Origin: an uncultured Flavobacteriaceae bacterium
GTDB taxonomy: Bacteria > Bacteroidota > Bacteroidia > Flavobacteriales > Flavobacteriaceae
Length of the DNA stretch: 64,000 nt
Reading direction: 5' to 3'
Assembly (NCBI GenBank): GCA_947503005.1
Contig: CANNCA010000001.1
Location: 310,001 to 374,000 of the forward strand
Below are positions 1 to 64,000 of the stretch, in pieces. Both the position numbers and the translations under genes were made by a program. Every line of letters starts with the position of its first letter. The first letter of the stretch is position 1. The notes under the pieces are model-generated. The model was not told the DNA's origin. It did not search any database and saw only the letters and a program-made list of their open reading frames with translations.

Positions 1-227
1 TTTGAAATTTCAAGAAACATAGAAGTTGTTGTGTTTCGACTGAAATCGAAAAGGCTACCCAAAATGCGCTCCTTCATTTCATTGACCGCTTTATTGGTAA
101 AGGTGATGGCCAAAATTCTCTGATAGCTTCTACTTGAAGAAAGTATGATTTTTAGATACTCTTTGGTAAGGGTGTATGTCTTACCGGATCCCGCTGAGGC
201 ATTGTATATCTTGAAAGAGGTATCCAC
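1..227 (-). CDS. UvrD/AddA-like DNA helicase, N-terminus (partial)
   Basis: This is the first 75 or so codons of a superfamily 1 DNA helicase; the rest lies outside the window. The reading begins with GTG at 227-225, and an in-frame TAA lies only two codons upstream, so no earlier start is possible. Residues 10-17 (ASAGSGKT) form the Walker A loop, and ITFTNKAVNEMKERI follows, the motif Ia region typical of UvrD and RecB/AddA enzymes. The opening FKIYNASAGSGKT resembles the RecB/AddA-like UvrD-type exonuclease subunits of Bacteroidota more than PcrA; this subfamily call is inference. Such proteins unwind DNA during double-strand break repair. The gene is divergent from sodA. Confidence 0.8.
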   Translation of the reverse strand, partial: MDTSFKIYNASAGSGKTYTLTKEYLKIILSSSRSYQRILAITFTNKAVNEMKERILGSLFDFSRNTTTSMFLEIS

Positions 228-303
228 AGATTTTTAGTTGCAAATTAAGCATTCCTAAATGGTTCTTAACAAATATTTAGAGGAATGTAATTGTTAAAAA
301 ACG

Positions 304-311
304 TAAATTTG
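304..311 (+). promoter_or_regulatory. -7 box of the sodA promoter
   Basis: TAAATTTG matches the Bacteroidota sigma-A -7 consensus TAnnTTTG exactly and lies 36 bases before the sodA ATG. I do not see a convincing -33 TTTG at the usual distance. Confidence 0.55.
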
Positions 312-347
312 AAGAACACTAGTAATTAATCTAAAAATACAATAATT

Positions 348-956
348 ATGGCTTTTGAATTACCAAAATTACCCTATGCTTATGATGCATTGGAACCACA
401 TATTGATGCCAGAACCATGGAAATACATCACACTAAACACCACAATGGATATACTGCGAAGTTGAATGCCGCAATAGAAGGCACTGATTTAGAAGGAAAG
501 TCGATTGAAGACATTTTGACCAATCTAGATATGTCAAATGGTGCGGTAAGGAACAATGGCGGAGGCTTTTTCAACCATTCACTTTTTTGGGAAGTAATGT
601 CTCCTAACGGCGGTGGAACGCCTACAGGTGCTTTCGCCGATGTGATAAATGATGCTTTTGGATCCTTCGATAGTTTTAAGGAAAAGTTCAGCACAGCTGC
701 AGGCACGAGATTTGGTTCGGGTTGGGCTTGGCTTTGTGTACATAAAGGAGGCAAAGTAGAGGTGTGTTCAACACCAAATCAAGATAATTCGTTGATGCCG
801 AATACAGGATGTGGTGGACACCCTATCCTAGGCTTGGATGTTTGGGAGCATGCCTATTATCTGAACTATCAAAATAGAAGACCAGATTATGTACAGGCTT
901 TTTTCAATGTCATTAATTGGGACAAGGTTTCAGCGCTTTATGAAGCTAATAAGTAA
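348..956 (+). CDS. sodA: Superoxide dismutase, Mn-type (Fe/Mn family)
   Basis: Cytoplasmic superoxide dismutase, converting superoxide to oxygen and hydrogen peroxide. At 202 residues it has the normal length. The four metal ligands are visible: H27 (MEIHHTKHH), H77 (FFNHSLFW), D164 and H168 ([11 protein letters not shown]). The glutamine that hydrogen-bonds the metal-bound solvent comes from the C-terminal domain (Q145 in STPNQD), and position 73 is Gly (NNGGGFF). That pattern is the manganese-type signature. Cambialistic use of iron cannot be excluded from sequence. The gene is monocistronic: its own -7 box lies upstream and a strong terminator directly downstream. Confidence 0.95.
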
Positions 957-979
957 TCTGCAAGCCGAAAACATAATGT

Positions 980-1016
980 AAAAAAGCCCCTTCACTCATA
1001 GTGAAGGGGCTTTTTT
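980..1016 (+). terminator. Intrinsic terminator of sodA
   Basis: A perfect 16-bp stem (980-995 with 1001-1016) has a five-base loop TCATA and ends in six T. It starts 24 bases after the sodA stop and is A/T flanked on both sides, so it could also work in the other direction. Confidence 0.9.
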
Positions 1017-1030
1017 GATTTGAATTTAAA

Positions 1031-1104
1031 ATAGAAAAGGGCGGAGAAGCCTCCACCCTTTTCGTCCCAAATCTTACCATAAACTTAACCTACTTATGCT
1101 ATGG
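1031..1104 (-). ncRNA. Array small RNA, unit A
   Basis: Predicted small RNA of about 74 nt on the minus strand. It begins near CCATAGCATAAGTAGG (5' end about 1104), runs through a segment shared by all units, and ends in a GC-rich hairpin (1035-1062) followed by a U-rich tail. The -7 box TAATTTAG (1117-1110, one mismatch to TAnnTTTG) lies five bases before CCATAG. The hairpin has a U-G pair on this strand that would be a C/A mismatch on the other. CCAU at the 5' end can pair with AUGG further in. The family is not identified; Flavo-1 (Rfam RF01705) is one candidate to test. Confidence 0.7.
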
Positions 1105-1109
1105 CAATA

Positions 1110-1117
1110 CTAAATTA
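1110..1117 (-). promoter_or_regulatory. -7 box of small RNA unit A
   Basis: TAATTTAG read on the minus strand, one mismatch to TAnnTTTG. The spacer to CCATAG is five bases, the same as in units B, D and E. Confidence 0.5.
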
Positions 1118-1237
1118 CTGGTATTGTGCCAAATAAAAAAGAAATTTTAGGATTTTTTAAGAGCAATATTTGGTCAAAAACACATGCTTCCGCCCTTAAA
1201 AGTGAGGTTAACCTTGTTAAATACTGGGGTTTTCATA

Positions 1238-1310
1238 ATAAAAAAGGCAGGGCTTAGCCCCACCTTTTTTCCCCAAATCTTACCATGAACTTAACCTACT
1301 TATGCTATGG
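1238..1310 (-). ncRNA. Array small RNA, unit B
   Basis: Second complete unit, about 73 nt on the minus strand. The 5' conserved segment begins at 1310 (CCATAGCATAAGTAGG). The terminator hairpin is at 1240-1270; on the minus strand it contains two adjacent G-U wobble pairs (GGUGGGGC with GCCCUGCC) that would be mismatches on the plus strand. A run of six U follows. The -7 box TACTTTTG, a perfect match, is five bases upstream of the 5' end. Confidence 0.75.
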
Positions 1311-1315
1311 TCCTC

Positions 1316-1323
1316 CAAAAGTA
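1316..1323 (-). promoter_or_regulatory. -7 box of small RNA unit B
   Basis: TACTTTTG on the minus strand is a perfect TAnnTTTG and is five bases from the CCATAG start. Confidence 0.65.
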
Positions 1324-1435
1324 AGGTATCATTTGACTATTAAAAAAGGTTTTAGTTAAACGTCAGTATACTTGGTTGAAATGCTTTTCTGATTTTTTTC
1401 GCACCCTAGAGAATGCAAATGTGAGGGTACTTAAA

Positions 1436-1475
1436 ATATAAAGGCGGAGCATTGCTCAGCCTTTATCCCCAAATG
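1436..1475 (-). ncRNA. Array small RNA, decayed or divergent unit C
   Basis: Only the 3' part of the unit is recognisable: ATTTGGGG followed by a hairpin (1439-1465) with the same GAGC-AAT-GCTC tip as unit D, and a T-rich end. One U/C mismatch interrupts its stem on either strand. The roughly 40-nt core is replaced by unrelated sequence. A CCATAG appears further upstream (about 1542 on the minus strand) but without a -7 box at the conserved spacing, so any transcript from here would be longer or dependent on a different promoter. Confidence 0.4.
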
Positions 1476-1675
1476 GTATCATGGAGCATTGAAATCGATA
1501 TCGTATTAAAAGTTGATCTCGAATTCATTTACCGACTATGGTTCTATAACGTCGGTTCATCGAATTGTGCTGTTTACCTCGATTATAGTTACTGGAAAGT
1601 GTTTCCCTTGGGTTTCGTTGGTTTGCACAGCCGTAGCCGTCAATTTTAATTAGTCGCAATCCCGAGAAGTTTATA

Positions 1676-1749
1676 AAAATAAAAAGGCGGAGCATTGCTC
1701 CGCCTTTTTCCCCAAATCTTACCATGAACTTAACCTACTTATGCTATGG
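1676..1749 (-). ncRNA. Array small RNA, unit D
   Basis: Third complete unit, about 74 nt on the minus strand, 5' end near 1749. The core is identical to units B and E. The terminator is a perfect 13-bp stem at 1681-1709 with an ATT loop (AAT on the minus strand), followed by a U-rich tail. The perfect -7 box TACATTTG lies five bases before CCATAG. The stem tip is shared with unit C, which suggests that C and D arose by duplication. Confidence 0.75.
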
Positions 1750-1754
1750 TTTCA

Positions 1755-1762
1755 CAAATGTA
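1755..1762 (-). promoter_or_regulatory. -7 box of small RNA unit D
   Basis: TACATTTG on the minus strand is a perfect TAnnTTTG at the conserved five-base spacing. Confidence 0.65.
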
Positions 1763-2033
1763 TGTTAGTGGGTTGCATCTAAAAAAATTCCTTGTTGAAC
1801 TTCCTATTAATGGGTTAAAGTGTAGTTTGGTTTTAAATGAACCAATATTGTAGCATTAAATTTTGTTTTTGTTGATGGGGAAAATCAGACTTTCCTATGA
1901 TTCAGCAGCATTTTTTTGCTGGTTGATTGTCTGAGCAGAGGCGAGTGAGCAGTCTCTGATTTAGTCGGGAATAATTCAGCTGTCAGATTTGAATTTCCGC
2001 CTTTGGTAGATAATATTACACGGAATCTCATTA

Positions 2034-2108
2034 AAATAAAAAAGGCGGGGAAGCCCCCACCTTTTTTGCCCCAAATCTTACCATGAACTTAACCTACTTA
2101 TGCTATGG
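2034..2108 (-). ncRNA. Array small RNA, unit E
   Basis: Fourth complete unit, about 75 nt on the minus strand, 5' end near 2108. It has the conserved core, then a hairpin at 2038-2067 with a U-G pair on the minus strand and six U after it. The -7 box TATTTTAG (one mismatch) is again five bases upstream. This unit is the first of the array downstream of purF on the same strand; no clear purF terminator lies between them, so purF read-through into the array is possible. Confidence 0.7.
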
Positions 2109-2113
2109 CAGGT

Positions 2114-2121
2114 CTAAAATA
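2114..2121 (-). promoter_or_regulatory. -7 box of small RNA unit E
   Basis: TATTTTAG on the minus strand, one mismatch to TAnnTTTG, five bases before CCATAG. Confidence 0.5.
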
Positions 2122-2214
2122 GGTGTGCGGCTCTGCCTAAGGACTAAAAACCCGCTGAAAAGCGATAATGATCGACGAAATGCACGATATTGCTGAAATT
2201 CATCGATAAAGTGT

Positions 2215-4113
2215 TCAATATGCTCGTTCATTTTTACCTTCATAGAAGTTAATGAAGGCCTTATTAACAACGCGATTTCCGCCTGCTGTGGGGTAATTTC
2301 CTGTGAAATACCAATCACCTAAATTCTTAGGGCAAGCTTGATGAAGGTTTTCAATATTTTGATAAAGAATTTCTACCTCCGCTTTAATGTTCTTAGGGCT
2401 TAACAATTCACCAATTTTCAAAGAGATTTCATCGGCCGTAAAAGGTGCATAGAAGTCTTTTACATAGTTGATAACCTCAGCGTCTTTAGATTCTATCTGT
2501 CCCAAGCATTTCTTATAAATGTTTTCTACAAGTAGCATTGTTCCCCGATCTTTATGTAATTCTAGTGCTGCTTTAAAGGCTATGAAATCTTCTAATTTGG
2601 CCATATCGATACCATAACAATCGGGATATCGTATTTGTGGGGCTGATGACACTACAATTATTTTCTTTGGCGATAATCGATCCAAGATTTTGAGTATACT
2701 TTTCTTGAGCGTGGTTCCTCTTACTATACTATCATCTATTATAACCAGATTATCTCCTTTTTGAACCGAACCGTACGAAATATCATATACGTGTGCTACC
2801 AAGTCATCCCTACTACTGTCTTGTGTGATGAACGTTCTCAGTTTGGCATCTTTGATGGCAACTTTTTCAATTCGAGGACGTACCTTAAGAATATCATGCA
2901 ATTCTTCGCTAGTAATCTTCGACCCTATTGAGAGAATCTGTTCCTCCTTCTTTTTGTTAAGGTAATTTTGTGCCTCGATTACCATTCCGAAGAAGGAAGT
3001 TTCAGCTGTATTGGGAATATAGGAGAATACCGTATTTTGTATATCATTGTTAATAGCGGAAAGTATCTGTGGAAATAATAGCTTGCCCAATTCCTTTCGT
3101 TCTCTATATATTTCCTTATCGCTACCTCGAGAGAAATAAATACGTTCAAAAGAACAGGCCTTTCTTTCTTTTGGCTCCAATATTTGCTTTACTGATGTGG
3201 TTCCGTTTTTCTTAATAACAATGGCATGACCGGGGTCTAATTCTTGAACGCTATTAAAGGGAACGTTGAATACGGTCTGTATAGCTGGTCTTTCGGAGGC
3301 AACCACAACAACTTCGTCATCTTGATAGTAGTAAGCAGGGCGTATACCGCTGGGATCACGAAGTACGAAAGCATCTCCGTGCCCAAGTAGCCCGGCCATG
3401 GCATAGCCGCCATCAAAGTTTTTGGCCGCCCTTCTTAAAATCTTATGTACTTTCAAGCGTTCTGCTATCAATGGAGAAGCTTCCAATTTATTAAACCCTT
3501 GTTTCTTGATTTGCTTGTATAATTTAGCCACTTCATCATCTAGAAAATGACCTATTTTTTCCATAACCGTAACGGTGTCGGCCATTTCTTTTGGATGCTG
3601 ACCCAATTGAACGAGATTGTCAAAGAGTTCATGAACATTGGTCATGTTGAAGTTGCCGGCAACAATGAGGTTACGGTGCATCCAGTTGTTCTGTCTAAGA
3701 AAAGGGTGAACGTTTTCAATGCTATTTTTTCCGAAGGTTCCATACCGTACGTGCCCTAATAAAAGTTCACCGATATATGGAATGTGTTTTTTCTGCAAGG
3801 CCACATCATCAGCATATTCCGGGTTCTCTTTGAGGGCCGAATTAATACGGTCATTGATTTGGGCAAAAATATCTTGAATGGGTTGCTGCTCGCTCGAACG
3901 TACACGGCTCATAAAACGTTCTCCGGCATTCATGTCCAACTTAATGCTCGCAAACCCGGCACCATCTTGACCACGGTTGTGCTGCTTTTCCATCATCAGG
4001 TACATTTTGTTCACCCCATAAAAGGCCGTGCCATATTTTTCCTTGTAGAACTCCAGAGGTTTTAGCAATCGAATAATCGATATACCACATTCGTGTTTGA
4101 TAGCGTCACTCAT
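2215..4113 (-). CDS. purF: Amidophosphoribosyltransferase-type protein (PurF family)
   Basis: First enzyme of purine synthesis, making 5-phosphoribosylamine from PRPP and glutamine. The N-terminal nucleophile hydrolase domain would start at C9 (MSDAIKHEC) after removal of the short propeptide. It is followed by the glutaminase fold (RGQDGAGF, about 47-54) and, in the C-terminal half, the PRPP-binding loop VIIDDSIVRGTT. At 632 residues it is longer than the roughly 500-residue E. coli enzyme, with an extended C-terminus. To my knowledge this long form is usual in Flavobacteriia, but that is from memory. The gene lies near purN, which supports a purine role. Upstream, a terminator separates it from the PfkB kinase gene. 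Confidence 0.85.
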   Translation of the reverse strand: MSDAIKHECGISIIRLLKPLEFYKEKYGTAFYGVNKMYLMMEKQHNRGQDGAGFASIKLDMNAGERFMSRVRSSEQQPIQDIFAQINDRINSALKENPEYADDVALQKKHIPYIGELLLGHVRYGTFGKNSIENVHPFLRQNNWMHRNLIVAGNFNMTNVHELFDNLVQLGQHPKEMADTVTVMEKIGHFLDDEVAKLYKQIKKQGFNKLEASPLIAERLKVHKILRRAAKNFDGGYAMAGLLGHGDAFVLRDPSGIRPAYYYQDDEVVVVASERPAIQTVFNVPFNSVQELDPGHAIVIKKNGTTSVKQILEPKERKACSFERIYFSRGSDKEIYRERKELGKLLFPQILSAINNDIQNTVFSYIPNTAETSFFGMVIEAQNYLNKKKEEQILSIGSKITSEELHDILKVRPRIEKVAIKDAKLRTFITQDSSRDDLVAHVYDISYGSVQKGDNLVIIDDSIVRGTTLKKSILKILDRLSPKKIIVVSSAPQIRYPDCYGIDMAKLEDFIAFKAALELHKDRGTMLLVENIYKKCLGQIESKDAEVINYVKDFYAPFTADEISLKIGELLSPKNIKAEVEILYQNIENLHQACPKNLGDWYFTGNYPTAGGNRVVNKAFINFYEGKNERAY

Positions 4114-4127
4114 GAACTAGTAGGAAT

Positions 4128-4155
4128 TAAAAAACCCCGAATCAACGGGGCGTAT
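4128..4155 (-). terminator. Intrinsic terminator after the PfkB kinase gene
   Basis: On the minus strand a CCCCG/CGGGG stem (4146-4150 with 4135-4139) is followed by six T. It lies between the kinase stop codon and the purF start, so purF probably has its own transcription start. Confidence 0.75.
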
Positions 4156-4162
4156 TTTTATT

Positions 4163-5089
4163 TTATGATATCTCAATGTCAAATTGTGTCAAGGTCTTGA
4201 ATTGATGCAGCCTCTTATTCACTTCGCTTCGTTCTAAGTTTTCCATACGTTCTGTTCCAAATTTTTCCACAGAAAAAGAAGCCAGATTCGAACCGTGAAT
4301 TACGGCATTTTTCATATTTTCATACGTGATTGTATTTGTGGCTGCCAGATAGCCAGCGAAGCCTCCCGCAAAAGTATCACCGGCACCCGTTGGGTCAAAA
4401 ACCTCTCGTAACGGTAAAGCCGGAGCAAAAAAGATATTGCCTTCATGAAATAACAATGCACCATGTTCCCCTTTTTTAATGACCACATATTTTGGCCCCA
4501 TTTCATGAATTTTGGCTGCCGCCATAACTAAGGAATATTCACCTGTCAATTGCCGAGCTTCTTCATCGTTAATGGTAATGACATCAATGTGCTTGATGAC
4601 TTCCATCAATTCTGGCAAGGTATTGTCCATCCAGAAATTCATGGTATCGAGAATAATCAGGGCAGGCCTTTTCTCCATTTGATTGATAACACTCATTTGG
4701 ATATTAGGGTGCAAATTGCCTAACATTACTACATCGGAATCCCTAAAATTATCAGGAACAACGGGATTGAAATCAGCCAAAACATTTAATTCAGTCGCCA
4801 AGGTATCCCTAGTATTGAGGTCGTTGTGGTATTTGCCACTCCAGAAGAAGGTTTTGCCACCTTTTACGATTTCCAAACCAGAAATATCAATATTCTTGGC
4901 TACAAGAAGATCTAGATAGTCTTGAGGAAAATCATCTCCGACAACAGAAACGATTGCAGATTCCACATAGAATTGGGAGGCGGCCAAGCCAATAAAAGTT
5001 GCCGCACCACCTAGAATTTTATCGGTTTTGCCGAAAGGCGTTTCTATGGCGTCAAAAGCAACAGTGCCTACAATTAAAAGCTTACCCAT
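4163..5089 (-). CDS. PfkB-family carbohydrate/nucleoside kinase
   Basis: A 308-residue ribokinase-fold kinase. The N-terminal substrate-binding glycine pair is visible (ILGGAATF, about 26-33). The C-terminal PfkB signature DPTGAGDTFAGG carries the catalytic Asp in GAGD and the anion hole. The substrate cannot be read from sequence; candidates are sugars or nucleosides such as adenosine. The position between purF and rnhA/purN would fit a nucleoside or ribose substrate, but this is inference. A terminator follows the gene. Confidence 0.85.
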   Translation of the reverse strand: MGKLLIVGTVAFDAIETPFGKTDKILGGAATFIGLAASQFYVESAIVSVVGDDFPQDYLDLLVAKNIDISGLEIVKGGKTFFWSGKYHNDLNTRDTLATELNVLADFNPVVPDNFRDSDVVMLGNLHPNIQMSVINQMEKRPALIILDTMNFWMDNTLPELMEVIKHIDVITINDEEARQLTGEYSLVMAAAKIHEMGPKYVVIKKGEHGALLFHEGNIFFAPALPLREVFDPTGAGDTFAGGFAGYLAATNTITYENMKNAVIHGSNLASFSVEKFGTERMENLERSEVNKRLHQFKTLTQFDIEIS

Positions 5090-5179
5090 ATTGGTCTTAA
5101 AAATTAAGCTGCAAATATACGGTTTTGTCTAGTGAATCTGCAGGGGTGTTTATATCAAATAATAAAAAATGTTTTTCAA

Positions 5180-5815
5180 TTATTTCCTCCCGAAATCCGC
5201 AGGAATTTCTCCCCATGCTTTGGTCTCCCATTTAACTATTGGTGTATTGTATGAATTACTGTTCAACCAATCAATAGCTCTGCGAATCAAATCAAACAGT
5301 GCTTTGTTTTTAGATGTTTCGACTAGTTTAGAGTTGCAGGTTTTCTTGCGCACCCAGCTCATGGCAGTGCGTGAATCGGTATAAATGATACGGTCGCTTT
5401 TGCGCTCTTTTAGGTAAGCCAAACCGTGAACAAGTGCCAGAAACTCTCCAATATTATTAGTGCCTTCAGGAAAAGGACCTTGTTTGAAAAGCTTCTTTTT
5501 AGTTTTGGTATCGACGCCTTGATATTCCATTATTCCAGGATTTCCGCTGGAGGCAGCATCTACTGAAATTGAATGATAATTGGGGTCACCGATTTTCAGA
5601 AGCATTTCAGAAGAAAGTTCAGATTCGCCTTTCTTTTTTCCTTTGTAGAATTCGTAGTTGCCGTTATACGCTTTTTTCGCTTCTTGAAAAGTTGAGAACG
5701 ATTTGTATTGAGCTCCCTTTTGACCTGTGATTTGCGCTTTGCAATCATCCCATGTCTCATAAATGCCAGGTCTTTTTCCCTTCCATACTACATAGAATTT
5801 TGCCTTTTTTGCCAT
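5180..5815 (-). CDS. rnhA: Ribonuclease H with N-terminal viroplasmin-type domain
   Basis: Degrades the RNA strand of RNA-DNA hybrids. Residues 4-55 form a viroplasmin/RHBD-type domain (FYVVWKGKRPGIYETWDDC), which binds hybrid or double-stranded nucleic acid in related enzymes. Residues about 82-211 form the RNase H domain, with catalytic acids D86 (SVDAASSG), E124 (NNIGEFLAL), D147 (YTDSRTA) and D207 (ADFGRK). A 20-30 residue linker rich in Lys and Glu joins the two. The gene starts five bases after the purN stop, so the two are probably co-transcribed. Confidence 0.9.
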   Translation of the reverse strand: MAKKAKFYVVWKGKRPGIYETWDDCKAQITGQKGAQYKSFSTFQEAKKAYNGNYEFYKGKKKGESELSSEMLLKIGDPNYHSISVDAASSGNPGIMEYQGVDTKTKKKLFKQGPFPEGTNNIGEFLALVHGLAYLKERKSDRIIYTDSRTAMSWVRKKTCNSKLVETSKNKALFDLIRRAIDWLNSNSYNTPIVKWETKAWGEIPADFGRK

Positions 5816-5820
5816 CTTTC

Positions 5821-6384
5821 TTAAGCTAAAAGTTGTTCTATGATCTTCGGAAAATGCTCATATTCCAAAAGTTGCACCTTAGAAGCGATTATTTCTGGAG
5901 TGTCTTCAGGAAGTACCTTTGTTTTAGCCTGATGAATAATGGCACCTTCATCATAATTTTCATTTACGTAATGGATGGTGATGCCCGTTTCGGATGCCCT
6001 ATCCTTTTTTACGGCCTTATGCACCCGCATTCCATACATACCTTTGCCGCCGTATTTGGGCAACAATGCTGGGTGAATGTTGATGATTTTATTGGGATAT
6101 TTCTGAATCAGTTTTTCGGGAATTTTCCATAGAAATCCTGCTAGTACAATCAAGTCTGGTTTTATTGATTCAAGAATACGCAACACACAATCGGTTTCGT
6201 AAAATGCATGTTTGTTGAAATATAAACCATTGATATTCAATTTATTACAACGGTCTAAAACTTTGGCATCCCTTTTGTTAGTAAGCACACCGGCAATAGT
6301 AACGTTTGGCTTGTCTTGAAAAAACTGTACGATGTTTTCAACATTTGAACCAGAACCGGAGGCAAATAGGACAATATTTTTCAT
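5821..6384 (-). CDS. purN: Phosphoribosylglycinamide formyltransferase
   Basis: Third step of purine synthesis: transfers a formyl group from 10-formyltetrahydrofolate to GAR. The 187-residue length is normal for the single-domain enzyme. The phosphate-binding loop is SGSGSN (9-14). The catalytic triad is N102 and H104 (INIHPALLPKYGG) and D145 (VNENYDEG). It heads a minus-strand unit with rnhA and is divergent from acpP. purF lies 2 kb further along the same strand. Confidence 0.93.
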   Translation of the reverse strand: MKNIVLFASGSGSNVENIVQFFQDKPNVTIAGVLTNKRDAKVLDRCNKLNINGLYFNKHAFYETDCVLRILESIKPDLIVLAGFLWKIPEKLIQKYPNKIINIHPALLPKYGGKGMYGMRVHKAVKKDRASETGITIHYVNENYDEGAIIHQAKTKVLPEDTPEIIASKVQLLEYEHFPKIIEQLLA

Positions 6385-6502
6385 GAAAAGTTAAGCCGTT
6401 ACAGAAGAGGAATTATTGGGGCGAAAATACTACTACTGTATTTAAATTTCATAAATTACAGCACATTTTAACGTGAAAACGTGTATTTAGTCCAAAGTTT
6501 TT

Positions 6503-6510
6503 TATTTTTG
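6503..6510 (+). promoter_or_regulatory. -7 box of the acpP promoter
   Basis: TATTTTTG matches TAnnTTTG and lies 32 bases before the acpP ATG in an A/T-rich leader. No clear -33 TTTG is seen. Confidence 0.5.
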
Positions 6511-6542
6511 CCAACAATTTAAATTTTTAAAACCAAATTATT

Positions 6543-6776
6543 ATGTCAGACATTGCATCAAGAGTAAAAGCTATCATAGTTGATAAATTAGGAGTTGATG
6601 AAAACGAAGTGGTATCAGAAGCTAGCTTTACGAATGACTTAGGGGCCGATTCACTTGACACTGTTGAGTTGATAATGGAGTTCGAAAAAGAATTCGATAT
6701 CCAGATCCCGGACGATCAAGCTGAGAACATCGCAACAGTTGGCCAAGCCATCAGTTACATAGAAGAAGCGAAGTAA
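6543..6776 (+). CDS. acpP: Acyl carrier protein
   Basis: Small acidic carrier of fatty acyl chains in type II fatty acid synthesis. At 77 residues it has the usual length. The phosphopantetheine attachment serine is in [10 protein letters not shown] (S38 region), and helix III ends in the typical GQAISYIEE. It is followed by a terminator-like hairpin and then fabF, the common bacterial acpP-fabF-rnc order. The hairpin may set acpP expression above that of fabF. Confidence 0.96.
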
Positions 6777-6803
6777 TCTTTATGATTTCTTAATAAGATT
6801 TGC

Positions 6804-6845
6804 AAATTATCCATGTGGTATCTTTATCGCATGGATAATTTTTTT
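6804..6845 (+). terminator. Terminator or attenuator between acpP and fabF
   Basis: A 12-bp stem (6804-6815 with 6830-6841, AAATTATCCATG) has a 14-base loop and is followed by a T run. It lies within the acpP-fabF gap and probably gives partial termination, because fabF shows no clear promoter of its own. Confidence 0.7.
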
Positions 6846-6885
6846 AATTTACACTTAGCTTACAAAACGAAAAAAATAAGGTTCG

Positions 6886-8136
6886 ATGCAGTTAAAGCGA
6901 GTTGTGGTTACAGGATTAGGTGCCTTAACACCTATTGGGAATAATATTGAAGAATATTGGGACGGCTTGGTAAGCGGCAAGAGCGGTTCTGCTCCTGTTA
7001 CGTATTACGACACCGAAAAATTCAAGGTCAAATTCGCTTGCGAATTAAAAGGCTTCGATCCCCTTGAACATTTTGACCGTAAGGAAGCGCGAAAGCTTGA
7101 CAAGTTTGCACAATACGCATTGGTTTCTTCTGATGAGGCGATTATAGATTCCAATTTAGACCTTGAAGCGATAGACAAGTTTCGAGTAGGCGTAATTTGG
7201 GGCGCAGGTATTGGTGGTTTAGAAACTTTTCAAAATGAGGTGATGGACTTTGCCAAGGGGGACGGCACGCCACGTTTCAATCCTTTTTTTATTCCTAAAA
7301 TGATAGCCGATATTGCTCCAGGCCATATTTCAATCAAACATGGTTTTATGGGGCCGAATTATACCACGGTTTCAGCGTGTGCTTCTTCGGCAAATGCGAT
7401 GATCGATGCGTTGAACTATATTAGATTGGGGCATTGCGATGTAGTAGTGACTGGAGGAAGTGAAGCCGCAGTAACTATTGCCGGTATGGGTGGTTTTGGA
7501 GCCATGCACGCACTTTCAACTAGAAATGAAAGCCCTGAAACGGCATCTAGACCATTTGACGCGACACGCGACGGATTTGTTCTTGGTGAAGGAGCAGGGG
7601 CCTTAATCTTAGAAGATTACGAACACGCCAAAGCTAGGGGTGCAAAAATATACTGTGAAGTAGTTGGTGGCGGACTTTCAAGTGATGCCTATCATATGAC
7701 AGCTCCACATCCTGAGGGAATAGGAGTAGTGCGTGTCATGGAAAATTGTTTAAATGATGCAGGGTTGAAGCCAGAGGACGTTGACACCATTAATACCCAT
7801 GGTACTTCCACTCCTTTGGGCGATGTGGCGGAACTAAAAGCTATTTCAGAGGTTTTCGGTGATCACGCTCCGAATATAAATATCAATTCGACCAAATCAA
7901 TGACTGGGCATTTGTTGGGTGCGGCCGGAGCGATTGAAGCAATCGCATCTATTTTGGCGATGGAACATGGTATAGTGCCACCAACCATTAACCACACTAC
8001 GGTTGATGAGAATATTGACCCAAAGTTAAACCTGACATTGAATAAAGCTCAGAAAAGAGAGGTAAAGGTGGCATTAAGTAATACGTTTGGCTTTGGTGGA
8101 CATAATGCCTGTGTTGTTTTCAAGAAAATCGATTAA
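6886..8136 (+). CDS. fabF: Beta-ketoacyl-ACP synthase II
   Basis: Condenses malonyl-ACP with acyl-ACP during fatty acid elongation. It is 416 residues with the full thiolase fold. The Cys-His-His triad is C165 (VSACASSA), H305 (NTHGTSTPLGD) and H342 (SMTGHLLGAAGA), with the conserved K337 just before. The FabF-type NTFGFGGHNA is near the C-terminus. It lies downstream of acpP and eight bases before rnc. Confidence 0.96.
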   Translation: MQLKRVVVTGLGALTPIGNNIEEYWDGLVSGKSGSAPVTYYDTEKFKVKFACELKGFDPLEHFDRKEARKLDKFAQYALVSSDEAIIDSNLDLEAIDKFRVGVIWGAGIGGLETFQNEVMDFAKGDGTPRFNPFFIPKMIADIAPGHISIKHGFMGPNYTTVSACASSANAMIDALNYIRLGHCDVVVTGGSEAAVTIAGMGGFGAMHALSTRNESPETASRPFDATRDGFVLGEGAGALILEDYEHAKARGAKIYCEVVGGGLSSDAYHMTAPHPEGIGVVRVMENCLNDAGLKPEDVDTINTHGTSTPLGDVAELKAISEVFGDHAPNININSTKSMTGHLLGAAGAIEAIASILAMEHGIVPPTINHTTVDENIDPKLNLTLNKAQKREVKVALSNTFGFGGHNACVVFKKID

Positions 8137-8144
8137 TGTAACAT

Positions 8145-8882
8145 ATGAATTTTCCCTCAAATTTATTCAATTCCCATTCTAAAGAAGATGGGAATTTTTT
8201 TTTGGGAATAACCAAAATATTAGGTTTTAAACCTAAGAACATTAAGATATTCAAGAAAGCATTTTTACACCGTTCTGCAAATCGAAAAGATAAAGATGGA
8301 AATCCCATGAACTATGAGCGGTTGGAGTTTTTAGGAGATTCCATGCTAGGTACCATCATTTCAAGACATCTTTACAATGAAGTTCCGGAAGGAGATGAAG
8401 GGTACTTGACTAAAATGCGATCGAAAATTGTCAGTAGAGAACATCTCAATGAATTGGGAAAAGACCTTAATCTAATTCGGTATGTTGAAAGTAGGATACC
8501 CAAGTCACATTTTGGCGAAAATATTCATGGTAATGTTTTTGAAGCTTTGGTAGGGGCCATTTACTTGGATAGAGGATACAAATACTGCGAAAAATTTATT
8601 AATGAGCGAGTTATAGGTCCGTATGTAGATATAGAACAGCTTGAAGGAAAAGTTATCAGTTATAAGAGTTTGGTGATCGAATGGTGCCAAAAACAAAAGA
8701 AGTCTTTCAACTATAACGTTTATGAAGACACTGGAAACGACAGTCTGAAACACTTCGCGGTCAAGCTGTCAATTGGTGACAGTGTTGTCGCAAAGGCTAG
8801 GGCTACCTCAAAGAAAAAAGCAGAGGAAAGAGCTTCAAAGAGAGCCTATTTTGCACTTCAAGACCGCATGGATAAAGCTTGA
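8145..8882 (+). CDS. rnc: Ribonuclease III
   Basis: Endonuclease that cuts double-stranded RNA in rRNA and mRNA processing. The catalytic domain spans about 20-160, with the signature ERLEFLGDS (58-66). The metal-binding acids E61, D65 and E133 are present. The position equivalent to E. coli D114 is N130 (GNVFEALVGAIYLD); I believe Asn occurs here in related phyla. A double-stranded RNA-binding domain covers about 170-238 and ends in the KKKAEERASKRAYFAL helix. The ATG lies eight bases after the fabF stop, supporting co-transcription. At 245 residues it has a normal length with a slight N-terminal extension. Confidence 0.94.
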   Translation: MNFPSNLFNSHSKEDGNFFLGITKILGFKPKNIKIFKKAFLHRSANRKDKDGNPMNYERLEFLGDSMLGTIISRHLYNEVPEGDEGYLTKMRSKIVSREHLNELGKDLNLIRYVESRIPKSHFGENIHGNVFEALVGAIYLDRGYKYCEKFINERVIGPYVDIEQLEGKVISYKSLVIEWCQKQKKSFNYNVYEDTGNDSLKHFAVKLSIGDSVVAKARATSKKKAEERASKRAYFALQDRMDKA

Positions 8883-8969
8883 TTGTAAAAAAATTCCAAC
8901 TATAACGTTATTGTTTTTCATCCGTTGACTTTAGCCTAGCGTACCTTAGGCTAATTTCGTTATTAATCC

Positions 8970-8977
8970 TATCTTTG
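8970..8977 (+). promoter_or_regulatory. -7 box upstream of the IPExxxVDY gene
   Basis: TATCTTTG is a perfect TAnnTTTG. It overlaps an in-frame TTG at 8975, which therefore cannot be the translation start; the ATG at 8993 lies just downstream of the expected transcription start. Confidence 0.6.
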
Positions 8978-8992
8978 AAATTTTGTGCTCAT

Positions 8993-9454
8993 ATGGCAGC
9001 AGTACACAAAATTTTGACGGACTTCTACGAAGATTCCTTCACTTTATTAGCTCTGCACAGTAGCCTCGAAGATTACGCCATGGTGTACGCTTTGAACCTG
9101 TGTTTGAAATCGAGTTTTCAAAGAACTACCAAAGATTTAGAACTTTTTGATCAGGTTACATTTCCGATATTCGAATGGAAGGATACCCAGAATGACAGGT
9201 TTCTAACTCTAATTAAAAATAAGGCTACCAAGGAGGAAGGCAACATAACTGGCGATTTGTTTGAAAATCAGCCTTCTTTTTCCAGATTTCAAGTAGTACC
9301 CGAGTACAAGAATGCCGATTATCTTTTGAAAATTGAACATGATGATTGTCTGGAAGAAAATTTAGTAAAATCTTTGATGTCTATACCTAAGGTAGTCACC
9401 GCGTATGTCATCGAAATCGAAAATATAAAGTCAAGAACCAATCTAATATTTTAA
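8993..9454 (+). CDS. IPExxxVDY-family protein (unknown function)
   Basis: A 153-residue soluble protein. It carries a variant of the family's name motif, VPEYKNADY (102-110), with Val and Ala at the first and seventh positions. No catalytic motif or membrane segment is visible. In Flavobacteriia this family is commonly found beside pyk, as here: pyk begins two bases after the stop. The frame is open from a TTG at 8975, but a -7 box covers that codon, so I place the start at the ATG (MAAVHKIL). Function unknown; the tight spacing suggests co-expression with pyruvate kinase. Confidence 0.75.
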   Translation: MAAVHKILTDFYEDSFTLLALHSSLEDYAMVYALNLCLKSSFQRTTKDLELFDQVTFPIFEWKDTQNDRFLTLIKNKATKEEGNITGDLFENQPSFSRFQVVPEYKNADYLLKIEHDDCLEENLVKSLMSIPKVVTAYVIEIENIKSRTNLIF

Positions 9455-9456
9455 TA

Positions 9457-10899
9457 ATGCCAAATAATAAGAAGACAAAAATTGTGGCCACTTTAGGTCC
9501 AGCTACCAGCAAGAAAGAGGTGTTGAGAAAGATGATCGAGGCGGGTGTTGATGTCTTTAGAATCAACTTTTCGCATGCTGACTATGAGGATGTCACCGAG
9601 CGTATCAAAATGATTCGAGAGTTGAACGAAGAGATGCAGATTTATACGTCTATTCTTGCTGATTTACAGGGGCCTAAACTTAGGGTTGGTGTAATGGCCG
9701 GAGAGGTGGTTGTCGCTCCTGGTGATGAAATTACCTTTGTAACAGGTAAACCTTTTGAAGGAACTTCGGAAAAGGTGTATATGAATTACACCAATTTTCC
9801 AAAAGACGTGAAACCCGGTGAACGCATCTTATTGGATGATGGGAAATTGATGTTCGAAGTAATTTCAACCAATGGTAAGGATGAAGCAAAGGCTAAAGTG
9901 ATTCAAGGAGGGCCATTGAAATCTAAAAAGGGAGTTAACCTGCCCAATACAAATATTTCACTTCCCGCACTCACTGAAAAGGATGTTAAGGATGCCATTT
10001 TTGCGATTTCTAAAGATGTAGACTGGATTGCGCTATCATTCGTTAGATTTAGTCAAGATTTAATTGATCTTCAGAATATCATAAAAGAGCATTCAGAGCA
10101 TAAGATTCCCATAATCGCAAAAATAGAAAAGCCCGAAGCGGTTGACAATATCGATAAGATAGTTGCTTACTGTGATGGTCTTATGGTAGCCAGGGGTGAT
10201 TTAGGTGTAGAGGTACCCGCACAAGAAGTACCTCTGATTCAAAAACAACTGGTACTACGCGCTAAAAAAGCACGTATTCCTGTGATTATCGCTACTCAAA
10301 TGATGGAGACGATGATTACGAGCTTGACCCCTACCAGAGCGGAGGTAAACGACGTTGCCAATTCTGTTATGGATGGGGCTGATGCCGTGATGCTGTCGGG
10401 TGAGACTTCGGTTGGTAATTATCCCGTTCAGGTGATCGAGAAAATGTCAAGTATTCTGAAAAGTGTTGAGAGCTCTGAACTGATTCAAGTTCCACAAGAG
10501 CCACCACACATTCGTACCAAGCGGTATATTACAAAATCGGTTTGTTATCATGCGGCCACAATGGCCAACGAGATTAAGGCCAAAGCGATTTCGACACTGA
10601 CCAATAGTGGGTACACGGCGTTTCAAATTTCTGCCTGGCGACCTAGTGCGCATATTTTGGTATTTACATCGAATCGAAGAATTCTAACACAATTGAATCT
10701 TTTATGGGGTGTAAAAGCTTTTTATTATGATAAATATGTGTCTACAGATGAAACCATTGAAGATGTTAATGCCATAGCTTGTAGAAAAGGATTTTTGGAT
10801 GTCGGAGATATGCTGATAAGCTTGGCGGCGATGCCTATTAAAGACAAGGGTATGGTTAATACTTTAAGGGTTACCGAAATAGAAACTTGTAGCTTCTAG
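9457..10899 (+). CDS. pyk: Pyruvate kinase
   Basis: Last glycolytic step: phosphoenolpyruvate and ADP to pyruvate and ATP. The 480-residue protein has the N-terminal KTKIVATLGPAT. The active-site strand carries IAKIEKPEAVDNI, with the catalytic lysine and metal ligands, followed by DGLMVARGDLGVE. The last about 130 residues form the allosteric C-terminal domain. It starts two bases after the IPExxxVDY gene and is convergent with the PAS-domain gene across a shared hairpin. Confidence 0.96.
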   Translation: MPNNKKTKIVATLGPATSKKEVLRKMIEAGVDVFRINFSHADYEDVTERIKMIRELNEEMQIYTSILADLQGPKLRVGVMAGEVVVAPGDEITFVTGKPFEGTSEKVYMNYTNFPKDVKPGERILLDDGKLMFEVISTNGKDEAKAKVIQGGPLKSKKGVNLPNTNISLPALTEKDVKDAIFAISKDVDWIALSFVRFSQDLIDLQNIIKEHSEHKIPIIAKIEKPEAVDNIDKIVAYCDGLMVARGDLGVEVPAQEVPLIQKQLVLRAKKARIPVIIATQMMETMITSLTPTRAEVNDVANSVMDGADAVMLSGETSVGNYPVQVIEKMSSILKSVESSELIQVPQEPPHIRTKRYITKSVCYHAATMANEIKAKAISTLTNSGYTAFQISAWRPSAHILVFTSNRRILTQLNLLWGVKAFYYDKYVSTDETIEDVNAIACRKGFLDVGDMLISLAAMPIKDKGMVNTLRVTEIETCSF

Positions 10900-10924
10900 T
10901 GGTTTTACCAAGAAGATTACAAAT

Positions 10925-10961
10925 AAAAAAGATGCCGTGATTACTTAATAATCACGGCATC
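10925..10961 (-). terminator. Intrinsic terminator of the PAS gene, shared with pyk
   Basis: A perfect 13-bp stem (10931-10943 with 10949-10961, GATGCCGTGATTA) lies between the convergent pyk and PAS genes. The T run follows it on the minus strand. On the plus strand it lacks a clean T tail, so it would act mainly as a 3' end hairpin for pyk. Confidence 0.8.
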
Positions 10962-10982
10962 TAACATTTGAACAAAATACAC

Positions 10983-11504
10983 TTAAGCTACTTCCTTTTC
11001 ATAGGCTATAAAATTTACGACCTCTCCCGACACGTTGAATATTGGCTCTCCTTTTATCCAGCATTTATAAGCAGAACCATCTTTTCTGTAGTTTAGGACA
11101 ACGGCCTCGAACGGATCTTTATTTTTTACTGCTAAGCGTATAGTTTCTGTCGTTTTCGCACATGTATCGGCACCTTGGAACATATTTGGTTTTTTACCAA
11201 TAATTTCTTTAGGACTATATCCGTTCATATGGACAATATTTTCGGTGGCGTGAACAATTCGCAAATGGGCATCCGTAACAACAATGACATGTTGTTTGTT
11301 CAACAATTCATTCCTAAATTGCCCATCATAGGCCCAAAGATTCTTTTTAGCCAAAAGGTCTAATGAGGTTATGTCCTTGTAGTTTTTACATAACGCCAAG
11401 AAATGGGAAGAATATACATCCCATGAAGTGAGCGGCAGATTTGGAATATCAAGAGTTTCATGAAACCTATTGGCCGCCTTATCGTATGCTTTTATGTCAC
11501 TCAT
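10983..11504 (-). CDS. PAS protein resembling a LOV domain but lacking the adduct cysteine
   Basis: A 173-residue single-domain sensor. Residues about 68-172 form a PAS fold that follows the LOV pattern: NGYSPKEIIGKKPNMFQG (94-111), then LNYRKDGSAYKCWI (137-150) and a closing VVNFIAYEKEV strand. In photoactive LOV domains GxNCRFLQ holds the cysteine that bonds flavin; here the position is P106. The glutamine (Q110) and one of the flavin-contacting asparagines (N138) are kept. There is no output domain. It may bind flavin without the photocycle, or bind another ligand. The N-terminal 67 residues are unrecognised. A -7 box lies about 70 bases upstream of the start. Confidence 0.7.
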   Translation of the reverse strand: MSDIKAYDKAANRFHETLDIPNLPLTSWDVYSSHFLALCKNYKDITSLDLLAKKNLWAYDGQFRNELLNKQHVIVVTDAHLRIVHATENIVHMNGYSPKEIIGKKPNMFQGADTCAKTTETIRLAVKNKDPFEAVVLNYRKDGSAYKCWIKGEPIFNVSGEVVNFIAYEKEVA

Positions 11505-11570
11505 TTTATAGAATTATTTGAATTCAAGAAGTTTAAAATTGAAACTACATCTGTTAACTTCTATATGTAC

Positions 11571-11578
11571 AAAGTTAT
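11571..11578 (-). promoter_or_regulatory. -7 box of the PAS gene
   Basis: TAACTTTG on the minus strand is a perfect TAnnTTTG. It would give a 5' leader of about 60 bases. Confidence 0.5.
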
Positions 11579-11806
11579 TAAATCGTTTTAAGGCGCTAAA
11601 ATCTCATGAAATGATTAACACTATTGTTTAAGTATTATGTTTTCAACATAGATTTTAACCTTATAAGTCTGAACAAAAAGAAAAGAATATATTTGCTAAA
11701 CAGACAAATTTTGAGAATATAGATTGTATTTTTTTTTGGTCTATTTCCCAATTACCGTTGATATTTTGCGACTGGTAATTGAATCATGGTTTCCGAAATT
11801 AAGCCA
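11579..11806. other. Intergenic, no gene seen
   Basis: A/T-rich DNA between the PAS gene promoter and the terminator of the small lipoprotein gene. It contains one TATATTTG on the plus strand (11688-11695) but no coding frame or terminator that would define a transcript. Confidence 0.5.
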
Positions 11807-11834
11807 TAAAAAAAGCCCCGCACTGCGGAGCTTT
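11807..11834 (-). terminator. Intrinsic terminator of the small lipoprotein gene
   Basis: On the minus strand AAAGCTCCGC pairs with GCGGGGCTTT, with one mismatch and an AGT loop, followed by a run of T. It lies about 20 bases after the small lipoprotein stop codon, which supports that gene being real. Confidence 0.75.
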
Positions 11835-11854
11835 GATTCTATATCTAGAATAAA

Positions 11855-12010
11855 CTAGCTTGGATCAACCTGCTCGGTTTTTGCGTTTTCAGATTCGTTT
11901 TCAAGCTCTTCAGCAAGATCTTCAAGCTCTCCTTTTACGCTACAAGAAACAGCGAATAAAGAAACAGCGAACAAAGCGATTAATCTAGTTTTGTTAAATA
12001 CGGTTTTCAT
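11855..12010 (-). CDS. Small lipoprotein, 51 residues
   Basis: A short gene of 51 codons. It starts with a lysine-containing signal (MKTVFNKTRL), a hydrophobic stretch with a repeated LFAVS, and a lipobox AVSC with C23 as the probable lipidated residue. The mature 29-residue part is very acidic (ELEDLAEELENESENAKTE) and could form a short amphipathic helix. A terminator follows at 11807-11834. Such small entericidin-like or spacer lipoproteins are easily missed in annotation; I cannot assign a function. Base composition and codon use match neighbouring genes. Confidence 0.7.
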   Translation of the reverse strand: MKTVFNKTRLIALFAVSLFAVSCSVKGELEDLAEELENESENAKTEQVDPS

Positions 12011-12160
12011 GGTTTAAAGATTTAGGTTGATAAAATTGTCTTATTAAAACCCATTGCTAAGTGTTTTATTGTCAAATAGTTAATTATTCGATGAAATGCA
12101 CTACTTAATTTGCTATGCATTAATAGGTAGGTTTTTCTTATCTCAATTATAGCGCATGAT

Positions 12161-13261
12161 TCAAAAATCGAATTTTAATTGTACTAAAACCTCGCTTTCT
12201 TCCTTGGGCGCCTTTTTTTCGCCTGTATTCAAGTTGGCCAATGATATTCCCAAAAGACGCACTGAATTCTCCATTTTCTCTTGATATAATAAGTCTTTGG
12301 CAGTTTCTAGAATCATTGCCTTATCGGAAACAAAATAAGGCAGTGTTTTGCTTCGAGTCTGAAGTGTGAAATCGCTGTACTTGATTTTAAGAGTTATGGT
12401 TTTTCCGGCGATATTCGATTTCTTCAAGCGGCGTTCCAATTCTTCTGAAATATTGCCCAAACGTTCTAACATGAAAATCTCACTACTCAGGTTTTCGCTA
12501 AAGGTACGTTCCGCTCCAACTGATTTGGGAGTACGATGGGGTTTGACCTCACTGGTATGAATACCTCGTACTACGTGATAATAATGATTTCCTCCTTTCC
12601 CAAAGTTTACATTAAGAAATTCCAACGACTTAGTTTTAAGGTCTTTTCCTGTAAAGATTCCAAGTTTATACATTTTTTGGGCCGTAACTTTACCAACACC
12701 ATAGAATTTTCGAATTTCCAAATCTTCCAAGAAAGAAATGACTTCTTCTGGGTTTACAGTTTTTTGACCATTTGGTTTGTTGATATCACTGGCCACTTTG
12801 GCGATGAACTTGTTAATGGAAATTCCGGCGGAAGCAGCAAGGCCAACTTCATCGAAAATACGTTGGCGAATCTCTTTTGCAATAAGTGTTGCAGAAGGAT
12901 TACCTTTTTTGTTGACAGTGACATCTAAATAGGCTTCGTCTAAAGAAAGCGGCTCGACAAGATCTGTATAATCATAAAAGATATTTCGTATTTGTTTTGA
13001 TATTTCTTTGTATCGCGAGAAACGGGGTTTTACAAAAATGATATGTGGACAATTCCTTTTGGCCAGGTAGCCACTCATAGCACTTCGCACACCGTATTTT
13101 CGAGCTTCATAGTTGGCCGCGGAAACTACGCCTCTTTTTTCACTTCCACCTACAGCTACCGGTTTTCCTTTTAATTCAGGGTTGTCCAGTTCCTCGACCG
13201 ATGCGTAAAAGGCGTCCATATCTACATGGATGATTTTTCGTAAAGGGAAATTCGATTCCAT
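12161..13261 (-). CDS. dinB: DNA polymerase IV (Y-family)
   Basis: Translesion DNA polymerase. Its 366 residues show the Y-family palm: HVDMDAFYASVE (metal ligand D14) and SLDEAYLDVT (catalytic D108, E109). Helix-hairpin-helix segments (IRKFYGVGKVTAQKMYKLGI) and the little-finger domain follow. The C-terminus ends in QLKFDF, a beta-clamp-binding peptide of the QLxxF type. It is divergent from the CYTH gene with a 39-base gap. No LexA-type box was recognised. Confidence 0.94.
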   Translation of the reverse strand: MESNFPLRKIIHVDMDAFYASVEELDNPELKGKPVAVGGSEKRGVVSAANYEARKYGVRSAMSGYLAKRNCPHIIFVKPRFSRYKEISKQIRNIFYDYTDLVEPLSLDEAYLDVTVNKKGNPSATLIAKEIRQRIFDEVGLAASAGISINKFIAKVASDINKPNGQKTVNPEEVISFLEDLEIRKFYGVGKVTAQKMYKLGIFTGKDLKTKSLEFLNVNFGKGGNHYYHVVRGIHTSEVKPHRTPKSVGAERTFSENLSSEIFMLERLGNISEELERRLKKSNIAGKTITLKIKYSDFTLQTRSKTLPYFVSDKAMILETAKDLLYQEKMENSVRLLGISLANLNTGEKKAPKEESEVLVQLKFDF

Positions 13262-13300
13262 ATTGTAAATTTATAGAACTAATCGAGCAAATAAGGAAAA

Positions 13301-13768
13301 GTGATTGAGATAGAGCGCAAGTTTTTGGTGAAATCTAATGCTTATAAAAATATTACCCATTCTAAAGAACGTATTGTTCAAGGCTTTTTGAATACCCACC
13401 CTGAACGAACGGTTCGGGTTCGAATCAATGGAGATTTTGGATATTTGACCGTTAAGGGCAAGTCCAATGAATCCGGCACTTCCCGTTTTGAATGGGAAAA
13501 AGAGATTTCATTGGATGATGCCGAGGCTCTATTACCATTATCGGAGGATGGAATAATCGAGAAAACAAGATATTTGATTTCAAGAGGTGAACATATTTTT
13601 GAAATTGATGAATTTCATGGGATGAACGAGGGCTTGATTATCGCTGAAATTGAATTGAATGATGAAAATGAGACATTTGACAGACCAGGTTGGTTGGGGG
13701 AGGAAGTAACTGGCGATATTAAATACTACAATTCACAATTAAGCAAAAAACCATTTAAAACTTGGTAA
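13301..13768 (+). CDS. CYTH-domain protein (triphosphate tunnel phosphatase type)
   Basis: A 155-residue single CYTH domain. The N-terminal ExExK signature is E3-E5-K7 in MIEIERKFLV, and alternating basic and acidic strands (TVRVRINGDFGYLTVKGKS, FEIDEFHG, IAEIELNDENE) line the tunnel that binds triphosphates and metal ions. Members of this short bacterial form are inorganic triphosphatases or have unknown substrates; adenylate cyclase activity is less likely without further domains. The start codon is GTG. The next gene begins two bases after its stop. Confidence 0.85.
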   Translation: MIEIERKFLVKSNAYKNITHSKERIVQGFLNTHPERTVRVRINGDFGYLTVKGKSNESGTSRFEWEKEISLDDAEALLPLSEDGIIEKTRYLISRGEHIFEIDEFHGMNEGLIIAEIELNDENETFDRPGWLGEEVTGDIKYYNSQLSKKPFKTW

Positions 13769-13770
13769 AT

Positions 13771-14271
13771 ATGAGATTAATACTAGTTGGTATATTTCTT
13801 ATTGCAATGGCATGCAAAGAATCCCTGCCCACAAATAATGAAGTTTTAGAATCCGAGATGGGTATTTCAGATGAGGAAACGAAAACGACCAAACAGTTGA
13901 AAGAAGAGCTGACCGCTAAGGGTTTCGAAATATTCGATTATGTAGATGAAGAAACTAAAGATACCGTCTTGATGCAACAGTATTTCATTGCGTTTTTAAA
14001 GAGAGGGCCAAACCGTTCACAGTCTAAAGAAGAAGCTGATAGTTTACAGGCGCTACATTTGGGTCATTTAGGAAGAATGTACAAAGAGGGTTATGCCGAT
14101 ATTTCAGGGCCATTTGGTGATGACGGAGACATACGTGGAATTACCATTTACAATACTCCTACACTAAAAATAGCGGATAGTTTGGCCAATATGGATCCCA
14201 TGGTAAAAGCTGGTAGACTACAAATTGAAATTCACCCCTGGTGGGCCGCGAAAGGATTTCCTTTGCGATAA
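13771..14271 (+). CDS. Lipoprotein with YCII-like domain
   Basis: A 166-residue predicted lipoprotein. The ATG at 13771 gives a clean signal peptide (MRLILVGIFLIAMAC) with the lipobox IAMAC; an in-frame TTG at 13762 overlaps the CYTH gene and would only add three residues. The C-terminal region (QYFIAFLKRGPNRSQS, HLGHLGRMYKEG, ADISGPFGDDGDIRGITIYN) resembles YCII-related dimeric alpha/beta barrels, including the KRGP motif and the short GHL segment. Catalytic function is unknown. It is convergent and exactly adjacent to the next gene. Confidence 0.7.
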   Translation: MRLILVGIFLIAMACKESLPTNNEVLESEMGISDEETKTTKQLKEELTAKGFEIFDYVDEETKDTVLMQQYFIAFLKRGPNRSQSKEEADSLQALHLGHLGRMYKEGYADISGPFGDDGDIRGITIYNTPTLKIADSLANMDPMVKAGRLQIEIHPWWAAKGFPLR

Positions 14272-14667
14272 TTATTCGGCTAAAATACCTTCCATTTCAA
14301 TGAGCGGTATTTCTGAAAGACGATGTTCGCTGACACTATTTTTCTTGAACAAGAATCTTTTTTCATAGATTTTATTGTCTGCATAATACGTCACGAAAAA
14401 CTCGTTGTTCAAGGCCAACACATCTTCTTGTACCAATTCAATTTTTTCAAATGATTTCGCCTCGACCATACCAATGGCGTGCCGCATTACAGATGTTTCC
14501 CGATCTTCGTCATATCCTTTAGAAACAATCAAAACCATATCTATCTGCGAAGTTCGGTTGTTTAAGATGTAAGAGTTCCAGTCTTTGGATAGAAATTCCG
14601 CGTTCCATTCATGTACAAGGGCAACGTAAACGTCTTTTGCAATGGGTATTTCAATATCTTTTTTCAC
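14272..14667 (-). CDS. Conserved-looking protein of unknown function
   Basis: A 131-residue soluble protein with no motif I recognise. It has mixed alpha/beta character, with an aromatic pair in VHEWNAEF and DWNSYIL and a charged C-terminal half. The start is GTG at 14667, because the nearby ATG is out of frame and stops at once. It begins nine bases after the pheS stop and is likely translated from the pheS message. Its stop codon abuts that of the YCII-like lipoprotein on the other strand with no gap. Confidence 0.6.
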   Translation of the reverse strand: MKKDIEIPIAKDVYVALVHEWNAEFLSKDWNSYILNNRTSQIDMVLIVSKGYDEDRETSVMRHAIGMVEAKSFEKIELVQEDVLALNNEFFVTYYADNKIYEKRFLFKKNSVSEHRLSEIPLIEMEGILAE

Positions 14668-14676
14668 ATCGAAAGG

Positions 14677-15696
14677 CTAAAGGGCACTTTTGAATTGCTT
14701 CAAGAAACGAATATCATTTTCACTTAGAAGTCGGATATCGGAAATCTGATGCAGTAGCAATGCAATTCGATCGATACCCATGCCAAAGGCAAATCCGGAA
14801 TATTCTTTGGAGTCAATACCGCAATTATCAAGAACATTGGGGTCCACCATTCCACAACCCATGATTTCAAGCCAACCGGTACCTTTTGTCATACGATAAT
14901 CGGTCTCTGTTTCCAAGCCCCAATACACATCTACTTCAGCACTAGGTTCAGTAAATGGAAAGTAAGAAGGCCTTAAACGTATTTTCGATTTCCCGAAAAG
15001 CTCAGTGGTAAAGAATTGTAGCGTTTGTTTCAAATCGGCAAAAGAAACTTCCTTATCAATGTACAAACCTTCTACTTGATGAAAGAAGCAGTGTGACCGT
15101 GCGGATATAGCCTCGTTACGGTATACTCTGCCAGGTGATATGGTTCGAATGGGAGGTTTGTTGTTTTCCATATACCGAACTTGTACCGATGAAGTATGGG
15201 TACGCAACAGAATATCAGGATCTGTCTGCACAAAGAAAGTGTCTTGCATATCGCGTGCAGGGTGATATTCAGGAAGATTCAAAGCCGTGAAGTTATGCCA
15301 GTCATCTTCAATTTCGGGTCCTTCTGAAACATTGAAGCCGATTCTGGAAAAAATCTCAATAATTTGATTTTTAACGATGGAAATAGGATGCCGCGCACCT
15401 AATTCGATTGGTTCGCCTGGGCGTGTGAGATCTCCATATATTCCCTCTTCTTCAGTAGCATTTTCTAGAGCGAGTTTTAGCGCATTGACTTTATCGGTCG
15501 CCTTCTGTTTGAAGGTGTTGATGGCCTGACCGTATTCTTTTTTCTGATCATTGGCTACATTCTTGAATTCGGCAAAAAACTCGTTCAATAATCCTTTTTT
15601 GCCCAAATATTTAATTCGGAAGGCTTCCACCGCTTCTTTGGAGTCGGTCGTGAATTTTTCTACCTCGGCGATATGTTCTTGTATCTTATCAATCAT
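14677..15696 (-). CDS. pheS: Phenylalanine-tRNA ligase alpha subunit
   Basis: Charges tRNA-Phe with phenylalanine as part of an alpha2beta2 enzyme. The 339 residues contain an N-terminal coiled-coil arm (about 1-90) that contacts tRNA. The class II core carries motif 2 (RVYRNEAISARSHCFFHQVEGL), GTGWLEIMGCGMV and motif 3 (FGMGIDRIALLLHQISDIR). The length is normal. pheT is not in the window, so the subunits are encoded apart in this genome, as is common in Bacteroidota. Confidence 0.95.
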   Translation of the reverse strand: MIDKIQEHIAEVEKFTTDSKEAVEAFRIKYLGKKGLLNEFFAEFKNVANDQKKEYGQAINTFKQKATDKVNALKLALENATEEEGIYGDLTRPGEPIELGARHPISIVKNQIIEIFSRIGFNVSEGPEIEDDWHNFTALNLPEYHPARDMQDTFFVQTDPDILLRTHTSSVQVRYMENNKPPIRTISPGRVYRNEAISARSHCFFHQVEGLYIDKEVSFADLKQTLQFFTTELFGKSKIRLRPSYFPFTEPSAEVDVYWGLETETDYRMTKGTGWLEIMGCGMVDPNVLDNCGIDSKEYSGFAFGMGIDRIALLLHQISDIRLLSENDIRFLKQFKSAL

Positions 15697-15754
15697 GATG
15701 GTCAGCTAAGCCAGCAAATTTAAAACTTTATGGGGAGTATGTCATAGGCGGATA

Positions 15755-15784
15755 TTAAAAAACCACATTTTAGAATGTGGTTTT
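15755..15784 (-). terminator. Intrinsic terminator of the first SulP gene
   Basis: A perfect 11-bp stem (15759-15769 with 15774-15784, AAAACCACATT) has a TTAG loop (CTAA on the minus strand) and a T run on the minus strand. It lies 21 bases after the SulP stop. Confidence 0.85.
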
Positions 15785-15804
15785 CTAAACTTCAATTATC
15801 TCGG

Positions 15805-17670
15805 CTATACTTCATCCTTTACATTTTCTTTGACCCAAATCAGGCATTCTTCGAACGTATCAAAAATATGTTCTTCGGGAATCAGATCGGGAATAACATC
15901 AACACGTTCCATCATATATCTAGGTTGTTTGAGAACATCAACAAAAAGAACATTGATATTTGATTTTCGTAAATCAATAAGAATATCTTCCAATGTATAT
16001 AGTCCAGATTGGTCCATATACTGCATACGGTCCATTCGAATAATTACAGTGGACGCCGTATCCGGAATTTGTTCGGCAAGTACTTGAAATTCGCTAGTGG
16101 AACCAAAGAATAAAGGTCCTTTAAGGTGTTTGATAAAAACCTCTTCACGAAGGTTTTTAGGAAAGTCCGCTTCGTCGGCCCAGGCCTTCTCTTTTTCCAA
16201 GCTCTTAACATCAGAACGTTCAGCCGTTAAATCGCCCATTTTCTTCATGAACATCAAAGAAGCGATAACTAAACCGATACCAACTGCGTATATCAAGTCC
16301 CAAAAAGTTGCTAAGCCCATAACAACCAGCATGATAATAACTTCTGAACTTAATTTGATCGGCCCTAGTTTAATGTCTTTGGGCAAACTTGGTATTGCTT
16401 TCAAACCCTTGTAGTCCATCACGCTGATTCCAACGGTAATTAAAATACCTGCCAATACCGCAGCGGGAATTTGAGATGCAACAGGGCCTAGAGTCAATAA
16501 TATCATTAATAGTAAGACTCCTGCTATCATACCTGAGAGTTTGGTCTTGCCTCCTGAATTAATATTTATTACTGTACGTATGGTTGCTCCAGCGCCAGGG
16601 AGGCCCGCAAAAATAGCAGCTATACTATTACCAATACCCTGGCCGACCAATTCCTTGTTTGGCCTATGCTTAGTCTTGGTCATATTATCTGCTACAACTG
16701 AGGTCAGGAGTGAATCTATAGCACCCAAAAGTGCTAATGTCAAAGCAGTGAAAATATATGGGGTAATTGCTTTCAATTCAAATTCTGTAAAAATTTCCAG
16801 TCTTGGAATTGGTAGTCCCTCTGGTATTTGTTCAATGGCCCTATAATCAAGTCCAAAGCCATAAGCAACTCCGGAGACGACAATAAGCCCCACCAAAGTG
16901 CTCGGTATAACGGTAGTGATTCTTTTAAACCCGAAAATGATAATAATGGTTGCGAGTGCCAAGATAAGCTCTAACCAATTAATATTTTTTAGGGCTTTGG
17001 GCAATACCTTAACTGCCCCCATAACCCCCGAAGCCGCAGCTTGTGCGAGGGTTTTTGCTTCCTCTTGAATAGATGTATCGTTAACCTCGTGCGAACGTTT
17101 TATGGTTTCTTCAAAATCTTCTAGTACTAAAATACCTTCGCCAGCTTCTTCCCTAAGAATGTTCTCCAAGATCAATTCTTCAGCTTGCGGTTTGAATTGC
17201 GCGACAAAAGTTTCATCTTCTTTCGGATAGTACCCCAGCGCGGGAAGTATTTGTGTGATAATAATGATTAGTCCAATAGCGGTCATAAAGCCCGAGACTA
17301 CGGGATAGGGAATATAGCGAATGTACTTTCCAAGCCCTAATAAACCCAAACCGATTTGAAAAAATCCTGCCAGTAAAAAAACAGTAAGTATAGCCGGCAA
17401 CGCTTTTTCAACACTACCGTCATAAATTGCGATGATACCTGCAATAATGACCATACTCACTGCGGTCATAGGCGCTGTTGGCCCAGAGATCTGAGTATTT
17501 GTTCCACCAAAAAGGGCAGCGAAAAAACTAATAAAAATAGCTCCATAAAGCCCTGCGCTTGGGCCTAGGCCCGAACTTACTCCAAAAGCCAAGGCCAGCG
17601 GAAGGGCGACAATTCCTGCTGTAATTCCTCCAAACAGGTCTCCTTTTAGATTGGAAAATAGATTTTTCAT
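15805..17670 (-). CDS. SulP-family anion permease with STAS domain (first copy)
   Basis: A 621-residue inner-membrane anion transporter (SLC26/SulP). The N-terminal 14-helix core begins with LFGGITAGIVALPLALAFGVSSG, and the conserved ATIRTVININSGGKTKLSG follows in the second half. A C-terminal STAS domain (about 510-615) has the phosphoacceptor-like MDQSG. Between early helices sits a charged insertion of about 80 residues (about 150-235), longer than usual. The carbonic anhydrase gene directly upstream suggests bicarbonate as substrate, as for BicA-type SulP proteins, but sulfate cannot be excluded. It lies beyond the anhydrase terminator and may have its own promoter. Confidence 0.85.
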   Translation of the reverse strand: MKNLFSNLKGDLFGGITAGIVALPLALAFGVSSGLGPSAGLYGAIFISFFAALFGGTNTQISGPTAPMTAVSMVIIAGIIAIYDGSVEKALPAILTVFLLAGFFQIGLGLLGLGKYIRYIPYPVVSGFMTAIGLIIIITQILPALGYYPKEDETFVAQFKPQAEELILENILREEAGEGILVLEDFEETIKRSHEVNDTSIQEEAKTLAQAAASGVMGAVKVLPKALKNINWLELILALATIIIIFGFKRITTVIPSTLVGLIVVSGVAYGFGLDYRAIEQIPEGLPIPRLEIFTEFELKAITPYIFTALTLALLGAIDSLLTSVVADNMTKTKHRPNKELVGQGIGNSIAAIFAGLPGAGATIRTVININSGGKTKLSGMIAGVLLLMILLTLGPVASQIPAAVLAGILITVGISVMDYKGLKAIPSLPKDIKLGPIKLSSEVIIMLVVMGLATFWDLIYAVGIGLVIASLMFMKKMGDLTAERSDVKSLEKEKAWADEADFPKNLREEVFIKHLKGPLFFGSTSEFQVLAEQIPDTASTVIIRMDRMQYMDQSGLYTLEDILIDLRKSNINVLFVDVLKQPRYMMERVDVIPDLIPEEHIFDTFEECLIWVKENVKDEV

Positions 17671-17714
17671 TTGAAACGCTTAAGGAATTTGAAAGATAGA
17701 ATTTTTTACAACAA

Positions 17715-17742
17715 AAAAGCCAATGCATAAGCATTGGCTTTT
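17715..17742 (-). terminator. Intrinsic terminator of the carbonic anhydrase gene
   Basis: A perfect 12-bp stem (AAAAGCCAATGC, loop ATAA on the plus strand) with a T run on the minus strand, 18 bases after the anhydrase stop. Confidence 0.85.
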
Positions 17743-17760
17743 GATTCTTTTACTATAGGG

Positions 17761-18390
17761 CTATTCCAAAAAGGTGACCTTTCCGTTAGTAATATCATAC
17801 ATTGCGCCAACAATTTTGATTTCCCCGTTATCTTCCATCTCTTTTAAAACTGGGCTCAAACTTCTGGTGTCTTCAATAGTTAACCGAACGTTTTTCTCCG
17901 CCACCCTGTTCACGAAATCGATATTTTTCGAATTTCGAGAGCCTGGATGTGAAGGCTCGCTAATGGCTTTGACCGCAGGTTTGATTTTATGTAGCAATAT
18001 TGTCAAGTTACCCATTTTTGCATCATCGCAAGCTCCTTTAACCGCTCCGCATGCCGTATGTCCAAGAATGACGACTACTTTGGTACCGGCCAGTTTGCAG
18101 GCAAATTCAATGCTTCCTAAGAGGTCTTCGTTCACTATGTTTCCGGCGACCCGTGCGCTAAAAATGTCCCCGACTCCTTGGTCAAAAATTAATTCGGCTG
18201 AAACCCTTGAATCGATACAACTTAAAATAGTGGCAAAAGGGTACTGCCCCGAGGCGGTATCCCCTACTTGTTCTAATAGATTACGGTTGGCTTTTTTATT
18301 TTCGACGAATCTTTTGTTGCCATCCTTTAATAGGTTTATAGCGCCATTTGGAGTTATAGCCGCTTGCGTCTCTTTTGTATGTGCTTTCAT
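17761..18390 (-). CDS. Beta-class carbonic anhydrase
   Basis: Interconverts carbon dioxide and bicarbonate. The 209-residue protein shows the beta-class zinc site: C58 with D60 and R62 (SCIDSR), H111 and C114 (GHTACGAV). No signal peptide is seen, so it should be cytoplasmic. It lies 19 bases downstream of the Usp gene and between two SulP permeases. The context points to intracellular handling of imported bicarbonate for carboxylation reactions. Confidence 0.93.
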   Translation of the reverse strand: MKAHTKETQAAITPNGAINLLKDGNKRFVENKKANRNLLEQVGDTASGQYPFATILSCIDSRVSAELIFDQGVGDIFSARVAGNIVNEDLLGSIEFACKLAGTKVVVILGHTACGAVKGACDDAKMGNLTILLHKIKPAVKAISEPSHPGSRNSKNIDFVNRVAEKNVRLTIEDTRSLSPVLKEMEDNGEIKIVGAMYDITNGKVTFLE

Positions 18391-18409
18391 ATTTATGTTC
18401 TTTGTTATA

Positions 18410-19252
18410 TTATTTGTGCTTTACAGCATTATATTTTTGTTTTCCACTTACTAAAAAAGTTACATCTATTTTGCCGATAACACTACTGATATCTGTCTCC
18501 GTTAAATCATCGGCACGATTTTTTTCTTTTTGGGTTCTATCTATGGACAACACGTTGATTGAATTTTTAGATAGGTAGTTCGAAATTTTTTTAATAGCAC
18601 TATCATTTTGCTCAAATATGTATTCTATGGTTTCAGTATCGGTGGTTTTGCTTAAATTTTTTTCTAATCTTGAGTTTTTTACGATTTTAAAAGATTTCAG
18701 TGGTTTTAAAGAATGCTTCATTAGTTCATCGGCGAACGCTAGATTGAACGTTGGTTCTGAACTATTCAAAGTAGATAACGTAATTTCTTTATTTTCTACT
18801 AAACAATCTTTATCTGAAGCAATCATCACTACACCATCAAAATGGTTTAGAACGAATTCTGTAATGCTATCTCCTAATAATTTGAAAGGTTTTGATTTAC
18901 GTTTTCCGAGGACAATAATATCAGGTCGACTTTTTTCAAAAAAGGCACTAAGTTCGTTTTTTACGTTACCGAAAGCAAAAGAATACTTAATTTTCATTCC
19001 TAATTCATCACTTAACGGTTTGGTTAAATCTTTTATCTCTCGATCTACTTCAGTATGTTTATCATTGATAGTGCGCATGGCCGATAATTGATTTTCCCTG
19101 TTTACTATCTCAGAGGGTTTTTTCACATGAAAAACAGTTATATCACCATTTATCATTTTTGCTAAACCTACTGTGCTTCTCAACGTTGTACTTGCTGATT
19201 TACCTAAATCCGAAAGTACCAGAATCCTGTATTTTCTTTTAATTGATTTCAT
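18410..19252 (-). CDS. Universal stress protein family protein
   Basis: A 280-residue protein with a UspA-type Rossmann domain in its first about 145 residues (YRILVLSDLGKSASTTLRSTVGLAKMINGDITVFHV, then IIVLGKRKS). The usual ATP-binding GxxGxxxxxS tail is only partly recognisable, so nucleotide binding is uncertain. The second half is a degenerate repeat. It starts 11 bases after the second SulP stop and is followed by carbonic anhydrase, so it is probably part of that operon and may regulate the transporter. The regulatory idea is inference. Confidence 0.7.
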   Translation of the reverse strand: MKSIKRKYRILVLSDLGKSASTTLRSTVGLAKMINGDITVFHVKKPSEIVNRENQLSAMRTINDKHTEVDREIKDLTKPLSDELGMKIKYSFAFGNVKNELSAFFEKSRPDIIVLGKRKSKPFKLLGDSITEFVLNHFDGVVMIASDKDCLVENKEITLSTLNSSEPTFNLAFADELMKHSLKPLKSFKIVKNSRLEKNLSKTTDTETIEYIFEQNDSAIKKISNYLSKNSINVLSIDRTQKEKNRADDLTETDISSVIGKIDVTFLVSGKQKYNAVKHK

Positions 19253-19263
19253 GGTTATAAATT

Positions 19264-20844
19264 CTATGCTGATTTAGGGCGTAATTTGAAAAACTCGATA
19301 AAACTTTCGGGATTTTCAACGATACCTCGCTCTGAAATAAGATTTATATCAATGTTTCTTTCTTTCGCCTTGTAGGCAAAATCATCAAGAATCTCAATGA
19401 TGTCGCTATCAAGGTATCTTGTTTTTCTTACATCAAGCTCTAGATAAGTATCTCTGGGTAAACTGTCCAGTTCTTTCAAAATAGCTCCTTTGTTGAAGAA
19501 AGTTACTTCTTCTGCCAAGGTCATTTTGATACGATGCTTACCATTGCTTTTATCCTCAATGTGAAGAAAATGAGAATTTTGATAGCTTTTGATCAGTATA
19601 ACTATAATGCCAACCCCCAGGCCAAGACCGATACCGATTAAGAGGTCTGTAAATATGATTCCAAGTATGGTAACAATGAAAGGCACAAATTGTTTCCAGC
19701 CCGCGTTGTACATTGTTTTGAACAATGCCGGTTTTGCCAATTTAAAACCCACGATAAACAGAATTGCTGCAAGTACGGACAAGGGAATCATGTTCAATAA
19801 GGTGGGTATTAACATTACCGATATCAACAAGAAAAAGCCGTGAATAATAGCGGACATTTTTGTCTTACCACCGGATTGTATGTTAGCCGAACTTCTGACG
19901 ATTACCTGAGTAATAGGAAGACCTCCAATCATACCAGAAATAATATTTCCGGTACCTTGAGCCAACAGTTCACGATTGGTAGGGGTTACTCTTTTTTCCG
20001 GATCCAATTTGTCAGTTGCCTCTACACAAAGCAGTGTTTCTAAACTCGCGACTAGTGCAATGGTAAATGCTGTAATCCATAATTGCGGATTGGTTATGGC
20101 CCCAAAATTCGGAAAGCTGAATTGCGCTAAGAAAGAGGATGCATCTTCCGGTACGGGAACGCTGACCAGATGATCTGATGAGATACTCCAAACATCACTG
20201 CCTTTGGTAAGATTGTAAAATACGATTCCGACCACTACGGCAACCAACGGACCTTGTACGAGTTGAAAAATCTTTCCTTTTTTGGATAGCACGGTGCTCC
20301 ATAACAATAAAATGGCCAACCCAAGCACGGCAACTAAAGTTGCTCCAGGACTAATATTGTTAAACGTCTGAAAGATTTCGGAAAATGTATTTTCACCATC
20401 CACTTGAAAGAAAGCGAAATCGCCTTCAGGGTCAGGATCATAACCAAAGAAATGTGGAATTTGTTTTAAAATGATGATAATCCCTATTCCCGTAAGCATC
20501 CCCTTGATAACTGATGAAGGAAAATAGTACCCAATGACACCTGCTTTAAGGATTCCGAAACCTATTTGAATAATTCCTCCTAAAACAACAGCAAGAAGAA
20601 AATTTTCAAATCCTCCCAAGGCACCAATAGAGGTTAAAACAATGGCGGCCAAACCTGCAGCGGGTCCGCTTACCCCGATTTGAGACCCACTGGCCGCACC
20701 GACTACAATTCCGCCTACAATACCAGCTATTAGACCAGAAAATAGGGGGGCTCCACTAGCTAGGGCGATTCCCAAACATAAAGGTAGCGCTACAAAAAAT
20801 ACAACAATACTTGCTGGTAAGTCGTTCTTCAAATATTTAAACAT
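19264..20844 (-). CDS. SulP-family anion permease (second copy)
   Basis: A 526-residue SLC26/SulP transporter. It begins MFKYLKNDLPASIVVFFVALPLCLGIALASG and contains the family signature VIVRSSANIQSGGKTKMSAI in the second half. The C-terminal STAS domain is short, with YLDSDIIEILDDFA at the place of the acceptor serine. It heads a unit with the Usp and carbonic anhydrase genes. The arrangement SulP-Usp-anhydrase is strongly suggestive of bicarbonate import. Sequence identity with the first SulP copy is limited, so they are not recent duplicates. Confidence 0.88.
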   Translation of the reverse strand: MFKYLKNDLPASIVVFFVALPLCLGIALASGAPLFSGLIAGIVGGIVVGAASGSQIGVSGPAAGLAAIVLTSIGALGGFENFLLAVVLGGIIQIGFGILKAGVIGYYFPSSVIKGMLTGIGIIIILKQIPHFFGYDPDPEGDFAFFQVDGENTFSEIFQTFNNISPGATLVAVLGLAILLLWSTVLSKKGKIFQLVQGPLVAVVVGIVFYNLTKGSDVWSISSDHLVSVPVPEDASSFLAQFSFPNFGAITNPQLWITAFTIALVASLETLLCVEATDKLDPEKRVTPTNRELLAQGTGNIISGMIGGLPITQVIVRSSANIQSGGKTKMSAIIHGFFLLISVMLIPTLLNMIPLSVLAAILFIVGFKLAKPALFKTMYNAGWKQFVPFIVTILGIIFTDLLIGIGLGLGVGIIVILIKSYQNSHFLHIEDKSNGKHRIKMTLAEEVTFFNKGAILKELDSLPRDTYLELDVRKTRYLDSDIIEILDDFAYKAKERNIDINLISERGIVENPESFIEFFKLRPKSA

Positions 20845-20920
20845 AACAAAGTAATTAGGTCCTCATAGTATCAATGAAGACTGATTAGTTGATTAAAAAA
20901 GTATTAAGATTAACTAAACG

Positions 20921-21211
20921 TTATGTTCTGGGGGGCGGTAGAAAAATTGCAATTGAAGTTGAATACTCACTTTCTACATAAAAGCTTAAATTGGAAGCAT
21001 TTTCGCGATGTAATCGCGACAATAATCGGATATTAGAATCTAAAAAATAGTCTTTTTCACTTACTTCTTTTTTCTCCTCTTTTTTTTCCTCATCATTGAA
21101 ATCAATCGCAATTGCAGTTTTTTCGCCAAGATTAGAGAGTGTTACCAATGAAGGAGTTAAAATAGCGGTGGCTAGCAAGGTTGCAAAGATAATTAGGAAT
21201 AACGACTTCAT
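20921..21211 (-). CDS. Small exported or membrane-anchored protein, unknown
   Basis: A 96-residue protein with an N-terminal hydrophobic segment (KSLFLIIFATLLATAILTPSL) that is either a signal peptide or an anchor. A strongly charged linker (EEKKEEKKEVSEKDYF) and a tail ending in LPPPRT follow. No known domain. It lies 76 bases upstream of the second SulP gene on the same strand and could be expressed with it. Two similar-sized genes are not seen elsewhere in the window. Confidence 0.55.
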   Translation of the reverse strand: MKSLFLIIFATLLATAILTPSLVTLSNLGEKTAIAIDFNDEEKKEEKKEVSEKDYFLDSNIRLLSRLHRENASNLSFYVESEYSTSIAIFLPPPRT

Positions 21212-21273
21212 AGTTTTTTGAAAGTGAAAGGTAAATATAAAAGTAATTGCAATAACTTTTTGTTAACAAAATT

Positions 21274-22032
21274 TTAAAAATCCTTCAACAGTTTAATATT
21301 TTCAGTAGGTAACCACCCAATCTGACCGTCTGCGATTCGAACCTTTTTCCAGTCGTTAAATTCCTCGAGTACATCAAGTTTGGTTCCTTCATGTAACCTA
21401 AATACTTCTTGACTTCTTTCGTTGGGTTCAGATTTAATGATGACTTCATCAGAAAATACGATTGCTGGTTGGTCGTCTTTGTAGTCTCCATACGACACGA
21501 ATGCGAGAATAGCAGCTGTAACCGCCAGGGCCAAAGATAACATTCCGGAAATGAAGGCGATACGTTTTTGAGTTGCGTATTTCAGATAATAGAATGTAAT
21601 ATAAAGCACAACGAACAGCATCATAAAGGCTACCGCAGCATAGCCCCATTGATCAAACGAAAGTACGCCCACTACGTTTTGATATATTTTTGAAAGGCCG
21701 GTCTCTGGCATGGTTTCAATAGCGTCAAGTGTCATGTTCTGTGCATAACCCAGATTATTTTTTATTTCAGAGTCATTGGGCTTTAATAATAATGCTTTTT
21801 CGTAGTAATAAATACTTGGTGCAATTTGATTGAGCTTGTAATATGAATTGCCCAAATTGTAATAGAGCTCGGCCGAATGTTGACCCTTTTCCAAAATTTC
21901 TAAATAGCTTGCAATGGCGGTATTATAGTCCCCTTGATTATAGGCTTCCGTACCTTTATTAAATAGTGCGTCGTTTTGTGCATTGATAAAGAATGCAGAC
22001 CATAACACTAAAAAAGCAAGAAAAGACTTCAT
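21274..22032 (-). CDS. batE: BatE-like TPR and SH3 protein
   Basis: A 252-residue membrane protein and last gene of the Bat operon. A signal peptide (ending FINAQ) is followed by tetratricopeptide repeats (about 25-100; AELYYNLGNSYYKLNQIAPSIYYYEKALLLKPND). Two transmembrane helices lie at about 130-180, and a C-terminal bacterial SH3 domain (about 190-250; VRIADGQIGWLPTENI) follows. The order matches BatE of other Bacteroidota. It starts two bases after batD. Role: periplasmic scaffold in the aerotolerance/envelope system; the precise function is not established. Confidence 0.85.
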   Translation of the reverse strand: MKSFLAFLVLWSAFFINAQNDALFNKGTEAYNQGDYNTAIASYLEILEKGQHSAELYYNLGNSYYKLNQIAPSIYYYEKALLLKPNDSEIKNNLGYAQNMTLDAIETMPETGLSKIYQNVVGVLSFDQWGYAAVAFMMLFVVLYITFYYLKYATQKRIAFISGMLSLALAVTAAILAFVSYGDYKDDQPAIVFSDEVIIKSEPNERSQEVFRLHEGTKLDVLEEFNDWKKVRIADGQIGWLPTENIKLLKDF

Positions 22033-22034
22033 AA

Positions 22035-23807
22035 CTATAATTGTTTATCCAAGTAAGAGATGACCTCACTGGCTTTATCGTAATCTTGTTGCATTTGTAC
22101 GTTTGAGAAAGGGCTGTAACGTGCCATTTCACAATTTTTAAGTAATCCAATAAACCCATCTTTCGTGCTGCGGTCCACTTCTTTCTGGGTCAATAAAGTA
22201 TCGATTTTATCTTTGCTAAACTCTGAGGTTTCAATTTTAAGTTTGGCCTTTAGGTAATTGTGCAATCCTTTTTCGAGGGCAACATAAAACGACTCTTTAT
22301 CACCCAATGCTTTTTTTGAAGCCGATAAATATTTTCTAGCGAGTCGGTTGGCTCTTTTAATTTTATTCCCTGCTACATCGCCCGCAATGCTTTCTCGTTT
22401 TTTACGGAAAAGGATGGCCACCGGAATCAATATTAAGGGTAGCAACAGCCAAAGCCAAAAACAATAAGAACCAACAAAATAGTTGTTTCCTATAGGTGTT
22501 AAGTTCGGATTTATCTTGATGAAGTTAAATTGATCCCCGGTTGCGACAACTGACTGGCGATTGGCTGCAGTAGGAATGTTTCCAGCCGAAGCACTACTAG
22601 GCCCTTCAAGTACGTTGATTACGATTTCATCGGATGATAGTGTATTGTACTTTTCTGTCTTCGGATTGAAATAACTAAAAGAAATAGAGGGTATGGGGTA
22701 CTTTCCCCTGAACTCCGGTACAACGGTATAATTATTACTCACCTTACCTTGTGAACCTGCAAGGGTTGTGCGTACGTTTTCATCGAATTCGGGCTCATAC
22801 ACTTCCAACGAACTGGGCAGATTGGGTTCTGGGAGTTGAAAAAGTTTTAAGTTTCCCTTTCCACTTACCTCAACTTTGGCCTGTAGCGATTCGGAAGCAT
22901 TTAAACTTGTTTTGCTTGTCGTAACGGAAAAATCAAAGTCGCCCACCGCTCCGCTAAAATCTGCTGGCCGACCTTCCAGCGGCAATTGTTTCACATCAAT
23001 GGTGCGCTTTCCGGCTGAAACTGTCTTGTTCGTTTGTGAGTAAATGCGACCACCAAAGAAATCACGCTTGTTAGTAGGTACGTCAACGGTTACCTCAAGA
23101 GAAAGGGGCTCTATCTCTAATTTTCCTGATTTCTGAGGATATAAGACTACCCTTTTCAAAATAACATATCGGAATGATTTGCCCTTGTAGGTGCCATTTT
23201 TGGCATTTCTAATGGAAACGGGAATATCTTGACTCCAGAAATTATTGTACTTCGGATTATCCAAAGGGCGATAGTTGGAAACACTGATTGACGGACTCAC
23301 ATATAATTTGTAAACCACGCTCACAGCTTCATTGAGATAGGGATTGGTTTTCGATACCTCGGCAACTAAATGTAAACTTTCATCGGCCACATCATCGATG
23401 GTCATTTGGTCACTGGGCTTATCTACGGCAGCAGTAACTTCAACTTCCCTGGAAAGCGATTTATAGGTCTTGCCATCGATTACGATGGAAGCTTGTCCGA
23501 TTTTAAATTTTCCTCTAGCGGTTGGGGCGAGGGTATACGAATAGGTTTTAGAATAACTGCGCACCCCATTGATCCAAGAAGAACTTATAGACTGCAATGG
23601 CCCCATCAAAACTCGAAAACCATCAAATTTGGGCGGAGTGAAATTATCGCCGTCTTGGTTCATTGCGAACTCAACCCTGAGACGTTCGTTCAGACCTAAT
23701 TTTTCTTTACTAAGATTCAACTCAAAGCTAACGGCCTCTTTGTCCTGTGCCTGAATCGGGGAGACCAGAAACAATAACGCCAATATGATGTGAACCCTTT
23801 TTAGCAT
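22035..23807 (-). CDS. batD: BatD family protein
   Basis: A 590-residue protein with a signal peptide (MLKRVHIILALLFLVSPIQAQ) and several beta-rich periplasmic domains. A transmembrane helix near residue 445 (FWLWLLLPLILIPVAILF) and a helical cytoplasmic tail follow. The opening EAVSFELNLSKEKLGLNERLRVEFAMN is characteristic of BatD. It lies between batC and batE with gaps of a few bases. It is thought to assemble with the VWA proteins BatA and BatB. Confidence 0.88.
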   Translation of the reverse strand: MLKRVHIILALLFLVSPIQAQDKEAVSFELNLSKEKLGLNERLRVEFAMNQDGDNFTPPKFDGFRVLMGPLQSISSSWINGVRSYSKTYSYTLAPTARGKFKIGQASIVIDGKTYKSLSREVEVTAAVDKPSDQMTIDDVADESLHLVAEVSKTNPYLNEAVSVVYKLYVSPSISVSNYRPLDNPKYNNFWSQDIPVSIRNAKNGTYKGKSFRYVILKRVVLYPQKSGKLEIEPLSLEVTVDVPTNKRDFFGGRIYSQTNKTVSAGKRTIDVKQLPLEGRPADFSGAVGDFDFSVTTSKTSLNASESLQAKVEVSGKGNLKLFQLPEPNLPSSLEVYEPEFDENVRTTLAGSQGKVSNNYTVVPEFRGKYPIPSISFSYFNPKTEKYNTLSSDEIVINVLEGPSSASAGNIPTAANRQSVVATGDQFNFIKINPNLTPIGNNYFVGSYCFWLWLLLPLILIPVAILFRKKRESIAGDVAGNKIKRANRLARKYLSASKKALGDKESFYVALEKGLHNYLKAKLKIETSEFSKDKIDTLLTQKEVDRSTKDGFIGLLKNCEMARYSPFSNVQMQQDYDKASEVISYLDKQL

Positions 23808-23811
23808 TGAA

Positions 23812-24648
23812 TTACCAATCTTTTTCGTTTTTCACTTTGACCCCTTTTACTTTTTGGGCATCAATTTTTTGCTGCACTTTTTTCTCTTCGTTTTGCATGG
23901 CCTCTAGCAAGTTTTGAATTTGCTGTTTGGATAATTGATTGGGTCTTGGTTGTTGCTTTTCCTCTTTTTCCTGATCTCCTTTGTCGGGTTGTTTTTCTTG
24001 CTCTTCTTTCTCATCTCCTTCGCCTTCTTTGTTCTCTTCTTTTTCCTGATCTCCTTTATCCCCCTCGTCTTTTTTATCTTCTTTTTCTTGGTCTCCTTCG
24101 TCGCCTTCCTTTTTTTCTTCGTTTTGGTCTTTTTTGTCCTCGTTTTCTTCGTTCTCCTTGTTGTCTTCGTTTTGATCGTTCTTCTGCTCGTCTTGTTGCT
24201 TTTTCAGCATTTCTTTTGCCAATGCCAAATTATAGCGTGTTTCCTCATCGGTCGGATTATTTCGTAATGCCTCTTTGTAGGCTTCGACTGCTTTTTCGTA
24301 TTCTTTTCGCTTCATAAAAACATTACCCATATTGTGGTACGCCTTATGCTTATCCGCTTTGGCAGTAGCTGTCTCACCAGCTTCTTTGAAACGGCCAAAA
24401 GCTTCACTAAAAGTATTGTTGTTGTAGTATGCATTGCCCAAATTAAAAGGTGCCGCAACATTAGCATCACTTTTTGAAATTGCCTTTCTATAATCAACTT
24501 CAGCCTCTATGAAGTTGTTTTCTGAAAGGTCCTTGTTTCCTTCCCAAGTAAGGTTTTTTGATTCATTCAGGGCCTGTAGTTGTTCCTTTTCTTCCTGAGC
24601 AAATGAAAAAGTACTCACCAATAAAATAAGGGTTACTAGTGTTTTCAT
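23812..24648 (-). CDS. batC: BatC-like TPR protein with charged repeat tail
   Basis: A 278-residue periplasmic protein. Signal peptide MKTLVTLILLVSTFSFAQ, tetratricopeptide repeats from about 35 to 150 (NMGNVFMKRKEYEKAVEAYKEALRNNPTDEETRYNLALA), then a lysine/glutamate-rich linker of about 80 residues. This linker repeats a KGDQEKEE-type unit at least three times, and a short conserved C-terminus follows (NLLEAMQNEEKKVQQKIDAQK). It overlaps or abuts batB and batD. The linker probably acts as a flexible charged spacer. Confidence 0.85.
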   Translation of the reverse strand: MKTLVTLILLVSTFSFAQEEKEQLQALNESKNLTWEGNKDLSENNFIEAEVDYRKAISKSDANVAAPFNLGNAYYNNNTFSEAFGRFKEAGETATAKADKHKAYHNMGNVFMKRKEYEKAVEAYKEALRNNPTDEETRYNLALAKEMLKKQQDEQKNDQNEDNKENEENEDKKDQNEEKKEGDEGDQEKEDKKDEGDKGDQEKEENKEGEGDEKEEQEKQPDKGDQEKEEKQQPRPNQLSKQQIQNLLEAMQNEEKKVQQKIDAQKVKGVKVKNEKDW

Positions 24649-25695
24649 CTATTCGACTTTTTTCTCGTTAAATAAATTTAGCTTTTTCAACCATTTAGTT
24701 TTTCTATCCAACACAAACACATCTAAAAAAAGGAATAACAAGCCCGCGCCTAAAAACCATTGGTATTGGTCTTTATACTCTGCAAATTGCTTGGCCTCGA
24801 ACTCTTTTTTATCCATTTGATTCAACTGTTCTTTGATATACTCGACCGCTTCCTCCGTATTCGCCCCATTGATATATTCTCCGTTGCCGTCATCAGCGAT
24901 ATCAATTAATACCTCTTCGTTCAGCTTGGTGATGACAACCTCTCCTTTAGCGTCCTTTTTTAAACTTTCTACGACGCCGTTTCTTTTTATAGGTATTGGA
25001 GCCCCTTTCGGCATACCAACACCAATGGTAAAAATTCGAATACCCAGTTCTGTGGCATCCTCAACGGCACCCAGCGTTGTCCCTTCTGAGTGGTCTTCCC
25101 CGTCCGAAATGATAAATAACACGCGATTGGTTTGATCTTCATCGTCATAATAGGTAGTCGCCAATTCAATTGCTTGATCAATTGCTGTACCTTGTGAGGT
25201 AAGCATATCGGTATTCATACTTTGCAAGAACATTTTGGCAGCACCATAATCGGTAGTAATGGGAAGTTGAGGAAAAGCTTGCCCGGCATAGGCGATGATA
25301 CCTATTCTGTCACTTGCTAATTGATTGATGATTTCTGAAACAAGCCGTTTTGCCTTTTCCAAGCGGTTCGGGGCTATATCTTCTGCCAACATGCTTTTGG
25401 AAACATCAACGGCAAAAACGATATCAACACCCTCCCTTTTTATAGTTTCCAGTTTCGTACCAATTTTAGGATTGACCAACCCTAGGGTCAAAAATGACAA
25501 TCCCAGAAGAAACAAAATAAGTTTTAACGTCGACTTGAAATTTGAACGATTGGGCGTAAGGCGTTTCAACAATGGATATTCGGCAAACTTTTTCTGCGCT
25601 CTCTTTTTCCAGATTTGAAGCAACACGAAAAACACAATCAACACCGGAATGATGAATAGCAAATAGAAATATATTTTTTCGTCTAACTGAATCAT
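24649..25695 (-). CDS. batB: BatB, von Willebrand factor A membrane protein
   Basis: A 348-residue protein with two N-terminal transmembrane helices (about 8-28 and 55-73) and one near the C-terminus. A VWA domain sits between them. The metal-ion-dependent adhesion site is DVSKS (97-101) with the later SDGEDHS. It directly abuts batC (one codon boundary) and is three bases from batA. Together with BatA it forms the core of the Bat complex at the inner membrane. Confidence 0.9.
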   Translation of the reverse strand: MIQLDEKIYFYLLFIIPVLIVFFVLLQIWKKRAQKKFAEYPLLKRLTPNRSNFKSTLKLILFLLGLSFLTLGLVNPKIGTKLETIKREGVDIVFAVDVSKSMLAEDIAPNRLEKAKRLVSEIINQLASDRIGIIAYAGQAFPQLPITTDYGAAKMFLQSMNTDMLTSQGTAIDQAIELATTYYDDEDQTNRVLFIISDGEDHSEGTTLGAVEDATELGIRIFTIGVGMPKGAPIPIKRNGVVESLKKDAKGEVVITKLNEEVLIDIADDGNGEYINGANTEEAVEYIKEQLNQMDKKEFEAKQFAEYKDQYQWFLGAGLLFLFLDVFVLDRKTKWLKKLNLFNEKKVE

Positions 25696-25698
25696 AGT

Positions 25699-26697
25699 TT
25701 AAATAAAACTTCTAAATAACGTGGTTCTTAATATCCATTCCAATAATAACAATGCTCCTGCTAAAAGTACCCAAGGCCTGAATTTCTCCTCGTAGCGAGT
25801 GTATTTGAACTCTTCAACTTCAGTTTTTTCCAGCTTGTTGATTTCATCATAAATAGCCTCAAGCTTTTCGTTATCGGTAGCCCTGAAGTATTGCCCACCG
25901 GTCGCTTTGGCAATATCCTTTAGTAATTCTTCATCAATTTCTACCTGTCGCATGCCATATCGAAATGAACCATCGGCGTTGTAGGCAATTGGCGACAATG
26001 CATTTCCATTAGTGCCCAGACCAATAGTATAGGTTTTGATTCCATACTCTATAGCAAGGTCAGCTGCCGTCTGAGGCTCAATAAAGCCAGAATTATTGAC
26101 TCCATCAGTTAAAAGAATTATAATTTTACTGACTGCTTTGCTCTCTTTCAGTCTATTGACAGAAGTCGCGAGACCCATCCCGATAGCTGTGCCATCATTC
26201 AATTGCCCGTAAGTAATTTCTCGAAGCGCACTGAGTACAATTGATTTGTCGCTGGTAATCGGGGTTTTTGTATACCCTTCACCAGCATACGCGACTAATC
26301 CAATTCGGTCGTTGGGTCGCTTTTTTATGAAATCGGCCGCTACTTCCTTTAGGGCGGATAAACGGTTTGGTTTAAGGTCACGGGCCAACATACTTGAAGA
26401 AACATCAATGGCCATAACAATATCGATACCCTTGGTGGTTTTGGTTCTAGTGGATACATCTTTGGTTTGTGGTCGGGCCATTGCCACAATGATTCCTGCC
26501 AAGGCCAACAATCTCAAAAAGAACAATATTGGTTTTAACTTGGGAAGAATTCCTTGATTGGCAAATCCTTTGACACTAGAAATCCTTAATGAAGCATTTT
26601 GCTCATTACGTTTAAAAAAATGCCATAGCATTGCCAATGGAACCAGCAATAGCAACCAAAAAAAATCAGGATTGGCAAATTCTATGTTTTTCAGCAT
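25699..26697 (-). CDS. batA: BatA, von Willebrand factor A membrane protein
   Basis: A 332-residue inner-membrane protein. An N-terminal helix (WLLLLVPLAMLWHFF) and a second helix (about 57-75) are followed by a VWA domain with MIDAS residues DVSSS (98-102) and LTDGVNNSG. A C-terminal transmembrane helix closes the protein. It is similar to BatB over its whole length, as expected of this paralogous pair. The stop of the upstream gene abuts its start. Confidence 0.9.
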   Translation of the reverse strand: MLKNIEFANPDFFWLLLLVPLAMLWHFFKRNEQNASLRISSVKGFANQGILPKLKPILFFLRLLALAGIIVAMARPQTKDVSTRTKTTKGIDIVMAIDVSSSMLARDLKPNRLSALKEVAADFIKKRPNDRIGLVAYAGEGYTKTPITSDKSIVLSALREITYGQLNDGTAIGMGLATSVNRLKESKAVSKIIILLTDGVNNSGFIEPQTAADLAIEYGIKTYTIGLGTNGNALSPIAYNADGSFRYGMRQVEIDEELLKDIAKATGGQYFRATDNEKLEAIYDEINKLEKTEVEEFKYTRYEEKFRPWVLLAGALLLLEWILRTTLFRSFI

Positions 26698-28362
26698 TTA
26701 TATTTCCGTTTTGACTTCTAAGGTTGTTAGCATTCTGTCTACGATTTCTTCGGCATAGGTGTCGCCGTCTATCCACGTCACCATGATATTTTGTTGAAAC
26801 CCTTTTCCTCCAAATAATATCATGGCATATTTGCCCCGCAACAATTCATCCGAATCGGGAATGGGAAATTTACCACTTCCATATACTTTTAAACCGTTTA
26901 CACCTGAAATGGTGACGAATTCTTCTTCCTTTGTGATGATATTTTTTGCGCCCATTTTCTCAAAATTCGTCATCATTTGTTCAACCGACTGTTCGAATTT
27001 GGGTTCTTCCAACTGCGTCATCGTAATTGAAGTTGCGCCTACTGTGAACAAACCGATGTTGCTACGATATTCGAAAGCTTGAATTTCTTTAATGGACTCC
27101 TTTAGTTCTGCAGGCAAATTGACTTTTTGGCGTTTTAACACTTCTGGGCTTTCCAAAATAATGGGAGGATAGCCGTATGAGCTGGAAACCCATTCTCCTT
27201 CTAACAGTTCTTTGGTGGGGTGGCCTAAAACCGTGTCTTTGGAATATTCCCATCCATAATAACCAATTGCTACTGCTGCCGATAAAAAAAGGAAACCAAT
27301 AAAACTTGCGGCAGCTATTATTAGTTTTTTCTTTTGTTTTTTTCGTTCCAGTTCCTCTTGGTATTCAGCTTGTTCCATCAGCTCCTCTTCCGTAGGTTCC
27401 GGCAAGGCATCATGTGTTTTAATGACGATTTGCTCGATGGATTTTCGGTCCTGTTCGGCAACCGAGGTATCTGGTTTCGACTTGGCGAATTTCACCAAAT
27501 CGGCTGTTTGCAATATTCTTTTGAATTGAAAAATAGTATCCTTATCAAGTTCCAACTCTCCAGCATCCGTCATTAACTCTAATTTGTCAATCAACTGATC
27601 CGTAGTACTTTCTAAAGCGGAAACGTTTACATCTTCTTCCAAATACGACCGAACGATATCCGTAAGCTCAGAATAATACTGCTTGTATTCATCTTGGATG
27701 AGGTATTTGGAATTTTCCAATTTTTTTAATTCCATCAAAGCCCTGTCATAAGGCGGAAGCAATGCCACTTTTTCCTCTTCGGTCAATGGTTTCTTGCGCA
27801 ATACGAACCAGTAAAGTAGACCCCCTAAAATTAGAAGCACCAACAAAATACCCAATACCCATTTCCACCAATTGGAATAACTTTTCTCAACTTCTATCAG
27901 GGGCTTGATATCGAACATTTTTTGCGCTAGGGTATCTACAGGCACGGTTGCAACATTGATTTGTAGCGAATCGGTAAAAAATCCTTTACCGTTTATTTCA
28001 ATACGTTGCGTCGGAAGTTTGTATGACCCCGAATCGAATTGCGTCAACGCGTATGTCTTTGCAAGTCTAAGCCTATCGTTTTTACGAGTGGTGTCAGTTG
28101 CGAAAGCTTCGACGGTTTCCAAAGGAGAGAATGTCTGCCCCTCAGGAAAAATAACCTGATCCGTCGAGTCAGCTTCGACAATAACCTGGAACTTGATCTG
28201 CTCACCGATTTTTATGAACGTGGTATCGACTTCAGAGCTGACCTTTGGTTCACTTTGGGAATATCCAAAGTACGAATTAAGAGAAAATAGCACCAAAAAA
28301 AGCACGCCCCATCGTGAAGGGCTAAATTTTGTATTTCGTATTTTAGACCTTATACCTTCCAT
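26698..28362 (-). CDS. Bat-operon two-TM protein with DUF4381-like region
   Basis: A 554-residue membrane protein between the DUF58 gene and batA. The frame is open to a GTG at 28365, but the ATG at 28362 overlaps the upstream stop as TGATG, so I choose that. It has a signal-like N-terminus (GVLFLVLFSLNSYFGYSQ), a BatD-like beta domain (about 38-140), and a transmembrane helix (about 168-189). A cytoplasmic helical region resembles DUF4381, and a second helix (about 347-369) is followed by an outer domain of about 185 residues that I do not recognise. The last part is an addition to the usual architecture. Role in the Bat complex is inferred from position. Confidence 0.7.
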   Translation of the reverse strand: MEGIRSKIRNTKFSPSRWGVLFLVLFSLNSYFGYSQSEPKVSSEVDTTFIKIGEQIKFQVIVEADSTDQVIFPEGQTFSPLETVEAFATDTTRKNDRLRLAKTYALTQFDSGSYKLPTQRIEINGKGFFTDSLQINVATVPVDTLAQKMFDIKPLIEVEKSYSNWWKWVLGILLVLLILGGLLYWFVLRKKPLTEEEKVALLPPYDRALMELKKLENSKYLIQDEYKQYYSELTDIVRSYLEEDVNVSALESTTDQLIDKLELMTDAGELELDKDTIFQFKRILQTADLVKFAKSKPDTSVAEQDRKSIEQIVIKTHDALPEPTEEELMEQAEYQEELERKKQKKKLIIAAASFIGFLFLSAAVAIGYYGWEYSKDTVLGHPTKELLEGEWVSSSYGYPPIILESPEVLKRQKVNLPAELKESIKEIQAFEYRSNIGLFTVGATSITMTQLEEPKFEQSVEQMMTNFEKMGAKNIITKEEEFVTISGVNGLKVYGSGKFPIPDSDELLRGKYAMILFGGKGFQQNIMVTWIDGDTYAEEIVDRMLTTLEVKTEI

Positions 28363-29228
28363 CACCCTCTTCGCTTAAAATAACCCAATAATTTCTTCAC
28401 ATAACTCTCGTCTACTCTGCAATCGAGAACGCCACAACCTGATTTGGTAAAAGATTCTTTGAAATATTGCACACGTTCAGAATGGTATTTACCATAAGAG
28501 AGGCGTACACTTTTTGATTGGGTATTTACTAGTTTTATCTTGCCGGTTTCAGCGTCAAGCATTTGAACCATTCCTAAATTAGGTATTTCCTCTTCGCGTT
28601 GGTCGAATACCCTGATACCGGTAACATCATGTTTATTACCCGTGATTTTTAAAGTGCGCTCGTAGTCTTCTGCCATAAAATCGGAAAGCACAAATACAAT
28701 GGCTTTCTTCTTCATTACGCTTGTCATGAACTTTAAAGCCTCGGCAATATCGGTTTTATTGCTTTTTGGTTTGAATTCCAACAGTTCACGGATAATACGC
28801 AGTACATGGCTCTTTCCTTTCTTAGGAGGAATAAAAAGTTCAACCTCATCTGAAAAAAGAATCAAGCCTGCTTTGTCGTTATTTTGAAGTGCCGAAAATG
28901 CTAATGTCGCAGAGATTTCAGTTATAACCTCTTTCTTGAATTGATTGGTGGTTCCAAAAAGTTCGGAACCACTTACATCGACCATGAGCATCATCGTAAG
29001 TTCGCGTTCTTCTTCGAAAACCTTAACATAGGGCTCATTGTACCTTGCAGTTACATTCCAATCAATGCTTCTAACATCATCACCGAACTGATATTGACGA
29101 ACCTCACTAAAGGTCATACCGCGCCCCTTGAAGGTAGAGTGATATTCTCCTCCAAAGATATGATCGGAAAGACGCCTAGTCTTAATCTCGATCTTACGGA
29201 CTTTTTTAAGAAGTTCTTTGGTATCCAT
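28362..29228 (-). CDS. DUF58 protein of the MoxR/Bat system
   Basis: A 288-residue protein with the DUF58 signature GRGMTFSEVRQYQFGDDVRS and IDWNVTARYNEPYVKVF in its first 80 residues. A VWA-like fold with DVSGS follows. No transmembrane segment. DUF58 proteins are found beside MoxR ATPases and are thought to be clients or partners of them. The stop overlaps the start of the next gene by one base. A short CAGT-rich gap (29232-29320) separates it from moxR. Confidence 0.88.
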   Translation of the reverse strand: MDTKELLKKVRKIEIKTRRLSDHIFGGEYHSTFKGRGMTFSEVRQYQFGDDVRSIDWNVTARYNEPYVKVFEEERELTMMLMVDVSGSELFGTTNQFKKEVITEISATLAFSALQNNDKAGLILFSDEVELFIPPKKGKSHVLRIIRELLEFKPKSNKTDIAEALKFMTSVMKKKAIVFVLSDFMAEDYERTLKITGNKHDVTGIRVFDQREEEIPNLGMVQMLDAETGKIKLVNTQSKSVRLSYGKYHSERVQYFKESFTKSGCGVLDCRVDESYVKKLLGYFKRRG

Positions 29229-29231
29229 TTG

Positions 29232-29320
29232 TTCAGTGTGCAGTACTCATTGGCAGTAAGCAGTTTTTTACTCAGTAATTTCTAAAAGAAATGATGCTAA
29301 CTGCAACTGCTAACTACCCA
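29232..29320. repeat. Degenerate CAGT-rich repeat between moxR and the DUF58 gene
   Basis: About 90 bases contain several direct and inverted copies of short words around CAGT and CAGTAAGCAGT on one side and GCAGTTGCAGTTA-like on the other. It looks like the small intergenic repeats common in Flavobacteriia. It interrupts an otherwise gapless operon. Confidence 0.45.
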
Positions 29321-29326
29321 CCCGTT

Positions 29327-30328
29327 TTAGGGGACTTCGATTTCGTTTACGATCTTGTTGATGATTTCCTCTGAAGTAATATTTTCAGCTTCCGCTTCGT
29401 AGGTTATACCTATTCTATGTCGCAGAACATCATGTACCACCGCACGAACATCTTCGGGTACCACATACCCTCTTCGTTTGATAAAAGCATAGCATTTGGC
29501 AGCATTTCCAAGATTGATACTTCCACGCGGTGACGCTCCGAAGCTGATTAATGGTTTTAAATGTTCAAGATTATATTTTTCAGGATATCTAGTTGCGAAA
29601 ACGATATCCAGAATATACTTCTCTATTTTTTCGTCCATGTAAACTTCACGAACGGCCTGTTGAGCACTTAAAATCTGCTTTAAGGTAACGACTGGTTTGA
29701 CAGTCTCGTACGCACCTAAAAGATTTTGACGCATAATCATTTGCTCCTCGTTCATCTTCGGGTAGTCGATGACTGTTTTCAACATAAAACGATCCACCTG
29801 TGCTTCCGGTAAAGGATAAGTTCCTTCTTGTTCAACAGGATTTTGGGTCGCCATGACCAAAAACGGTTTGTCAAGTATAAAAGTTTCGTCACCAATGGTA
29901 ACTTGCTTTTCTTGCATTGCTTCGAGAAGGGCCGACTGTACTTTTGCGGGAGCACGGTTAATTTCATCGGCAAGTACAAAATTTGCGAAAATCGGTCCCT
30001 TTTTAATAGAAAAGTCATTGACCTTCATATTGTAGATCATGGTGCCTACAACATCGGCAGGTAACAGGTCGGGGGTAAACTGAATACGACTAAATTCCCC
30101 CTTTACCGCTTTTGAAAGCGTATTGATCGCTAGTGTTTTTGCAAGACCAGGTACACCTTCAAGAAGAATATGACCTTGACCCAATAATCCGATGAGCAAG
30201 CGCTCAACCATATGTTTTTGGCCAACAATGACCTTGTTCATCTCCACTAGTAACAAATCGATAAAAGCGCTTTCTTGAGCGATTTTTTCGTTCACTGCAC
30301 TTATATCAACAGTTGTATTTTCTTCCAT
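29327..30328 (-). CDS. moxR: MoxR-type AAA+ ATPase
   Basis: A 333-residue AAA+ ATPase, first gene of the Bat operon. Walker A is GVPGLAKT (58-65) and Walker B is LADEINRAP (119-127). Sensor 1 is MATQNPVEQEGTYPLPEAQVDRF. The C-terminal lid domain is typical of MoxR (GASPRGSINLGNAAKCYAFIKRRGYVVPEDV). MoxR proteins act as chaperone-like remodelers for VWA partners, here presumably BatA, BatB and the DUF58 protein. Confidence 0.92.
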   Translation of the reverse strand: MEENTTVDISAVNEKIAQESAFIDLLLVEMNKVIVGQKHMVERLLIGLLGQGHILLEGVPGLAKTLAINTLSKAVKGEFSRIQFTPDLLPADVVGTMIYNMKVNDFSIKKGPIFANFVLADEINRAPAKVQSALLEAMQEKQVTIGDETFILDKPFLVMATQNPVEQEGTYPLPEAQVDRFMLKTVIDYPKMNEEQMIMRQNLLGAYETVKPVVTLKQILSAQQAVREVYMDEKIEKYILDIVFATRYPEKYNLEHLKPLISFGASPRGSINLGNAAKCYAFIKRRGYVVPEDVRAVVHDVLRHRIGITYEAEAENITSEEIINKIVNEIEVP

Positions 30329-30648
30329 AGATTCCTTTAAATTTTTGGTGTTGGTTGGTTGTAATTATTTCAGGGCTGCAAATTGAAAATTTATTCATTG
30401 CCCTGCTGTTAATGATTGGTTAAAAAATGCTTTAGACCCTTATTTTTATGAAGTTTTTAAGGGATTGTAATTTTTGGAAAACCAAAAAATAACTTCATGA
30501 GTAAAATTAGTTTTAATAGAATCTGGAAATTTTCCAGATAGATTTTCTCCAAGGCGGAATATAGTCACAAAAAATGAGCGACCAAAATATAGAAACGATT
30601 AGGCTTTAGTTAGACTTTTTAATGTATTATTTTATAATTTCGACTGCC
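30329..30648. other. Intergenic between moxR and the aldo/keto reductase gene
   Basis: Divergent promoter region of 320 bases without a gene. It holds a 19-bp palindrome (30521-30539), a short TTTTTGG/CCAAAAA hairpin (30471-30488) and a weak -7-like TAATTTCG near 30636 that supports the ATG at 30649 as the reductase start. Confidence 0.5.
30521..30539. repeat. 19-bp palindrome upstream of the aldo/keto reductase
   Basis: Perfect 9-bp inverted repeat (ATCTGGAAA and TTTCCAGAT) with one central T. It is the size of a dimer operator and lies about 110 bases before the reductase ATG. No T run follows in a position that would make it a terminator. Confidence 0.45.
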
Positions 30649-31524
30649 ATGATAAAAAACAATAGTTTTTCGAGAATTATCGCAGGCACCATGACCTGGG
30701 GTCAATGGGGGAAAGGATTCAAGCCCAAAGAAGTTTCAGAATTAATTTCATTTTGTCTTGATATAGGGATCACCACATTTGACCATGCTGACATTTATGG
30801 AGGCTATACAACTGAGGCTGAATTTGGAAAAGGTTTTGCAAAAAGTGGAATAAAGCGCGAGAACGTTGAGTTTATAAGTAAATGTGGAATTCAATTTGAT
30901 GCTAAGGCTCGTCCAAATCGGGTAAAACATTATGACTATTCGCAAAAGTATATTTTAGCTTCGGTGGAGCGGTCATTGAAAAGTTTACGAACCGACTATT
31001 TAGACCTTTTGCTTTTGCATCGACCTAGTCCGTTGTTGAATCCTGACGAAGTTTTGGAGGCTGTTTCTAGATTACGGAAGGAAGGTAAAATCATAAATTT
31101 TGGGGTTTCCAATTTTACTCCCTCCCAAATAGCTATGCTAGAAACAACAGTTCCGGTAACGGCTAATCAAGTAGAATTCTCGTTGACTTCGAATAGCGCG
31201 ATGTATGATGGTTCCCTAGAAGATTGTATAACCAACAATAGAATGGCGATGTCTTGGAGTCCGTTAGGCACCTATTTTAAAGAAACGGATGCGAAGGTGA
31301 AACGTATTCAAAAAGAGATACGTCCTTTGATGGAAAAGTATAATGCAAGTGCAGATCAGCTTCTATTAGCTTGGATTCTCCAACATCCAGCCAAAGTATA
31401 TCCCGTAGTGGGGACGGCAACACAAAGTAGACTAAAAGATGCAGTAGGAGCAACGAATATAGAATTGGAGCTTCAAGATTGGTTTATCCTTCTAGCAGCA
31501 AGCCAGGGAAAAGAAGTTCCATAA
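30649..31524 (+). CDS. Aldo/keto reductase
   Basis: A 291-residue NADPH-dependent oxidoreductase. The TIM-barrel active site is visible as D45 and Y50 (FDHADIYGG), K78 (ISKCGI) and H124 (LLLHRP), numbered from the ATG at 30649. An in-frame ATG 27 bases earlier would add MYYFIISTA ahead of the conserved MIKNNSFSRIIAGTMTWG; I prefer the later start. The N-terminal GTMTWGQWG is typical of the YdhF/aldehyde reductase branch. Substrate unknown. An SDR gene follows after 12 bases and may be co-transcribed. Confidence 0.85.
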   Translation: MIKNNSFSRIIAGTMTWGQWGKGFKPKEVSELISFCLDIGITTFDHADIYGGYTTEAEFGKGFAKSGIKRENVEFISKCGIQFDAKARPNRVKHYDYSQKYILASVERSLKSLRTDYLDLLLLHRPSPLLNPDEVLEAVSRLRKEGKIINFGVSNFTPSQIAMLETTVPVTANQVEFSLTSNSAMYDGSLEDCITNNRMAMSWSPLGTYFKETDAKVKRIQKEIRPLMEKYNASADQLLLAWILQHPAKVYPVVGTATQSRLKDAVGATNIELELQDWFILLAASQGKEVP

Positions 31525-31536
31525 AAAATTAGGGAT

Positions 31537-32292
31537 ATGAATAAAACAGCTTTAATTACAGGTGCTTCAAGTGGCATAGGAAAGGCCATTGCTGAACGTT
31601 TCGCTGAAAGCGGAATTCATTTGGTAATCTGCGGAAGGAGGCAAGAGCGCCTAGATGAACTACAAGACAATCTTAGCCAAAAAACTAAAGTACATACCTT
31701 GAATTTTGATGTACGAGATAAGGATAAGGTTGAAGAACAAATCAATTCCTTGCCTTCCGATTTTTCAGAAATTGATATTCTGGTAAACAATGCTGGCAAC
31801 GCACATGGCCTTGATTTTATTGACGAAGGAAGTGTGTCCGATTGGGACGCCATGCTCGACATCAACGTCAAAGGATTGCTTTATGTTTCAAAAGCGATTA
31901 TTCCTAAAATGGTCGAGAAAAAAGAAGGGCATATTATCAATATCGGTTCTACTGCAGGGAAAGAAGTATACCCAAAAGGAAATGTATACTGCGCTAGTAA
32001 GCATGCCGTAGATGCCATTAATCAGGGAATGCGAATCGATTTAAATGCCCATGGAATTCGCGTTGGGGCAGTTAACCCAGGTTTGGTAGAAACAGAATTC
32101 AGTGAAGTTCGATTTAAGGGAGATAGTGAACGAGCTGAAAATGTGTACAAGGGTTTTCAACCATTAACTCCAGAGGATGTTGCCGATATTGTCCTTTTCG
32201 TTGTTACCCGCCCTAGTCACGTAAACATAGCTGATTTGGTAGTGATGTGTACTGCTCAAGCATCTTCTACGATTGTGCATAAAAATCTTTAA
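31537..32292 (+). CDS. Short-chain dehydrogenase/reductase (YdfG-like)
   Basis: A 251-residue classical SDR. TGASSGIG (8-15) binds the cofactor, followed by GRRQERL suggesting NADP. NNAG is at 84-87, and the catalytic residues are S138, Y151 and K155 (YCASKHA). The C-terminal NPGLVETEFSEVRFKGD matches the YdfG/serine 3-dehydrogenase group, which oxidises L-allo-threonine, serine or 3-hydroxy acids. Substrate is inferred only. A long palindromic terminator follows. Confidence 0.85.
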   Translation: MNKTALITGASSGIGKAIAERFAESGIHLVICGRRQERLDELQDNLSQKTKVHTLNFDVRDKDKVEEQINSLPSDFSEIDILVNNAGNAHGLDFIDEGSVSDWDAMLDINVKGLLYVSKAIIPKMVEKKEGHIINIGSTAGKEVYPKGNVYCASKHAVDAINQGMRIDLNAHGIRVGAVNPGLVETEFSEVRFKGDSERAENVYKGFQPLTPEDVADIVLFVVTRPSHVNIADLVVMCTAQASSTIVHKNL

Positions 32293-32340
32293 AACGGAAA
32301 CTACGAAGTGGCTTGCTTCTACGTTTTCTAGCTATCTAAC

Positions 32341-32384
32341 AATATGAATGGGGCAACCTTTGCAAAGGTTGCCCCATTCATATT
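32341..32384. terminator. 44-bp perfect palindrome, two-way terminator
   Basis: Two exact 22-base arms meet with no loop (centre at 32362/32363). It lies between the convergent SDR gene and the T9SS cargo gene, 48 bases and 16 bases from their stops. The A/T ends and GC-rich centre suggest termination from both sides, though it lacks a long T run. Confidence 0.7.
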
Positions 32385-32399
32385 ATGCCCAAAAATTAA

Positions 32400-34736
32400 T
32401 TACTGTACTACCAATTTTTTGGTAACCCGTTCATTTCCGGTATAAATCTGTACAATATAGAGGCCTTTTTTTAAACCGGAGACATCAATGGCCTGTTCAG
32501 AATCAACGGAGCCATTATACTCTTTTACTTTTTTACCTGTAACATCCAAGATTACCGTTTTAAAGATAGCAGTACGGTCTTCCGTTTTTACAAAGGTCGT
32601 ATTGCTTGCCGGATTGGGGTATAAAACAGTATTCTTAGCCTTTGACAACAAAGCATTGCTATTAATAATTTGAAAATTGTATTTTCCCAGCCCTTCTTTA
32701 AATCCTTTCGCCCCGTCTTCTGAATAGCCCTGTGCGATTAGGGTATATTCCCCTACGGGTAGGGACTCTCCAATAAAAGTGCCAGTACTGTCATAGTCTC
32801 CAAAAAGTGAAAAGGGTTCGTTACTTTCAATGGTAGTTTTAGTTACCGCTCCCGTAAGCGTAAAGAGAACACTTTGAGGACAAAATTCAGGCCTGCCACA
32901 ATTGACGTACTCGGCAACAAAATTAACATTGTCGGTGGGTGTCACACTTTGGTCAATAACTGTTTTTTCTATCGTGCTCAAAGTGGTAATAAGAGAGGCA
33001 CTTTCAGCCTCAATAAAACGTATTTCCGGACTTTCAGTGTCTAATTCACGAAAAATGTTAAAAGAAATTGTATGCGGTACACCTGCAGTACCTTTGCCAT
33101 TGGGTTCGCTAAATGCTGTGGCTGTTAGCTCGTAATATCCGATAGGGTAAGGGAAGTCTTCATTGGCTAATAAACGGGCATCAAAACCACCGCTCCCGTC
33201 GTCTCCAAACAAGGTGTAGGGGTCATCATTCTCAATTCTTGAATAGCTAAACCCTAGATATTCATTTTTAATTTCCAGTTTAACGCTTCCTACTTCAGGC
33301 AGATATGTATTGGCCCTAATTGTTACCGGCACGGCAAAAGGCCTTTCTGAATCAAAATAGTAAAACAAATCGCGATCTTCTAGTGGAAAAAACGTTTCAA
33401 AATTATAGAGTTCACTTGAATATTCGAAACCGATAATGTCTAGACTCTTTATTCCAAATTGTAAGTGTATGGTTACTGTTTCTCCTGCTACTCCTTGTTT
33501 GTCCATTTCTGAATATGGTGTCATTGAAATGTAGTACGTCCCTGGTAAAAGTGATGGAGGAGTCCAAGAAGGGCCAAAAAGACTAAAGCCATACGGACCG
33601 AGGTTCTCAACGGTACTGTGTTGGAACCCATTTTTGCTTGTAAGTGCCATTTCAACACTATTGGTCACTGGATTGCCAAGAGCTATAATTGCGGACAAGT
33701 TATACAACATCACAGGCGCAGTAGGTACCATAATTGAAACTACCGAGTCAAATGGTCCTCCATCGCCACCAACGCTATATACCAAATCCAATATTTTAGG
33801 TTTCACAATTGCATCATCTATGATTGTAAATGTGATGGTAAGCTCTTCTCCTCGACTACCCTTCAAGCTGGGTTCACTATATGGGGTAACAACAAGAGTA
33901 TAGGTTCCCGTGGGGAATGGCCCATTTGAATAATTCAGGTTACCATTGATATCTCCGAAAAGTGAGTATGGGGGCACATTTTCGGTTCTATTAATTGTTA
34001 AAGGTCCACTCAATTGAAAACCGACACTTCCTACACCATTATTTGGCTGAGCTATCAAAGCAGATTTGAAGGTAAAAGGAGGTATTGACGGTAAGGTGGT
34101 TTGTTGACTTCTATCGTATATGGTACCATCTTCAATTGGGAACGAAACATTTAAAAGTTCCGTTGGAAAATTAGAATTCAAATTCATTGTTGCTACTACC
34201 CCCGTTATTCTAGGGAAACCCACTATTGTAAAGGAAATGCCAATACCGGTAAATTCGTTCAAAAGTGGATTATCAGCATTAGCGCTGATCGAGTAATCTC
34301 CTTCAGGTAATTCCTTACCGGCATAATCGCCATTGATATCTCCGAAGACCGCGAAGGGGGCAAAATTCTCTCTACGGTATTCATCGATAGGCCCTCCTAA
34401 AGACAGTCGTACAAAAACATTGGATATATCACCCTGGGTATTTACCCTGATGTTTAATTTCCTGCCAATGATGCTGGCCATATCGATTCTAAGACCCTCT
34501 GTTAAGATGAAGAGATCCTCATCAGTTTCCGAATCGACCAAAGTGAAACTTGTCAATGAGAAATCAAGCATGGGTTTTTTTGAAGATTCTGAAATGAGAT
34601 TTGTGACGGTTTCACTTATTTTTTTAATTGGCGAAGAACCTTCATGAATTCTTATAGTTTCGGTGCTGTTAGCATTTGTTATAAAGAACAACATACAAGC
34701 GACTGTCAATAACGAGCTGAGTATTTTTGTTTTCAT
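32400..34736 (-). CDS. Secreted repeat protein with type IX sorting domain
   Basis: A 778-residue extracellular protein. I start it at the ATG at 34736 (MKTKILSSLLTVACMLFFITNANS, a signal peptide) rather than 39 bases upstream, because a promoter lies between the two. The body has five related segments of about 100-130 residues, each holding a variant of ENxxPYxLFGD followed by G-Y-x-L and YSE-x-x-GKG. The last about 75 residues are a type A T9SS sorting domain (VLYPNPASNTTFV, GLKKGLYIVQIYTGN, TKKLVVQ). It should be exported through the Por/T9SS system to the surface. Ligand unknown; the segments resemble bacterial Ig-like folds in size. Confidence 0.85.
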   Translation of the reverse strand: MKTKILSSLLTVACMLFFITNANSTETIRIHEGSSPIKKISETVTNLISESSKKPMLDFSLTSFTLVDSETDEDLFILTEGLRIDMASIIGRKLNIRVNTQGDISNVFVRLSLGGPIDEYRRENFAPFAVFGDINGDYAGKELPEGDYSISANADNPLLNEFTGIGISFTIVGFPRITGVVATMNLNSNFPTELLNVSFPIEDGTIYDRSQQTTLPSIPPFTFKSALIAQPNNGVGSVGFQLSGPLTINRTENVPPYSLFGDINGNLNYSNGPFPTGTYTLVVTPYSEPSLKGSRGEELTITFTIIDDAIVKPKILDLVYSVGGDGGPFDSVVSIMVPTAPVMLYNLSAIIALGNPVTNSVEMALTSKNGFQHSTVENLGPYGFSLFGPSWTPPSLLPGTYYISMTPYSEMDKQGVAGETVTIHLQFGIKSLDIIGFEYSSELYNFETFFPLEDRDLFYYFDSERPFAVPVTIRANTYLPEVGSVKLEIKNEYLGFSYSRIENDDPYTLFGDDGSGGFDARLLANEDFPYPIGYYELTATAFSEPNGKGTAGVPHTISFNIFRELDTESPEIRFIEAESASLITTLSTIEKTVIDQSVTPTDNVNFVAEYVNCGRPEFCPQSVLFTLTGAVTKTTIESNEPFSLFGDYDSTGTFIGESLPVGEYTLIAQGYSEDGAKGFKEGLGKYNFQIINSNALLSKAKNTVLYPNPASNTTFVKTEDRTAIFKTVILDVTGKKVKEYNGSVDSEQAIDVSGLKKGLYIVQIYTGNERVTKKLVVQ

Positions 34737-34760
34737 CGTATGTGGGTTTGATGTATTCGA

Positions 34761-34790
34761 CCAATGTACGGCCATCTTAGAAGCGCCAAA
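34761..34790 (-). promoter_or_regulatory. Promoter of the T9SS cargo gene
   Basis: On the minus strand a -33 TTTG (34790-34787) is followed by 18 bases and the -7 box TACATTGG (34768-34761, one mismatch). The expected transcription start lies about 20 bases before the ATG at 34736. Confidence 0.55.
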
Positions 34791-34808
34791 ATGACCTACG
34801 TCATTTTG
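34787..34808. promoter_or_regulatory. Palindrome over the -33 box, possible operator
   Basis: Perfect 9-bp inverted repeat CAAAATGAC/GTCATTTTG with a CTAC spacer. It covers the -33 element of the T9SS cargo gene promoter. A second overlapping pair (CCTAC with GTAGG) is also present. A bound dimer would block or recruit polymerase. Confidence 0.45.
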
Positions 34809-34962
34809 TAGGATTTTTCCATAATTGAACGTTCGCTGAAATAGCTTCCTATTTTCGGAAAGCCATTTTTATAAATTCTAGATTGAAGTATCTTAGTACT
34901 GCCATTGACAAGGTATTATTCAAAGAAGGTCCAAGGTATTCCACCCATAACAATAAATACTC

Positions 34963-36099
34963 ATGATCAACAAGCGTCTTTTAGTCAAAAACCTGCTCGC
35001 ACATAATGACGAGAATAGCTTTTATGACAAAAAACGGTTTATAACCATTGGACGAAAAGAAGGAAAGGCCAAATTTCTAAAGCATGTTTGTGCTTTGGCG
35101 AATAGTAATCCGAAGAACAACTCGTTCATAGTTGTCGGTGTTGAAGATGAAGATAACAGAATAGTCGGGGTCGACTTTTTTGATGATAGCAAGATTCAGA
35201 ATTTGGTGAATGCCTATTTGGAAAACCCGCCGCGAATTTCATACGAAAATATTCCGTTTCCTCATCTGGAGGAAGGTAGGGTGGTTGGTCTGGTTACGAT
35301 AAAATCAAATGGGAAAGTCTGTGCCCTTCGCAAAAATATCTGGAAGTATTATGGCGGTATGGTTTTCTTTCGTGAGGGCAGCATAAGTATACCAAAAGCG
35401 TATGATATCGATTTGAAAGATATCAACTCAGAAACGGTCGCTACTATTGAATCTCATGCACGAAATAACATTGAATTGACACTTGACGGCGTCATTGATT
35501 TTATTAATCACCGGCACAAAGACCTAGAAAGCGATTACAAAGTTTTTAAAGAGCAATTTGTCGTCTGCTGGGCAGGAATTCAAAAAAAGGTAAAAAAAGA
35601 AACTTACTTCTCTAGAGTCGATATTGAATTGATCAATGAACAAGTCAAACTGTTTTATTCCACTTTGGATGAGGTTACGATTACTTATGACGAAAATTCT
35701 TTTTCTACCGTTGAGTATGTACAACTTGGGTTGGGTGCTAAACAGAAATATTTTCCGTTGGAAAAGGTGGTGCTAACATTTGCCGATAACGGCACCTACC
35801 AAATCAATAGCGACCTGATTTTTGAACCGCCCCGGTACAATAAAAAAACACTTCATCATATTCTGAACGCGAACAATGCACTTTTACAAAAACTTAAAAA
35901 CAATATCGCGCTAAAGCCTAATGAAAGGGAAGATTTAAAGCATTTACCCGATACCTATTTAATATGTTATCTTAATGGCTTCGAAGATGCGAAGCAGCAT
36001 ATGGAAGACGCTCGACCCATACTTAAAAATCAGGATAAAATAGTGTACCAGACCTTGAAAGAGTCGTTGCGTATTTTAAGAAAAGTAAAATATAGCTAG
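34963..36099 (+). CDS. Schlafen AlbA_2-type protein
   Basis: A 378-residue protein. The N-terminal half (about 15-150) resembles the AlbA_2/Schlafen domain: KAKFLKHVCALANSNPKNNSFIVVGVEDEDNRIVGVDFFDD, GLVTIKSNGKVCALRKNIWKYYGGMVFFREGS. The C-terminal half (about 165-378) is helical and unrecognised. AlbA_2 proteins include transcription regulators and putative RNases, so the role is open. Its stop overlaps the stop of the amylosucrase gene on the other strand by four bases. Confidence 0.65.
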   Translation: MINKRLLVKNLLAHNDENSFYDKKRFITIGRKEGKAKFLKHVCALANSNPKNNSFIVVGVEDEDNRIVGVDFFDDSKIQNLVNAYLENPPRISYENIPFPHLEEGRVVGLVTIKSNGKVCALRKNIWKYYGGMVFFREGSISIPKAYDIDLKDINSETVATIESHARNNIELTLDGVIDFINHRHKDLESDYKVFKEQFVVCWAGIQKKVKKETYFSRVDIELINEQVKLFYSTLDEVTITYDENSFSTVEYVQLGLGAKQKYFPLEKVVLTFADNGTYQINSDLIFEPPRYNKKTLHHILNANNALLQKLKNNIALKPNEREDLKHLPDTYLICYLNGFEDAKQHMEDARPILKNQDKIVYQTLKESLRILRKVKYS

Positions 36100-38027
36100 G
36101 CTTTTTTCAGCCATAAAAGTTCGAAAGGCTTAAGTTGAAGGGATTCCTTGACCAATTTTATAGTCTTGCCAGAAATGATGTCTTTTGGTGATTTATTTCT
36201 GCAATACGGCCCCAACTCGTTGGAATCAATGGTTTGCGGAACTTCATGAAAATTACAGATGACCAAGAGACCCTGTCCATTTTCTGAAGTTCGCTCAAAA
36301 ATCAGAACATGAGGGTTTTCAGAATTGTAAAGTACAAGATTGTTATTGTCAGCCAAAACAGTATTTTCTTTACGCAGTTGAATTAGATGTTTAAGGGCAA
36401 AGAAAATTTCAGAATGATGATTTTTCTTGTCATCCAGATGGTCTACTATGTTCCAATCTTGCTTTGGTCTATTGACCCATCGACTGTCTTCTTTTTTGTT
36501 GACATCATCTAAATACGAGTAGTCGTTTAAGGTACCTATCTCATCTCCGGCGTATATCATGGGTATTCCTCCGTAGGATAAAATAATACCGTGCAGCATG
36601 ATTATTTTTGAGACGGCCTCATTTATTTTTGTTTTATTTTTTTGCGCAAGCGCCTTTTCCAATCCTAATAAAGAAGCCGAGCTTCCGGTAATTCTTCCAT
36701 CACCAGTTTTAGAGTTGTACATGAAAATAGACCCTTTAGAAGGTGACCATTCAATTGTGCCAGAATAATAATCAAGTAAGAATTTTCGGTGTTCTTTGGC
36801 ATTCCAACCTATTTCATTAATATAACGATCATCAAAACCAAGACCTATGTCGTCATGACATCGAATGTAATTGATCCATGTTGCCGCATCTGGTTTTATA
36901 GGTAAGTTCTTTAGATTTTTATATAGTAGCAATGTCTTTTTTGTAGCTATTGCATCCCACAAAAGAGCCATTAAAGTTGCATTGTAAGCTATTTCACATT
37001 CATTGCCTTCTAGGGTGTCAGAACCAAAATATTTAATGATTTCCTTCGGTGCAACAATGGCTTCCGCTAAGAAAACCACTCCTGGAGCTATTACCTGTAA
37101 ACACATTCTAAAAAGTGAAATTAAAGTATGTGATTCTGGTAAATTCTGCGATTGTGTACCCAATTTTTTCCACATGAAAGCCAGTGCGTCTAACCGTACC
37201 ACATCAACACCTAGATTGACCAACTTTATGAGGTTGCCCAGCATTTCTATTAAAACCTCAGGGTTTGAATAGTTAAGGTCCCATTGGTATTGATTGAATA
37301 CCGTCATCACCCATTTATTCATTTCTAGGTCATATGTGAAATTACCAGGGGAGGTCACTGGAAAAATCTCGGGCAGTGTTTCTTCGAAAGCATTAGGAAG
37401 CTCTCTATCGTCAAAAGTATAATAGTAGTCTTGATATTTTACAATGCCTTTTTTGGCCTTTTTTGCCCAGCTAAATTCATTTGAAGTGTGATTGGCAACA
37501 AAATCCAACATGAGAAAAATATTCTTTTCACGTAGTTTTTCGGTTAAATGTAGAAGATCAGTTTTGGTGCCATAGCGAGAATCGACTTCATGATAGCTGT
37601 TAACGGCATAGCCACCGTCATTTTCGCCGTTAGGCCTTGGTGTAATGGGCATAAGGTGTAAAAAATTCACACCTAACTTTTCAAAGTATTCGATTTTCGT
37701 TTCCAAACCCTTAAGGTCTTCACTAAAATGATCCACATACAATTGCATTCCGGTGAGCTCGGCAGATTTATACCAATCGCCCTTGTACAATCTGTTGACA
37801 TCTTGCCTTTTGAGCGAACTTGGGCGACTTTCATGGAGTTTTGGCAGCGCAGTGAGTAATTTTTCAAAAGAGGCCCTATTGTGTTCCTCAGGATAAAGAG
37901 AAAAAAACAGATCCTTGATCAACGTTAGATTGGTTGCCAATCGTAGTTCAAAAAGTCTTTTTAGATTTGATGATTCTTCAGGGTATTCTTTGAAAGTATG
38001 TAATCTATGAAGTTCGGCTTGGTTCAT
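36096..38027 (-). CDS. Amylosucrase (GH13 family)
   Basis: Converts sucrose to an alpha-1,4-glucan and fructose; related sucrose hydrolases share the fold. The 643 residues include the helical N-terminal domain found in amylosucrase and then the GH13 barrel. Catalytic residues are D280 (VVRLDALAFMWKKLGT), E322 (FLAEAIVAP) and D392 (RCHDDIG), in close agreement with the spacing of Neisseria amylosucrase. The context VRLDALAFMW and the NLP-x-x-H motif are diagnostic. No signal peptide, so it acts inside the cell. It overlaps the fructokinase gene by four bases (translational coupling). Confidence 0.88.
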   Translation of the reverse strand: MNQAELHRLHTFKEYPEESSNLKRLFELRLATNLTLIKDLFFSLYPEEHNRASFEKLLTALPKLHESRPSSLKRQDVNRLYKGDWYKSAELTGMQLYVDHFSEDLKGLETKIEYFEKLGVNFLHLMPITPRPNGENDGGYAVNSYHEVDSRYGTKTDLLHLTEKLREKNIFLMLDFVANHTSNEFSWAKKAKKGIVKYQDYYYTFDDRELPNAFEETLPEIFPVTSPGNFTYDLEMNKWVMTVFNQYQWDLNYSNPEVLIEMLGNLIKLVNLGVDVVRLDALAFMWKKLGTQSQNLPESHTLISLFRMCLQVIAPGVVFLAEAIVAPKEIIKYFGSDTLEGNECEIAYNATLMALLWDAIATKKTLLLYKNLKNLPIKPDAATWINYIRCHDDIGLGFDDRYINEIGWNAKEHRKFLLDYYSGTIEWSPSKGSIFMYNSKTGDGRITGSSASLLGLEKALAQKNKTKINEAVSKIIMLHGIILSYGGIPMIYAGDEIGTLNDYSYLDDVNKKEDSRWVNRPKQDWNIVDHLDDKKNHHSEIFFALKHLIQLRKENTVLADNNNLVLYNSENPHVLIFERTSENGQGLLVICNFHEVPQTIDSNELGPYCRNKSPKDIISGKTIKLVKESLQLKPFELLWLKKA

Positions 38028-38974
38028 TCTATGGCAAGAAGTTGTTCTTGAGTTGGCAACGAAGGTATCGCTCCATAACCAGTTGTTGTCATAGCCCCGG
38101 CTTTGTTTGCTTTTTTAATCATTTTAAGCAGCGAAGAGCTATTTGAAATAATTTCATGGGGATCGTTAAGTGTTGCGATTTGCTGTAAAAGGCATCCAAT
38201 AAAAGCATCACCGGCGCCAGTTGTATCAACTGGAGTCACTTTTATACTAGGAATGGTTTCTTTGTATTCTGTCGTACTTAGTAAGGTGCCTTCACCGCCC
38301 AAGGTGATGGTGATTATCTTCGCTCCTATCTCGTGTAAAACGTTACAAGCGTTGATTGTATCTTTTTCGCCCGAAAGCAGTTGGGCTTCTTCAAGGCTGA
38401 ATTTGCACAAATCTGCTTTTTCGATAAATGGCATGCACTTTTTAATAAAAACATCTTTTTCATCTTTCCAGAGATCGCTTCTAAAATTAGGATCAAAGCT
38501 TATGAAGACATTTTGTGTAAGCGCATCAAAGAAGTATCGTCCATAAGCTTTTTCCAAATCGCCGCCGAGTAAAGCGGTTGCAGCTCCCAAGTGGAGGATA
38601 TTTCCTTTGAAGGCTTTTTTTACATCTGAATCGTACATCAGTTTTTTATCGGCACCCCTGCTAAACACAAAGTCACGTTCGCCATCATCAGCCAAAGAAA
38701 CAAAAGCTAATGTTGTAAAAGTTTTTGAACGTTGCGTCAAGGATATATCTACGTTGTTCTCCTGAAGTACATTTAGCAAAAAGGCTCCAAAAGGATCGTT
38801 ACCGACGCAGCCTATAAACTTGCTGTTTCCTCCTAATTTTGCTATGGCACATGCTACATTTGCCGGGGCACCTCCGGGCTTTTTTGTAAAAACAATTGCT
38901 TTAGAAAGGTCACTTCCTTGCTTTTCAGCCACAAAATCGATTAAAAGTTCACCAATACAATATACTTGTTTCAT
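38024..38974 (-). CDS. Fructokinase (PfkB family)
   Basis: A 316-residue ribokinase-fold sugar kinase. The N-terminal FTKKPGGAPANVACAIAKLGG binds the sugar and DTTGAGDAFIGCLL carries the catalytic Asp. The GGAPANVA form is typical of fructokinases. It lies directly upstream of amylosucrase with overlapping stop and start codons, so it would phosphorylate the fructose released. A sucrose transporter is not in the window. Confidence 0.88.
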   Translation of the reverse strand: MKQVYCIGELLIDFVAEKQGSDLSKAIVFTKKPGGAPANVACAIAKLGGNSKFIGCVGNDPFGAFLLNVLQENNVDISLTQRSKTFTTLAFVSLADDGERDFVFSRGADKKLMYDSDVKKAFKGNILHLGAATALLGGDLEKAYGRYFFDALTQNVFISFDPNFRSDLWKDEKDVFIKKCMPFIEKADLCKFSLEEAQLLSGEKDTINACNVLHEIGAKIITITLGGEGTLLSTTEYKETIPSIKVTPVDTTGAGDAFIGCLLQQIATLNDPHEIISNSSSLLKMIKKANKAGAMTTTGYGAIPSLPTQEQLLAIE

Positions 38975-39612
38975 TATACTAATAATTCGAGAGGGACAAG
39001 ATAATCACAAAAATGGGCATACTCTAAAATTTCATAGGAATTTACGGTGAAGTTTGATTTAGAGGCATCTAGAGGAAGGGTTTCTAGGTTTTAATTAGTG
39101 GTGATTATGTCTGGCGTTGATCTATTCGGAGCCAATGAAAGCTGTCACCAACTCTCTTTATTTTCAGCCATCCACTTTGTATAAGGGTGTCTAGTCAAGT
39201 CTTTTTCATACTTCAACCGCTTGTTTTGTTATTAGACAATCAGCTATCTCTTTACCGCGGTAGAATAAGATTGATTATTATAAACCTCTGTTAGTAAAGT
39301 AAATGGACTTTCTTCAATCAATCTTAATGCTGTGTTTTGAGTTTTTTACCATTGCGTTTATATTTCAATGGTGAACAAAATCCAACGAGCAAATAGAAAT
39401 AGATAATTTTCTCAATAACTAATCTTTTTACCCAATAAGCTTAATTTTTCAACCTTCCATAAATAAGTACAATGAAGGAAAAAATGACAAGACTTTTCCC
39501 GTTTAATCTATGAACCTTAATATTTATCATAGCTATCAATTATATGAAAATTAGGCTTTGGAGTAGGATTTAGAATTCCGTATCTTTTCGTCAACTATAA
39601 AACACAAATGAA
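38975..39612. other. Intergenic, 638 bases without a gene
   Basis: Lies between the divergent fructokinase and SPFH genes. A/T-rich with many stops on both strands and no long frame, hairpin terminator or repeat that I could support. It may hold decayed coding sequence and the two promoters; none could be identified with confidence. Confidence 0.5.
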
Positions 39613-40752
39613 ATGGGTTTATTTGACGAAATAAAAAAGAAACTGAGTCATGAATTTATCGACATAGTCGAATGGCTGGATACAAATGATGATACCATAG
39701 TACACCGTTTTGAACGGTATCAAAATGAAATAAAGAATAATGCAAAACTGATTGTTCGAGAAGGGCAAATGGCGGTCTTTATTAATGAAGGACAACTGGC
39801 CGATGTCTTCAAACCGGGCACCTACACATTGAATACTCAGAACCTTCCTATTTTGACCACTTTAAAAGGATGGAAATATGGTTTTGACAGCCCCTTCAAA
39901 GCAGAGGTCTACTTTGTTAATACACGCTTGTTTACAGATGAAAAATGGGGAACTAAGAATCCCTTTATGCTCAGTGACGAACGTTTTGGTTTGGTGGAAA
40001 TTAGAGCATTTGGCACTTACAGTTTTAGAATTAACGACCCAGGAAAGTTTGTTGTCGATGTGGTTGGCACCGATGGAAATTTCACCAATTTTGAAGTAAA
40101 CGAACATCTAAAAAGCTTGATCGTTACTCGATTCACTGATACTGTGGGCGAAGCTAATTTACCCATTGAACTTTATGCAGCTAATACTTCTGAACTATCC
40201 GAAACGTGTCAAGAAGTAATGCAACCTGAATTTGGAAGGGTAGGTATCGAATTGGAGAAATTTTACATTGAAAATGTATCGATGCCCGAAGAACTCAAAA
40301 AAGAAATTTTTGAGTATAGCAGGCTTGATAAATTGGATATGACAAAGCTTGCGCAGTTCAAAGCTGCAAAGGCCATGGAAGCCGCCGCCAAAAACGAAGG
40401 TGGTACTGCCGGTGCCGGTATGGGCATGGGTATGGGCTTTGTTCTGGCGCAGCAGATGGGCAGTATGATGAATCCTCAATCTCCACAACAGGTATTTGGA
40501 ACTCAGCCTCAGCAGGCAACTACCGTTCCACCTCCAATGCCAACACAAGTTTTATATCACTATGCAGTCAATGGACAACAAATGGGTCCTGTCACTTTTG
40601 ACAAACTCAAAGAACTATTTGCTGCTAGAACCATAAATAAAGATTCTTTGGTTTGGAAACAAGGTATGCAAAATTGGACCGCTCTGAAAGAAGTTGAAGA
40701 ACTGAAACCGTTCTTAGGCGGCAGTACTCCACCTCCACTGCCAATCGAGTAA
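39613..40752 (+). CDS. SPFH-domain protein with C-terminal GYF_2 domain
   Basis: A 379-residue protein. Residues about 35-250 form an SPFH/Band 7 domain of the virion-core-like YdjI type (MAVFINEGQLADVFKPGTYTLNTQNLPIL). An Ala/Gly/Met-rich linker follows (GAGMGMGMG, about 280-290), then a Gln/Pro-rich stretch. A GYF_2 domain (about 310-365; YHYAVNGQQMGPVTFDKLKELFAARTINKDSLVWKQGM) ends in a proline-rich tail. The next gene encodes a zinc-ribbon membrane protein like YdjG, so the pair probably forms an envelope assembly comparable to the B. subtilis YdjGHI group. Confidence 0.85.
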   Translation: MGLFDEIKKKLSHEFIDIVEWLDTNDDTIVHRFERYQNEIKNNAKLIVREGQMAVFINEGQLADVFKPGTYTLNTQNLPILTTLKGWKYGFDSPFKAEVYFVNTRLFTDEKWGTKNPFMLSDERFGLVEIRAFGTYSFRINDPGKFVVDVVGTDGNFTNFEVNEHLKSLIVTRFTDTVGEANLPIELYAANTSELSETCQEVMQPEFGRVGIELEKFYIENVSMPEELKKEIFEYSRLDKLDMTKLAQFKAAKAMEAAAKNEGGTAGAGMGMGMGFVLAQQMGSMMNPQSPQQVFGTQPQQATTVPPPMPTQVLYHYAVNGQQMGPVTFDKLKELFAARTINKDSLVWKQGMQNWTALKEVEELKPFLGGSTPPPLPIE

Positions 40753-40846
40753 TTTCAAACAAACATAAAACCATCCCCTCGACTTGAGAAGGGGTTAGGG
40801 AAGGACTTTCTATCCGAAAAAATTCCCGAATTACTTTGCAATAGTA

Positions 40847-41938
40847 ATGCAAGAACAAGAAACTCCAAAAAACTCTGAACTCAAAAAGGCCTGTGCCAAT
40901 TGTGGGGCCGAACTAAAGTTCAAACCAGGCTCGCACCAGATGAAATGTGAGTATTGTGGATATGAGGAATTTATTGAACAGACCAAAAGTAGTTTTGAGG
41001 AGCTTGAATTGGCACATTATTTAAAGATTGTCGGCGAGAATGCTTATACAGAAACCATTGACCTTTTGCATTGCAAAAATTGTGGTGCTAACCAGCATGT
41101 AGAAGAAAACTACAAATCGTTAGGGTGTGTGTATTGTGGTGAGCCACTTATAAAGGAAGATATTGAAAGGGAGGGGTGGATTCTTCCTGGGGCCTTAATT
41201 CCGTTTCAACTTGACACCAAAAAAGCAAGAGGAATTTTCAAGAATTGGGTTAGCGGTATCTGGTTTGCTCCTAATAACCTGAAAAGAGCTGCGTTGGACC
41301 CTGAAGGATTGCATGGCCTTTATGTTCCTTATTGGACGTTTGATGCGAATTTGTTTGCTTCTTACCAAGGGCAACGCGGGGACCATTACTACGAAACTAG
41401 AAGGGTGCGAACAAAAAATGGCGTTCAAACCCAACAAGTTCGAAAAACCAAATGGTCTAGTGCTTCAGGATCTGTTAAAGGCTTTATTGATGATATTTTA
41501 ATCAATGCTTCTCAAAAGAAACGACGAGACATTCCAGCTAACATTGCATTCTGGAACATGAAAGAATTGGTAGCTTTCAATTCAAAATACCTCTCGGGGT
41601 TCGTTACAGAGAAATACACCGTTTCTTTAAAAGAAGGTCACCACCAGTCTTTTCAAGAGGCCAAGCAAATTGCTCATAACTGGATTCGTAGAGATATTGG
41701 AGGCGATGTTCAGCGAATACATCATGCTGACATTAAACTTGCAGATGAGACTTTCAAACACGTACTACTTCCTGTATATATCAGCGCTTACAGATTCAAC
41801 GGCAAAGAATATCACTTTTACATCAATGGACAAACAGGTACCTTAAGTGGCACGCGGCCCTATTCATTCTGGAAAATTTTCTTTTTGGTGCTGTTTATCA
41901 TTGCGGTAATTGCAGTAATTGCGATTTTTACGGAATGA
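40847..41938 (+). CDS. Double zinc-ribbon membrane protein (YdjG-like)
   Basis: A 363-residue protein. Two CxxC...CxxC zinc ribbons are at C16/C19/C34/C37 and C76/C79/C94/C97. A middle domain rich in aromatic residues (GLYVPYWTFDANLFASYQGQRGDHYYE) follows. A single C-terminal transmembrane helix (FFLVLFIIAVIAVIAIF) leaves most of the protein on the cytoplasmic face. This is the YdjG/TFIIB-like zinc ribbon architecture, with the SPFH partner upstream. The next gene overlaps its stop by four bases. Confidence 0.83.
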   Translation: MQEQETPKNSELKKACANCGAELKFKPGSHQMKCEYCGYEEFIEQTKSSFEELELAHYLKIVGENAYTETIDLLHCKNCGANQHVEENYKSLGCVYCGEPLIKEDIEREGWILPGALIPFQLDTKKARGIFKNWVSGIWFAPNNLKRAALDPEGLHGLYVPYWTFDANLFASYQGQRGDHYYETRRVRTKNGVQTQQVRKTKWSSASGSVKGFIDDILINASQKKRRDIPANIAFWNMKELVAFNSKYLSGFVTEKYTVSLKEGHHQSFQEAKQIAHNWIRRDIGGDVQRIHHADIKLADETFKHVLLPVYISAYRFNGKEYHFYINGQTGTLSGTRPYSFWKIFFLVLFIIAVIAVIAIFTE

Positions 41939-42669
41939 GTACTAAAAGAACATTAGTAATAGGGGATATCCATTCTGGATTAAAGGGGCTCGAAGAGGTT
42001 TTGCAAAAGGCGAACGTCACCACAAAGGATTCCTTGATCTTTTTAGGGGATTATGTTGATGGATGGAGTGAAGCGGTAGAAACAGTAGAATTTTTACTTG
42101 CCTTGAACCGAACACATCAATGTATTTTTATTAGAGGGAATCACGATGAACTTTGTTTGAATTGGTTACAAGAAGGAGCCGACAATCCTATGTGGGTGCA
42201 ACATGGTGGCGCAGCTACAATTATGTCTTACCAAAAAGCTGATAATGAGACTATTGACTCCCATATGCTGTTCTATCAAAATCTTAAGAATTATTACTTG
42301 GATGAAGAAAACAGATTATTTCTTCATGCAGGCTTTACCAACCTTAAGGGGGTAGAATATGAATATTTTCCAAAAATATTTTATTGGGATAGAACGCTGT
42401 GGGAATTGGCAAACTCAATGGATCACGATTTGCCGAAAGAGGATGTCAGATATCCTAAGCGACTGACCCACTATAAAGAAATATATATTGGGCATACGCC
42501 CATTTCTAAAACCGGAAGTGCACAGCCCAAAAATGTGGCGAACGTTTGGAATATAGATACCGGGGCAGCTTTTAAAGGCCCATTATCCATAATGGATATC
42601 GATACCAAAGAAGTTTGGCAAAGTGATCCCGTACATACTTTTTATCCTGATGAGAAAGGTAGAAATTGA
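41935..42669 (+). CDS. Calcineurin-like metallophosphoesterase
   Basis: A 244-residue protein phosphatase-type metallophosphoesterase. Metal ligands are visible in GDIHSG (D11, H13), GDYVDGW (D39) and RGNHDE (N69, H70), with later histidines in FLHAGF and IGHTPI. This resembles the PrpA/ApaH-like phosphatases that act on phosphoserine, phosphothreonine or dinucleotides; the substrate is not set. Its ATG overlaps the zinc-ribbon gene stop (ATGA), suggesting a shared operon with the SPFH pair. Confidence 0.85.
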   Translation: MSTKRTLVIGDIHSGLKGLEEVLQKANVTTKDSLIFLGDYVDGWSEAVETVEFLLALNRTHQCIFIRGNHDELCLNWLQEGADNPMWVQHGGAATIMSYQKADNETIDSHMLFYQNLKNYYLDEENRLFLHAGFTNLKGVEYEYFPKIFYWDRTLWELANSMDHDLPKEDVRYPKRLTHYKEIYIGHTPISKTGSAQPKNVANVWNIDTGAAFKGPLSIMDIDTKEVWQSDPVHTFYPDEKGRN

Positions 42670-42729
42670 AAAATCATCAGTTTTAAAAGGTTTTGTCATA
42701 TTATTGACGAACTTTGTAAAAAATAGAAT

Positions 42730-43725
42730 ATGCCCGAGAAAAATATACGACTAGAGGTGATGCAGGCCATTGAGCCTCAGGTGGAAGGCTTTATGGATAA
42801 ATTCTTAATACCAGTGGAAGATATTTGGCAACCTTCTGATTTCTTGCCCGATTCTGAAAATGATAACTTTTTAGATGCGGTTGAGACGCTTCGCGGAGAG
42901 TCGAAGGAACTAGGATATGACTTTTGGGTGACCATGGTCGCTGATACCATTACTGAAGAGGCTTTGCCCACTTATGAATCGTGGTTGATGGATGTCGAAG
43001 GAATCAATCAACATGACGGCAAGACCAATGGATGGTCTAAATGGGTACGCGCTTGGACAGGGGAGGAAAACCGGCACGGTGATGTGTTAAATAAATATTT
43101 GTACCTATCTGGCCGGGTCAATATGCGGGAAGTTGAAATTACGACTCAACACTTATTGACAGATGGATTCGATATCGGAACGGACCGTGATCCTTACAAA
43201 AACTTTGTTTATACATCTTTTCAAGAACTGGCTACGAACATCTCTCATAAAAGGGTTGGTCAGATAGCCAAGAAAAAAGGAAATGCCCTTTTGGGTAAGA
43301 TGTGTACCATAATTGCCGGAGATGAGATGCGTCATCATTTGGCTTATCGTGAATTCGTAAAAACCATTTTTGGAGAAGACCCATCAGGAATGATGTTGGC
43401 GTTTGCCGACATGATGAAAAAGAAGATTGTGATGCCGGCTCATTTTTTGAGAGAATCAGGAGGTTTTATTGGAGAGGCGTTTGAGAATTTTTCCAACTGT
43501 GCACAACGTTTAGGCGTGTATACTGCTCAAGATTATGTTGAGATATTACGAAAATTGAACGTGTATTGGGAGTTAGAAACCGTTAGAAGTCTTTCAGAAG
43601 AGGCCGAAAAAGCCCGTGATTATTTAATTAGACTTCCTGAGCGATTAGAGCGAATCGCGGAACGCATGAAATTTCCCGAAGACCAATATCGTTTTAAATG
43701 GGTAGAAGCTAATGGGATGGTGTAA
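42730..43725 (+). CDS. Acyl-ACP desaturase
   Basis: A 331-residue soluble diiron desaturase that puts a double bond into acyl chains bound to ACP. The diiron ligands are in EENRHG (112-117) and DEMRHH (198-203), within the helical bundle. WVRAWTGEENRHG and FQELATNISHKRVG are family hallmarks. Length is normal for the bacterial form. It lies 60 bases after the phosphoesterase gene and is followed by a strong terminator. Lipid unsaturation would help cold-adapted marine growth, which is inference. Confidence 0.92.
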   Translation: MPEKNIRLEVMQAIEPQVEGFMDKFLIPVEDIWQPSDFLPDSENDNFLDAVETLRGESKELGYDFWVTMVADTITEEALPTYESWLMDVEGINQHDGKTNGWSKWVRAWTGEENRHGDVLNKYLYLSGRVNMREVEITTQHLLTDGFDIGTDRDPYKNFVYTSFQELATNISHKRVGQIAKKKGNALLGKMCTIIAGDEMRHHLAYREFVKTIFGEDPSGMMLAFADMMKKKIVMPAHFLRESGGFIGEAFENFSNCAQRLGVYTAQDYVEILRKLNVYWELETVRSLSEEAEKARDYLIRLPERLERIAERMKFPEDQYRFKWVEANGMV

Positions 43726-43778
43726 GCCCGCAAACACCTATTGAAGGAGCTGCTTTGTGAGAATATGACAAGTTACAA

Positions 43779-43818
43779 TACAAAAAATCCGATGTATTTC
43801 TACATCGGATTTTTTGTA
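43779..43818. terminator. Two-way intrinsic terminator
   Basis: Perfect 18-bp stem (43779-43796 with 43801-43818) with a TTTC loop and T runs on both strands. It ends both the desaturase gene and the convergent helix-hairpin-helix gene. Confidence 0.9.
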
Positions 43819-43834
43819 TAATTATATTGAATGA

Positions 43835-44404
43835 TTACAGTTTCCCGTGATCATGTTCGTCCTGCCATTTTGCCAATTCGGCCCATTTGCCTTCATAACA
43901 CATTTTAGCTTGCATTGGCCAAGATGCCGGATCGTGAACTTTATAGCGATCTCCACCACCATCTAGGATTTCCTGACATCTGGCAACAGCTGTTTCAGAT
44001 AATGCCTTCCAAGTTCGAATACCAGCGTTGTTGAACATCTCTGAAATTTTAGGACCAATCCCTTCTACTACTTTTAAATCGTCTTCTTTAACAGGTTTAC
44101 CTAAAGCTGCCTTGGCGGCATTCGCATCAAATGGTAATTTTGTTTCAGGAGCACTTGCCGTCAATGAAGAGGCTGCTACAACAGTGCTAGCTGCTGCTGC
44201 TGTCGTAGCAGCAGTTAATTTACCTTTACATGCATCAAGATCTGCTTGTAATTTGGCATTCTTGTCTTTCCATGTATTAAGTTCTACTGAATTATCAATT
44301 GTGGTACTTGAACCTTTACCAATGAGGTATCCTAAAATTCCACAAATTAAGCCGGTCAATAATGGTATCAGCCAGCACCAAATGTTCATATTTTCAAAAT
44401 CCAT
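43835..44404 (-). CDS. Membrane-anchored helix-hairpin-helix protein
   Basis: A 189-residue protein. An N-terminal transmembrane helix (WCWLIPLLTGLICGILGYLIG, about 9-29) is followed by a short coiled region (DKNAKLQADLDACK) and an alanine-rich stretch (about 65-95). A C-terminal helix-hairpin-helix (VVEGIGPKISEMFNNAGIRTWKAL) resembles the DUF4332/NADH dehydrogenase subunit E-like fold. The GIGP motif is the classic DNA- or protein-binding turn. It lies 26 bases after the OmpA-type gene on the same strand, so the two may form a unit. Function unknown. Confidence 0.7.
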   Translation of the reverse strand: MDFENMNIWCWLIPLLTGLICGILGYLIGKGSSTTIDNSVELNTWKDKNAKLQADLDACKGKLTAATTAAAASTVVAASSLTASAPETKLPFDANAAKAALGKPVKEDDLKVVEGIGPKISEMFNNAGIRTWKALSETAVARCQEILDGGGDRYKVHDPASWPMQAKMCYEGKWAELAKWQDEHDHGKL

Positions 44405-44430
44405 GTTCTTTTATTTTAATGTTTAATTGA

Positions 44431-45339
44431 TTAGTTTAATGTGACAACAGTACGTCTGTTCTTAGCTTTGCCCTCTTCTGTAGCATTAGTTTCGATAGGT
44501 TCGTTCTGACCTTTTGAGGTAGCATTGATTTTTGCGGCCGAAATCCCATTTTGCATAAGATAATCCTTAGCAAAATCTGCTCGATTTTGACCAAGTCGCA
44601 AGTTGCTTGAAGCTTTACCGGTATTATCGGTATGGCCAGTTACGACCGCTTTTGCATCCGCAACTTTATCCAAATACCTTGATATGTCCGCAACTTTTTG
44701 GCGCTGTTCAGCCGTAAGGTTAATCGATGCTTCTGCGGTATCAAAATAAAGAACGAGCGGATCCGCCTTAATTTTCTCGTAAAGTGCCTTCAGCTCATCT
44801 TCGGCATCTGCAGCTTGGTCGGCAAGCCCATAAGCTATAGGTCCCAAGTAAACATTGTCCTTCGGTATCATCTCATCCATCAATTTGCCCATGGTATTGA
44901 TTTGAGTAGACGAAATTCCGTTTTCGGCCAAATGGTTCTTTACGGCATTTGCACGTGCTAAACCTAAATTCGGATAAGCGGTATTGTTAGTCTCATCCGA
45001 TTTATAGTACCCGGTCACATTGATAACCTTACCTGTATTTTCGGACAAGAAGGTTTTCAAGCTAACTATACCGTCGGTTACTTTTTGTGAAAGGGGGCTT
45101 AAAATAGATGATGACGACATATTAAAATTGTAATTGTCGTTTTCGTTGTACGCATATGCCCCGTCGCTGAATGCAAAAGGATATGACGTAGCTTCGGGTG
45201 TCACTGGTGCCGTTACCGCTTCTTTAACAGGTTCTTCTTTATCATGTGAACCGCATGAGCTACAGTAATTCACATAAAAATAGATTCCCGCAAGAATGGT
45301 AATGAGCATCAACAACACATTCGTAGTTGTTTTTGTCAT
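44431..45339 (-). CDS. OmpA-family protein with two OmpA-like domains
   Basis: A 302-residue protein with an N-terminal transmembrane helix (VLLMLITILAGIYFYVNYCSSC, about 8-29), which carries the cysteine cluster CSSCGS just outside. Two OmpA-like peptidoglycan-binding domains follow. The first (about 75-165) is degenerate, lacking the TDxxG motif but keeping LGLARANAVKNHL; the second (about 190-300) is complete (VTGHTDNTGKASSNLRLGQNRA, KNRRTVVTL). It lies upstream of the helix-hairpin-helix gene. Likely a periplasmic protein tethered to the inner membrane that grips the cell wall. Confidence 0.85.
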   Translation of the reverse strand: MTKTTTNVLLMLITILAGIYFYVNYCSSCGSHDKEEPVKEAVTAPVTPEATSYPFAFSDGAYAYNENDNYNFNMSSSSILSPLSQKVTDGIVSLKTFLSENTGKVINVTGYYKSDETNNTAYPNLGLARANAVKNHLAENGISSTQINTMGKLMDEMIPKDNVYLGPIAYGLADQAADAEDELKALYEKIKADPLVLYFDTAEASINLTAEQRQKVADISRYLDKVADAKAVVTGHTDNTGKASSNLRLGQNRADFAKDYLMQNGISAAKINATSKGQNEPIETNATEEGKAKNRRTVVTLN

Positions 45340-45722
45340 TGTTAAAATTCATTTAGTGTTTGTCCTACAATGTATTAAAAAAATTCCTTAAAATGTTAAA
45401 ACTTTCCCATTAAATGCTAAAAATCAACAGTATATACAATTGAAGAAAATTGTTGAACGACTACCATTCACACAGTTTTGTCCACCATCTATGAATAAGT
45501 TATTTTTTTACATATGTGATAGAATGAAATTGAAACAAAATATTCGAAAACCCTGTCGCTCTCGACAAAGTTCCGGCAGTGTTATAGGGTTTTATCATAG
45601 ATATCGTTCTGATAGGAATAGTGGGTTTAGAGAAAGAATCGGAAGAAACGATAAAAATGACCAGTTACACAGAAAAATACTCCAATCATACAGAAGTGTA
45701 CAGAAAGACAAGGGTTAAGAGA
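45340..45722. other. Intergenic, no supported gene
   Basis: Upstream region of the OmpA-type gene. A 92-codon frame at 45440-45718 is rich in Arg, Ser and Gln without a recognisable domain and I do not accept it as a gene. Confidence 0.5.
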
Positions 45723-45730
45723 TACATTTG
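45723..45730 (+). promoter_or_regulatory. -7 box of a possible small peptide gene
   Basis: TACATTTG is a perfect TAnnTTTG, ending 30 bases before the ATG at 45761. Confidence 0.5.
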
Positions 45731-45760
45731 ACCAAGATTCAAGTTAGAACTTGTAAGATT

Positions 45761-45895
45761 ATGAAAACAGAACTTGTTAAACTATTGACTTTTGTCTGCA
45801 TGGTTCTTCTTTTAGGACTACAAGAGCTACTTAAAGGTAGCTGGAAGATTCCAGAACTGGAATCTACAGAAGGAAGTCAGGCAAGTAGAAGATAA
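45761..45895 (+). CDS. Possible 44-residue membrane peptide
   Basis: A 44-codon frame starting MKTELVKLLTFVCMVLLLG, a basic start followed by a hydrophobic helix, then a polar tail ending SRR. A perfect -7 box lies 31 bases upstream, and a large hairpin followed by T begins about 45 bases after the stop. These signals support a small transcribed gene, but I recognise no family and the frame could be chance. Confidence 0.4.
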   Translation: MKTELVKLLTFVCMVLLLGLQELLKGSWKIPELESTEGSQASRR

Positions 45896-45939
45896 ATAAT
45901 ATTAAAAATAACTTAGTGTTTGAGTTAGTTTGGTTAATT

Positions 45940-46002
45940 CCGCTGCTATACCAAAACCATCGATCGGGGGAACAATGGATTTTGGATAACAGCGGATTTT
46001 TT
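45940..46002 (+). terminator. Long imperfect hairpin with T tail
   Basis: CCGCTG pairs with CAGCGG at the base, and the CCAAAAcCAT and ATGgaTTTTGG arms pair inside. A run of six T follows on the plus strand. It fits as the terminator of the 45761 peptide gene or of a non-coding RNA. Confidence 0.55.
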
Positions 46003-46138
46003 ATGCATGGAATGTTAACCTTTGAATTGAATTCAACGTTAATATATAAAAAGAAGAGGCTATTAAACTATGGAATTTTAGCTAATCAAAACTATTGACT
46101 GATCCGGATAAAAAGTTTTGAATTCCATGGATAAAATC

Positions 46139-46208
46139 AAAGCTTCTGATCGTTTGAGCCAGTTTGCCTATCGGCAAATGAAGGAGCTAAACAATCAGAA
46201 GCTTTTTT
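46139..46208. terminator. Branched hairpin next to the ALDH gene
   Basis: Outer 12-bp perfect stem (46139-46150 with 46194-46205, AAAGCTTCTGAT) enclosing a GTTTgAGC/GCTaAAC pair and an inner TTTGCC-TATC-GGCAAA hairpin. A six-base T run follows on the plus strand; the minus side has a weaker T-rich end. It lies 13 bases after the ALDH stop. It may be a two-way terminator or the 3' end of a plus-strand RNA. Confidence 0.55.
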
Positions 46209-46220
46209 GTATACTAGATT

Positions 46221-47774
46221 TTATAAATCGAATTTGATTCCTTGAGCCAATGGGAGTTCGGTGGTATAATTGATTGTATTCGTCTGTCTTCTCATGTAAA
46301 TCTTCCATGCATCAGAACCGGATTCGCGACCACCACCAGTTTCTTTTTCACCTCCGAAAGCACCACCGATTTCTGCTCCCGAAGTACCAATATTGACATT
46401 AGCGATCCCACAATCACTACCGCCTTGACTTAAGAAACGCTCGGCTTCCCGTAAGTTGTTCGTCATTATCGCGGATGATAGTCCTTGTACCACACCATTT
46501 TGAATGGCGATGGCATTTTCAACATCTCCAGAATATTTTAATAGGTAAAGCACGGGAGCAAAAGTCTCATGTTGTACGATTTCAAAATCATTATTCGCTT
46601 CTGCGATGGCCGGTTTTACGTAACAACCGCTTTCATAACCTTCGCCTTCCAATACGCCACCTTCAATAATTACTTTACCGCCTTCGGCAACCACTTTTTC
46701 AAGCGCTTTTTTATAATGGCTTACAGCTTCGGTATCAATTAGAGGACCAACATGGTTATTTTCATCCAGTGGATTTCCGATGCGTAATTGTCCATAAGCG
46801 GCGACGACCGCATCTTTTACTTTATCATAAATTGAATCGTGAATAATCAATCTTCGAGTAGAAGTGCAACGCTGCCCTGCGGTACCTACAGCTCCAAAAA
46901 CTGCACCGATAACGGTCATTTTAATATCAGCATCCGGAGTTACAATGATCGCATTGTTTCCTCCTAATTCTAATAAAGACTTTCCTAAACGAGCGGCAAC
47001 CGCTTGCGCTACTATTTTTCCCATTCGAATGGAACCGGTGGCTGAAACCAAAGGAATACGACCATCTTGGGTCATCATTTCTCCAACTTTATAATCCCCA
47101 TTAATCAAACAAGAAATTCCTTCTGGAAGGTCATTTGCTTTAAAGACTTCAGCAGCTATGTTTTGACAAGCAACTCCGCACAAAGGTGTTTTTTCGGATG
47201 GTTTCCAAACACAAACATCACCACAAATCCATGCTAGAGCAGTATTCCATGCCCAAACAGCAACAGGAAAATTAAAAGCTGAAATAATACCGACAACTCC
47301 TAATGGATGGTACTGCTCATACATTCGGTGACCTGGGCGTTCAGAGTGCATGGTCAAACCATGTAACTGTCTTGAAAGTCCGACTGCGAAATCACAGATG
47401 TCTATCATTTCTTGAACCTCCCCTAGACCTTCTTGATAACTTTTGCCCATTTCATAGGAAACCAATTTTCCTAAGGCTTCTTTTTTCTCTCTGAGTTTTT
47501 CGCCAAACTGGCGTACAATTTCACCACGTAAAGGTGCTGGTTTCAGTCGCCAAGTTTTGAATGCCATTGTAGCGGCTACCATCACTTTTTCATAATCCTC
47601 TTGCGATGTAGTTTTGACTTTTCCAATCAATGTACCATCTACTGGGGAGTACGATTCAATGATTTCTCCTGAAGAAAAATTATTCGAACCTGTTGAGGTA
47701 CCTTCGTTGACTTCTTTGAGGCCTAATGTTTTCAAAGCATCATCGATACCAAATTCTGTTGCGATTTTCGACAT
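46221..47774 (-). CDS. Aldehyde dehydrogenase, ALDH7 (antiquitin) type
   Basis: A 517-residue NAD-dependent aldehyde dehydrogenase. The catalytic cysteine is C303 (GTAGQRCTSTRR) and the general base E269 (LLELGGNNAI). The C-terminal GGEKETGGGRESGSDAWKIYMRRQTNTINY is typical of the ALDH7 group, whose members oxidise alpha-aminoadipic semialdehyde in lysine breakdown, or related semialdehydes. A perfect -7 box lies 38 bases upstream. The nearby 3-hydroxyanthranilate dioxygenase might suggest a link to tryptophan degradation, but the family points to lysine; I leave the substrate open. Confidence 0.88.
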   Translation of the reverse strand: MSKIATEFGIDDALKTLGLKEVNEGTSTGSNNFSSGEIIESYSPVDGTLIGKVKTTSQEDYEKVMVAATMAFKTWRLKPAPLRGEIVRQFGEKLREKKEALGKLVSYEMGKSYQEGLGEVQEMIDICDFAVGLSRQLHGLTMHSERPGHRMYEQYHPLGVVGIISAFNFPVAVWAWNTALAWICGDVCVWKPSEKTPLCGVACQNIAAEVFKANDLPEGISCLINGDYKVGEMMTQDGRIPLVSATGSIRMGKIVAQAVAARLGKSLLELGGNNAIIVTPDADIKMTVIGAVFGAVGTAGQRCTSTRRLIIHDSIYDKVKDAVVAAYGQLRIGNPLDENNHVGPLIDTEAVSHYKKALEKVVAEGGKVIIEGGVLEGEGYESGCYVKPAIAEANNDFEIVQHETFAPVLYLLKYSGDVENAIAIQNGVVQGLSSAIMTNNLREAERFLSQGGSDCGIANVNIGTSGAEIGGAFGGEKETGGGRESGSDAWKIYMRRQTNTINYTTELPLAQGIKFDL

Positions 47775-47811
47775 TTTATAACTTTTTGAACGTGAATTGT
47801 TAAATATTCGA

Positions 47812-47819
47812 CAAAGCTA
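47812..47819 (-). promoter_or_regulatory. -7 box of the aldehyde dehydrogenase gene
   Basis: TAGCTTTG on the minus strand is a perfect TAnnTTTG, 38 bases before the ATG. It lies in the gap after the SnoaL-like gene, so the dehydrogenase has its own start. Confidence 0.6.
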
Positions 47820-47835
47820 CGAATAAAGTCCTGAT

Positions 47836-48243
47836 TTACTCCTGCTTTCTAAGCACGGTCATTTTTGTAATCTTTTCACGATGCACCTCGTAAATCAACA
47901 CCAATTCAATAGGTGTATCGCTTCCTTTTCTTCCGGTAATATATTCGTGGTCGATTACTTTGTTGTCGAACACGGTTCTAGTTAATATTTTGGAGTGTAG
48001 TTTAGGAGAAGCCTCCAACAAGTCGGAATATACTTTCTTGCACGCATCGTATCCTTCCAAAGTAATTTCTCCAGTTGTGAAGTCGTGCATGGTAACGTTT
48101 TCATCAATAACGGACATGAACCCCTCAATATCCCGATTGTTATAGGATTCCAATTGTTTTTGTACTACTTCTTCAGGAGTCATTTGCGCAGATAGGGATA
48201 CTAGGGTCAAAAATAAGCAAAGCGTCAATAGGCTTTTTATCAT
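47836..48243 (-). CDS. Exported SnoaL/NTF2-like protein
   Basis: A 135-residue protein from the ATG at 48243, which overlaps the DUF1304 stop (ATGA) and gives a signal peptide (MIKSLLTLCLFLTLVSLSAQ). The longer frame upstream reads through the DUF1304 gene in another phase and is not real. The mature part is one NTF2-like cone: VVQKQLESYNNRDIEGFMSVIDENVTMHDF and later VLIYEVHREKITKMTVLRK. Such domains bind small molecules or have hydrolase/isomerase roles. Substrate unknown. Confidence 0.75.
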   Translation of the reverse strand: MIKSLLTLCLFLTLVSLSAQMTPEEVVQKQLESYNNRDIEGFMSVIDENVTMHDFTTGEITLEGYDACKKVYSDLLEASPKLHSKILTRTVFDNKVIDHEYITGRKGSDTPIELVLIYEVHREKITKMTVLRKQE

Positions 48244-48602
48244 TTTAAAAGAATAAGAGTGATAGTTATTAGAGCAGGTAATGCCTGAATAAAGAATATC
48301 TTCTTGGTGACAGTTAACGCACCGTAGATTCCCGCAACGACAACACACCCTAAAAAGAAAAGTGCAATTTTGTCACTCCAATTAGAGTCTACCATGAAAT
48401 ACGTCCAGATTAATCCAGCAGCTAAAAAGCCATTGTACAATCCTTGATTGGCAGCCATTGATTTTGTCGGGCCAAATAAATCCTTAGGAAAATTTCTAAA
48501 AACTTTAGGCCCTTTTGTAGTCCAGGCGAACATCTCAAAGTACAGAAAATAGAGATGAAGAAATGCGACTAGACCGATTAAAATTTTTATGATTAGTTCC
48601 AT
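48240..48602 (-). CDS. DUF1304 membrane protein
   Basis: A 120-residue protein with four predicted transmembrane helices. The early HLYFLYFEMFAWTTKGPKVF and MAANQGLYNGFLAAGLIW are typical of DUF1304. Function of the family is unknown. It starts three bases after the dioxygenase stop and its stop overlaps the SnoaL-like start, so the three genes form one unit. Confidence 0.85.
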   Translation of the reverse strand: MELIIKILIGLVAFLHLYFLYFEMFAWTTKGPKVFRNFPKDLFGPTKSMAANQGLYNGFLAAGLIWTYFMVDSNWSDKIALFFLGCVVVAGIYGALTVTKKIFFIQALPALITITLILLK

Positions 48603-48605
48603 AGT

Positions 48606-49145
48606 TTATTCTTGTGCTATAAAGCGTTCATCCACAGGCATCACGGAACCACAATTTTTACAAGTTCGCAGTTCTTTGGAACCGTAAAAATGTTTGAAAT
48701 GCTCCAAGAAATCTTTTTCGATATCGTTAAGGGTGAAATAAGCCTCGTAAAGTTTGTGGTTGCAATTATCGCAGAACCAAAGTAGGCCGTCATCAACTTT
48801 CATTTCCGAGCGTTTGCGTTCAATTACTAAACCAATGCTTCCTTCATGACGAACAGGTGAATGAGGCACCTTTGCTGGATGTAAGTACATATCTCCCGGG
48901 CCTAATTTCATCGTTTTCTTCTGCCGATCCTCTTGAATATGAACTTCAATGTTTCCTTCCAATTGATAGAAAAGCTCTTCGGTTTCATTGTAGTGATAGT
49001 CTTTTCGGGCATTGGGTCCGGCGACGACCATGACAATATAGTCTCCGGCATCTTTATAAAGATTTTTATTGCCTACCGGGGGTTTTAAAGTATGACGATT
49101 TTCTTCGATCCACTTGTTGAGGTTGAAAGGGGGTGCTATTGCCAT
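48606..49145 (-). CDS. 3-hydroxyanthranilate 3,4-dioxygenase
   Basis: Opens the ring of 3-hydroxyanthranilate in the kynurenine route from tryptophan to quinolinate/NAD or to acetyl-CoA. The 179-residue cupin has iron ligands H51, E57 and H95 (YHYNETEELFY, VPHSP). The rubredoxin-like zinc/iron site of the bacterial enzyme is C125, C128, C162 and C165 (CDNC, CKNC). These positions match the Cupriavidus enzyme. Other kynurenine pathway genes are not in the window. Confidence 0.93.
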   Translation of the reverse strand: MAIAPPFNLNKWIEENRHTLKPPVGNKNLYKDAGDYIVMVVAGPNARKDYHYNETEELFYQLEGNIEVHIQEDRQKKTMKLGPGDMYLHPAKVPHSPVRHEGSIGLVIERKRSEMKVDDGLLWFCDNCNHKLYEAYFTLNDIEKDFLEHFKHFYGSKELRTCKNCGSVMPVDERFIAQE

Positions 49146-49280
49146 TTTCTAGGGTTTGCTGTTTGGCGTTGTTTGGTTATAACACAAACCTTGAACACCA
49201 AACTATTTTTCACTAGATAAACTTACTAAAAGTTTAGAGCTTAAATTTGTGAAAAATCGATTTTTGAAAAACTTAGCCCT

Positions 49281-49757
49281 CTATCTAAAGAATATCTGAG
49301 TAAAATAGTAGTCACCGGCAGCGCTAATTTTGACACTAACTGCGGTATGGGTGAAATCGCCTTCCATGGTTTTTTTGTGGCTTGAACTATTTAGCCAGCC
49401 TTGAAATGCCTCGATTGCGTTGTCATAATCCTTGGCAACATTTTCCGCTACATACTCGGCGCCAATTTGTGAGGAAATTTTAGATGCCCTAGAACTGAAG
49501 TTGTGATGATTGATGTCACCTAAAGAAATCATGTAGTTATTATGCTCATTTGCATATTCATAAGCTACCGAACTAAATTCGAGTTCAGGTTGACCCAAGG
49601 CCATACGGTGTTCATTGACAACAGCCAAGAGTTCTATTTCTACCTCTGTGGCGTTTTCCGCCTCGACAATATTTGTTGTTGCTACCGACTCTTTTGAACA
49701 AGAGGCCAAAGTACATACAAATAAAACGAGGACAACAAATTGCGTTCTCATTTTCAT
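49281..49757 (-). CDS. CAP (SCP/PR-1) domain lipoprotein
   Basis: A 158-residue lipoprotein. The start at 49757 (or 49751) gives MKMRTQFVVLVLFVCTLASC with lipobox TLASC; the open frame extends upstream but only the internal ATG precedes a signal peptide. The mature part is a CAP domain: VNEHRMALGQPELEFSSVAYEYANEHNNYMIS, AENVAKDYDNAIEAFQGWLNSSSHKKTMEGDFTH. The paired HNN/ENV/SSH motifs fit the CAP cavity. Role unknown; CAP proteins of bacteria bind lipids or act as proteases. Confidence 0.82.
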   Translation of the reverse strand: MKMRTQFVVLVLFVCTLASCSKESVATTNIVEAENATEVEIELLAVVNEHRMALGQPELEFSSVAYEYANEHNNYMISLGDINHHNFSSRASKISSQIGAEYVAENVAKDYDNAIEAFQGWLNSSSHKKTMEGDFTHTAVSVKISAAGDYYFTQIFFR

Positions 49758-50102
49758 ACAACGTTCTAAATTGTAAGTAGGCCTTCGAAAAAAGTAGGTG
49801 TGGAGATGTGGGGTATTCTCGTGTTCTAGGCCAACTGGGGTCGTTAGCGTCTGTAATGATACGTAAAATACAGACTTCATCTTTCAAAATTTGAATTTTT
49901 TCGATGAATGGCATGTTCTGGCCAAAACCTTGTAAGTCAAAACATACACATTTAACACTATTTCAATTCCACGTATACAAAGTAATAAATAACGAATGGT
50001 TTTCGTTCTAACAGAATACGGGGGTATTTGGGGCTACATATTCACCGTTTATGGGGAGGTTTTTTGATATGAGCCCTAGTACTTTTAACGAAAATCTATT
50101 CC
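49758..50102. other. Intergenic between the CAP and macroglobulin genes
   Basis: 345 bases between divergent genes. A -7-like TACTTTTA (50080-50087, one mismatch) lies just ahead of the macroglobulin start. A frame on the minus strand beginning MPFIEKIQILKDE at 49914 overlaps the CAP gene and I did not accept it. Confidence 0.45.
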
Positions 50103-53100
50103 ATGAATATCAAGTCTATTCTTCGTGTCGCAATCTTAGTCTTATTACTAACAGGATGTAAAACAAAACAAGATAAACCTACGCCCGCGGAAGAATTTGA
50201 AAACCTAAATAAGTTTCAGGAATACATTACCGAAGTTTCCCACGGAATAATCTCAGCGCAAAGCGATGTTCGCGTAGTTCTAAATACACCTATTGAATCT
50301 TGGAATAACGGTGATGAATTGGATTCCGATTTATTGGAGGTTTATCCAAGCACCAAAGGTAAAGTAGTCGCTTTAGATACTAGAACTATAGCTTTCGTAC
50401 CTGAAAACGGCTTTAAACAAGATACTCAATACACTTTCGAACTAGCCTTGTCTGAAATTATTAAAGACCTTCCGAAAGATTTAAAAACGATGACTTTCAG
50501 AGTCAAAACCCTGCAACAACAATTCAATGTGTATACCGAGGCCATACAGTCATATTCTAAAGAACTGCAGTACATCCCCGGACAAATTCGAGCGTCTGAT
50601 TTGTTATCCCTAGAAACTGTTAAGAAGCTAATTTCAGTTACACACAAAGGAAAAACGGTAAAAGTAAAGTTTGATGATACCGTCACAAAAGGAACACAAT
50701 TCCAGTTCAAAATAGATAGTATTCAACGCTTTGAAGAGGATTCGGAATTGGAAATATCTTGGAATGGACAAAAATTCGATATCGAAAGTGAAGGAAAAAA
50801 CGTTTTAAATATTCCAGGCAAAAATAATTTTACAGTCTTAGATGCCACAGTGGAAACAGCTAACGGACAAGTCGTTTTAATCAATTTCTCCGATCCGCTA
50901 AAAAAAGGACAAAACTTAAAAGGTTTGGTGGTTTTGGAAGGAAGCACCAAACCTAAATATAAGGTGGAGGGTAATACACTAAAACTTTATCCTTCAGAAG
51001 AATTAAAAGGTACCGCAATGCTCGAAGTATTGCAGGGGATTCAGAGTGAAGATGGTTATAAATTGAAAAACAAGTATGACCAACGTGTAGCTTTTGAGCA
51101 GTTGAAACCTGAAGTTCGGTTACTTTCTAACGGAACCATTTTGCCCTCCTCCAACAATTTAAAAATCAATTTCGAGGCGGTTAATCTGAAAGCTATTGAT
51201 GTTTCGGTTTTTAAAATCTATCAAAACAACATTCTACAATTTTTACAGAGTAATAATATCAATGGCCAATCAAACTTGCGAAGTGTGGCCAGACCAATTG
51301 CACGCAAAAAAATAGAACTCCAAAGTAATGTCTCAAATACCAATGGGAAATGGGCTGCACATGCGATTGATTTAAGCGCTTTGATTTCTCCGGAAGTAGG
51401 CGCAATGTATCGCGTAGAATTGAATTATCGACCTAATTACAGTTCCTATAAGTGCGATAGCAATAATTTCGACCCTGTTAAGGAGGATGGTGAAAACTTT
51501 GACGAAGAACAAGAAGACAGCTCTTGGGATGGCATCGAGAACTACTATGACGAATACGGTTATTACGATTATAACTGGAACGAACGTGAAAACCCCTGTG
51601 ATAAATCATACTATTATGACAAGAAAATAGGAATGAACATCTTGGCGACCGATATCGGCGTCACAGTAAAAAGAGGACTTAATAAAAGCTATTTTATTGC
51701 CGTAAACGATATATTGAATACAAACCCAATTGCAGGTGCTAAGGTCACTTTTTACAATTTTCAACAACAGCCCATAGGCAACATAACAACTGATGCCGAT
51801 GGTACTGCGATTTTCGATGCAGAAAAGTTGGCTTTCTTCGCGGTGGCAGAAACTAGGGGCCAAAAAAACTATGTGAAGTTAAATGATGGCAACGCCTTGT
51901 CATTAAGTAAGTTCAATGTTTCTGGAACCAAATTACAAAAAGGTATCAAAGGCTTTATTTTTGGAGAACGCGGTGTATGGCGACCCGGTGACAACATCTT
52001 CTTGTCGTTCATGTTGAATGATAATGCCAACAAACTTCCGGCGAACCATCCGGTAAAGTTAGAGCTGATGGATCCTTATAATAAAGTGGTACATCGGGAA
52101 GTTTCTAAAAACGGACTCAATAATTTCTTCCACTTTGATGTAAAGACCGATGAAAATTCTCCAACTGGAAATTGGTTGGCCAAAGTTTCGGTTGGGGGGG
52201 CGTCCTTCACAAAAACATTGAAAATTGAGACCATCAAACCCAACCGTTTAAAAATCAAAACGGAATTTGATGCAGAAGTGCTCAACGGTTCCAAACCCAT
52301 TACTGGTGATATGGAGGTAAAATGGTTGCACGGCGCAATCGCTAAAAACCTAAAGGCAGATATCACGGCAAAATTTAATCCGAGTACAACGAAATTCGAG
52401 AAATTCCCCGGATATATTTTTGACGACCCTACACGAAGTTTTTCAGTGGAAGACCAAGTGGTTTTCGATGGTAAGATAGATGGCGAAGGGAAAGCAAAAT
52501 TCAATCTAAACCCACAACTAAGTAGTAAAGCACCAGGAATGCTCAAAGCTGCATTTATCACAAAAGTATATGAAAACGGAGGTGATTTCAGTACTGATGT
52601 ATTTACAAAACAATATTCGCCATATAATACCTATATAGGTTTGAACGCTCCAAAGGGAGACAAACGCAGAGGGATGTTGTTAACCGATGTCAAACACAAA
52701 TTCGAAGTTGTTTCCGTGGATGAAAAAGGAAAAGCAAAAGCCGCTGAGAATTTAAAAGTAACCGTCTACAAAGTAAGTTGGAGATGGTGGTGGGATACTT
52801 CTTCCGATAACTTATCCACTTATAGCAGTGGTCAATACCGTGAAATGCTTTTTGAGAAAACGGTAAATACAGGCGCGAATGGAAAAGCAACTTTTGATTT
52901 TGAATTAAAATATCCGGATTGGGGAAGATACTTGGTCCGCGTGGAAGATCCAAACGGGGGTCATGCTACCGGAAAAACAATTTATATCGATTGGCCGGGT
53001 TGGGCAGGAAAGTCTAGAAAAGGAGACCCTTCAGCAGCGACGATGTTGGTTTTTTCAACAGATAAAGAAACCTATAATGTTGGTGAAACTGCAACGGTAA

Positions 53101-55628
53101 GTTTCCCAAGTTCTTTTGGCGGTCGGGCTTTGGTCACTGTTGAAAGCGGTAGTGAAGTATTAGAATCCATGTGGGTAGAGACTGTTGAAGGGGAGACCAA
53201 ATTCAAGATTCCGATAACGGAACTGTACACGCCAAACGTTTTCATCAATATCGCATCATTACAACCACATGCGACTACTAAAAATGATTCGCCGATTCGT
53301 ATGTACGGCGTAACCGGTATATCGGTAGAAAACAAGGAAACTAAATTGGAACCTGTTATCAAGATGCCTGATGTTTTGCGACCCGAGGAAACCATTACAG
53401 TAAAAGTGAGTGAAGAGAATAAAAAAGCAATGACCTATAGTATTGCGATTGTCGATGAAGGCTTATTGGATTTAACACGTTTTAAAACACCTAATCCATG
53501 GAATACGTTTTATGCAAAAGAAGCGCTAGGAGTAAAAACTTGGGATGTATACGATGATGTCATCGGCGCTTTCGGCGGAAAATTAGACCAAGTATTCGCC
53601 ATCGGAGGTGATGGGGAATTAGCGGGAGCAAAAAATAAAAAAGCGAATCGTTTTGAACCGATGGTGGTGCATTTAGGCCCGTTTAGTTTGAAGGATGGAG
53701 AGACCAAATCCCATGAAATCAAGATTCCGAAATACGTAGGCTCGGTTCGTACTATGGTTGTTGCGGGTGATAATTCAAAAGAAGCATACGGACAAGCGGA
53801 AAAAGCTACTCCTGTTCGAAAGCCTTTGATGATATTGGCTTCCTTACCACGGAAAATCACGCCTGGCGAAAAAGTGACGCTTCCGGTTACAGTCTTTGCC
53901 ATGGAAAAGAAAGTGAAAAATGTAACCTTGAAAATCAAGCAAGACAAAGCATTTACAGTCGAAGGAGAACAAACCCAAAAACTGAGTTTTTCACAGCCTG
54001 ATGAAAAGATGGCCTACTTTCAATTGAATGTTTCCGATTTCTCGGGAATTGGAAAAGTAGTAGTGGAGGCTTCCGGTGGCGGTGAAAAAGCATCTTTTGA
54101 GATTCCGATTGATGTTGTAAACCCGAATCCGATAACTACGGAAACTACAGAGGTAGTTTTGGAGCCGAATTCGAGCCAAACCATCAATTTGGAAACCTTT
54201 GGAATAGTAGGAACCAACGCTGCGGAAATCGAATTTTCGACTTTGCCTCCCATGAATTTCAATGGGCGAATGAAATATCTGATTCGCTATCCGCATGGTT
54301 GTGTGGAGCAAACTACTTCGGGAGCTTTTCCACAATTGTTTTTGAGTGATATTTTCGATATACCATCCGACAAGAAAAAACGTATTCAACAGAACATTGA
54401 AAGAGGAATCAAGCGTCTGGGCAGCTATCAAAGACCAGGTGGTGGATTTTCGTATTGGCCAGGTCAAAACTATACGAATGATTGGGGAACTACCTATGCC
54501 GGTCATTTCTTGTTAGAAGCTGAAAAGAGAGGTTATGTTTTACCTATCGGATTCAAATCAAGTTGGGTGAAATATCAACAAGGTATAGCCAAGCAATGGC
54601 GTGCTGGTCAAAATTCTGACTTGGCGCAAGCATATCGATTATATACGCTGGCACTTTCTGGAAATGCCGATGTTGCAAGTATGAACCGTTTGCGTGAAAG
54701 CACAGGAGTTTCCAATGAAGCAAAGTTTCGTTTGGCGGCGGCCTACGCAGCAATCGGTCAATCTGATGTAGCCAAAAAGATCTTAAGTGGTGCCCGATTG
54801 AACGTTGAGAACAATAAGTATCATTATTATACCTATGGTTCTTCCGATAGAAATAGGGCCATGGCTTTGGAAACCTATGTCTTGATGAAGGATAAGACCA
54901 AAGCCCAAGATTTAGCCAAAGTGATTGCTAAAAACCTTTCGGACAAACGTTATATGAGTACGCAGAGTACATCATACAGTTTGTTGGCCATGGCGAAATT
55001 CGCTGATTTAATCGGTGGAAAAGGAATAAAAGCGAGTGTTGCTGTAAATGGTAAATCTGAAAATGTAAATTCTGAAAAAACGCTGGCAAGTCGTCCTTTG
55101 GAAATCAAAAAAGGCAGTAACAACATTACCTTAAAAAACAATGAAGGCAATACTGTTTATGTGAATATTGTGAATAGTGGAATACTTCCGGTGGGAGAAG
55201 AGAAAACCATGCAGAAAAACCTTTCTACCCAAATAGTTTTTAAAGGTAGAAATGGCTCAAAAATAGACCCATCAACCATCACTCAAGGAACGGATTTTGT
55301 GGCCGAGGTGACCTTGACGAATACCACTTCGAACAATTTAAAAGATATGGCCTTAACAGAAATCTTCCCAAGCGGTTGGGAAATTGTAAATACCCGTTTT
55401 ACCGATTTCGGAAGTTTCGCGGAAAATCATGTCACCCATACCGATTTGCGTGATGACCGCGCGAATTTCTATTTCGATATGAACCGCAATGAAACGAAGA
55501 CGTTTAGAATTCTCTTGAATGCTTCGTATTTAGGCAGGTACTATTTGCCGGGAGTTCAGGCCGAAGCGATGTATGATAACGATTATGTAGTACGTACTAG
55601 CGGACAATGGGTTGAGGTGGTGCAGTAG
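50103..55628 (+). CDS. Bacterial alpha-2-macroglobulin lipoprotein
   Basis: An 1841-residue envelope lipoprotein (YfhM/ECAM type). The signal ends in LLTGC with C19 as the lipidated residue. A series of macroglobulin beta domains follows, then a bait region, and the thioester motif CVEQ (C1400-Q1403, in PHGCVEQTTSG). The alpha-alpha toroid comes after, with RPGGGFSYWPG and a C-terminal receptor-like domain. The intact Cys-x-Glu-Gln indicates a working covalent trap for proteases. An acidic Asp/Glu/Tyr-rich stretch lies near residues 455-505. The usual partner pbpC is 5.5 kb downstream on the same strand. Confidence 0.93.
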   Translation: MNIKSILRVAILVLLLTGCKTKQDKPTPAEEFENLNKFQEYITEVSHGIISAQSDVRVVLNTPIESWNNGDELDSDLLEVYPSTKGKVVALDTRTIAFVPENGFKQDTQYTFELALSEIIKDLPKDLKTMTFRVKTLQQQFNVYTEAIQSYSKELQYIPGQIRASDLLSLETVKKLISVTHKGKTVKVKFDDTVTKGTQFQFKIDSIQRFEEDSELEISWNGQKFDIESEGKNVLNIPGKNNFTVLDATVETANGQVVLINFSDPLKKGQNLKGLVVLEGSTKPKYKVEGNTLKLYPSEELKGTAMLEVLQGIQSEDGYKLKNKYDQRVAFEQLKPEVRLLSNGTILPSSNNLKINFEAVNLKAIDVSVFKIYQNNILQFLQSNNINGQSNLRSVARPIARKKIELQSNVSNTNGKWAAHAIDLSALISPEVGAMYRVELNYRPNYSSYKCDSNNFDPVKEDGENFDEEQEDSSWDGIENYYDEYGYYDYNWNERENPCDKSYYYDKKIGMNILATDIGVTVKRGLNKSYFIAVNDILNTNPIAGAKVTFYNFQQQPIGNITTDADGTAIFDAEKLAFFAVAETRGQKNYVKLNDGNALSLSKFNVSGTKLQKGIKGFIFGERGVWRPGDNIFLSFMLNDNANKLPANHPVKLELMDPYNKVVHREVSKNGLNNFFHFDVKTDENSPTGNWLAKVSVGGASFTKTLKIETIKPNRLKIKTEFDAEVLNGSKPITGDMEVKWLHGAIAKNLKADITAKFNPSTTKFEKFPGYIFDDPTRSFSVEDQVVFDGKIDGEGKAKFNLNPQLSSKAPGMLKAAFITKVYENGGDFSTDVFTKQYSPYNTYIGLNAPKGDKRRGMLLTDVKHKFEVVSVDEKGKAKAAENLKVTVYKVSWRWWWDTSSDNLSTYSSGQYREMLFEKTVNTGANGKATFDFELKYPDWGRYLVRVEDPNGGHATGKTIYIDWPGWAGKSRKGDPSAATMLVFSTDKETYNVGETATVSFPSSFGGRALVTVESGSEVLESMWVETVEGETKFKIPITELYTPNVFINIASLQPHATTKNDSPIRMYGVTGISVENKETKLEPVIKMPDVLRPEETITVKVSEENKKAMTYSIAIVDEGLLDLTRFKTPNPWNTFYAKEALGVKTWDVYDDVIGAFGGKLDQVFAIGGDGELAGAKNKKANRFEPMVVHLGPFSLKDGETKSHEIKIPKYVGSVRTMVVAGDNSKEAYGQAEKATPVRKPLMILASLPRKITPGEKVTLPVTVFAMEKKVKNVTLKIKQDKAFTVEGEQTQKLSFSQPDEKMAYFQLNVSDFSGIGKVVVEASGGGEKASFEIPIDVVNPNPITTETTEVVLEPNSSQTINLETFGIVGTNAAEIEFSTLPPMNFNGRMKYLIRYPHGCVEQTTSGAFPQLFLSDIFDIPSDKKKRIQQNIERGIKRLGSYQRPGGGFSYWPGQNYTNDWGTTYAGHFLLEAEKRGYVLPIGFKSSWVKYQQGIAKQWRAGQNSDLAQAYRLYTLALSGNADVASMNRLRESTGVSNEAKFRLAAAYAAIGQSDVAKKILSGARLNVENNKYHYYTYGSSDRNRAMALETYVLMKDKTKAQDLAKVIAKNLSDKRYMSTQSTSYSLLAMAKFADLIGGKGIKASVAVNGKSENVNSEKTLASRPLEIKKGSNNITLKNNEGNTVYVNIVNSGILPVGEEKTMQKNLSTQIVFKGRNGSKIDPSTITQGTDFVAEVTLTNTTSNNLKDMALTEIFPSGWEIVNTRFTDFGSFAENHVTHTDLRDDRANFYFDMNRNETKTFRILLNASYLGRYYLPGVQAEAMYDNDYVVRTSGQWVEVVQ

Positions 55629-55666
55629 AAGCTGGTAACATAAGTACAATGAATTAATCACTAGTT

Positions 55667-56800
55667 TTAAAGTAATCCTACCACCAAAAACCCTAAATAT
55701 GTTCCAAGGGCATTCCCCAATGTTCCTACTAAAATAGCTGGTAGTACTAATTCATTCCGGTTCAATGATTCCGCGATGGCAATAGCGCTAGTGCTGCCTC
55801 CGACGTTAGCTTGACTAGCAATGGCGACAATATCCCAATCACGAAACGTTAAACCGCCAATGCCGATAATCAATATTCCGTGGAATAAAACAGCCAGAGC
55901 CGTAAATAGTAGAAGTGTCAGCCCTGTAGTCTGTAGCTCCAGAACTGCTTCTATTTCGCAATACGCCCCTATAACCGCTAAAAATAGATACAGGCAATAA
56001 ATACCCAAGCTTCGGCTGCCACCAAGCTTTGCAATAAACGGAATCTGCGCCAAGAGAATTCCTATTGTAGAAAGCGTTAGAATAAAAGGAATTTGAGGTA
56101 ACACTTGTTTTATCAATTCTGAAACATAGAAGGCTGCTGCTCCTAAAAAAAATAGCCATAGCATGGATTCCAATGTCAGAGCGTCAACTTCTTCAGGGGT
56201 ATCTGATTGTGATTTAGCATGTATTTTTTTGTCTTTCCAAAGTGGACGCATAAGCGCAGGAATCGCCAAGGTCACGATAATCCAAATTGTGGTCACTACA
56301 TTGTCAACGGCAATGGTTCCTGCATAAAGCGCACCTTCTTTTTGAAAACCATACTCTAAAGCTATAGCGTTGAAGTTTACGCTTCCTCCAGTATAAGTAC
56401 CTGTGAGCATTCCTGCAATAATATCCGCTTTGTCACCCAAAACATCCTGAGGCGAAACGATGAACCAGGAACCTAAAATGCCTAAAACAGTGGCCAGGGA
56501 TCCTATCAAAAATAAAATGATCATTGGGGCACCAGCTTTTTTGAGCGATTGCAGATTGATTTCCAATAATAAATAGAAGATACCAATGGATGCCAAATAT
56601 TTAAAAATGCCTTCATATAGAGGAATCGAATTTGATGCCGAAGGAATCAGTTTCAGGTTTGCGAGTACCGCAGTAAAAATGATTACCATTAGAGCAGCAC
56701 TCAATTTACCACCTAATTTGGTTTTTGCAGCCTGCATGGAAAGGAGTACCATCAAACACAACACAGCTAGAACGTAAATTGGGTTTTCAATAAAGGTCAT
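55667..56800 (-). CDS. DUF819-family membrane protein (YjcL-like)
   Basis: A 377-residue multi-span membrane protein from the ATG at 56800; the open frame extends 14 codons further but starts with a basic, non-membrane stretch. About 11 hydrophobic segments are visible. Characteristic segments are GMLTGTYTGGSVNFNAIALEYG and ASQANVGGSTSAIAIAESL. Function is not established; members look like carboxylate or amino acid permeases. The divergent neighbours degrade hydroxyproline, so import of such a compound is a reasonable guess. Confidence 0.75.
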   Translation of the reverse strand: MTFIENPIYVLAVLCLMVLLSMQAAKTKLGGKLSAALMVIIFTAVLANLKLIPSASNSIPLYEGIFKYLASIGIFYLLLEINLQSLKKAGAPMIILFLIGSLATVLGILGSWFIVSPQDVLGDKADIIAGMLTGTYTGGSVNFNAIALEYGFQKEGALYAGTIAVDNVVTTIWIIVTLAIPALMRPLWKDKKIHAKSQSDTPEEVDALTLESMLWLFFLGAAAFYVSELIKQVLPQIPFILTLSTIGILLAQIPFIAKLGGSRSLGIYCLYLFLAVIGAYCEIEAVLELQTTGLTLLLFTALAVLFHGILIIGIGGLTFRDWDIVAIASQANVGGSTSAIAIAESLNRNELVLPAILVGTLGNALGTYLGFLVVGLL

Positions 56801-56849
56801 GGTTAAATATAGTGAATAACCTCGGGGCAGGCGTCGGAGCATTTTAAAT

Positions 56850-56862
56850 CTCGATTATCGAG
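56850..56862. promoter_or_regulatory. Palindrome between the divergent DUF819 and hydroxyproline genes
   Basis: CTCGAT/ATCGAG with one central T, midway between the two start codons (56800 and 56903). It is placed well for a shared operator. Confidence 0.4.
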
Positions 56863-56902
56863 TAAATGATTTCACCTTTGATATTTTCCATATTTTTAGA
56901 AC

Positions 56903-57859
56903 ATGGATGATATAGTTCATATTTCAAGTGATTTTATTGAAGCTAATTCAAATTTTTCTGAGCTTATTTCTGTGATTAAAACTGGATTTGCTTCAGGGGA
57001 TATCATTATTCCCCAACGACATCATCATGATTTTCCAAATCCTGAAACTGGTGCGGAGACAACCTTACTTTTAATGCCAGCCTGGCATCCCGGACAAATT
57101 TCAGGCGTTAAAATGGTAACGATAAGTCCTGAAAATTCTCGATTTGACCTGCCCGCAGTGCAAGGCAGTTACATTTTAATGGACGCGGTTACTGGAAAAG
57201 TCCGCGCTATATTGGAGGCAAAAAGTCTAACAACGAAACGCACAGCAGCAACCTCGGCTCTGGCATCTCTATATCTTTCAAAGAAATCGGCTTCGTCTTT
57301 ATTGATGATAGGCACGGGAGCACTTTCTGCCAATTTGATTCGAGCACATGCGAGTGTTCGTCCGATTATAAATGTGTATGTCTGGGGAAGGAACTTCCAA
57401 AAGGCGAAATCAATTTGCGATAGATTGAAAAATGAGAAATTCATTTGCCAACCAGTGGAAAAGGTTTCCGATAAAATTTCAGAAGTTGATATAGTTTCTT
57501 GCGCAACACTTTCGAAAACACCATTGGTTCTGGGAAGGAATTTAAAACCCGGGCAACATATTGATTTGGTCGGAGCGTACCGAAAAGATATGCGAGAAGC
57601 GAATGACGAGGTCATAACAAGAGCTTCAGTTTTTTTGGACACTTTTGACGGACTACAAGAAAGCGGCGATATATGTACTCCACTACAAACAGGAGTTCTA
57701 AAAGAAAATGAAATCAAAGGAGATTTGTTCTCCCTTTGTTCGGAAAAAGCAAGTGGAAGAAACACAGACGAAGAAATTACCGTTTTCAAATCCGTAGGTC
57801 ATGCCCTCGAAGATTTAGTGGCCGCATCTTATTATTTCAACAAATTCAAAAATGAGTAG
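56903..57859 (+). CDS. Ornithine cyclodeaminase-family protein, probable pyrroline-2-carboxylate reductase
   Basis: A 318-residue mu-crystallin/OCD family protein. The Rossmann region has LMIGTGALSANLIRAHASVRP and VWGRNFQKAKSI. The RTAATSALASLYL segment and DLVGAYRKDMREAND are family hallmarks. Its stop lies inside the next gene, a trans-3-hydroxyproline dehydratase. Dehydratases of this type make delta-1-pyrroline-2-carboxylate, and OCD-like reductases turn it into L-proline with NAD(P)H. I therefore prefer that role to ornithine cyclodeamination. Confidence 0.78.
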   Translation: MDDIVHISSDFIEANSNFSELISVIKTGFASGDIIIPQRHHHDFPNPETGAETTLLLMPAWHPGQISGVKMVTISPENSRFDLPAVQGSYILMDAVTGKVRAILEAKSLTTKRTAATSALASLYLSKKSASSLLMIGTGALSANLIRAHASVRPIINVYVWGRNFQKAKSICDRLKNEKFICQPVEKVSDKISEVDIVSCATLSKTPLVLGRNLKPGQHIDLVGAYRKDMREANDEVITRASVFLDTFDGLQESGDICTPLQTGVLKENEIKGDLFSLCSEKASGRNTDEEITVFKSVGHALEDLVAASYYFNKFKNE

Positions 57860-58916
57860 TACATACCAAAATATACTAAAGAAAACCACCTTTGATCCTC
57901 CAAAAGACTGGTTGCAGATCAAGACTGTCGATATGCATACTGGTGGAGAGCCCTTGCGTGTCATTGTTTCAGGTTTCCCCGAATTGAAAGGAAACTCTGT
58001 TTTGGAATACCGCAGATATTGTAAAGAGAACTTTGATTACCTAAGAACGGCCCTAATGTTCGAACCCAGAGGGCATGCAGATATGTATGGCTGTATTTTG
58101 GTTCCTCCCAATGATGGTGAGGGAGATTTTGGCATTCTTTTTTTGCATAATGAAGGGTATAGTACCATGTGCGGCCATGCGATTATCGCAATAGCGAAAT
58201 TAGCGGTTGAAATGAAATGGATTGATGTAAAAGAAGGCGATAATGTTTTAAAAATCGATGCGCCTTGCGGAAGGATTACCGCGTTTGCAAATGTAAAGAA
58301 TCAGAAGGTGGAAGGTGTCCGTTTTCATTGTGTCCCTAGTTTTGTGGTTGGATTAGACAGGAAAATTCAGGTGCCAGGAATAGGAAAGGTGACTTATGAT
58401 TTAGCCTACGGCGGAGCTTTTTATGCCTACGTGGATATGAACAAGAACAACTTTGACTTCGACTTGAGTATGGAATCATACCGTGAATTGATTCAAGCCG
58501 GCATGGAAATTAAACATGCCGTAATGAAAAACGATTCCGGAATTATTCATCCCTTAGAAAAGGATTTAAGTTTTCTCTACGGAACGATTTTCATAGGTGA
58601 TTCTGATTCAACTGGAATAGACAGCAGGAACATTTGCATTTTTGCTGAAAGTGAAGTTGATCGGTGCCCAACAGGATCAGGAGTTTCAGGAAGAATGGCA
58701 ATTCATAAAGCCAGAAACGAAATTAACTTTGGAGAAACAATGTCTATAGAAAGTATCACCAGTTCCGTTTTTAAAGGTTCCGTAGTCTCGGAAGTAGATT
58801 ATGGTACGTTTAAAGCGGTCATTCCTCAAGTGGAAGGAACTGCACACATTACAGGTATGCATACGTTTTGTATTGACCCTAAAGATCCGATGAAGAATGG
58901 GTTTATTTTAAGGTGA
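57852..58916 (+). CDS. Proline racemase-fold protein, probable trans-3-hydroxy-L-proline dehydratase
   Basis: A 354-residue member of the proline racemase family. The first catalytic cysteine is C107 (STMCGHAII). In racemases the second is a cysteine in DRSPCGTG, but here the sequence is DRCPTGSG with T274 at that position. That Cys-to-Thr change defines trans-3-hydroxy-L-proline dehydratase, which removes water to give delta-1-pyrroline-2-carboxylate. It overlaps the reductase gene by eight bases. Its stop overlaps the convergent CvpA gene by nine bases. Confidence 0.82.
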   Translation: MSSTYQNILKKTTFDPPKDWLQIKTVDMHTGGEPLRVIVSGFPELKGNSVLEYRRYCKENFDYLRTALMFEPRGHADMYGCILVPPNDGEGDFGILFLHNEGYSTMCGHAIIAIAKLAVEMKWIDVKEGDNVLKIDAPCGRITAFANVKNQKVEGVRFHCVPSFVVGLDRKIQVPGIGKVTYDLAYGGAFYAYVDMNKNNFDFDLSMESYRELIQAGMEIKHAVMKNDSGIIHPLEKDLSFLYGTIFIGDSDSTGIDSRNICIFAESEVDRCPTGSGVSGRMAIHKARNEINFGETMSIESITSSVFKGSVVSEVDYGTFKAVIPQVEGTAHITGMHTFCIDPKDPMKNGFILR

Positions 58917-59429
58917 TTCGTCTTCAGCTGAAGATTCGTCGTTTTTACTTCCCTTCAAAACCGCATTAAATACGAAAGCTCCGATTTCCTTTACTGGTTC
59001 ATATAGCACAGAGTTTTCAAAAGCTTCACTCTTGACAAGATCTACTGAAGAATTCACTCTTTCAAAAAATATCAGAATTGCACCTAAAATCACAGCAACT
59101 TTAAGAGCGCCGAAAATAGCCCCAGCAATCTTATTCAGAAGTCCGAGCATTGCGAAATCAGCTATTTTGGTTAAGAACTTTCCAGCCAAATGAACTACAA
59201 GAACAATAGCGATAAAGGTGATGATAAAAGCAGCAATATTGATATATCTTTCATCCCATTGCATGTTCTGATGTAGGTAATTGCCAGCGATATATGAAAA
59301 GTGTATAGCCCCAAAAATACCTGCAATTAAAGCAATTAAAGACGCAATTTCAACGAAGATGCCGTTTTTTAAACCCTTGTAAAGTCCATACCCTATTAAA
59401 AGCCCGAGAACGATATCTAAAAAACTCAT
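58908..59429 (-). CDS. CvpA-family membrane protein
   Basis: A 173-residue inner-membrane protein with four hydrophobic helices: MSFLDIVLGLLIGYGLYKGLKNG at the start is the family signature, then FVEIASLIALIAGIFGA and two more. A Ser/Glu/Asp-rich tail ends in SSAEDESP. CvpA proteins affect colicin V export and envelope integrity. A perfect -7 box on the minus strand (59446-59453) lies 17 bases before the ATG. Confidence 0.85.
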   Translation of the reverse strand: MSFLDIVLGLLIGYGLYKGLKNGIFVEIASLIALIAGIFGAIHFSYIAGNYLHQNMQWDERYINIAAFIITFIAIVLVVHLAGKFLTKIADFAMLGLLNKIAGAIFGALKVAVILGAILIFFERVNSSVDLVKSEAFENSVLYEPVKEIGAFVFNAVLKGSKNDESSAEDESP

Positions 59430-59445
59430 GAAAGAAGTGTTTCAA

Positions 59446-59453
59446 CAAATATA
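59446..59453 (-). promoter_or_regulatory. -7 box of the CvpA gene
   Basis: TATATTTG on the minus strand is a perfect TAnnTTTG. The gap to the ATG is short, giving a leader of about 10 bases. Confidence 0.55.
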
Positions 59454-59466
59454 GAACTTTGATTTG

Positions 59467-59474
59467 TACCTTTG
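59467..59474 (+). promoter_or_regulatory. -7 box of the gene at 59535
   Basis: TACCTTTG on the plus strand is a perfect TAnnTTTG, 60 bases before the ATG. It lies back to back with the CvpA -7 box. Confidence 0.55.
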
Positions 59475-59485
59475 AATAGTTGTCG

Positions 59486-59505
59486 GGTCGAGCGCAGTCG
59501 AGACC
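59486..59505. repeat. Dispersed intergenic hairpin repeat
   Basis: GGTCGAGCGCAGTCGAGACC is an imperfect palindrome. I recall near-identical words scattered through intergenic regions of Flavobacteriia; that is from memory and unchecked here. It lies in the predicted 5' leader of the 59535 gene. Confidence 0.55.
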
Positions 59506-59534
59506 TTAAATTATAATCTTGAATCTTAATAAAC

Positions 59535-59891
59535 ATGTCAAGAGACACTCAATTGAAAGAAAGATGGGAGAACTTGGTCGAAAGACTATCCACCCAATTT
59601 GCCGATGGAGACCCACTTGAAATAGATGCCATTATTTATTTGGTAGGTATTCAAGAATTGGGTCAATACCACCGAAAATACAAGAAAGATGATAAGTTAG
59701 ATCTGATGCATATCGCCATTTGCCGTTTGTTGGAACCCTATGGATACTATGAATTTTCTCATTTTGATGATGATTCATGGCCGCACTATACGATCAAGGA
59801 AAATTTGCCGCCTTTAAAAGCAGGCGAGCAATCTGTTTTAATGAAGGAGGCGATTGTTGGGTATTTTTTAGATAAGAAGTATATCGTTTAG
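59535..59891 (+). CDS. Conserved-looking small protein, unknown
   Basis: A 118-residue soluble acidic protein. It is probably all helical at the start (RDTQLKERWENLVERLSTQFADG), with a LVGIQELGQYHRKYKKDDKLDLMHIAICRLLEPYGYYEF core and many aromatic residues. No domain recognised. Its own -7 box is upstream, and the monooxygenase-like gene follows after ten bases, so the two are likely co-transcribed. Confidence 0.65.
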   Translation: MSRDTQLKERWENLVERLSTQFADGDPLEIDAIIYLVGIQELGQYHRKYKKDDKLDLMHIAICRLLEPYGYYEFSHFDDDSWPHYTIKENLPPLKAGEQSVLMKEAIVGYFLDKKYIV

Positions 59892-59901
59892 AAAATTAAC
59901 A

Positions 59902-60222
59902 ATGACAAATTTCAAGCCGTATTACGCCGTCATCTTTAGTTCAAGGCGCACCGAGGGGGATAACGGTTATGCTGAAATGGCAAATCGAATGGAAGAATTG
60001 GCCAAGCGCCAACCAGGTTATTTGGGTATCGAGAGCGCCAGAGAAGAAATCGGGATTACTGTGAGTTATTGGGATAGTTTGAATGCCATAGCCAATTGGA
60101 AGGCGAATACGGATCACCTTTTTGCCCAGCAAAAAGGTATTCAAGATTGGTATACATGGTATAAAGTGCGTATTTGCTCGGTTGAAAGGGAATACGACTT
60201 CAATAAGGAATCATCTGGCTAA
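59902..60222 (+). CDS. Antibiotic biosynthesis monooxygenase (ABM) fold protein
   Basis: A 106-residue ferredoxin-like dimeric barrel protein. Motifs are MANRMEELAKRQPGYLGIESAREEIGITVSYWDSLNAIANWK and AQQKGIQDWYTWYKVRIC. The YWDSLNAIANWK segment is the usual ABM signature. Members include heme-degrading and cofactor-free monooxygenases, and many have unknown roles. It follows a small unknown gene. Confidence 0.8.
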   Translation: MTNFKPYYAVIFSSRRTEGDNGYAEMANRMEELAKRQPGYLGIESAREEIGITVSYWDSLNAIANWKANTDHLFAQQKGIQDWYTWYKVRICSVEREYDFNKESSG

Positions 60223-60285
60223 GGAATACTTACCATTCGAATTACAATGATTAAGCTTTGAAAGCACATATTTGAATTATTTCCA

Positions 60286-61161
60286 ATGAAAAAAGCACTT
60301 CTTTTTTTACTGCTATTTCAGGTTTTTATCTGTACCTCTCAACCGATTCACCCTTTAGAACCTTCGATCGATCACTACAAAGATCTGAAAGCATTAAGTG
60401 CTGCTCCTATCGAAGAAAGAGCCACTTTAGATACGATTAAGTTTTTTCCTAAGAGTTATAATGCTGTCGCCTTGTTATATACTATGATTCGGCCGGCATA
60501 TTTGAAACAAAACCAAATTAGTACCTTAAAAAATTCTATGGAGTTTCCAGCAAATAGCTCCGAGCAGACCAAGGCGGAACTCGAGTTTTTATTGAACTGG
60601 CAAGAGAAAAGAACAAAAGAAGAAGAAGTTCGGACTGCCAAGGTTTTAGCTCCTATTGGGTATTGGCCGCACATTGACATAATGGTTGATCACGAAGACT
60701 ATGATAAGAACTTGGAATATCTTTTTTTTGAAGGGAAGACCGTTATCGGAGATACATGTACTTCATCCAACTATCCCGCCACCACCAAATTACTTCAAGG
60801 AATTACAAAGGATATGCGGATTATGGAATTCACGGTCAAATACCACTTGCTAAGAGCACGACCCTATGAACTGGAACCTAAGTTGACACCTTTGCAGATA
60901 ATGGGTTCTCCATCATTTGCTAGTGGTCATACATTATGGGCTTATCTGCATGCTTTCACCTGGAGCGAATTAATTCCTGAAAAAAGACCACAATTTTTAG
61001 AGCTGGCATACGAAATTGGGTTATCACGTGAAATCATGGGTATTCATTATCCGAGTGATGAAGAAGCAGCACGTGTTCTTGCCCATGGAATGTTGTCGGC
61101 CATGTGGTCAAATCCTGTATTTATAGCCGATTTTAAGAAAGCTAAACTTGAGTGGGAATAA
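60286..61161 (+). CDS. PAP2-type acid phosphatase
   Basis: A 291-residue exported phosphatase with signal peptide MKKALLFLLLFQVFICTSQ. The three PAP2 motifs are present: KYHLLRARP (K-x6-RP), SPSFASGH and SREIMGIHYPSDEEAAR. Class A non-specific acid phosphatases share these; natural substrates could be phosphate esters or undecaprenyl pyrophosphate. It overlaps the pbpC start by ten bases, which suggests a link to cell wall lipid recycling, though this is inference. Confidence 0.87.
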   Translation: MKKALLFLLLFQVFICTSQPIHPLEPSIDHYKDLKALSAAPIEERATLDTIKFFPKSYNAVALLYTMIRPAYLKQNQISTLKNSMEFPANSSEQTKAELEFLLNWQEKRTKEEEVRTAKVLAPIGYWPHIDIMVDHEDYDKNLEYLFFEGKTVIGDTCTSSNYPATTKLLQGITKDMRIMEFTVKYHLLRARPYELEPKLTPLQIMGSPSFASGHTLWAYLHAFTWSELIPEKRPQFLELAYEIGLSREIMGIHYPSDEEAARVLAHGMLSAMWSNPVFIADFKKAKLEWE

Positions 61162-63548
61162 TTGAAAAGCTTTTTAAAAGAAATAGATCTTCTGCCGCTA
61201 TTGAAGAGCGGAAGCAACGCTCTTTTTTTAAAAAACATCCTACTAAACTCATAACCTTGGCGATATTACTAATCGCATACTATTTCTGTCTTCCCAAACA
61301 ACTTTTCAAAGTGCCAACGGCTACGGTAGTAGAAAGCCGCCAAGGTACATTGTTGGGCGCACGTATTGCCGATGATGGTCAATGGCGGTTTCCTGTAATC
61401 GATAGTGTTCCAAAGAAATTCGAGACTTGCTTGTTGACGTTTGAGGATGCTTATTTTTATAGGCATCCCGGATTTAATCCTATTTCAATGTTTAAGGCCA
61501 TCGGGGCGAATATTTCTGCTGGCAAGATTGTTCGAGGAGGAAGTACACTTACCCAACAGGTCATACGCTTATCTCGAAAAAAAGGCCGTTCGTATGGTGA
61601 AAAATTGTTCGAACTCGTACTGGCTACACGTTTGGAATTTCGCCATTCGAAAGAAGAAATCTTAAAACTGTATACAAGTCACGCCCCTTTTGGGGGTAAT
61701 GTGGTCGGTCTTGATGTAGCGGCATGGCGTTATTTCGGACTCCAACCGCATCAGCTTTCATGGGCAGAATCTGCAACCCTTGCTGTTTTACCCAATGCCC
61801 CAAGTTTGATATATCCTGGAAAGAATCAGCAGAAACTATTGGATAAGCGAAATAGGCTACTTAAAAAACTTTGGACACTAAACCATATTGACAGCACGAC
61901 CTATGAATTGGCCTTGTTGGAAGAACTTCCACAAAAGCCATATTCCTTACCTAAAATAGCCCCGCATTTTGTTCAATATGTCTCAAAATCGCAAAAAGGG
62001 AATCGTAACAAAAGTACGATCGATGAGAACCTACAGCGCAATGTCAATTCCATTACACAGAAATACCATCGTATTTTAAGGCAGAACGAAGTCCATAATG
62101 CTTCGGTTTTAGTGCTTGATGTAAAGACCCGTGAAGTTTTGAGCTATGTTGGTAATACCCAAACATCGGCAGCACACCAAAAAGATGTGGATATGGTACA
62201 CGCAAATCGAAGCACCGGCAGCACGATAAAGCCATTACTGTATACAGCAATGTTAGATGCAGGCGAGCTGCTTCCTGAAATGTTGGTTCCAGATGTGCCG
62301 ACACAAATAGCGGGTTATACACCGGAGAATTTCAATGAGGATTATAGTGGGGCGGTACAAGCTAAAAATGCTTTGGCGCGGTCGTTGAATATACCGGCTG
62401 TTCGTTTATTACAGTCGTATGGACTACAAAAATTTCGGGATCAATTGGATGTTTTTGAGTTGGGCGGATTGAACAAATCGGCGGAGCACTACGGACTCAC
62501 TTTGATTCTTGGAGGGGCAGAAAGCAATTTATGGGATTTATGCAAAACCTACGCAAACTTGGCCTCCACTTTGAATCATTTTAATACCACTTCAAGTGAA
62601 TATTTTGACAATGAGTTTGTTGAACCTACATTTTTAGCCGACCAGGCAGTCGGTTTCGGTAAAAAAACCGCTCAAAAGACTGTTTTTGATGCAGCTAGTA
62701 TTTACCTCACTTTTGAGGCTATGAGAGAAGTAAATCGACCGCAGGGCGATGAATCTTGGCAGTTCTACGATAGTAGCAAACAAATTGCTTGGAAAACGGG
62801 CACGAGTTTTGGGAATAAAGACGCCTGGGCCATCGGAATTACTACCGACTACGTAGTCGGTGTCTGGGCAGGTAATGCCGATGGTGAAGGCCGCCCAAAT
62901 GTTACCGGTGTTTCCAGTGCGGCACCCATTTTATTCGATATATTTGACGTGCTTCCGACCAGTACTTGGTTTGAAAAGCCTTTTGATGAGTTCACTGATA
63001 TCTACGTGTGTGCTCAGAGTGGTTATTTGGCAAGTAAAATATGTCCTACAAAAAGCATAAGTATTCCGAACAAGGAAAATTATGTGAAATCGTGTGACTA
63101 TCATCAAATGGTTTACTTAGATCCTCAGAATCAATTTAGGGTAAATTCTTCTTGTGCAGATCTGTCACAATCTAATTCCGAGTCTTGGTTTTCATTACCG
63201 CCATTGATGGAATTCTATTACAAAAGAACACATCCTTTGTACAAATCATTACCGCCGTTTCGGAATGATTGCGTGAGTACCAACGTTCCTCCTATGGAAT
63301 TTATATATCCTAAAGACGGAAGTCGTATCACCCTGACCAAGAATTTTGAAGGGGATAAAAACGAGCTTGTTCTTAAACTGGCCCATGCAAAACCTGAAAC
63401 AGCGGTTTATTGGTATTTGGATGATACTTTTCTACAACAGACCCAAAATTTCCACGAAATCGGAATTCTTCCCTCCGAAGGAAAACGAAAAATTACGGTA
63501 GTCGATGCACTCGGAAATGAAGTTAAGGTTACGATAACGATAGAGTAG
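61152..63548 (+). CDS. pbpC: Penicillin-binding protein 1C
   Basis: A 798-residue bifunctional cell wall enzyme. The start is GTG at 61152, overlapping the PAP2 gene. A transmembrane helix lies at about 33-45. The glycosyltransferase 51 domain (about 60-240) has catalytic E98 (FEDAYFYRHPG) and GGSTLTQQ (129-136). The transpeptidase domain carries S357-x-x-K360 (STGSTIKP), SLN (411-413) and KTG (548-550). The C-terminal region (about 690-798) is the PBP1C-specific domain, ending KRKITVVDALGNEVKVTITIE. It normally sits beside an alpha-2-macroglobulin, here 5.5 kb upstream. Confidence 0.93.
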   Translation: MGIIEKLFKRNRSSAAIEERKQRSFFKKHPTKLITLAILLIAYYFCLPKQLFKVPTATVVESRQGTLLGARIADDGQWRFPVIDSVPKKFETCLLTFEDAYFYRHPGFNPISMFKAIGANISAGKIVRGGSTLTQQVIRLSRKKGRSYGEKLFELVLATRLEFRHSKEEILKLYTSHAPFGGNVVGLDVAAWRYFGLQPHQLSWAESATLAVLPNAPSLIYPGKNQQKLLDKRNRLLKKLWTLNHIDSTTYELALLEELPQKPYSLPKIAPHFVQYVSKSQKGNRNKSTIDENLQRNVNSITQKYHRILRQNEVHNASVLVLDVKTREVLSYVGNTQTSAAHQKDVDMVHANRSTGSTIKPLLYTAMLDAGELLPEMLVPDVPTQIAGYTPENFNEDYSGAVQAKNALARSLNIPAVRLLQSYGLQKFRDQLDVFELGGLNKSAEHYGLTLILGGAESNLWDLCKTYANLASTLNHFNTTSSEYFDNEFVEPTFLADQAVGFGKKTAQKTVFDAASIYLTFEAMREVNRPQGDESWQFYDSSKQIAWKTGTSFGNKDAWAIGITTDYVVGVWAGNADGEGRPNVTGVSSAAPILFDIFDVLPTSTWFEKPFDEFTDIYVCAQSGYLASKICPTKSISIPNKENYVKSCDYHQMVYLDPQNQFRVNSSCADLSQSNSESWFSLPPLMEFYYKRTHPLYKSLPPFRNDCVSTNVPPMEFIYPKDGSRITLTKNFEGDKNELVLKLAHAKPETAVYWYLDDTFLQQTQNFHEIGILPSEGKRKITVVDALGNEVKVTITIE

Positions 63549-63557
63549 ATCCCTCCT

Positions 63558-63588
63558 TTTGAAATCGTTGGTTTAAGCCCTATATTTA
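63558..63588 (+). promoter_or_regulatory. Promoter of glpK
   Basis: A -33 TTTG (63558-63561), 19 bases, and the -7 box TATATTTA (63581-63588, one mismatch). The spacing fits the Bacteroidota sigma-A consensus and the ATG is about 22 bases downstream. Confidence 0.55.
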
Positions 63589-63610
63589 GAGTTCAGTCAA
63601 AATGATAACT

Positions 63611-64000
63611 ATGGCAAACCAATACATTATTTCGTTAGATCAAGGCACAACGAGCTCAAGAGCTTTACTCGTTGACGAAAAAGGTCAAATACAGGGAATG
63701 GTTCAAAAAGAATTCAAGCAGATTTTTCCAAAATCAGGTTGGGTAGAGCACGATGCAATGGAAATATTGGAATCACAACTGAGTGTGCTATCCCAACTCA
63801 TTAAGGACAAAAATGTAAGTGCTTCAGACATAAAAGCAATCGGAATCACCAATCAACGCGAAACAGCCATAGTTTGGGATAAGAATACAGGCAAGCCGGT
63901 TTACAATGCAATCGTATGGCAAGACAAGCGAACGGCCGACATATGTGAGCACATGACAAAAAGTGGACTCACTGAACATGTTCGAAAGACAACGGGATTG
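63611..64000 (+). CDS. glpK: Glycerol kinase, N-terminus (partial)
   Basis: First 130 codons of glycerol kinase, which makes glycerol 3-phosphate. [19 protein letters not shown] (the phosphate-1 loop) and [14 protein letters not shown] are typical, as is [33 protein letters not shown]. Two in-frame ATG are close together (63602 and 63611); I prefer 63611. The rest of the gene is outside the window. Confidence 0.92.

What the first reader, a model, noticed from the sequence alone, without database searches (positions are those of the whole stretch)
1028..2121. Tandem array of near-identical small RNA genes, each with its own promoter and terminator
Four units (5' ends near 1104, 1310, 1749 and 2108, minus strand) share a roughly 40-nt core beginning CCATAGCATAAGTAGG and end in a GC-rich hairpin with a U tail. 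In all four, a TAnnTTTG-like box lies exactly five bases before the core; two are perfect and two have one mismatch. The spacers between units are unrelated, so what is kept is the promoter, core and terminator, as expected for redundant trans-acting RNAs. The core contains little internal pairing except CCAU/AUGG, so about 20 conserved bases may be free to base-pair with targets. The family and role are unknown to me.
Basis: partly seen in the sequence, partly recalled or inferred. Interest (0 to 1): 0.85.

Follow-up and report, generated by a model that had tools for sequence, protein, structure and literature searches.

The report
Family-wide small RNA guarding exported-protein messages
Four tandem copies of a 70-letter regulatory RNA, found across most of one large bacterial family and absent from the standard RNA catalogue, appear to pair with the start regions of messages for secreted and surface proteins and so to control how much of them is made.

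Summary
In detail: four ~70-nt minus-strand units (5' ends 1104, 1310, 1749, 2108) lie between sodA and purF, each with its own -10 box, an almost invariant 40-nt core and a terminator. A covariance model finds the RNA in 240 of 299 sampled genomes of the family (193 of 236 genera), usually beside sodA and purF; every match in an order sample lay in this family. No Rfam family matches.

Two things were added. (1) 270 of 360 units not of the sodA-proximal type carry an upstream direct repeat TTNRNC-N14-TTNRNC, perhaps a LytTR-type activator site; the sodA-proximal unit has another, conserved promoter. (2) The loop (UAAGUAGGUUAA) and linker (GAUUUGGG) are complementary, in antiparallel order, to leaders ending at start codons of exported proteins; in 18 genera the loop matches the gldK-gldL leader. 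CAP-domain lipoprotein leaders pair strongly in 17 of 19 close homologues, though in only 2 of 11 distant ones.

Best reading: a multi-copy trans-acting sRNA family that covers start codons of envelope/secretion mRNAs. Direction of regulation and the activator are inferred; target statistics within the window's own genome are weak.

The parts
1034..1104 (-). sRNA unit 1 (sodA-proximal, type 1: core with U24 and GGGAC), hairpin terminator at its 3' end
1241..1310 (-). sRNA unit 2
1681..1749 (-). sRNA unit 3
2040..2108 (-). sRNA unit 4 (purF-proximal)
1110..1117 (-). -10 box TAATTTAG of unit 1 (one mismatch)
1316..1323 (-). -10 box TACTTTTG of unit 2
1755..1762 (-). -10 box TACATTTG of unit 3
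2114..2121 (-). -10 box TATTTTAG of unit 4 (one mismatch)
1355..1380 (-). direct repeat TTCAAC-N14-TTTAAC upstream of unit 2 (putative activator site)
   Evidence: sequence; family statistics
1794..1819 (-). direct repeat TTTAAC-N14-TTCAAC upstream of unit 3
   Evidence: sequence
2154..2179 (-). direct repeat TTCGTC-N14-TTCAGC upstream of unit 4
   Evidence: sequence
1441..1484 (-). decayed fifth copy: 3' half of core plus terminator
348..956 (+). sodA-type superoxide dismutase, flank conserved with the array (name from sequence recognition, no family search run)
2215..4113 (-). purF-type amidophosphoribosyltransferase, flank conserved with the array (name from sequence recognition, no family search run)

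Best explanation
The array encodes four copies of a trans-acting small RNA of about 70 nt that belongs to a family-wide RNA family of the Flavobacteriaceae (GTDB sense). Shown from sequence: core, promoter offset, terminator, synteny and conservation. Inferred from complementarity and its conservation: the loop (core positions 8-20) and the linker (positions 31-39) pair together with mRNA leaders of the form CCCAAAUC-N(0-12)-UUAACCUACUUAUG, so that the duplex covers the start codon of mRNAs for lipoproteins and secreted proteins; in one clade the loop also pairs with the gldL leader of the type IX secretion/gliding motor. Inferred, less certain: pairing represses translation; the copies add dose; and the units other than the sodA-proximal one are switched on by a direct-repeat-binding activator, perhaps of the LytTR type, so one output RNA is tied to at least two inputs.
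For: RNA family: the covariance model hits 240 of 299 family genomes, 193 of 236 genera (about ten of these genomes also supplied sequences to the model). Of 464 distinct units, 289 are identical over the first 30 nt (part of the set was fetched by exact core pattern). 203 of 210 loci with a unit match hold sodA and/or purF (many overlap). Upstream repeat in 270 of 360 units not of type 1, mean 3.5 in base-composition shuffles, 3 of 104 type-1 units. Targets: of 56 loop-complement sites examined, 19 meet a strict start-codon rule (20 with L405); permuted seeds in part of the own genome give 17 of 244; P about 5e-10, computed for 20 of 56. Linker complement upstream of 5 of 19 start sites against 3 of 37 others (6 of 20 against 2 of 36 if L405 is moved). 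Sixteen of the 20 start-site proteins have a hydrophobic N-terminus, background 438 of 1023, P about 8e-4. CAP lipoprotein leaders: 17 of the 19 closest homologues have duplex z below -2, -28.4 to -18.4 kcal/mol (three of the 19 had been found through the site); 7 of 19 hold CCAAATCTA, the exact complement of the UAGAUUUGG linker form seen in that clade. gldL leader: ATTAACCTACTTAAGT identical in 18 genera, ending 29-38 nt before the start codon in otherwise variable sequence. In 30 genomes chosen without regard to the leader, linker pairing with the gldL leader is stronger where the sRNA exists (mean z -1.22, n=21) than where it does not (-0.25, n=9; P=0.006). Domains: GldL_N, CAP, LytTR, CBM96.
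Against: No transcript data. Raw counts do not exceed the reversed-pattern control for the loop: 40 against about 69 in 120 genomes (control summed by hand), and in the own genome 18 non-array hits at up to 2 mismatches against 33. Linker complements are mildly above control (47 against 25, summed by hand). In 27% of the own genome the seed is not enriched at gene starts (1 gene with 8 or more of 10, permuted mean 0.9; 7 with 7 or more, mean 7.2; 1023 genes). Of the 11 more distant CAP homologues only 2 have z below -2; the one in the window's own genome has -0.55. Own-genome gldL pairing is not significant, and the loop contrast between genomes with and without the sRNA is not (P=0.13). Only 3 of the 56 sites come from genomes without the sRNA, so the sites were hardly tested there. 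Related genomes are not independent, so the P values overstate. The 5' hairpin lacks significant covariation.
Confidence: 0.75

Rival explanations
1. The RNA acts mainly by binding a protein (a sponge or a 6S-like mode), and the invariant loop and linker are protein contacts; leader complementarity is secondary.
For: Nearly 40 nt are almost invariant, more than a short seed needs; 1-6 copies per locus fit a titrator.
Against: Conserved bipartite complements at start codons and at gldL are not expected; no Rfam match at gathering score.
Confidence: 0.12
2. The leader motif CCCAAATC...TTAACCTACTTATG is a translation or transcription signal of its own, and the sRNA merely resembles its complement.
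For: The motif abuts start codons, and CCAA follows a TAnnTTT box by 5-7 nt in the 15 of 19 CAP leaders where the gap could be scored.
Against: Both segments match separate parts of the sRNA in antiparallel order; in the gldL leader the loop complement is not at the start codon. The 20 start sites are all from genomes with the sRNA, but few sites from genomes without it were examined.
Confidence: 0.08
3. The units are a mobile or selfish repeat (for example a MITE-like element) without cellular function.
For: Tandem copies; single copies elsewhere in some genomes.
Against: Usual place between sodA and purF, fixed promoter offset, core frozen while terminators vary. Terminal repeats and target-site duplications were not looked for.
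Confidence: 0.02
4. It activates rather than represses its targets, by opening leaders or protecting 5' ends.
For: In the CAP leaders the complement would start at or near the mRNA 5' end (inferred TSS), where a duplex could protect from decay; Rfp18 loss lowers target mRNA in F. psychrophilum (PMC9723704, section 20 read), a precedent for positive effects.
Against: The duplex covers the start codon, which normally blocks initiation (established knowledge).
Confidence: 0.2

Closest known systems
Rfp18 of Flavobacterium psychrophilum (PMC9723704; passages and section 20 read)
   Same: sRNA conserved in the genus Flavobacterium, needed for normal mRNA levels of two metalloproteases; an adhesin is a predicted target
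   Different: described as pairing through a third stem-loop; this RNA has at most one weak stem-loop plus a terminator. Sequences were not compared (they are in supplements)
Flavo-1 RNA motif, RF01705
   Same: recurrent RNA motif of Flavobacteriaceae
   Different: no match at gathering score or in the permissive scan
Sibling sRNAs such as Qrr of Vibrio (recalled)
   Same: several near-identical sRNAs from separate promoters; dose-additive control
   Different: other phylum, no sigma-54 promoter seen and Hfq not examined; TAnnTTTG promoters; start-codon pairing
Envelope-controlling sRNAs such as MicA, RybB, MicL of enterobacteria (recalled)
   Same: repress mRNAs of outer-membrane proteins and lipoproteins near the start codon
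   Different: no Rfam match to them here; bipartite loop-plus-linker pairing; targets include a type IX secretion gene
BTnc and GibS sRNAs of Bacteroides (PMC7366714, search listing and start of abstract only; GibS recalled)
   Same: Bacteroidota sRNAs, with regulation of metabolism named in the title
   Different: BTnc231 and BTnc049 score far below gathering

Membership tests
Flavo-1 (RF01705) | match to the Rfam covariance model | tested here: not met
   no hit in the whole window at gathering nor among 66 permissive hits in 950-2250
6S RNA and all other Rfam 15 families | match at or above gathering score | tested here: not met
   0 matches among 4227 models
Trans-acting base-pairing sRNA (kind) | independent short gene with promoter and intrinsic terminator | tested here: met
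   (sequence evidence only)
Trans-acting base-pairing sRNA (kind) | conserved complementarity of unpaired segments to mRNA leaders | tested here: met
   weaker or absent in the window's own genome
Trans-acting base-pairing sRNA (kind) | transcript of the predicted size and a regulatory effect | not testable with these tools
   no expression data
Rfp18 | sequence identity and a third stem-loop used for pairing | tested here: inconclusive
LytTR-regulated promoter | 9-bp direct repeats, mostly 12 and sometimes 11 or 13 bp apart, just upstream of the promoter | tested here: inconclusive
   period 20 in 270 of 360 units equals 9 bp plus the minority 11-bp spacing in PMC6193735 (passages); no consensus comparison was computed
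LytTR-regulated promoter | binding by a LytTR protein | not testable with these tools
   -
Mobile repeat | scattered copies without conserved promoter context | tested here: not met

The most novel reading that the evidence does not exclude
A core regulatory RNA of the whole Flavobacteriaceae, made from one syntenic multi-copy locus with separate inputs, sets the level of the exported proteome: it pairs through two conserved segments with the short leaders of lipoprotein and type IX cargo mRNAs and with gldL of the secretion motor, and closes a feedback loop by also pairing with the start of a LytTR response-regulator mRNA of the class that would switch the array on.
Probability: 0.3. Interest if true: 0.9.

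Novelty: new member of a known kind. Interest (0 to 1): 0.72.

Why it matters
Flavobacteriaceae are major degraders of algal polysaccharides, and gliding and type IX secretion are their hallmark (established knowledge). No small RNA conserved across the family with a conserved target set turned up in the papers I searched or in Rfam. If right, this one locus gives a direct handle on post-transcriptional control of secretion, gliding and surface lipoproteins, and a clean case of sRNA control in mRNAs without Shine-Dalgarno sequences, where the start-codon region itself is what is paired.

Tried and rejected
Rfam whole window and permissive scan of 950-2250: nothing at gathering. Coding reading: the core has stops in several frames and the frame after it varies with terminator length (by eye). 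rRNA complementarity, tested on E. coli 16S/23S only: none of 9 nt or more, duplexes no better than shuffled cores. Junction-complement pattern TACCATRAACTTB: hits in 102 of 120 genomes, counts similar to control by eye; 1 of 30 loci near a start; not followed. Linker-only complements: 2 of 30 loci at starts. Own-genome seed enrichment at gene starts: null. Dropped rows: of the non-array, non-gldL places printed, L348, L350 and five already seen were left out of the 56; rows beyond the printed list were never seen. The rule put L405 with 'inORF'; I count it as a start by its homology to L404. The null uses a near but not identical version of the start rule and only the own genome. The 18 gldL genomes were found through the match, so their duplex energies are not an independent test. 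In one search, G018 and G370 were labelled as lacking the sRNA for want of a held or recognised unit and given the consensus core; one search counts both as having it. One of the 210 loci (L240) is a target site that the loose pattern took for a unit. In one search the sRNA forms of G030, G076 and G189 were typed or assumed, not read by the script. My note gave the control as 77; a recount gives about 69. A crude first terminator count (255 of 464) was replaced.

Full report
What is there. Four minus-strand units of about 70 nt lie between a sodA-type gene (348-956, +) and a purF-type gene (2215-4113, -), with 5' ends at 1104, 1310, 1749 and 2108. Each has a TAnnTTTG-like box exactly five bases before the core (two perfect, two with one mismatch), a core CCATAGCATAAGTAGGTTAAGTTCATGGTAAGATTTGGGG (the sodA-proximal unit has T at 24 and GGGAC), and a GC-rich hairpin with a U tail. 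The 16-nt start of the core occurs exactly nowhere else in the 4.58-Mb genome. Rfam has no match at gathering score and only weak ones below it.

How widespread. A pattern search found the 36-nt core at up to 3 mismatches in 20 of 59 genomes searched, own included. A covariance model from 30 units matched 240 of 299 sampled genomes of the family at E of 0.001 or better, 213 of 249 among the good ones, 193 of 236 genera (about ten of these genomes had supplied model sequences). In an order sample 40 of 296 matched, all in the window's own family. Of 210 loci with a unit match, many overlapping, 162 hold both a sodA and a purF match, 26 purF only, 15 sodA only and 7 neither; locus ends explain some of the missing flanks. 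Loci hold one to six units.

What is conserved. Among 464 distinct units (fetched in part by exact core pattern, so biased to conservation) the first 30 nt are one sequence in 289 and one change from it in 107 more. Variation is mainly G6/A6, A10/T10, C24/T24, CCAG for CCAT, and loss of one A in the linker (GGTAAGATTT to GGTAGATTT). AGTAGGTTAA and GATTTGGG change in a handful of units. The terminators differ (279 distinct hairpin sequences) but 440 of 464 keep at least 8 pairs with TTTT. The -10 offset is fixed: 398 of 464 have at least 5 of 6 consensus bases exactly five bases upstream. A 7-bp 5' hairpin with a 13-nt loop is possible in most variants (92.9% of cells paired in 16 distinct forms), but neither its energy nor its covariation beats the controls.

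Inputs. In 270 of the 360 units not of the sodA-proximal type a direct repeat TTNRNC-N14-TTNRNC lies upstream, the second half starting 50-52 bases before the core in 251 of them; base-composition shuffles give 3.5 on average and the type-1 units 3 of 104. Units 2, 3 and 4 of the window have it at 1355-1380, 1794-1819 and 2154-2179. A period of 20-22 bp just upstream of the promoter is what LytTR-family regulators use (9-bp repeats mostly 12, sometimes 11 or 13 bp apart; passages of PMC6193735); the match is at the lower edge. The type-1 unit has another upstream region, conserved over about 45 bp in 104 units. So the same output RNA is tied to at least two kinds of promoter.

Targets, first look. 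Loop complements are not over-represented as such (40 against about 69 for the reversed pattern in 120 genomes). But of 30 such loci, nine lay within -50 to +25 of an ORF start on the right strand, against two of 30 for linker and one of 30 for junction complements (two of the nine are a shared coding motif of response regulators). Widening to one mismatch (printed list) showed the string ATTAACCTACTTAAGT once per genome in 18 genomes of 18 genera.

gldL. In the 18 loci read, that string lies in the gldK-gldL intergenic region, ending 29-38 nt before gldL, while its surroundings vary; the protein is GldL by Pfam (one sequence), the neighbours gldK and gldM by recall. It contains UUAACCUACUUA, the exact complement of loop positions 9-20. 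In eight genomes of the window's kind the gldL leader instead holds CCAAATCTT (four) or CCAAATACTTA (four), complementary to the linker UAAGAUUUGG, the latter with one bulged base; two others with that linker (G025, G034) have neither. In 5 of 10 genomes of g146 (probably Flavobacterium; inferred) it holds CAAATCTA, matching the one-base-shorter linker UAGAUUUGG of that group. In 30 genomes picked without looking at the leader, linker pairing is stronger where the sRNA exists (mean z -1.22, 21 genomes) than where it does not (-0.25, 9 genomes; P=0.006); loop pairing shows no significant difference (P=0.13). Singly, most of these z-scores are modest, and that of the window's own genome (-1.0) is not significant.

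Start codons. Of 56 loop-complement sites at one mismatch or better, 19 have their AUG as the start codon of an ORF under a strict rule, and one more (L405) by homology; permuted seeds give 17 of 244. Homologues recur in different genera: CAP lipoproteins (L512, L521, and L234), 'NCTQxPEN' lipoproteins (L404, L405), and two lipoproteins that share SCSKDSDLLSE (L343, and L427 of the window's own genome, with a CBM96 domain). Three secreted proteins have near-identical leaders 'tagtCCCAAAct.aa.TAACCTAyTTATG' (L406, L528, L541). Sixteen of 20 have a hydrophobic N-terminus by a crude rule, background 438 of 1023. In the window's own genome, 3 of the 4 non-array sites with at most one mismatch are start codons (an HPPK/kinase protein, a secreted protein, the CBM96 lipoprotein), and another gene (L435, two mismatches to the pattern) has CCCAAATC plus the full 12-nt loop complement directly before its start. 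Against this, in 27% of that genome the seed is not enriched at starts, and total hits are below the reversed-pattern control (18 against 33).

The clearest case. The 19 closest CAP-lipoprotein homologues, from 19 genera, have leaders such as ACCAAATCTAAATTTACCTACTT|ATG, with a TAnnTTT box 5-7 nt before the complement in the 15 leaders where the gap could be scored, so nearly the whole inferred 5' UTR is complementary to linker and loop. Seventeen of the 19 have duplex z below -2, with energies from -28.4 to -18.4 kcal/mol; of 11 more distant homologues only two do. Some species replace ACCTACTT by ACTTAACCT, which pairs with the next part of the same sRNA region. The distant homologue inside the window (49284-49757, -) keeps only CCTACTTA and is not significant (z -0.55). 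The bases between the two segments are not those of the sRNA's antisense strand, so these leaders do not look like inserted copies (by eye).

Mechanism and how sure. Shown by sequence: an RNA gene family with conserved core, promoter offset, terminator and place. Well supported by comparison: bipartite pairing with leaders of exported-protein mRNAs, and loop pairing with gldL in one clade. Inferred: repression by covering the start codon, dose addition by copies, and LytTR-type activation. A LytTR response-regulator gene in one genome has the exact 13-nt complement at its own start codon (L403), which would close a feedback loop if it is the activator; one case only.

Known or new. The searches of the paper library gave no report of this RNA. 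Rfp18 (passages and section 20 of PMC9723704 read) pairs through a third stem-loop and is probably different. Candidate sRNAs of F. columnare (PMC5395568, passages read) and F. psychrophilum are listed in supplements not looked at here, so an unnamed earlier RNA-seq sighting is possible. I file it as a new family of a known kind, multi-copy trans-acting sRNA, with a bipartite start-codon mode in a phylum known for lacking Shine-Dalgarno sequences (recalled).

Noticed in passing
window 1441-1484 (-): A decayed fifth copy: the 3' half of the core (CATTTGGGG) and a terminator without a recognisable 5' half or promoter.
   Followed up: partly
L145, L149/L013, L015, L016: Single copies in loci without sodA or purF in some genomes, with -10 box and their own terminators (GACAGGGG type in L013, L015, L016); upstream repeats seen by eye.
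   Followed up: partly
L032, L051, L133, L146 upstream of the purF-proximal unit: An inverted repeat like ATCGATGAAATGCACA...TGTGCATTTCATCGAT beside the direct repeat of the first unit (by eye).
   Followed up: no
L232 and L339 at the site: A 22-residue hydrophobic ORF (MKNI.RIV.LVSLV..VSKI.F) in two genera whose start codon overlaps the loop complement; perhaps a small membrane protein.
   Followed up: no
L338 and L536 (and, less alike, L221): A shared stretch CGCCCCAAATTTGAT followed by AACCTACTTATG without a long ORF; both sRNA-complementary segments are present, so it may be another RNA or a short gene.
   Followed up: no
L403:693-1391: LytTR response regulator gene with the exact 13-nt loop complement at its start codon.
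   Followed up: partly
window 49284-49757 (-): Distant homologue of the CAP-domain lipoprotein target inside the window; its leader keeps CCTACTTA only.
   Followed up: partly
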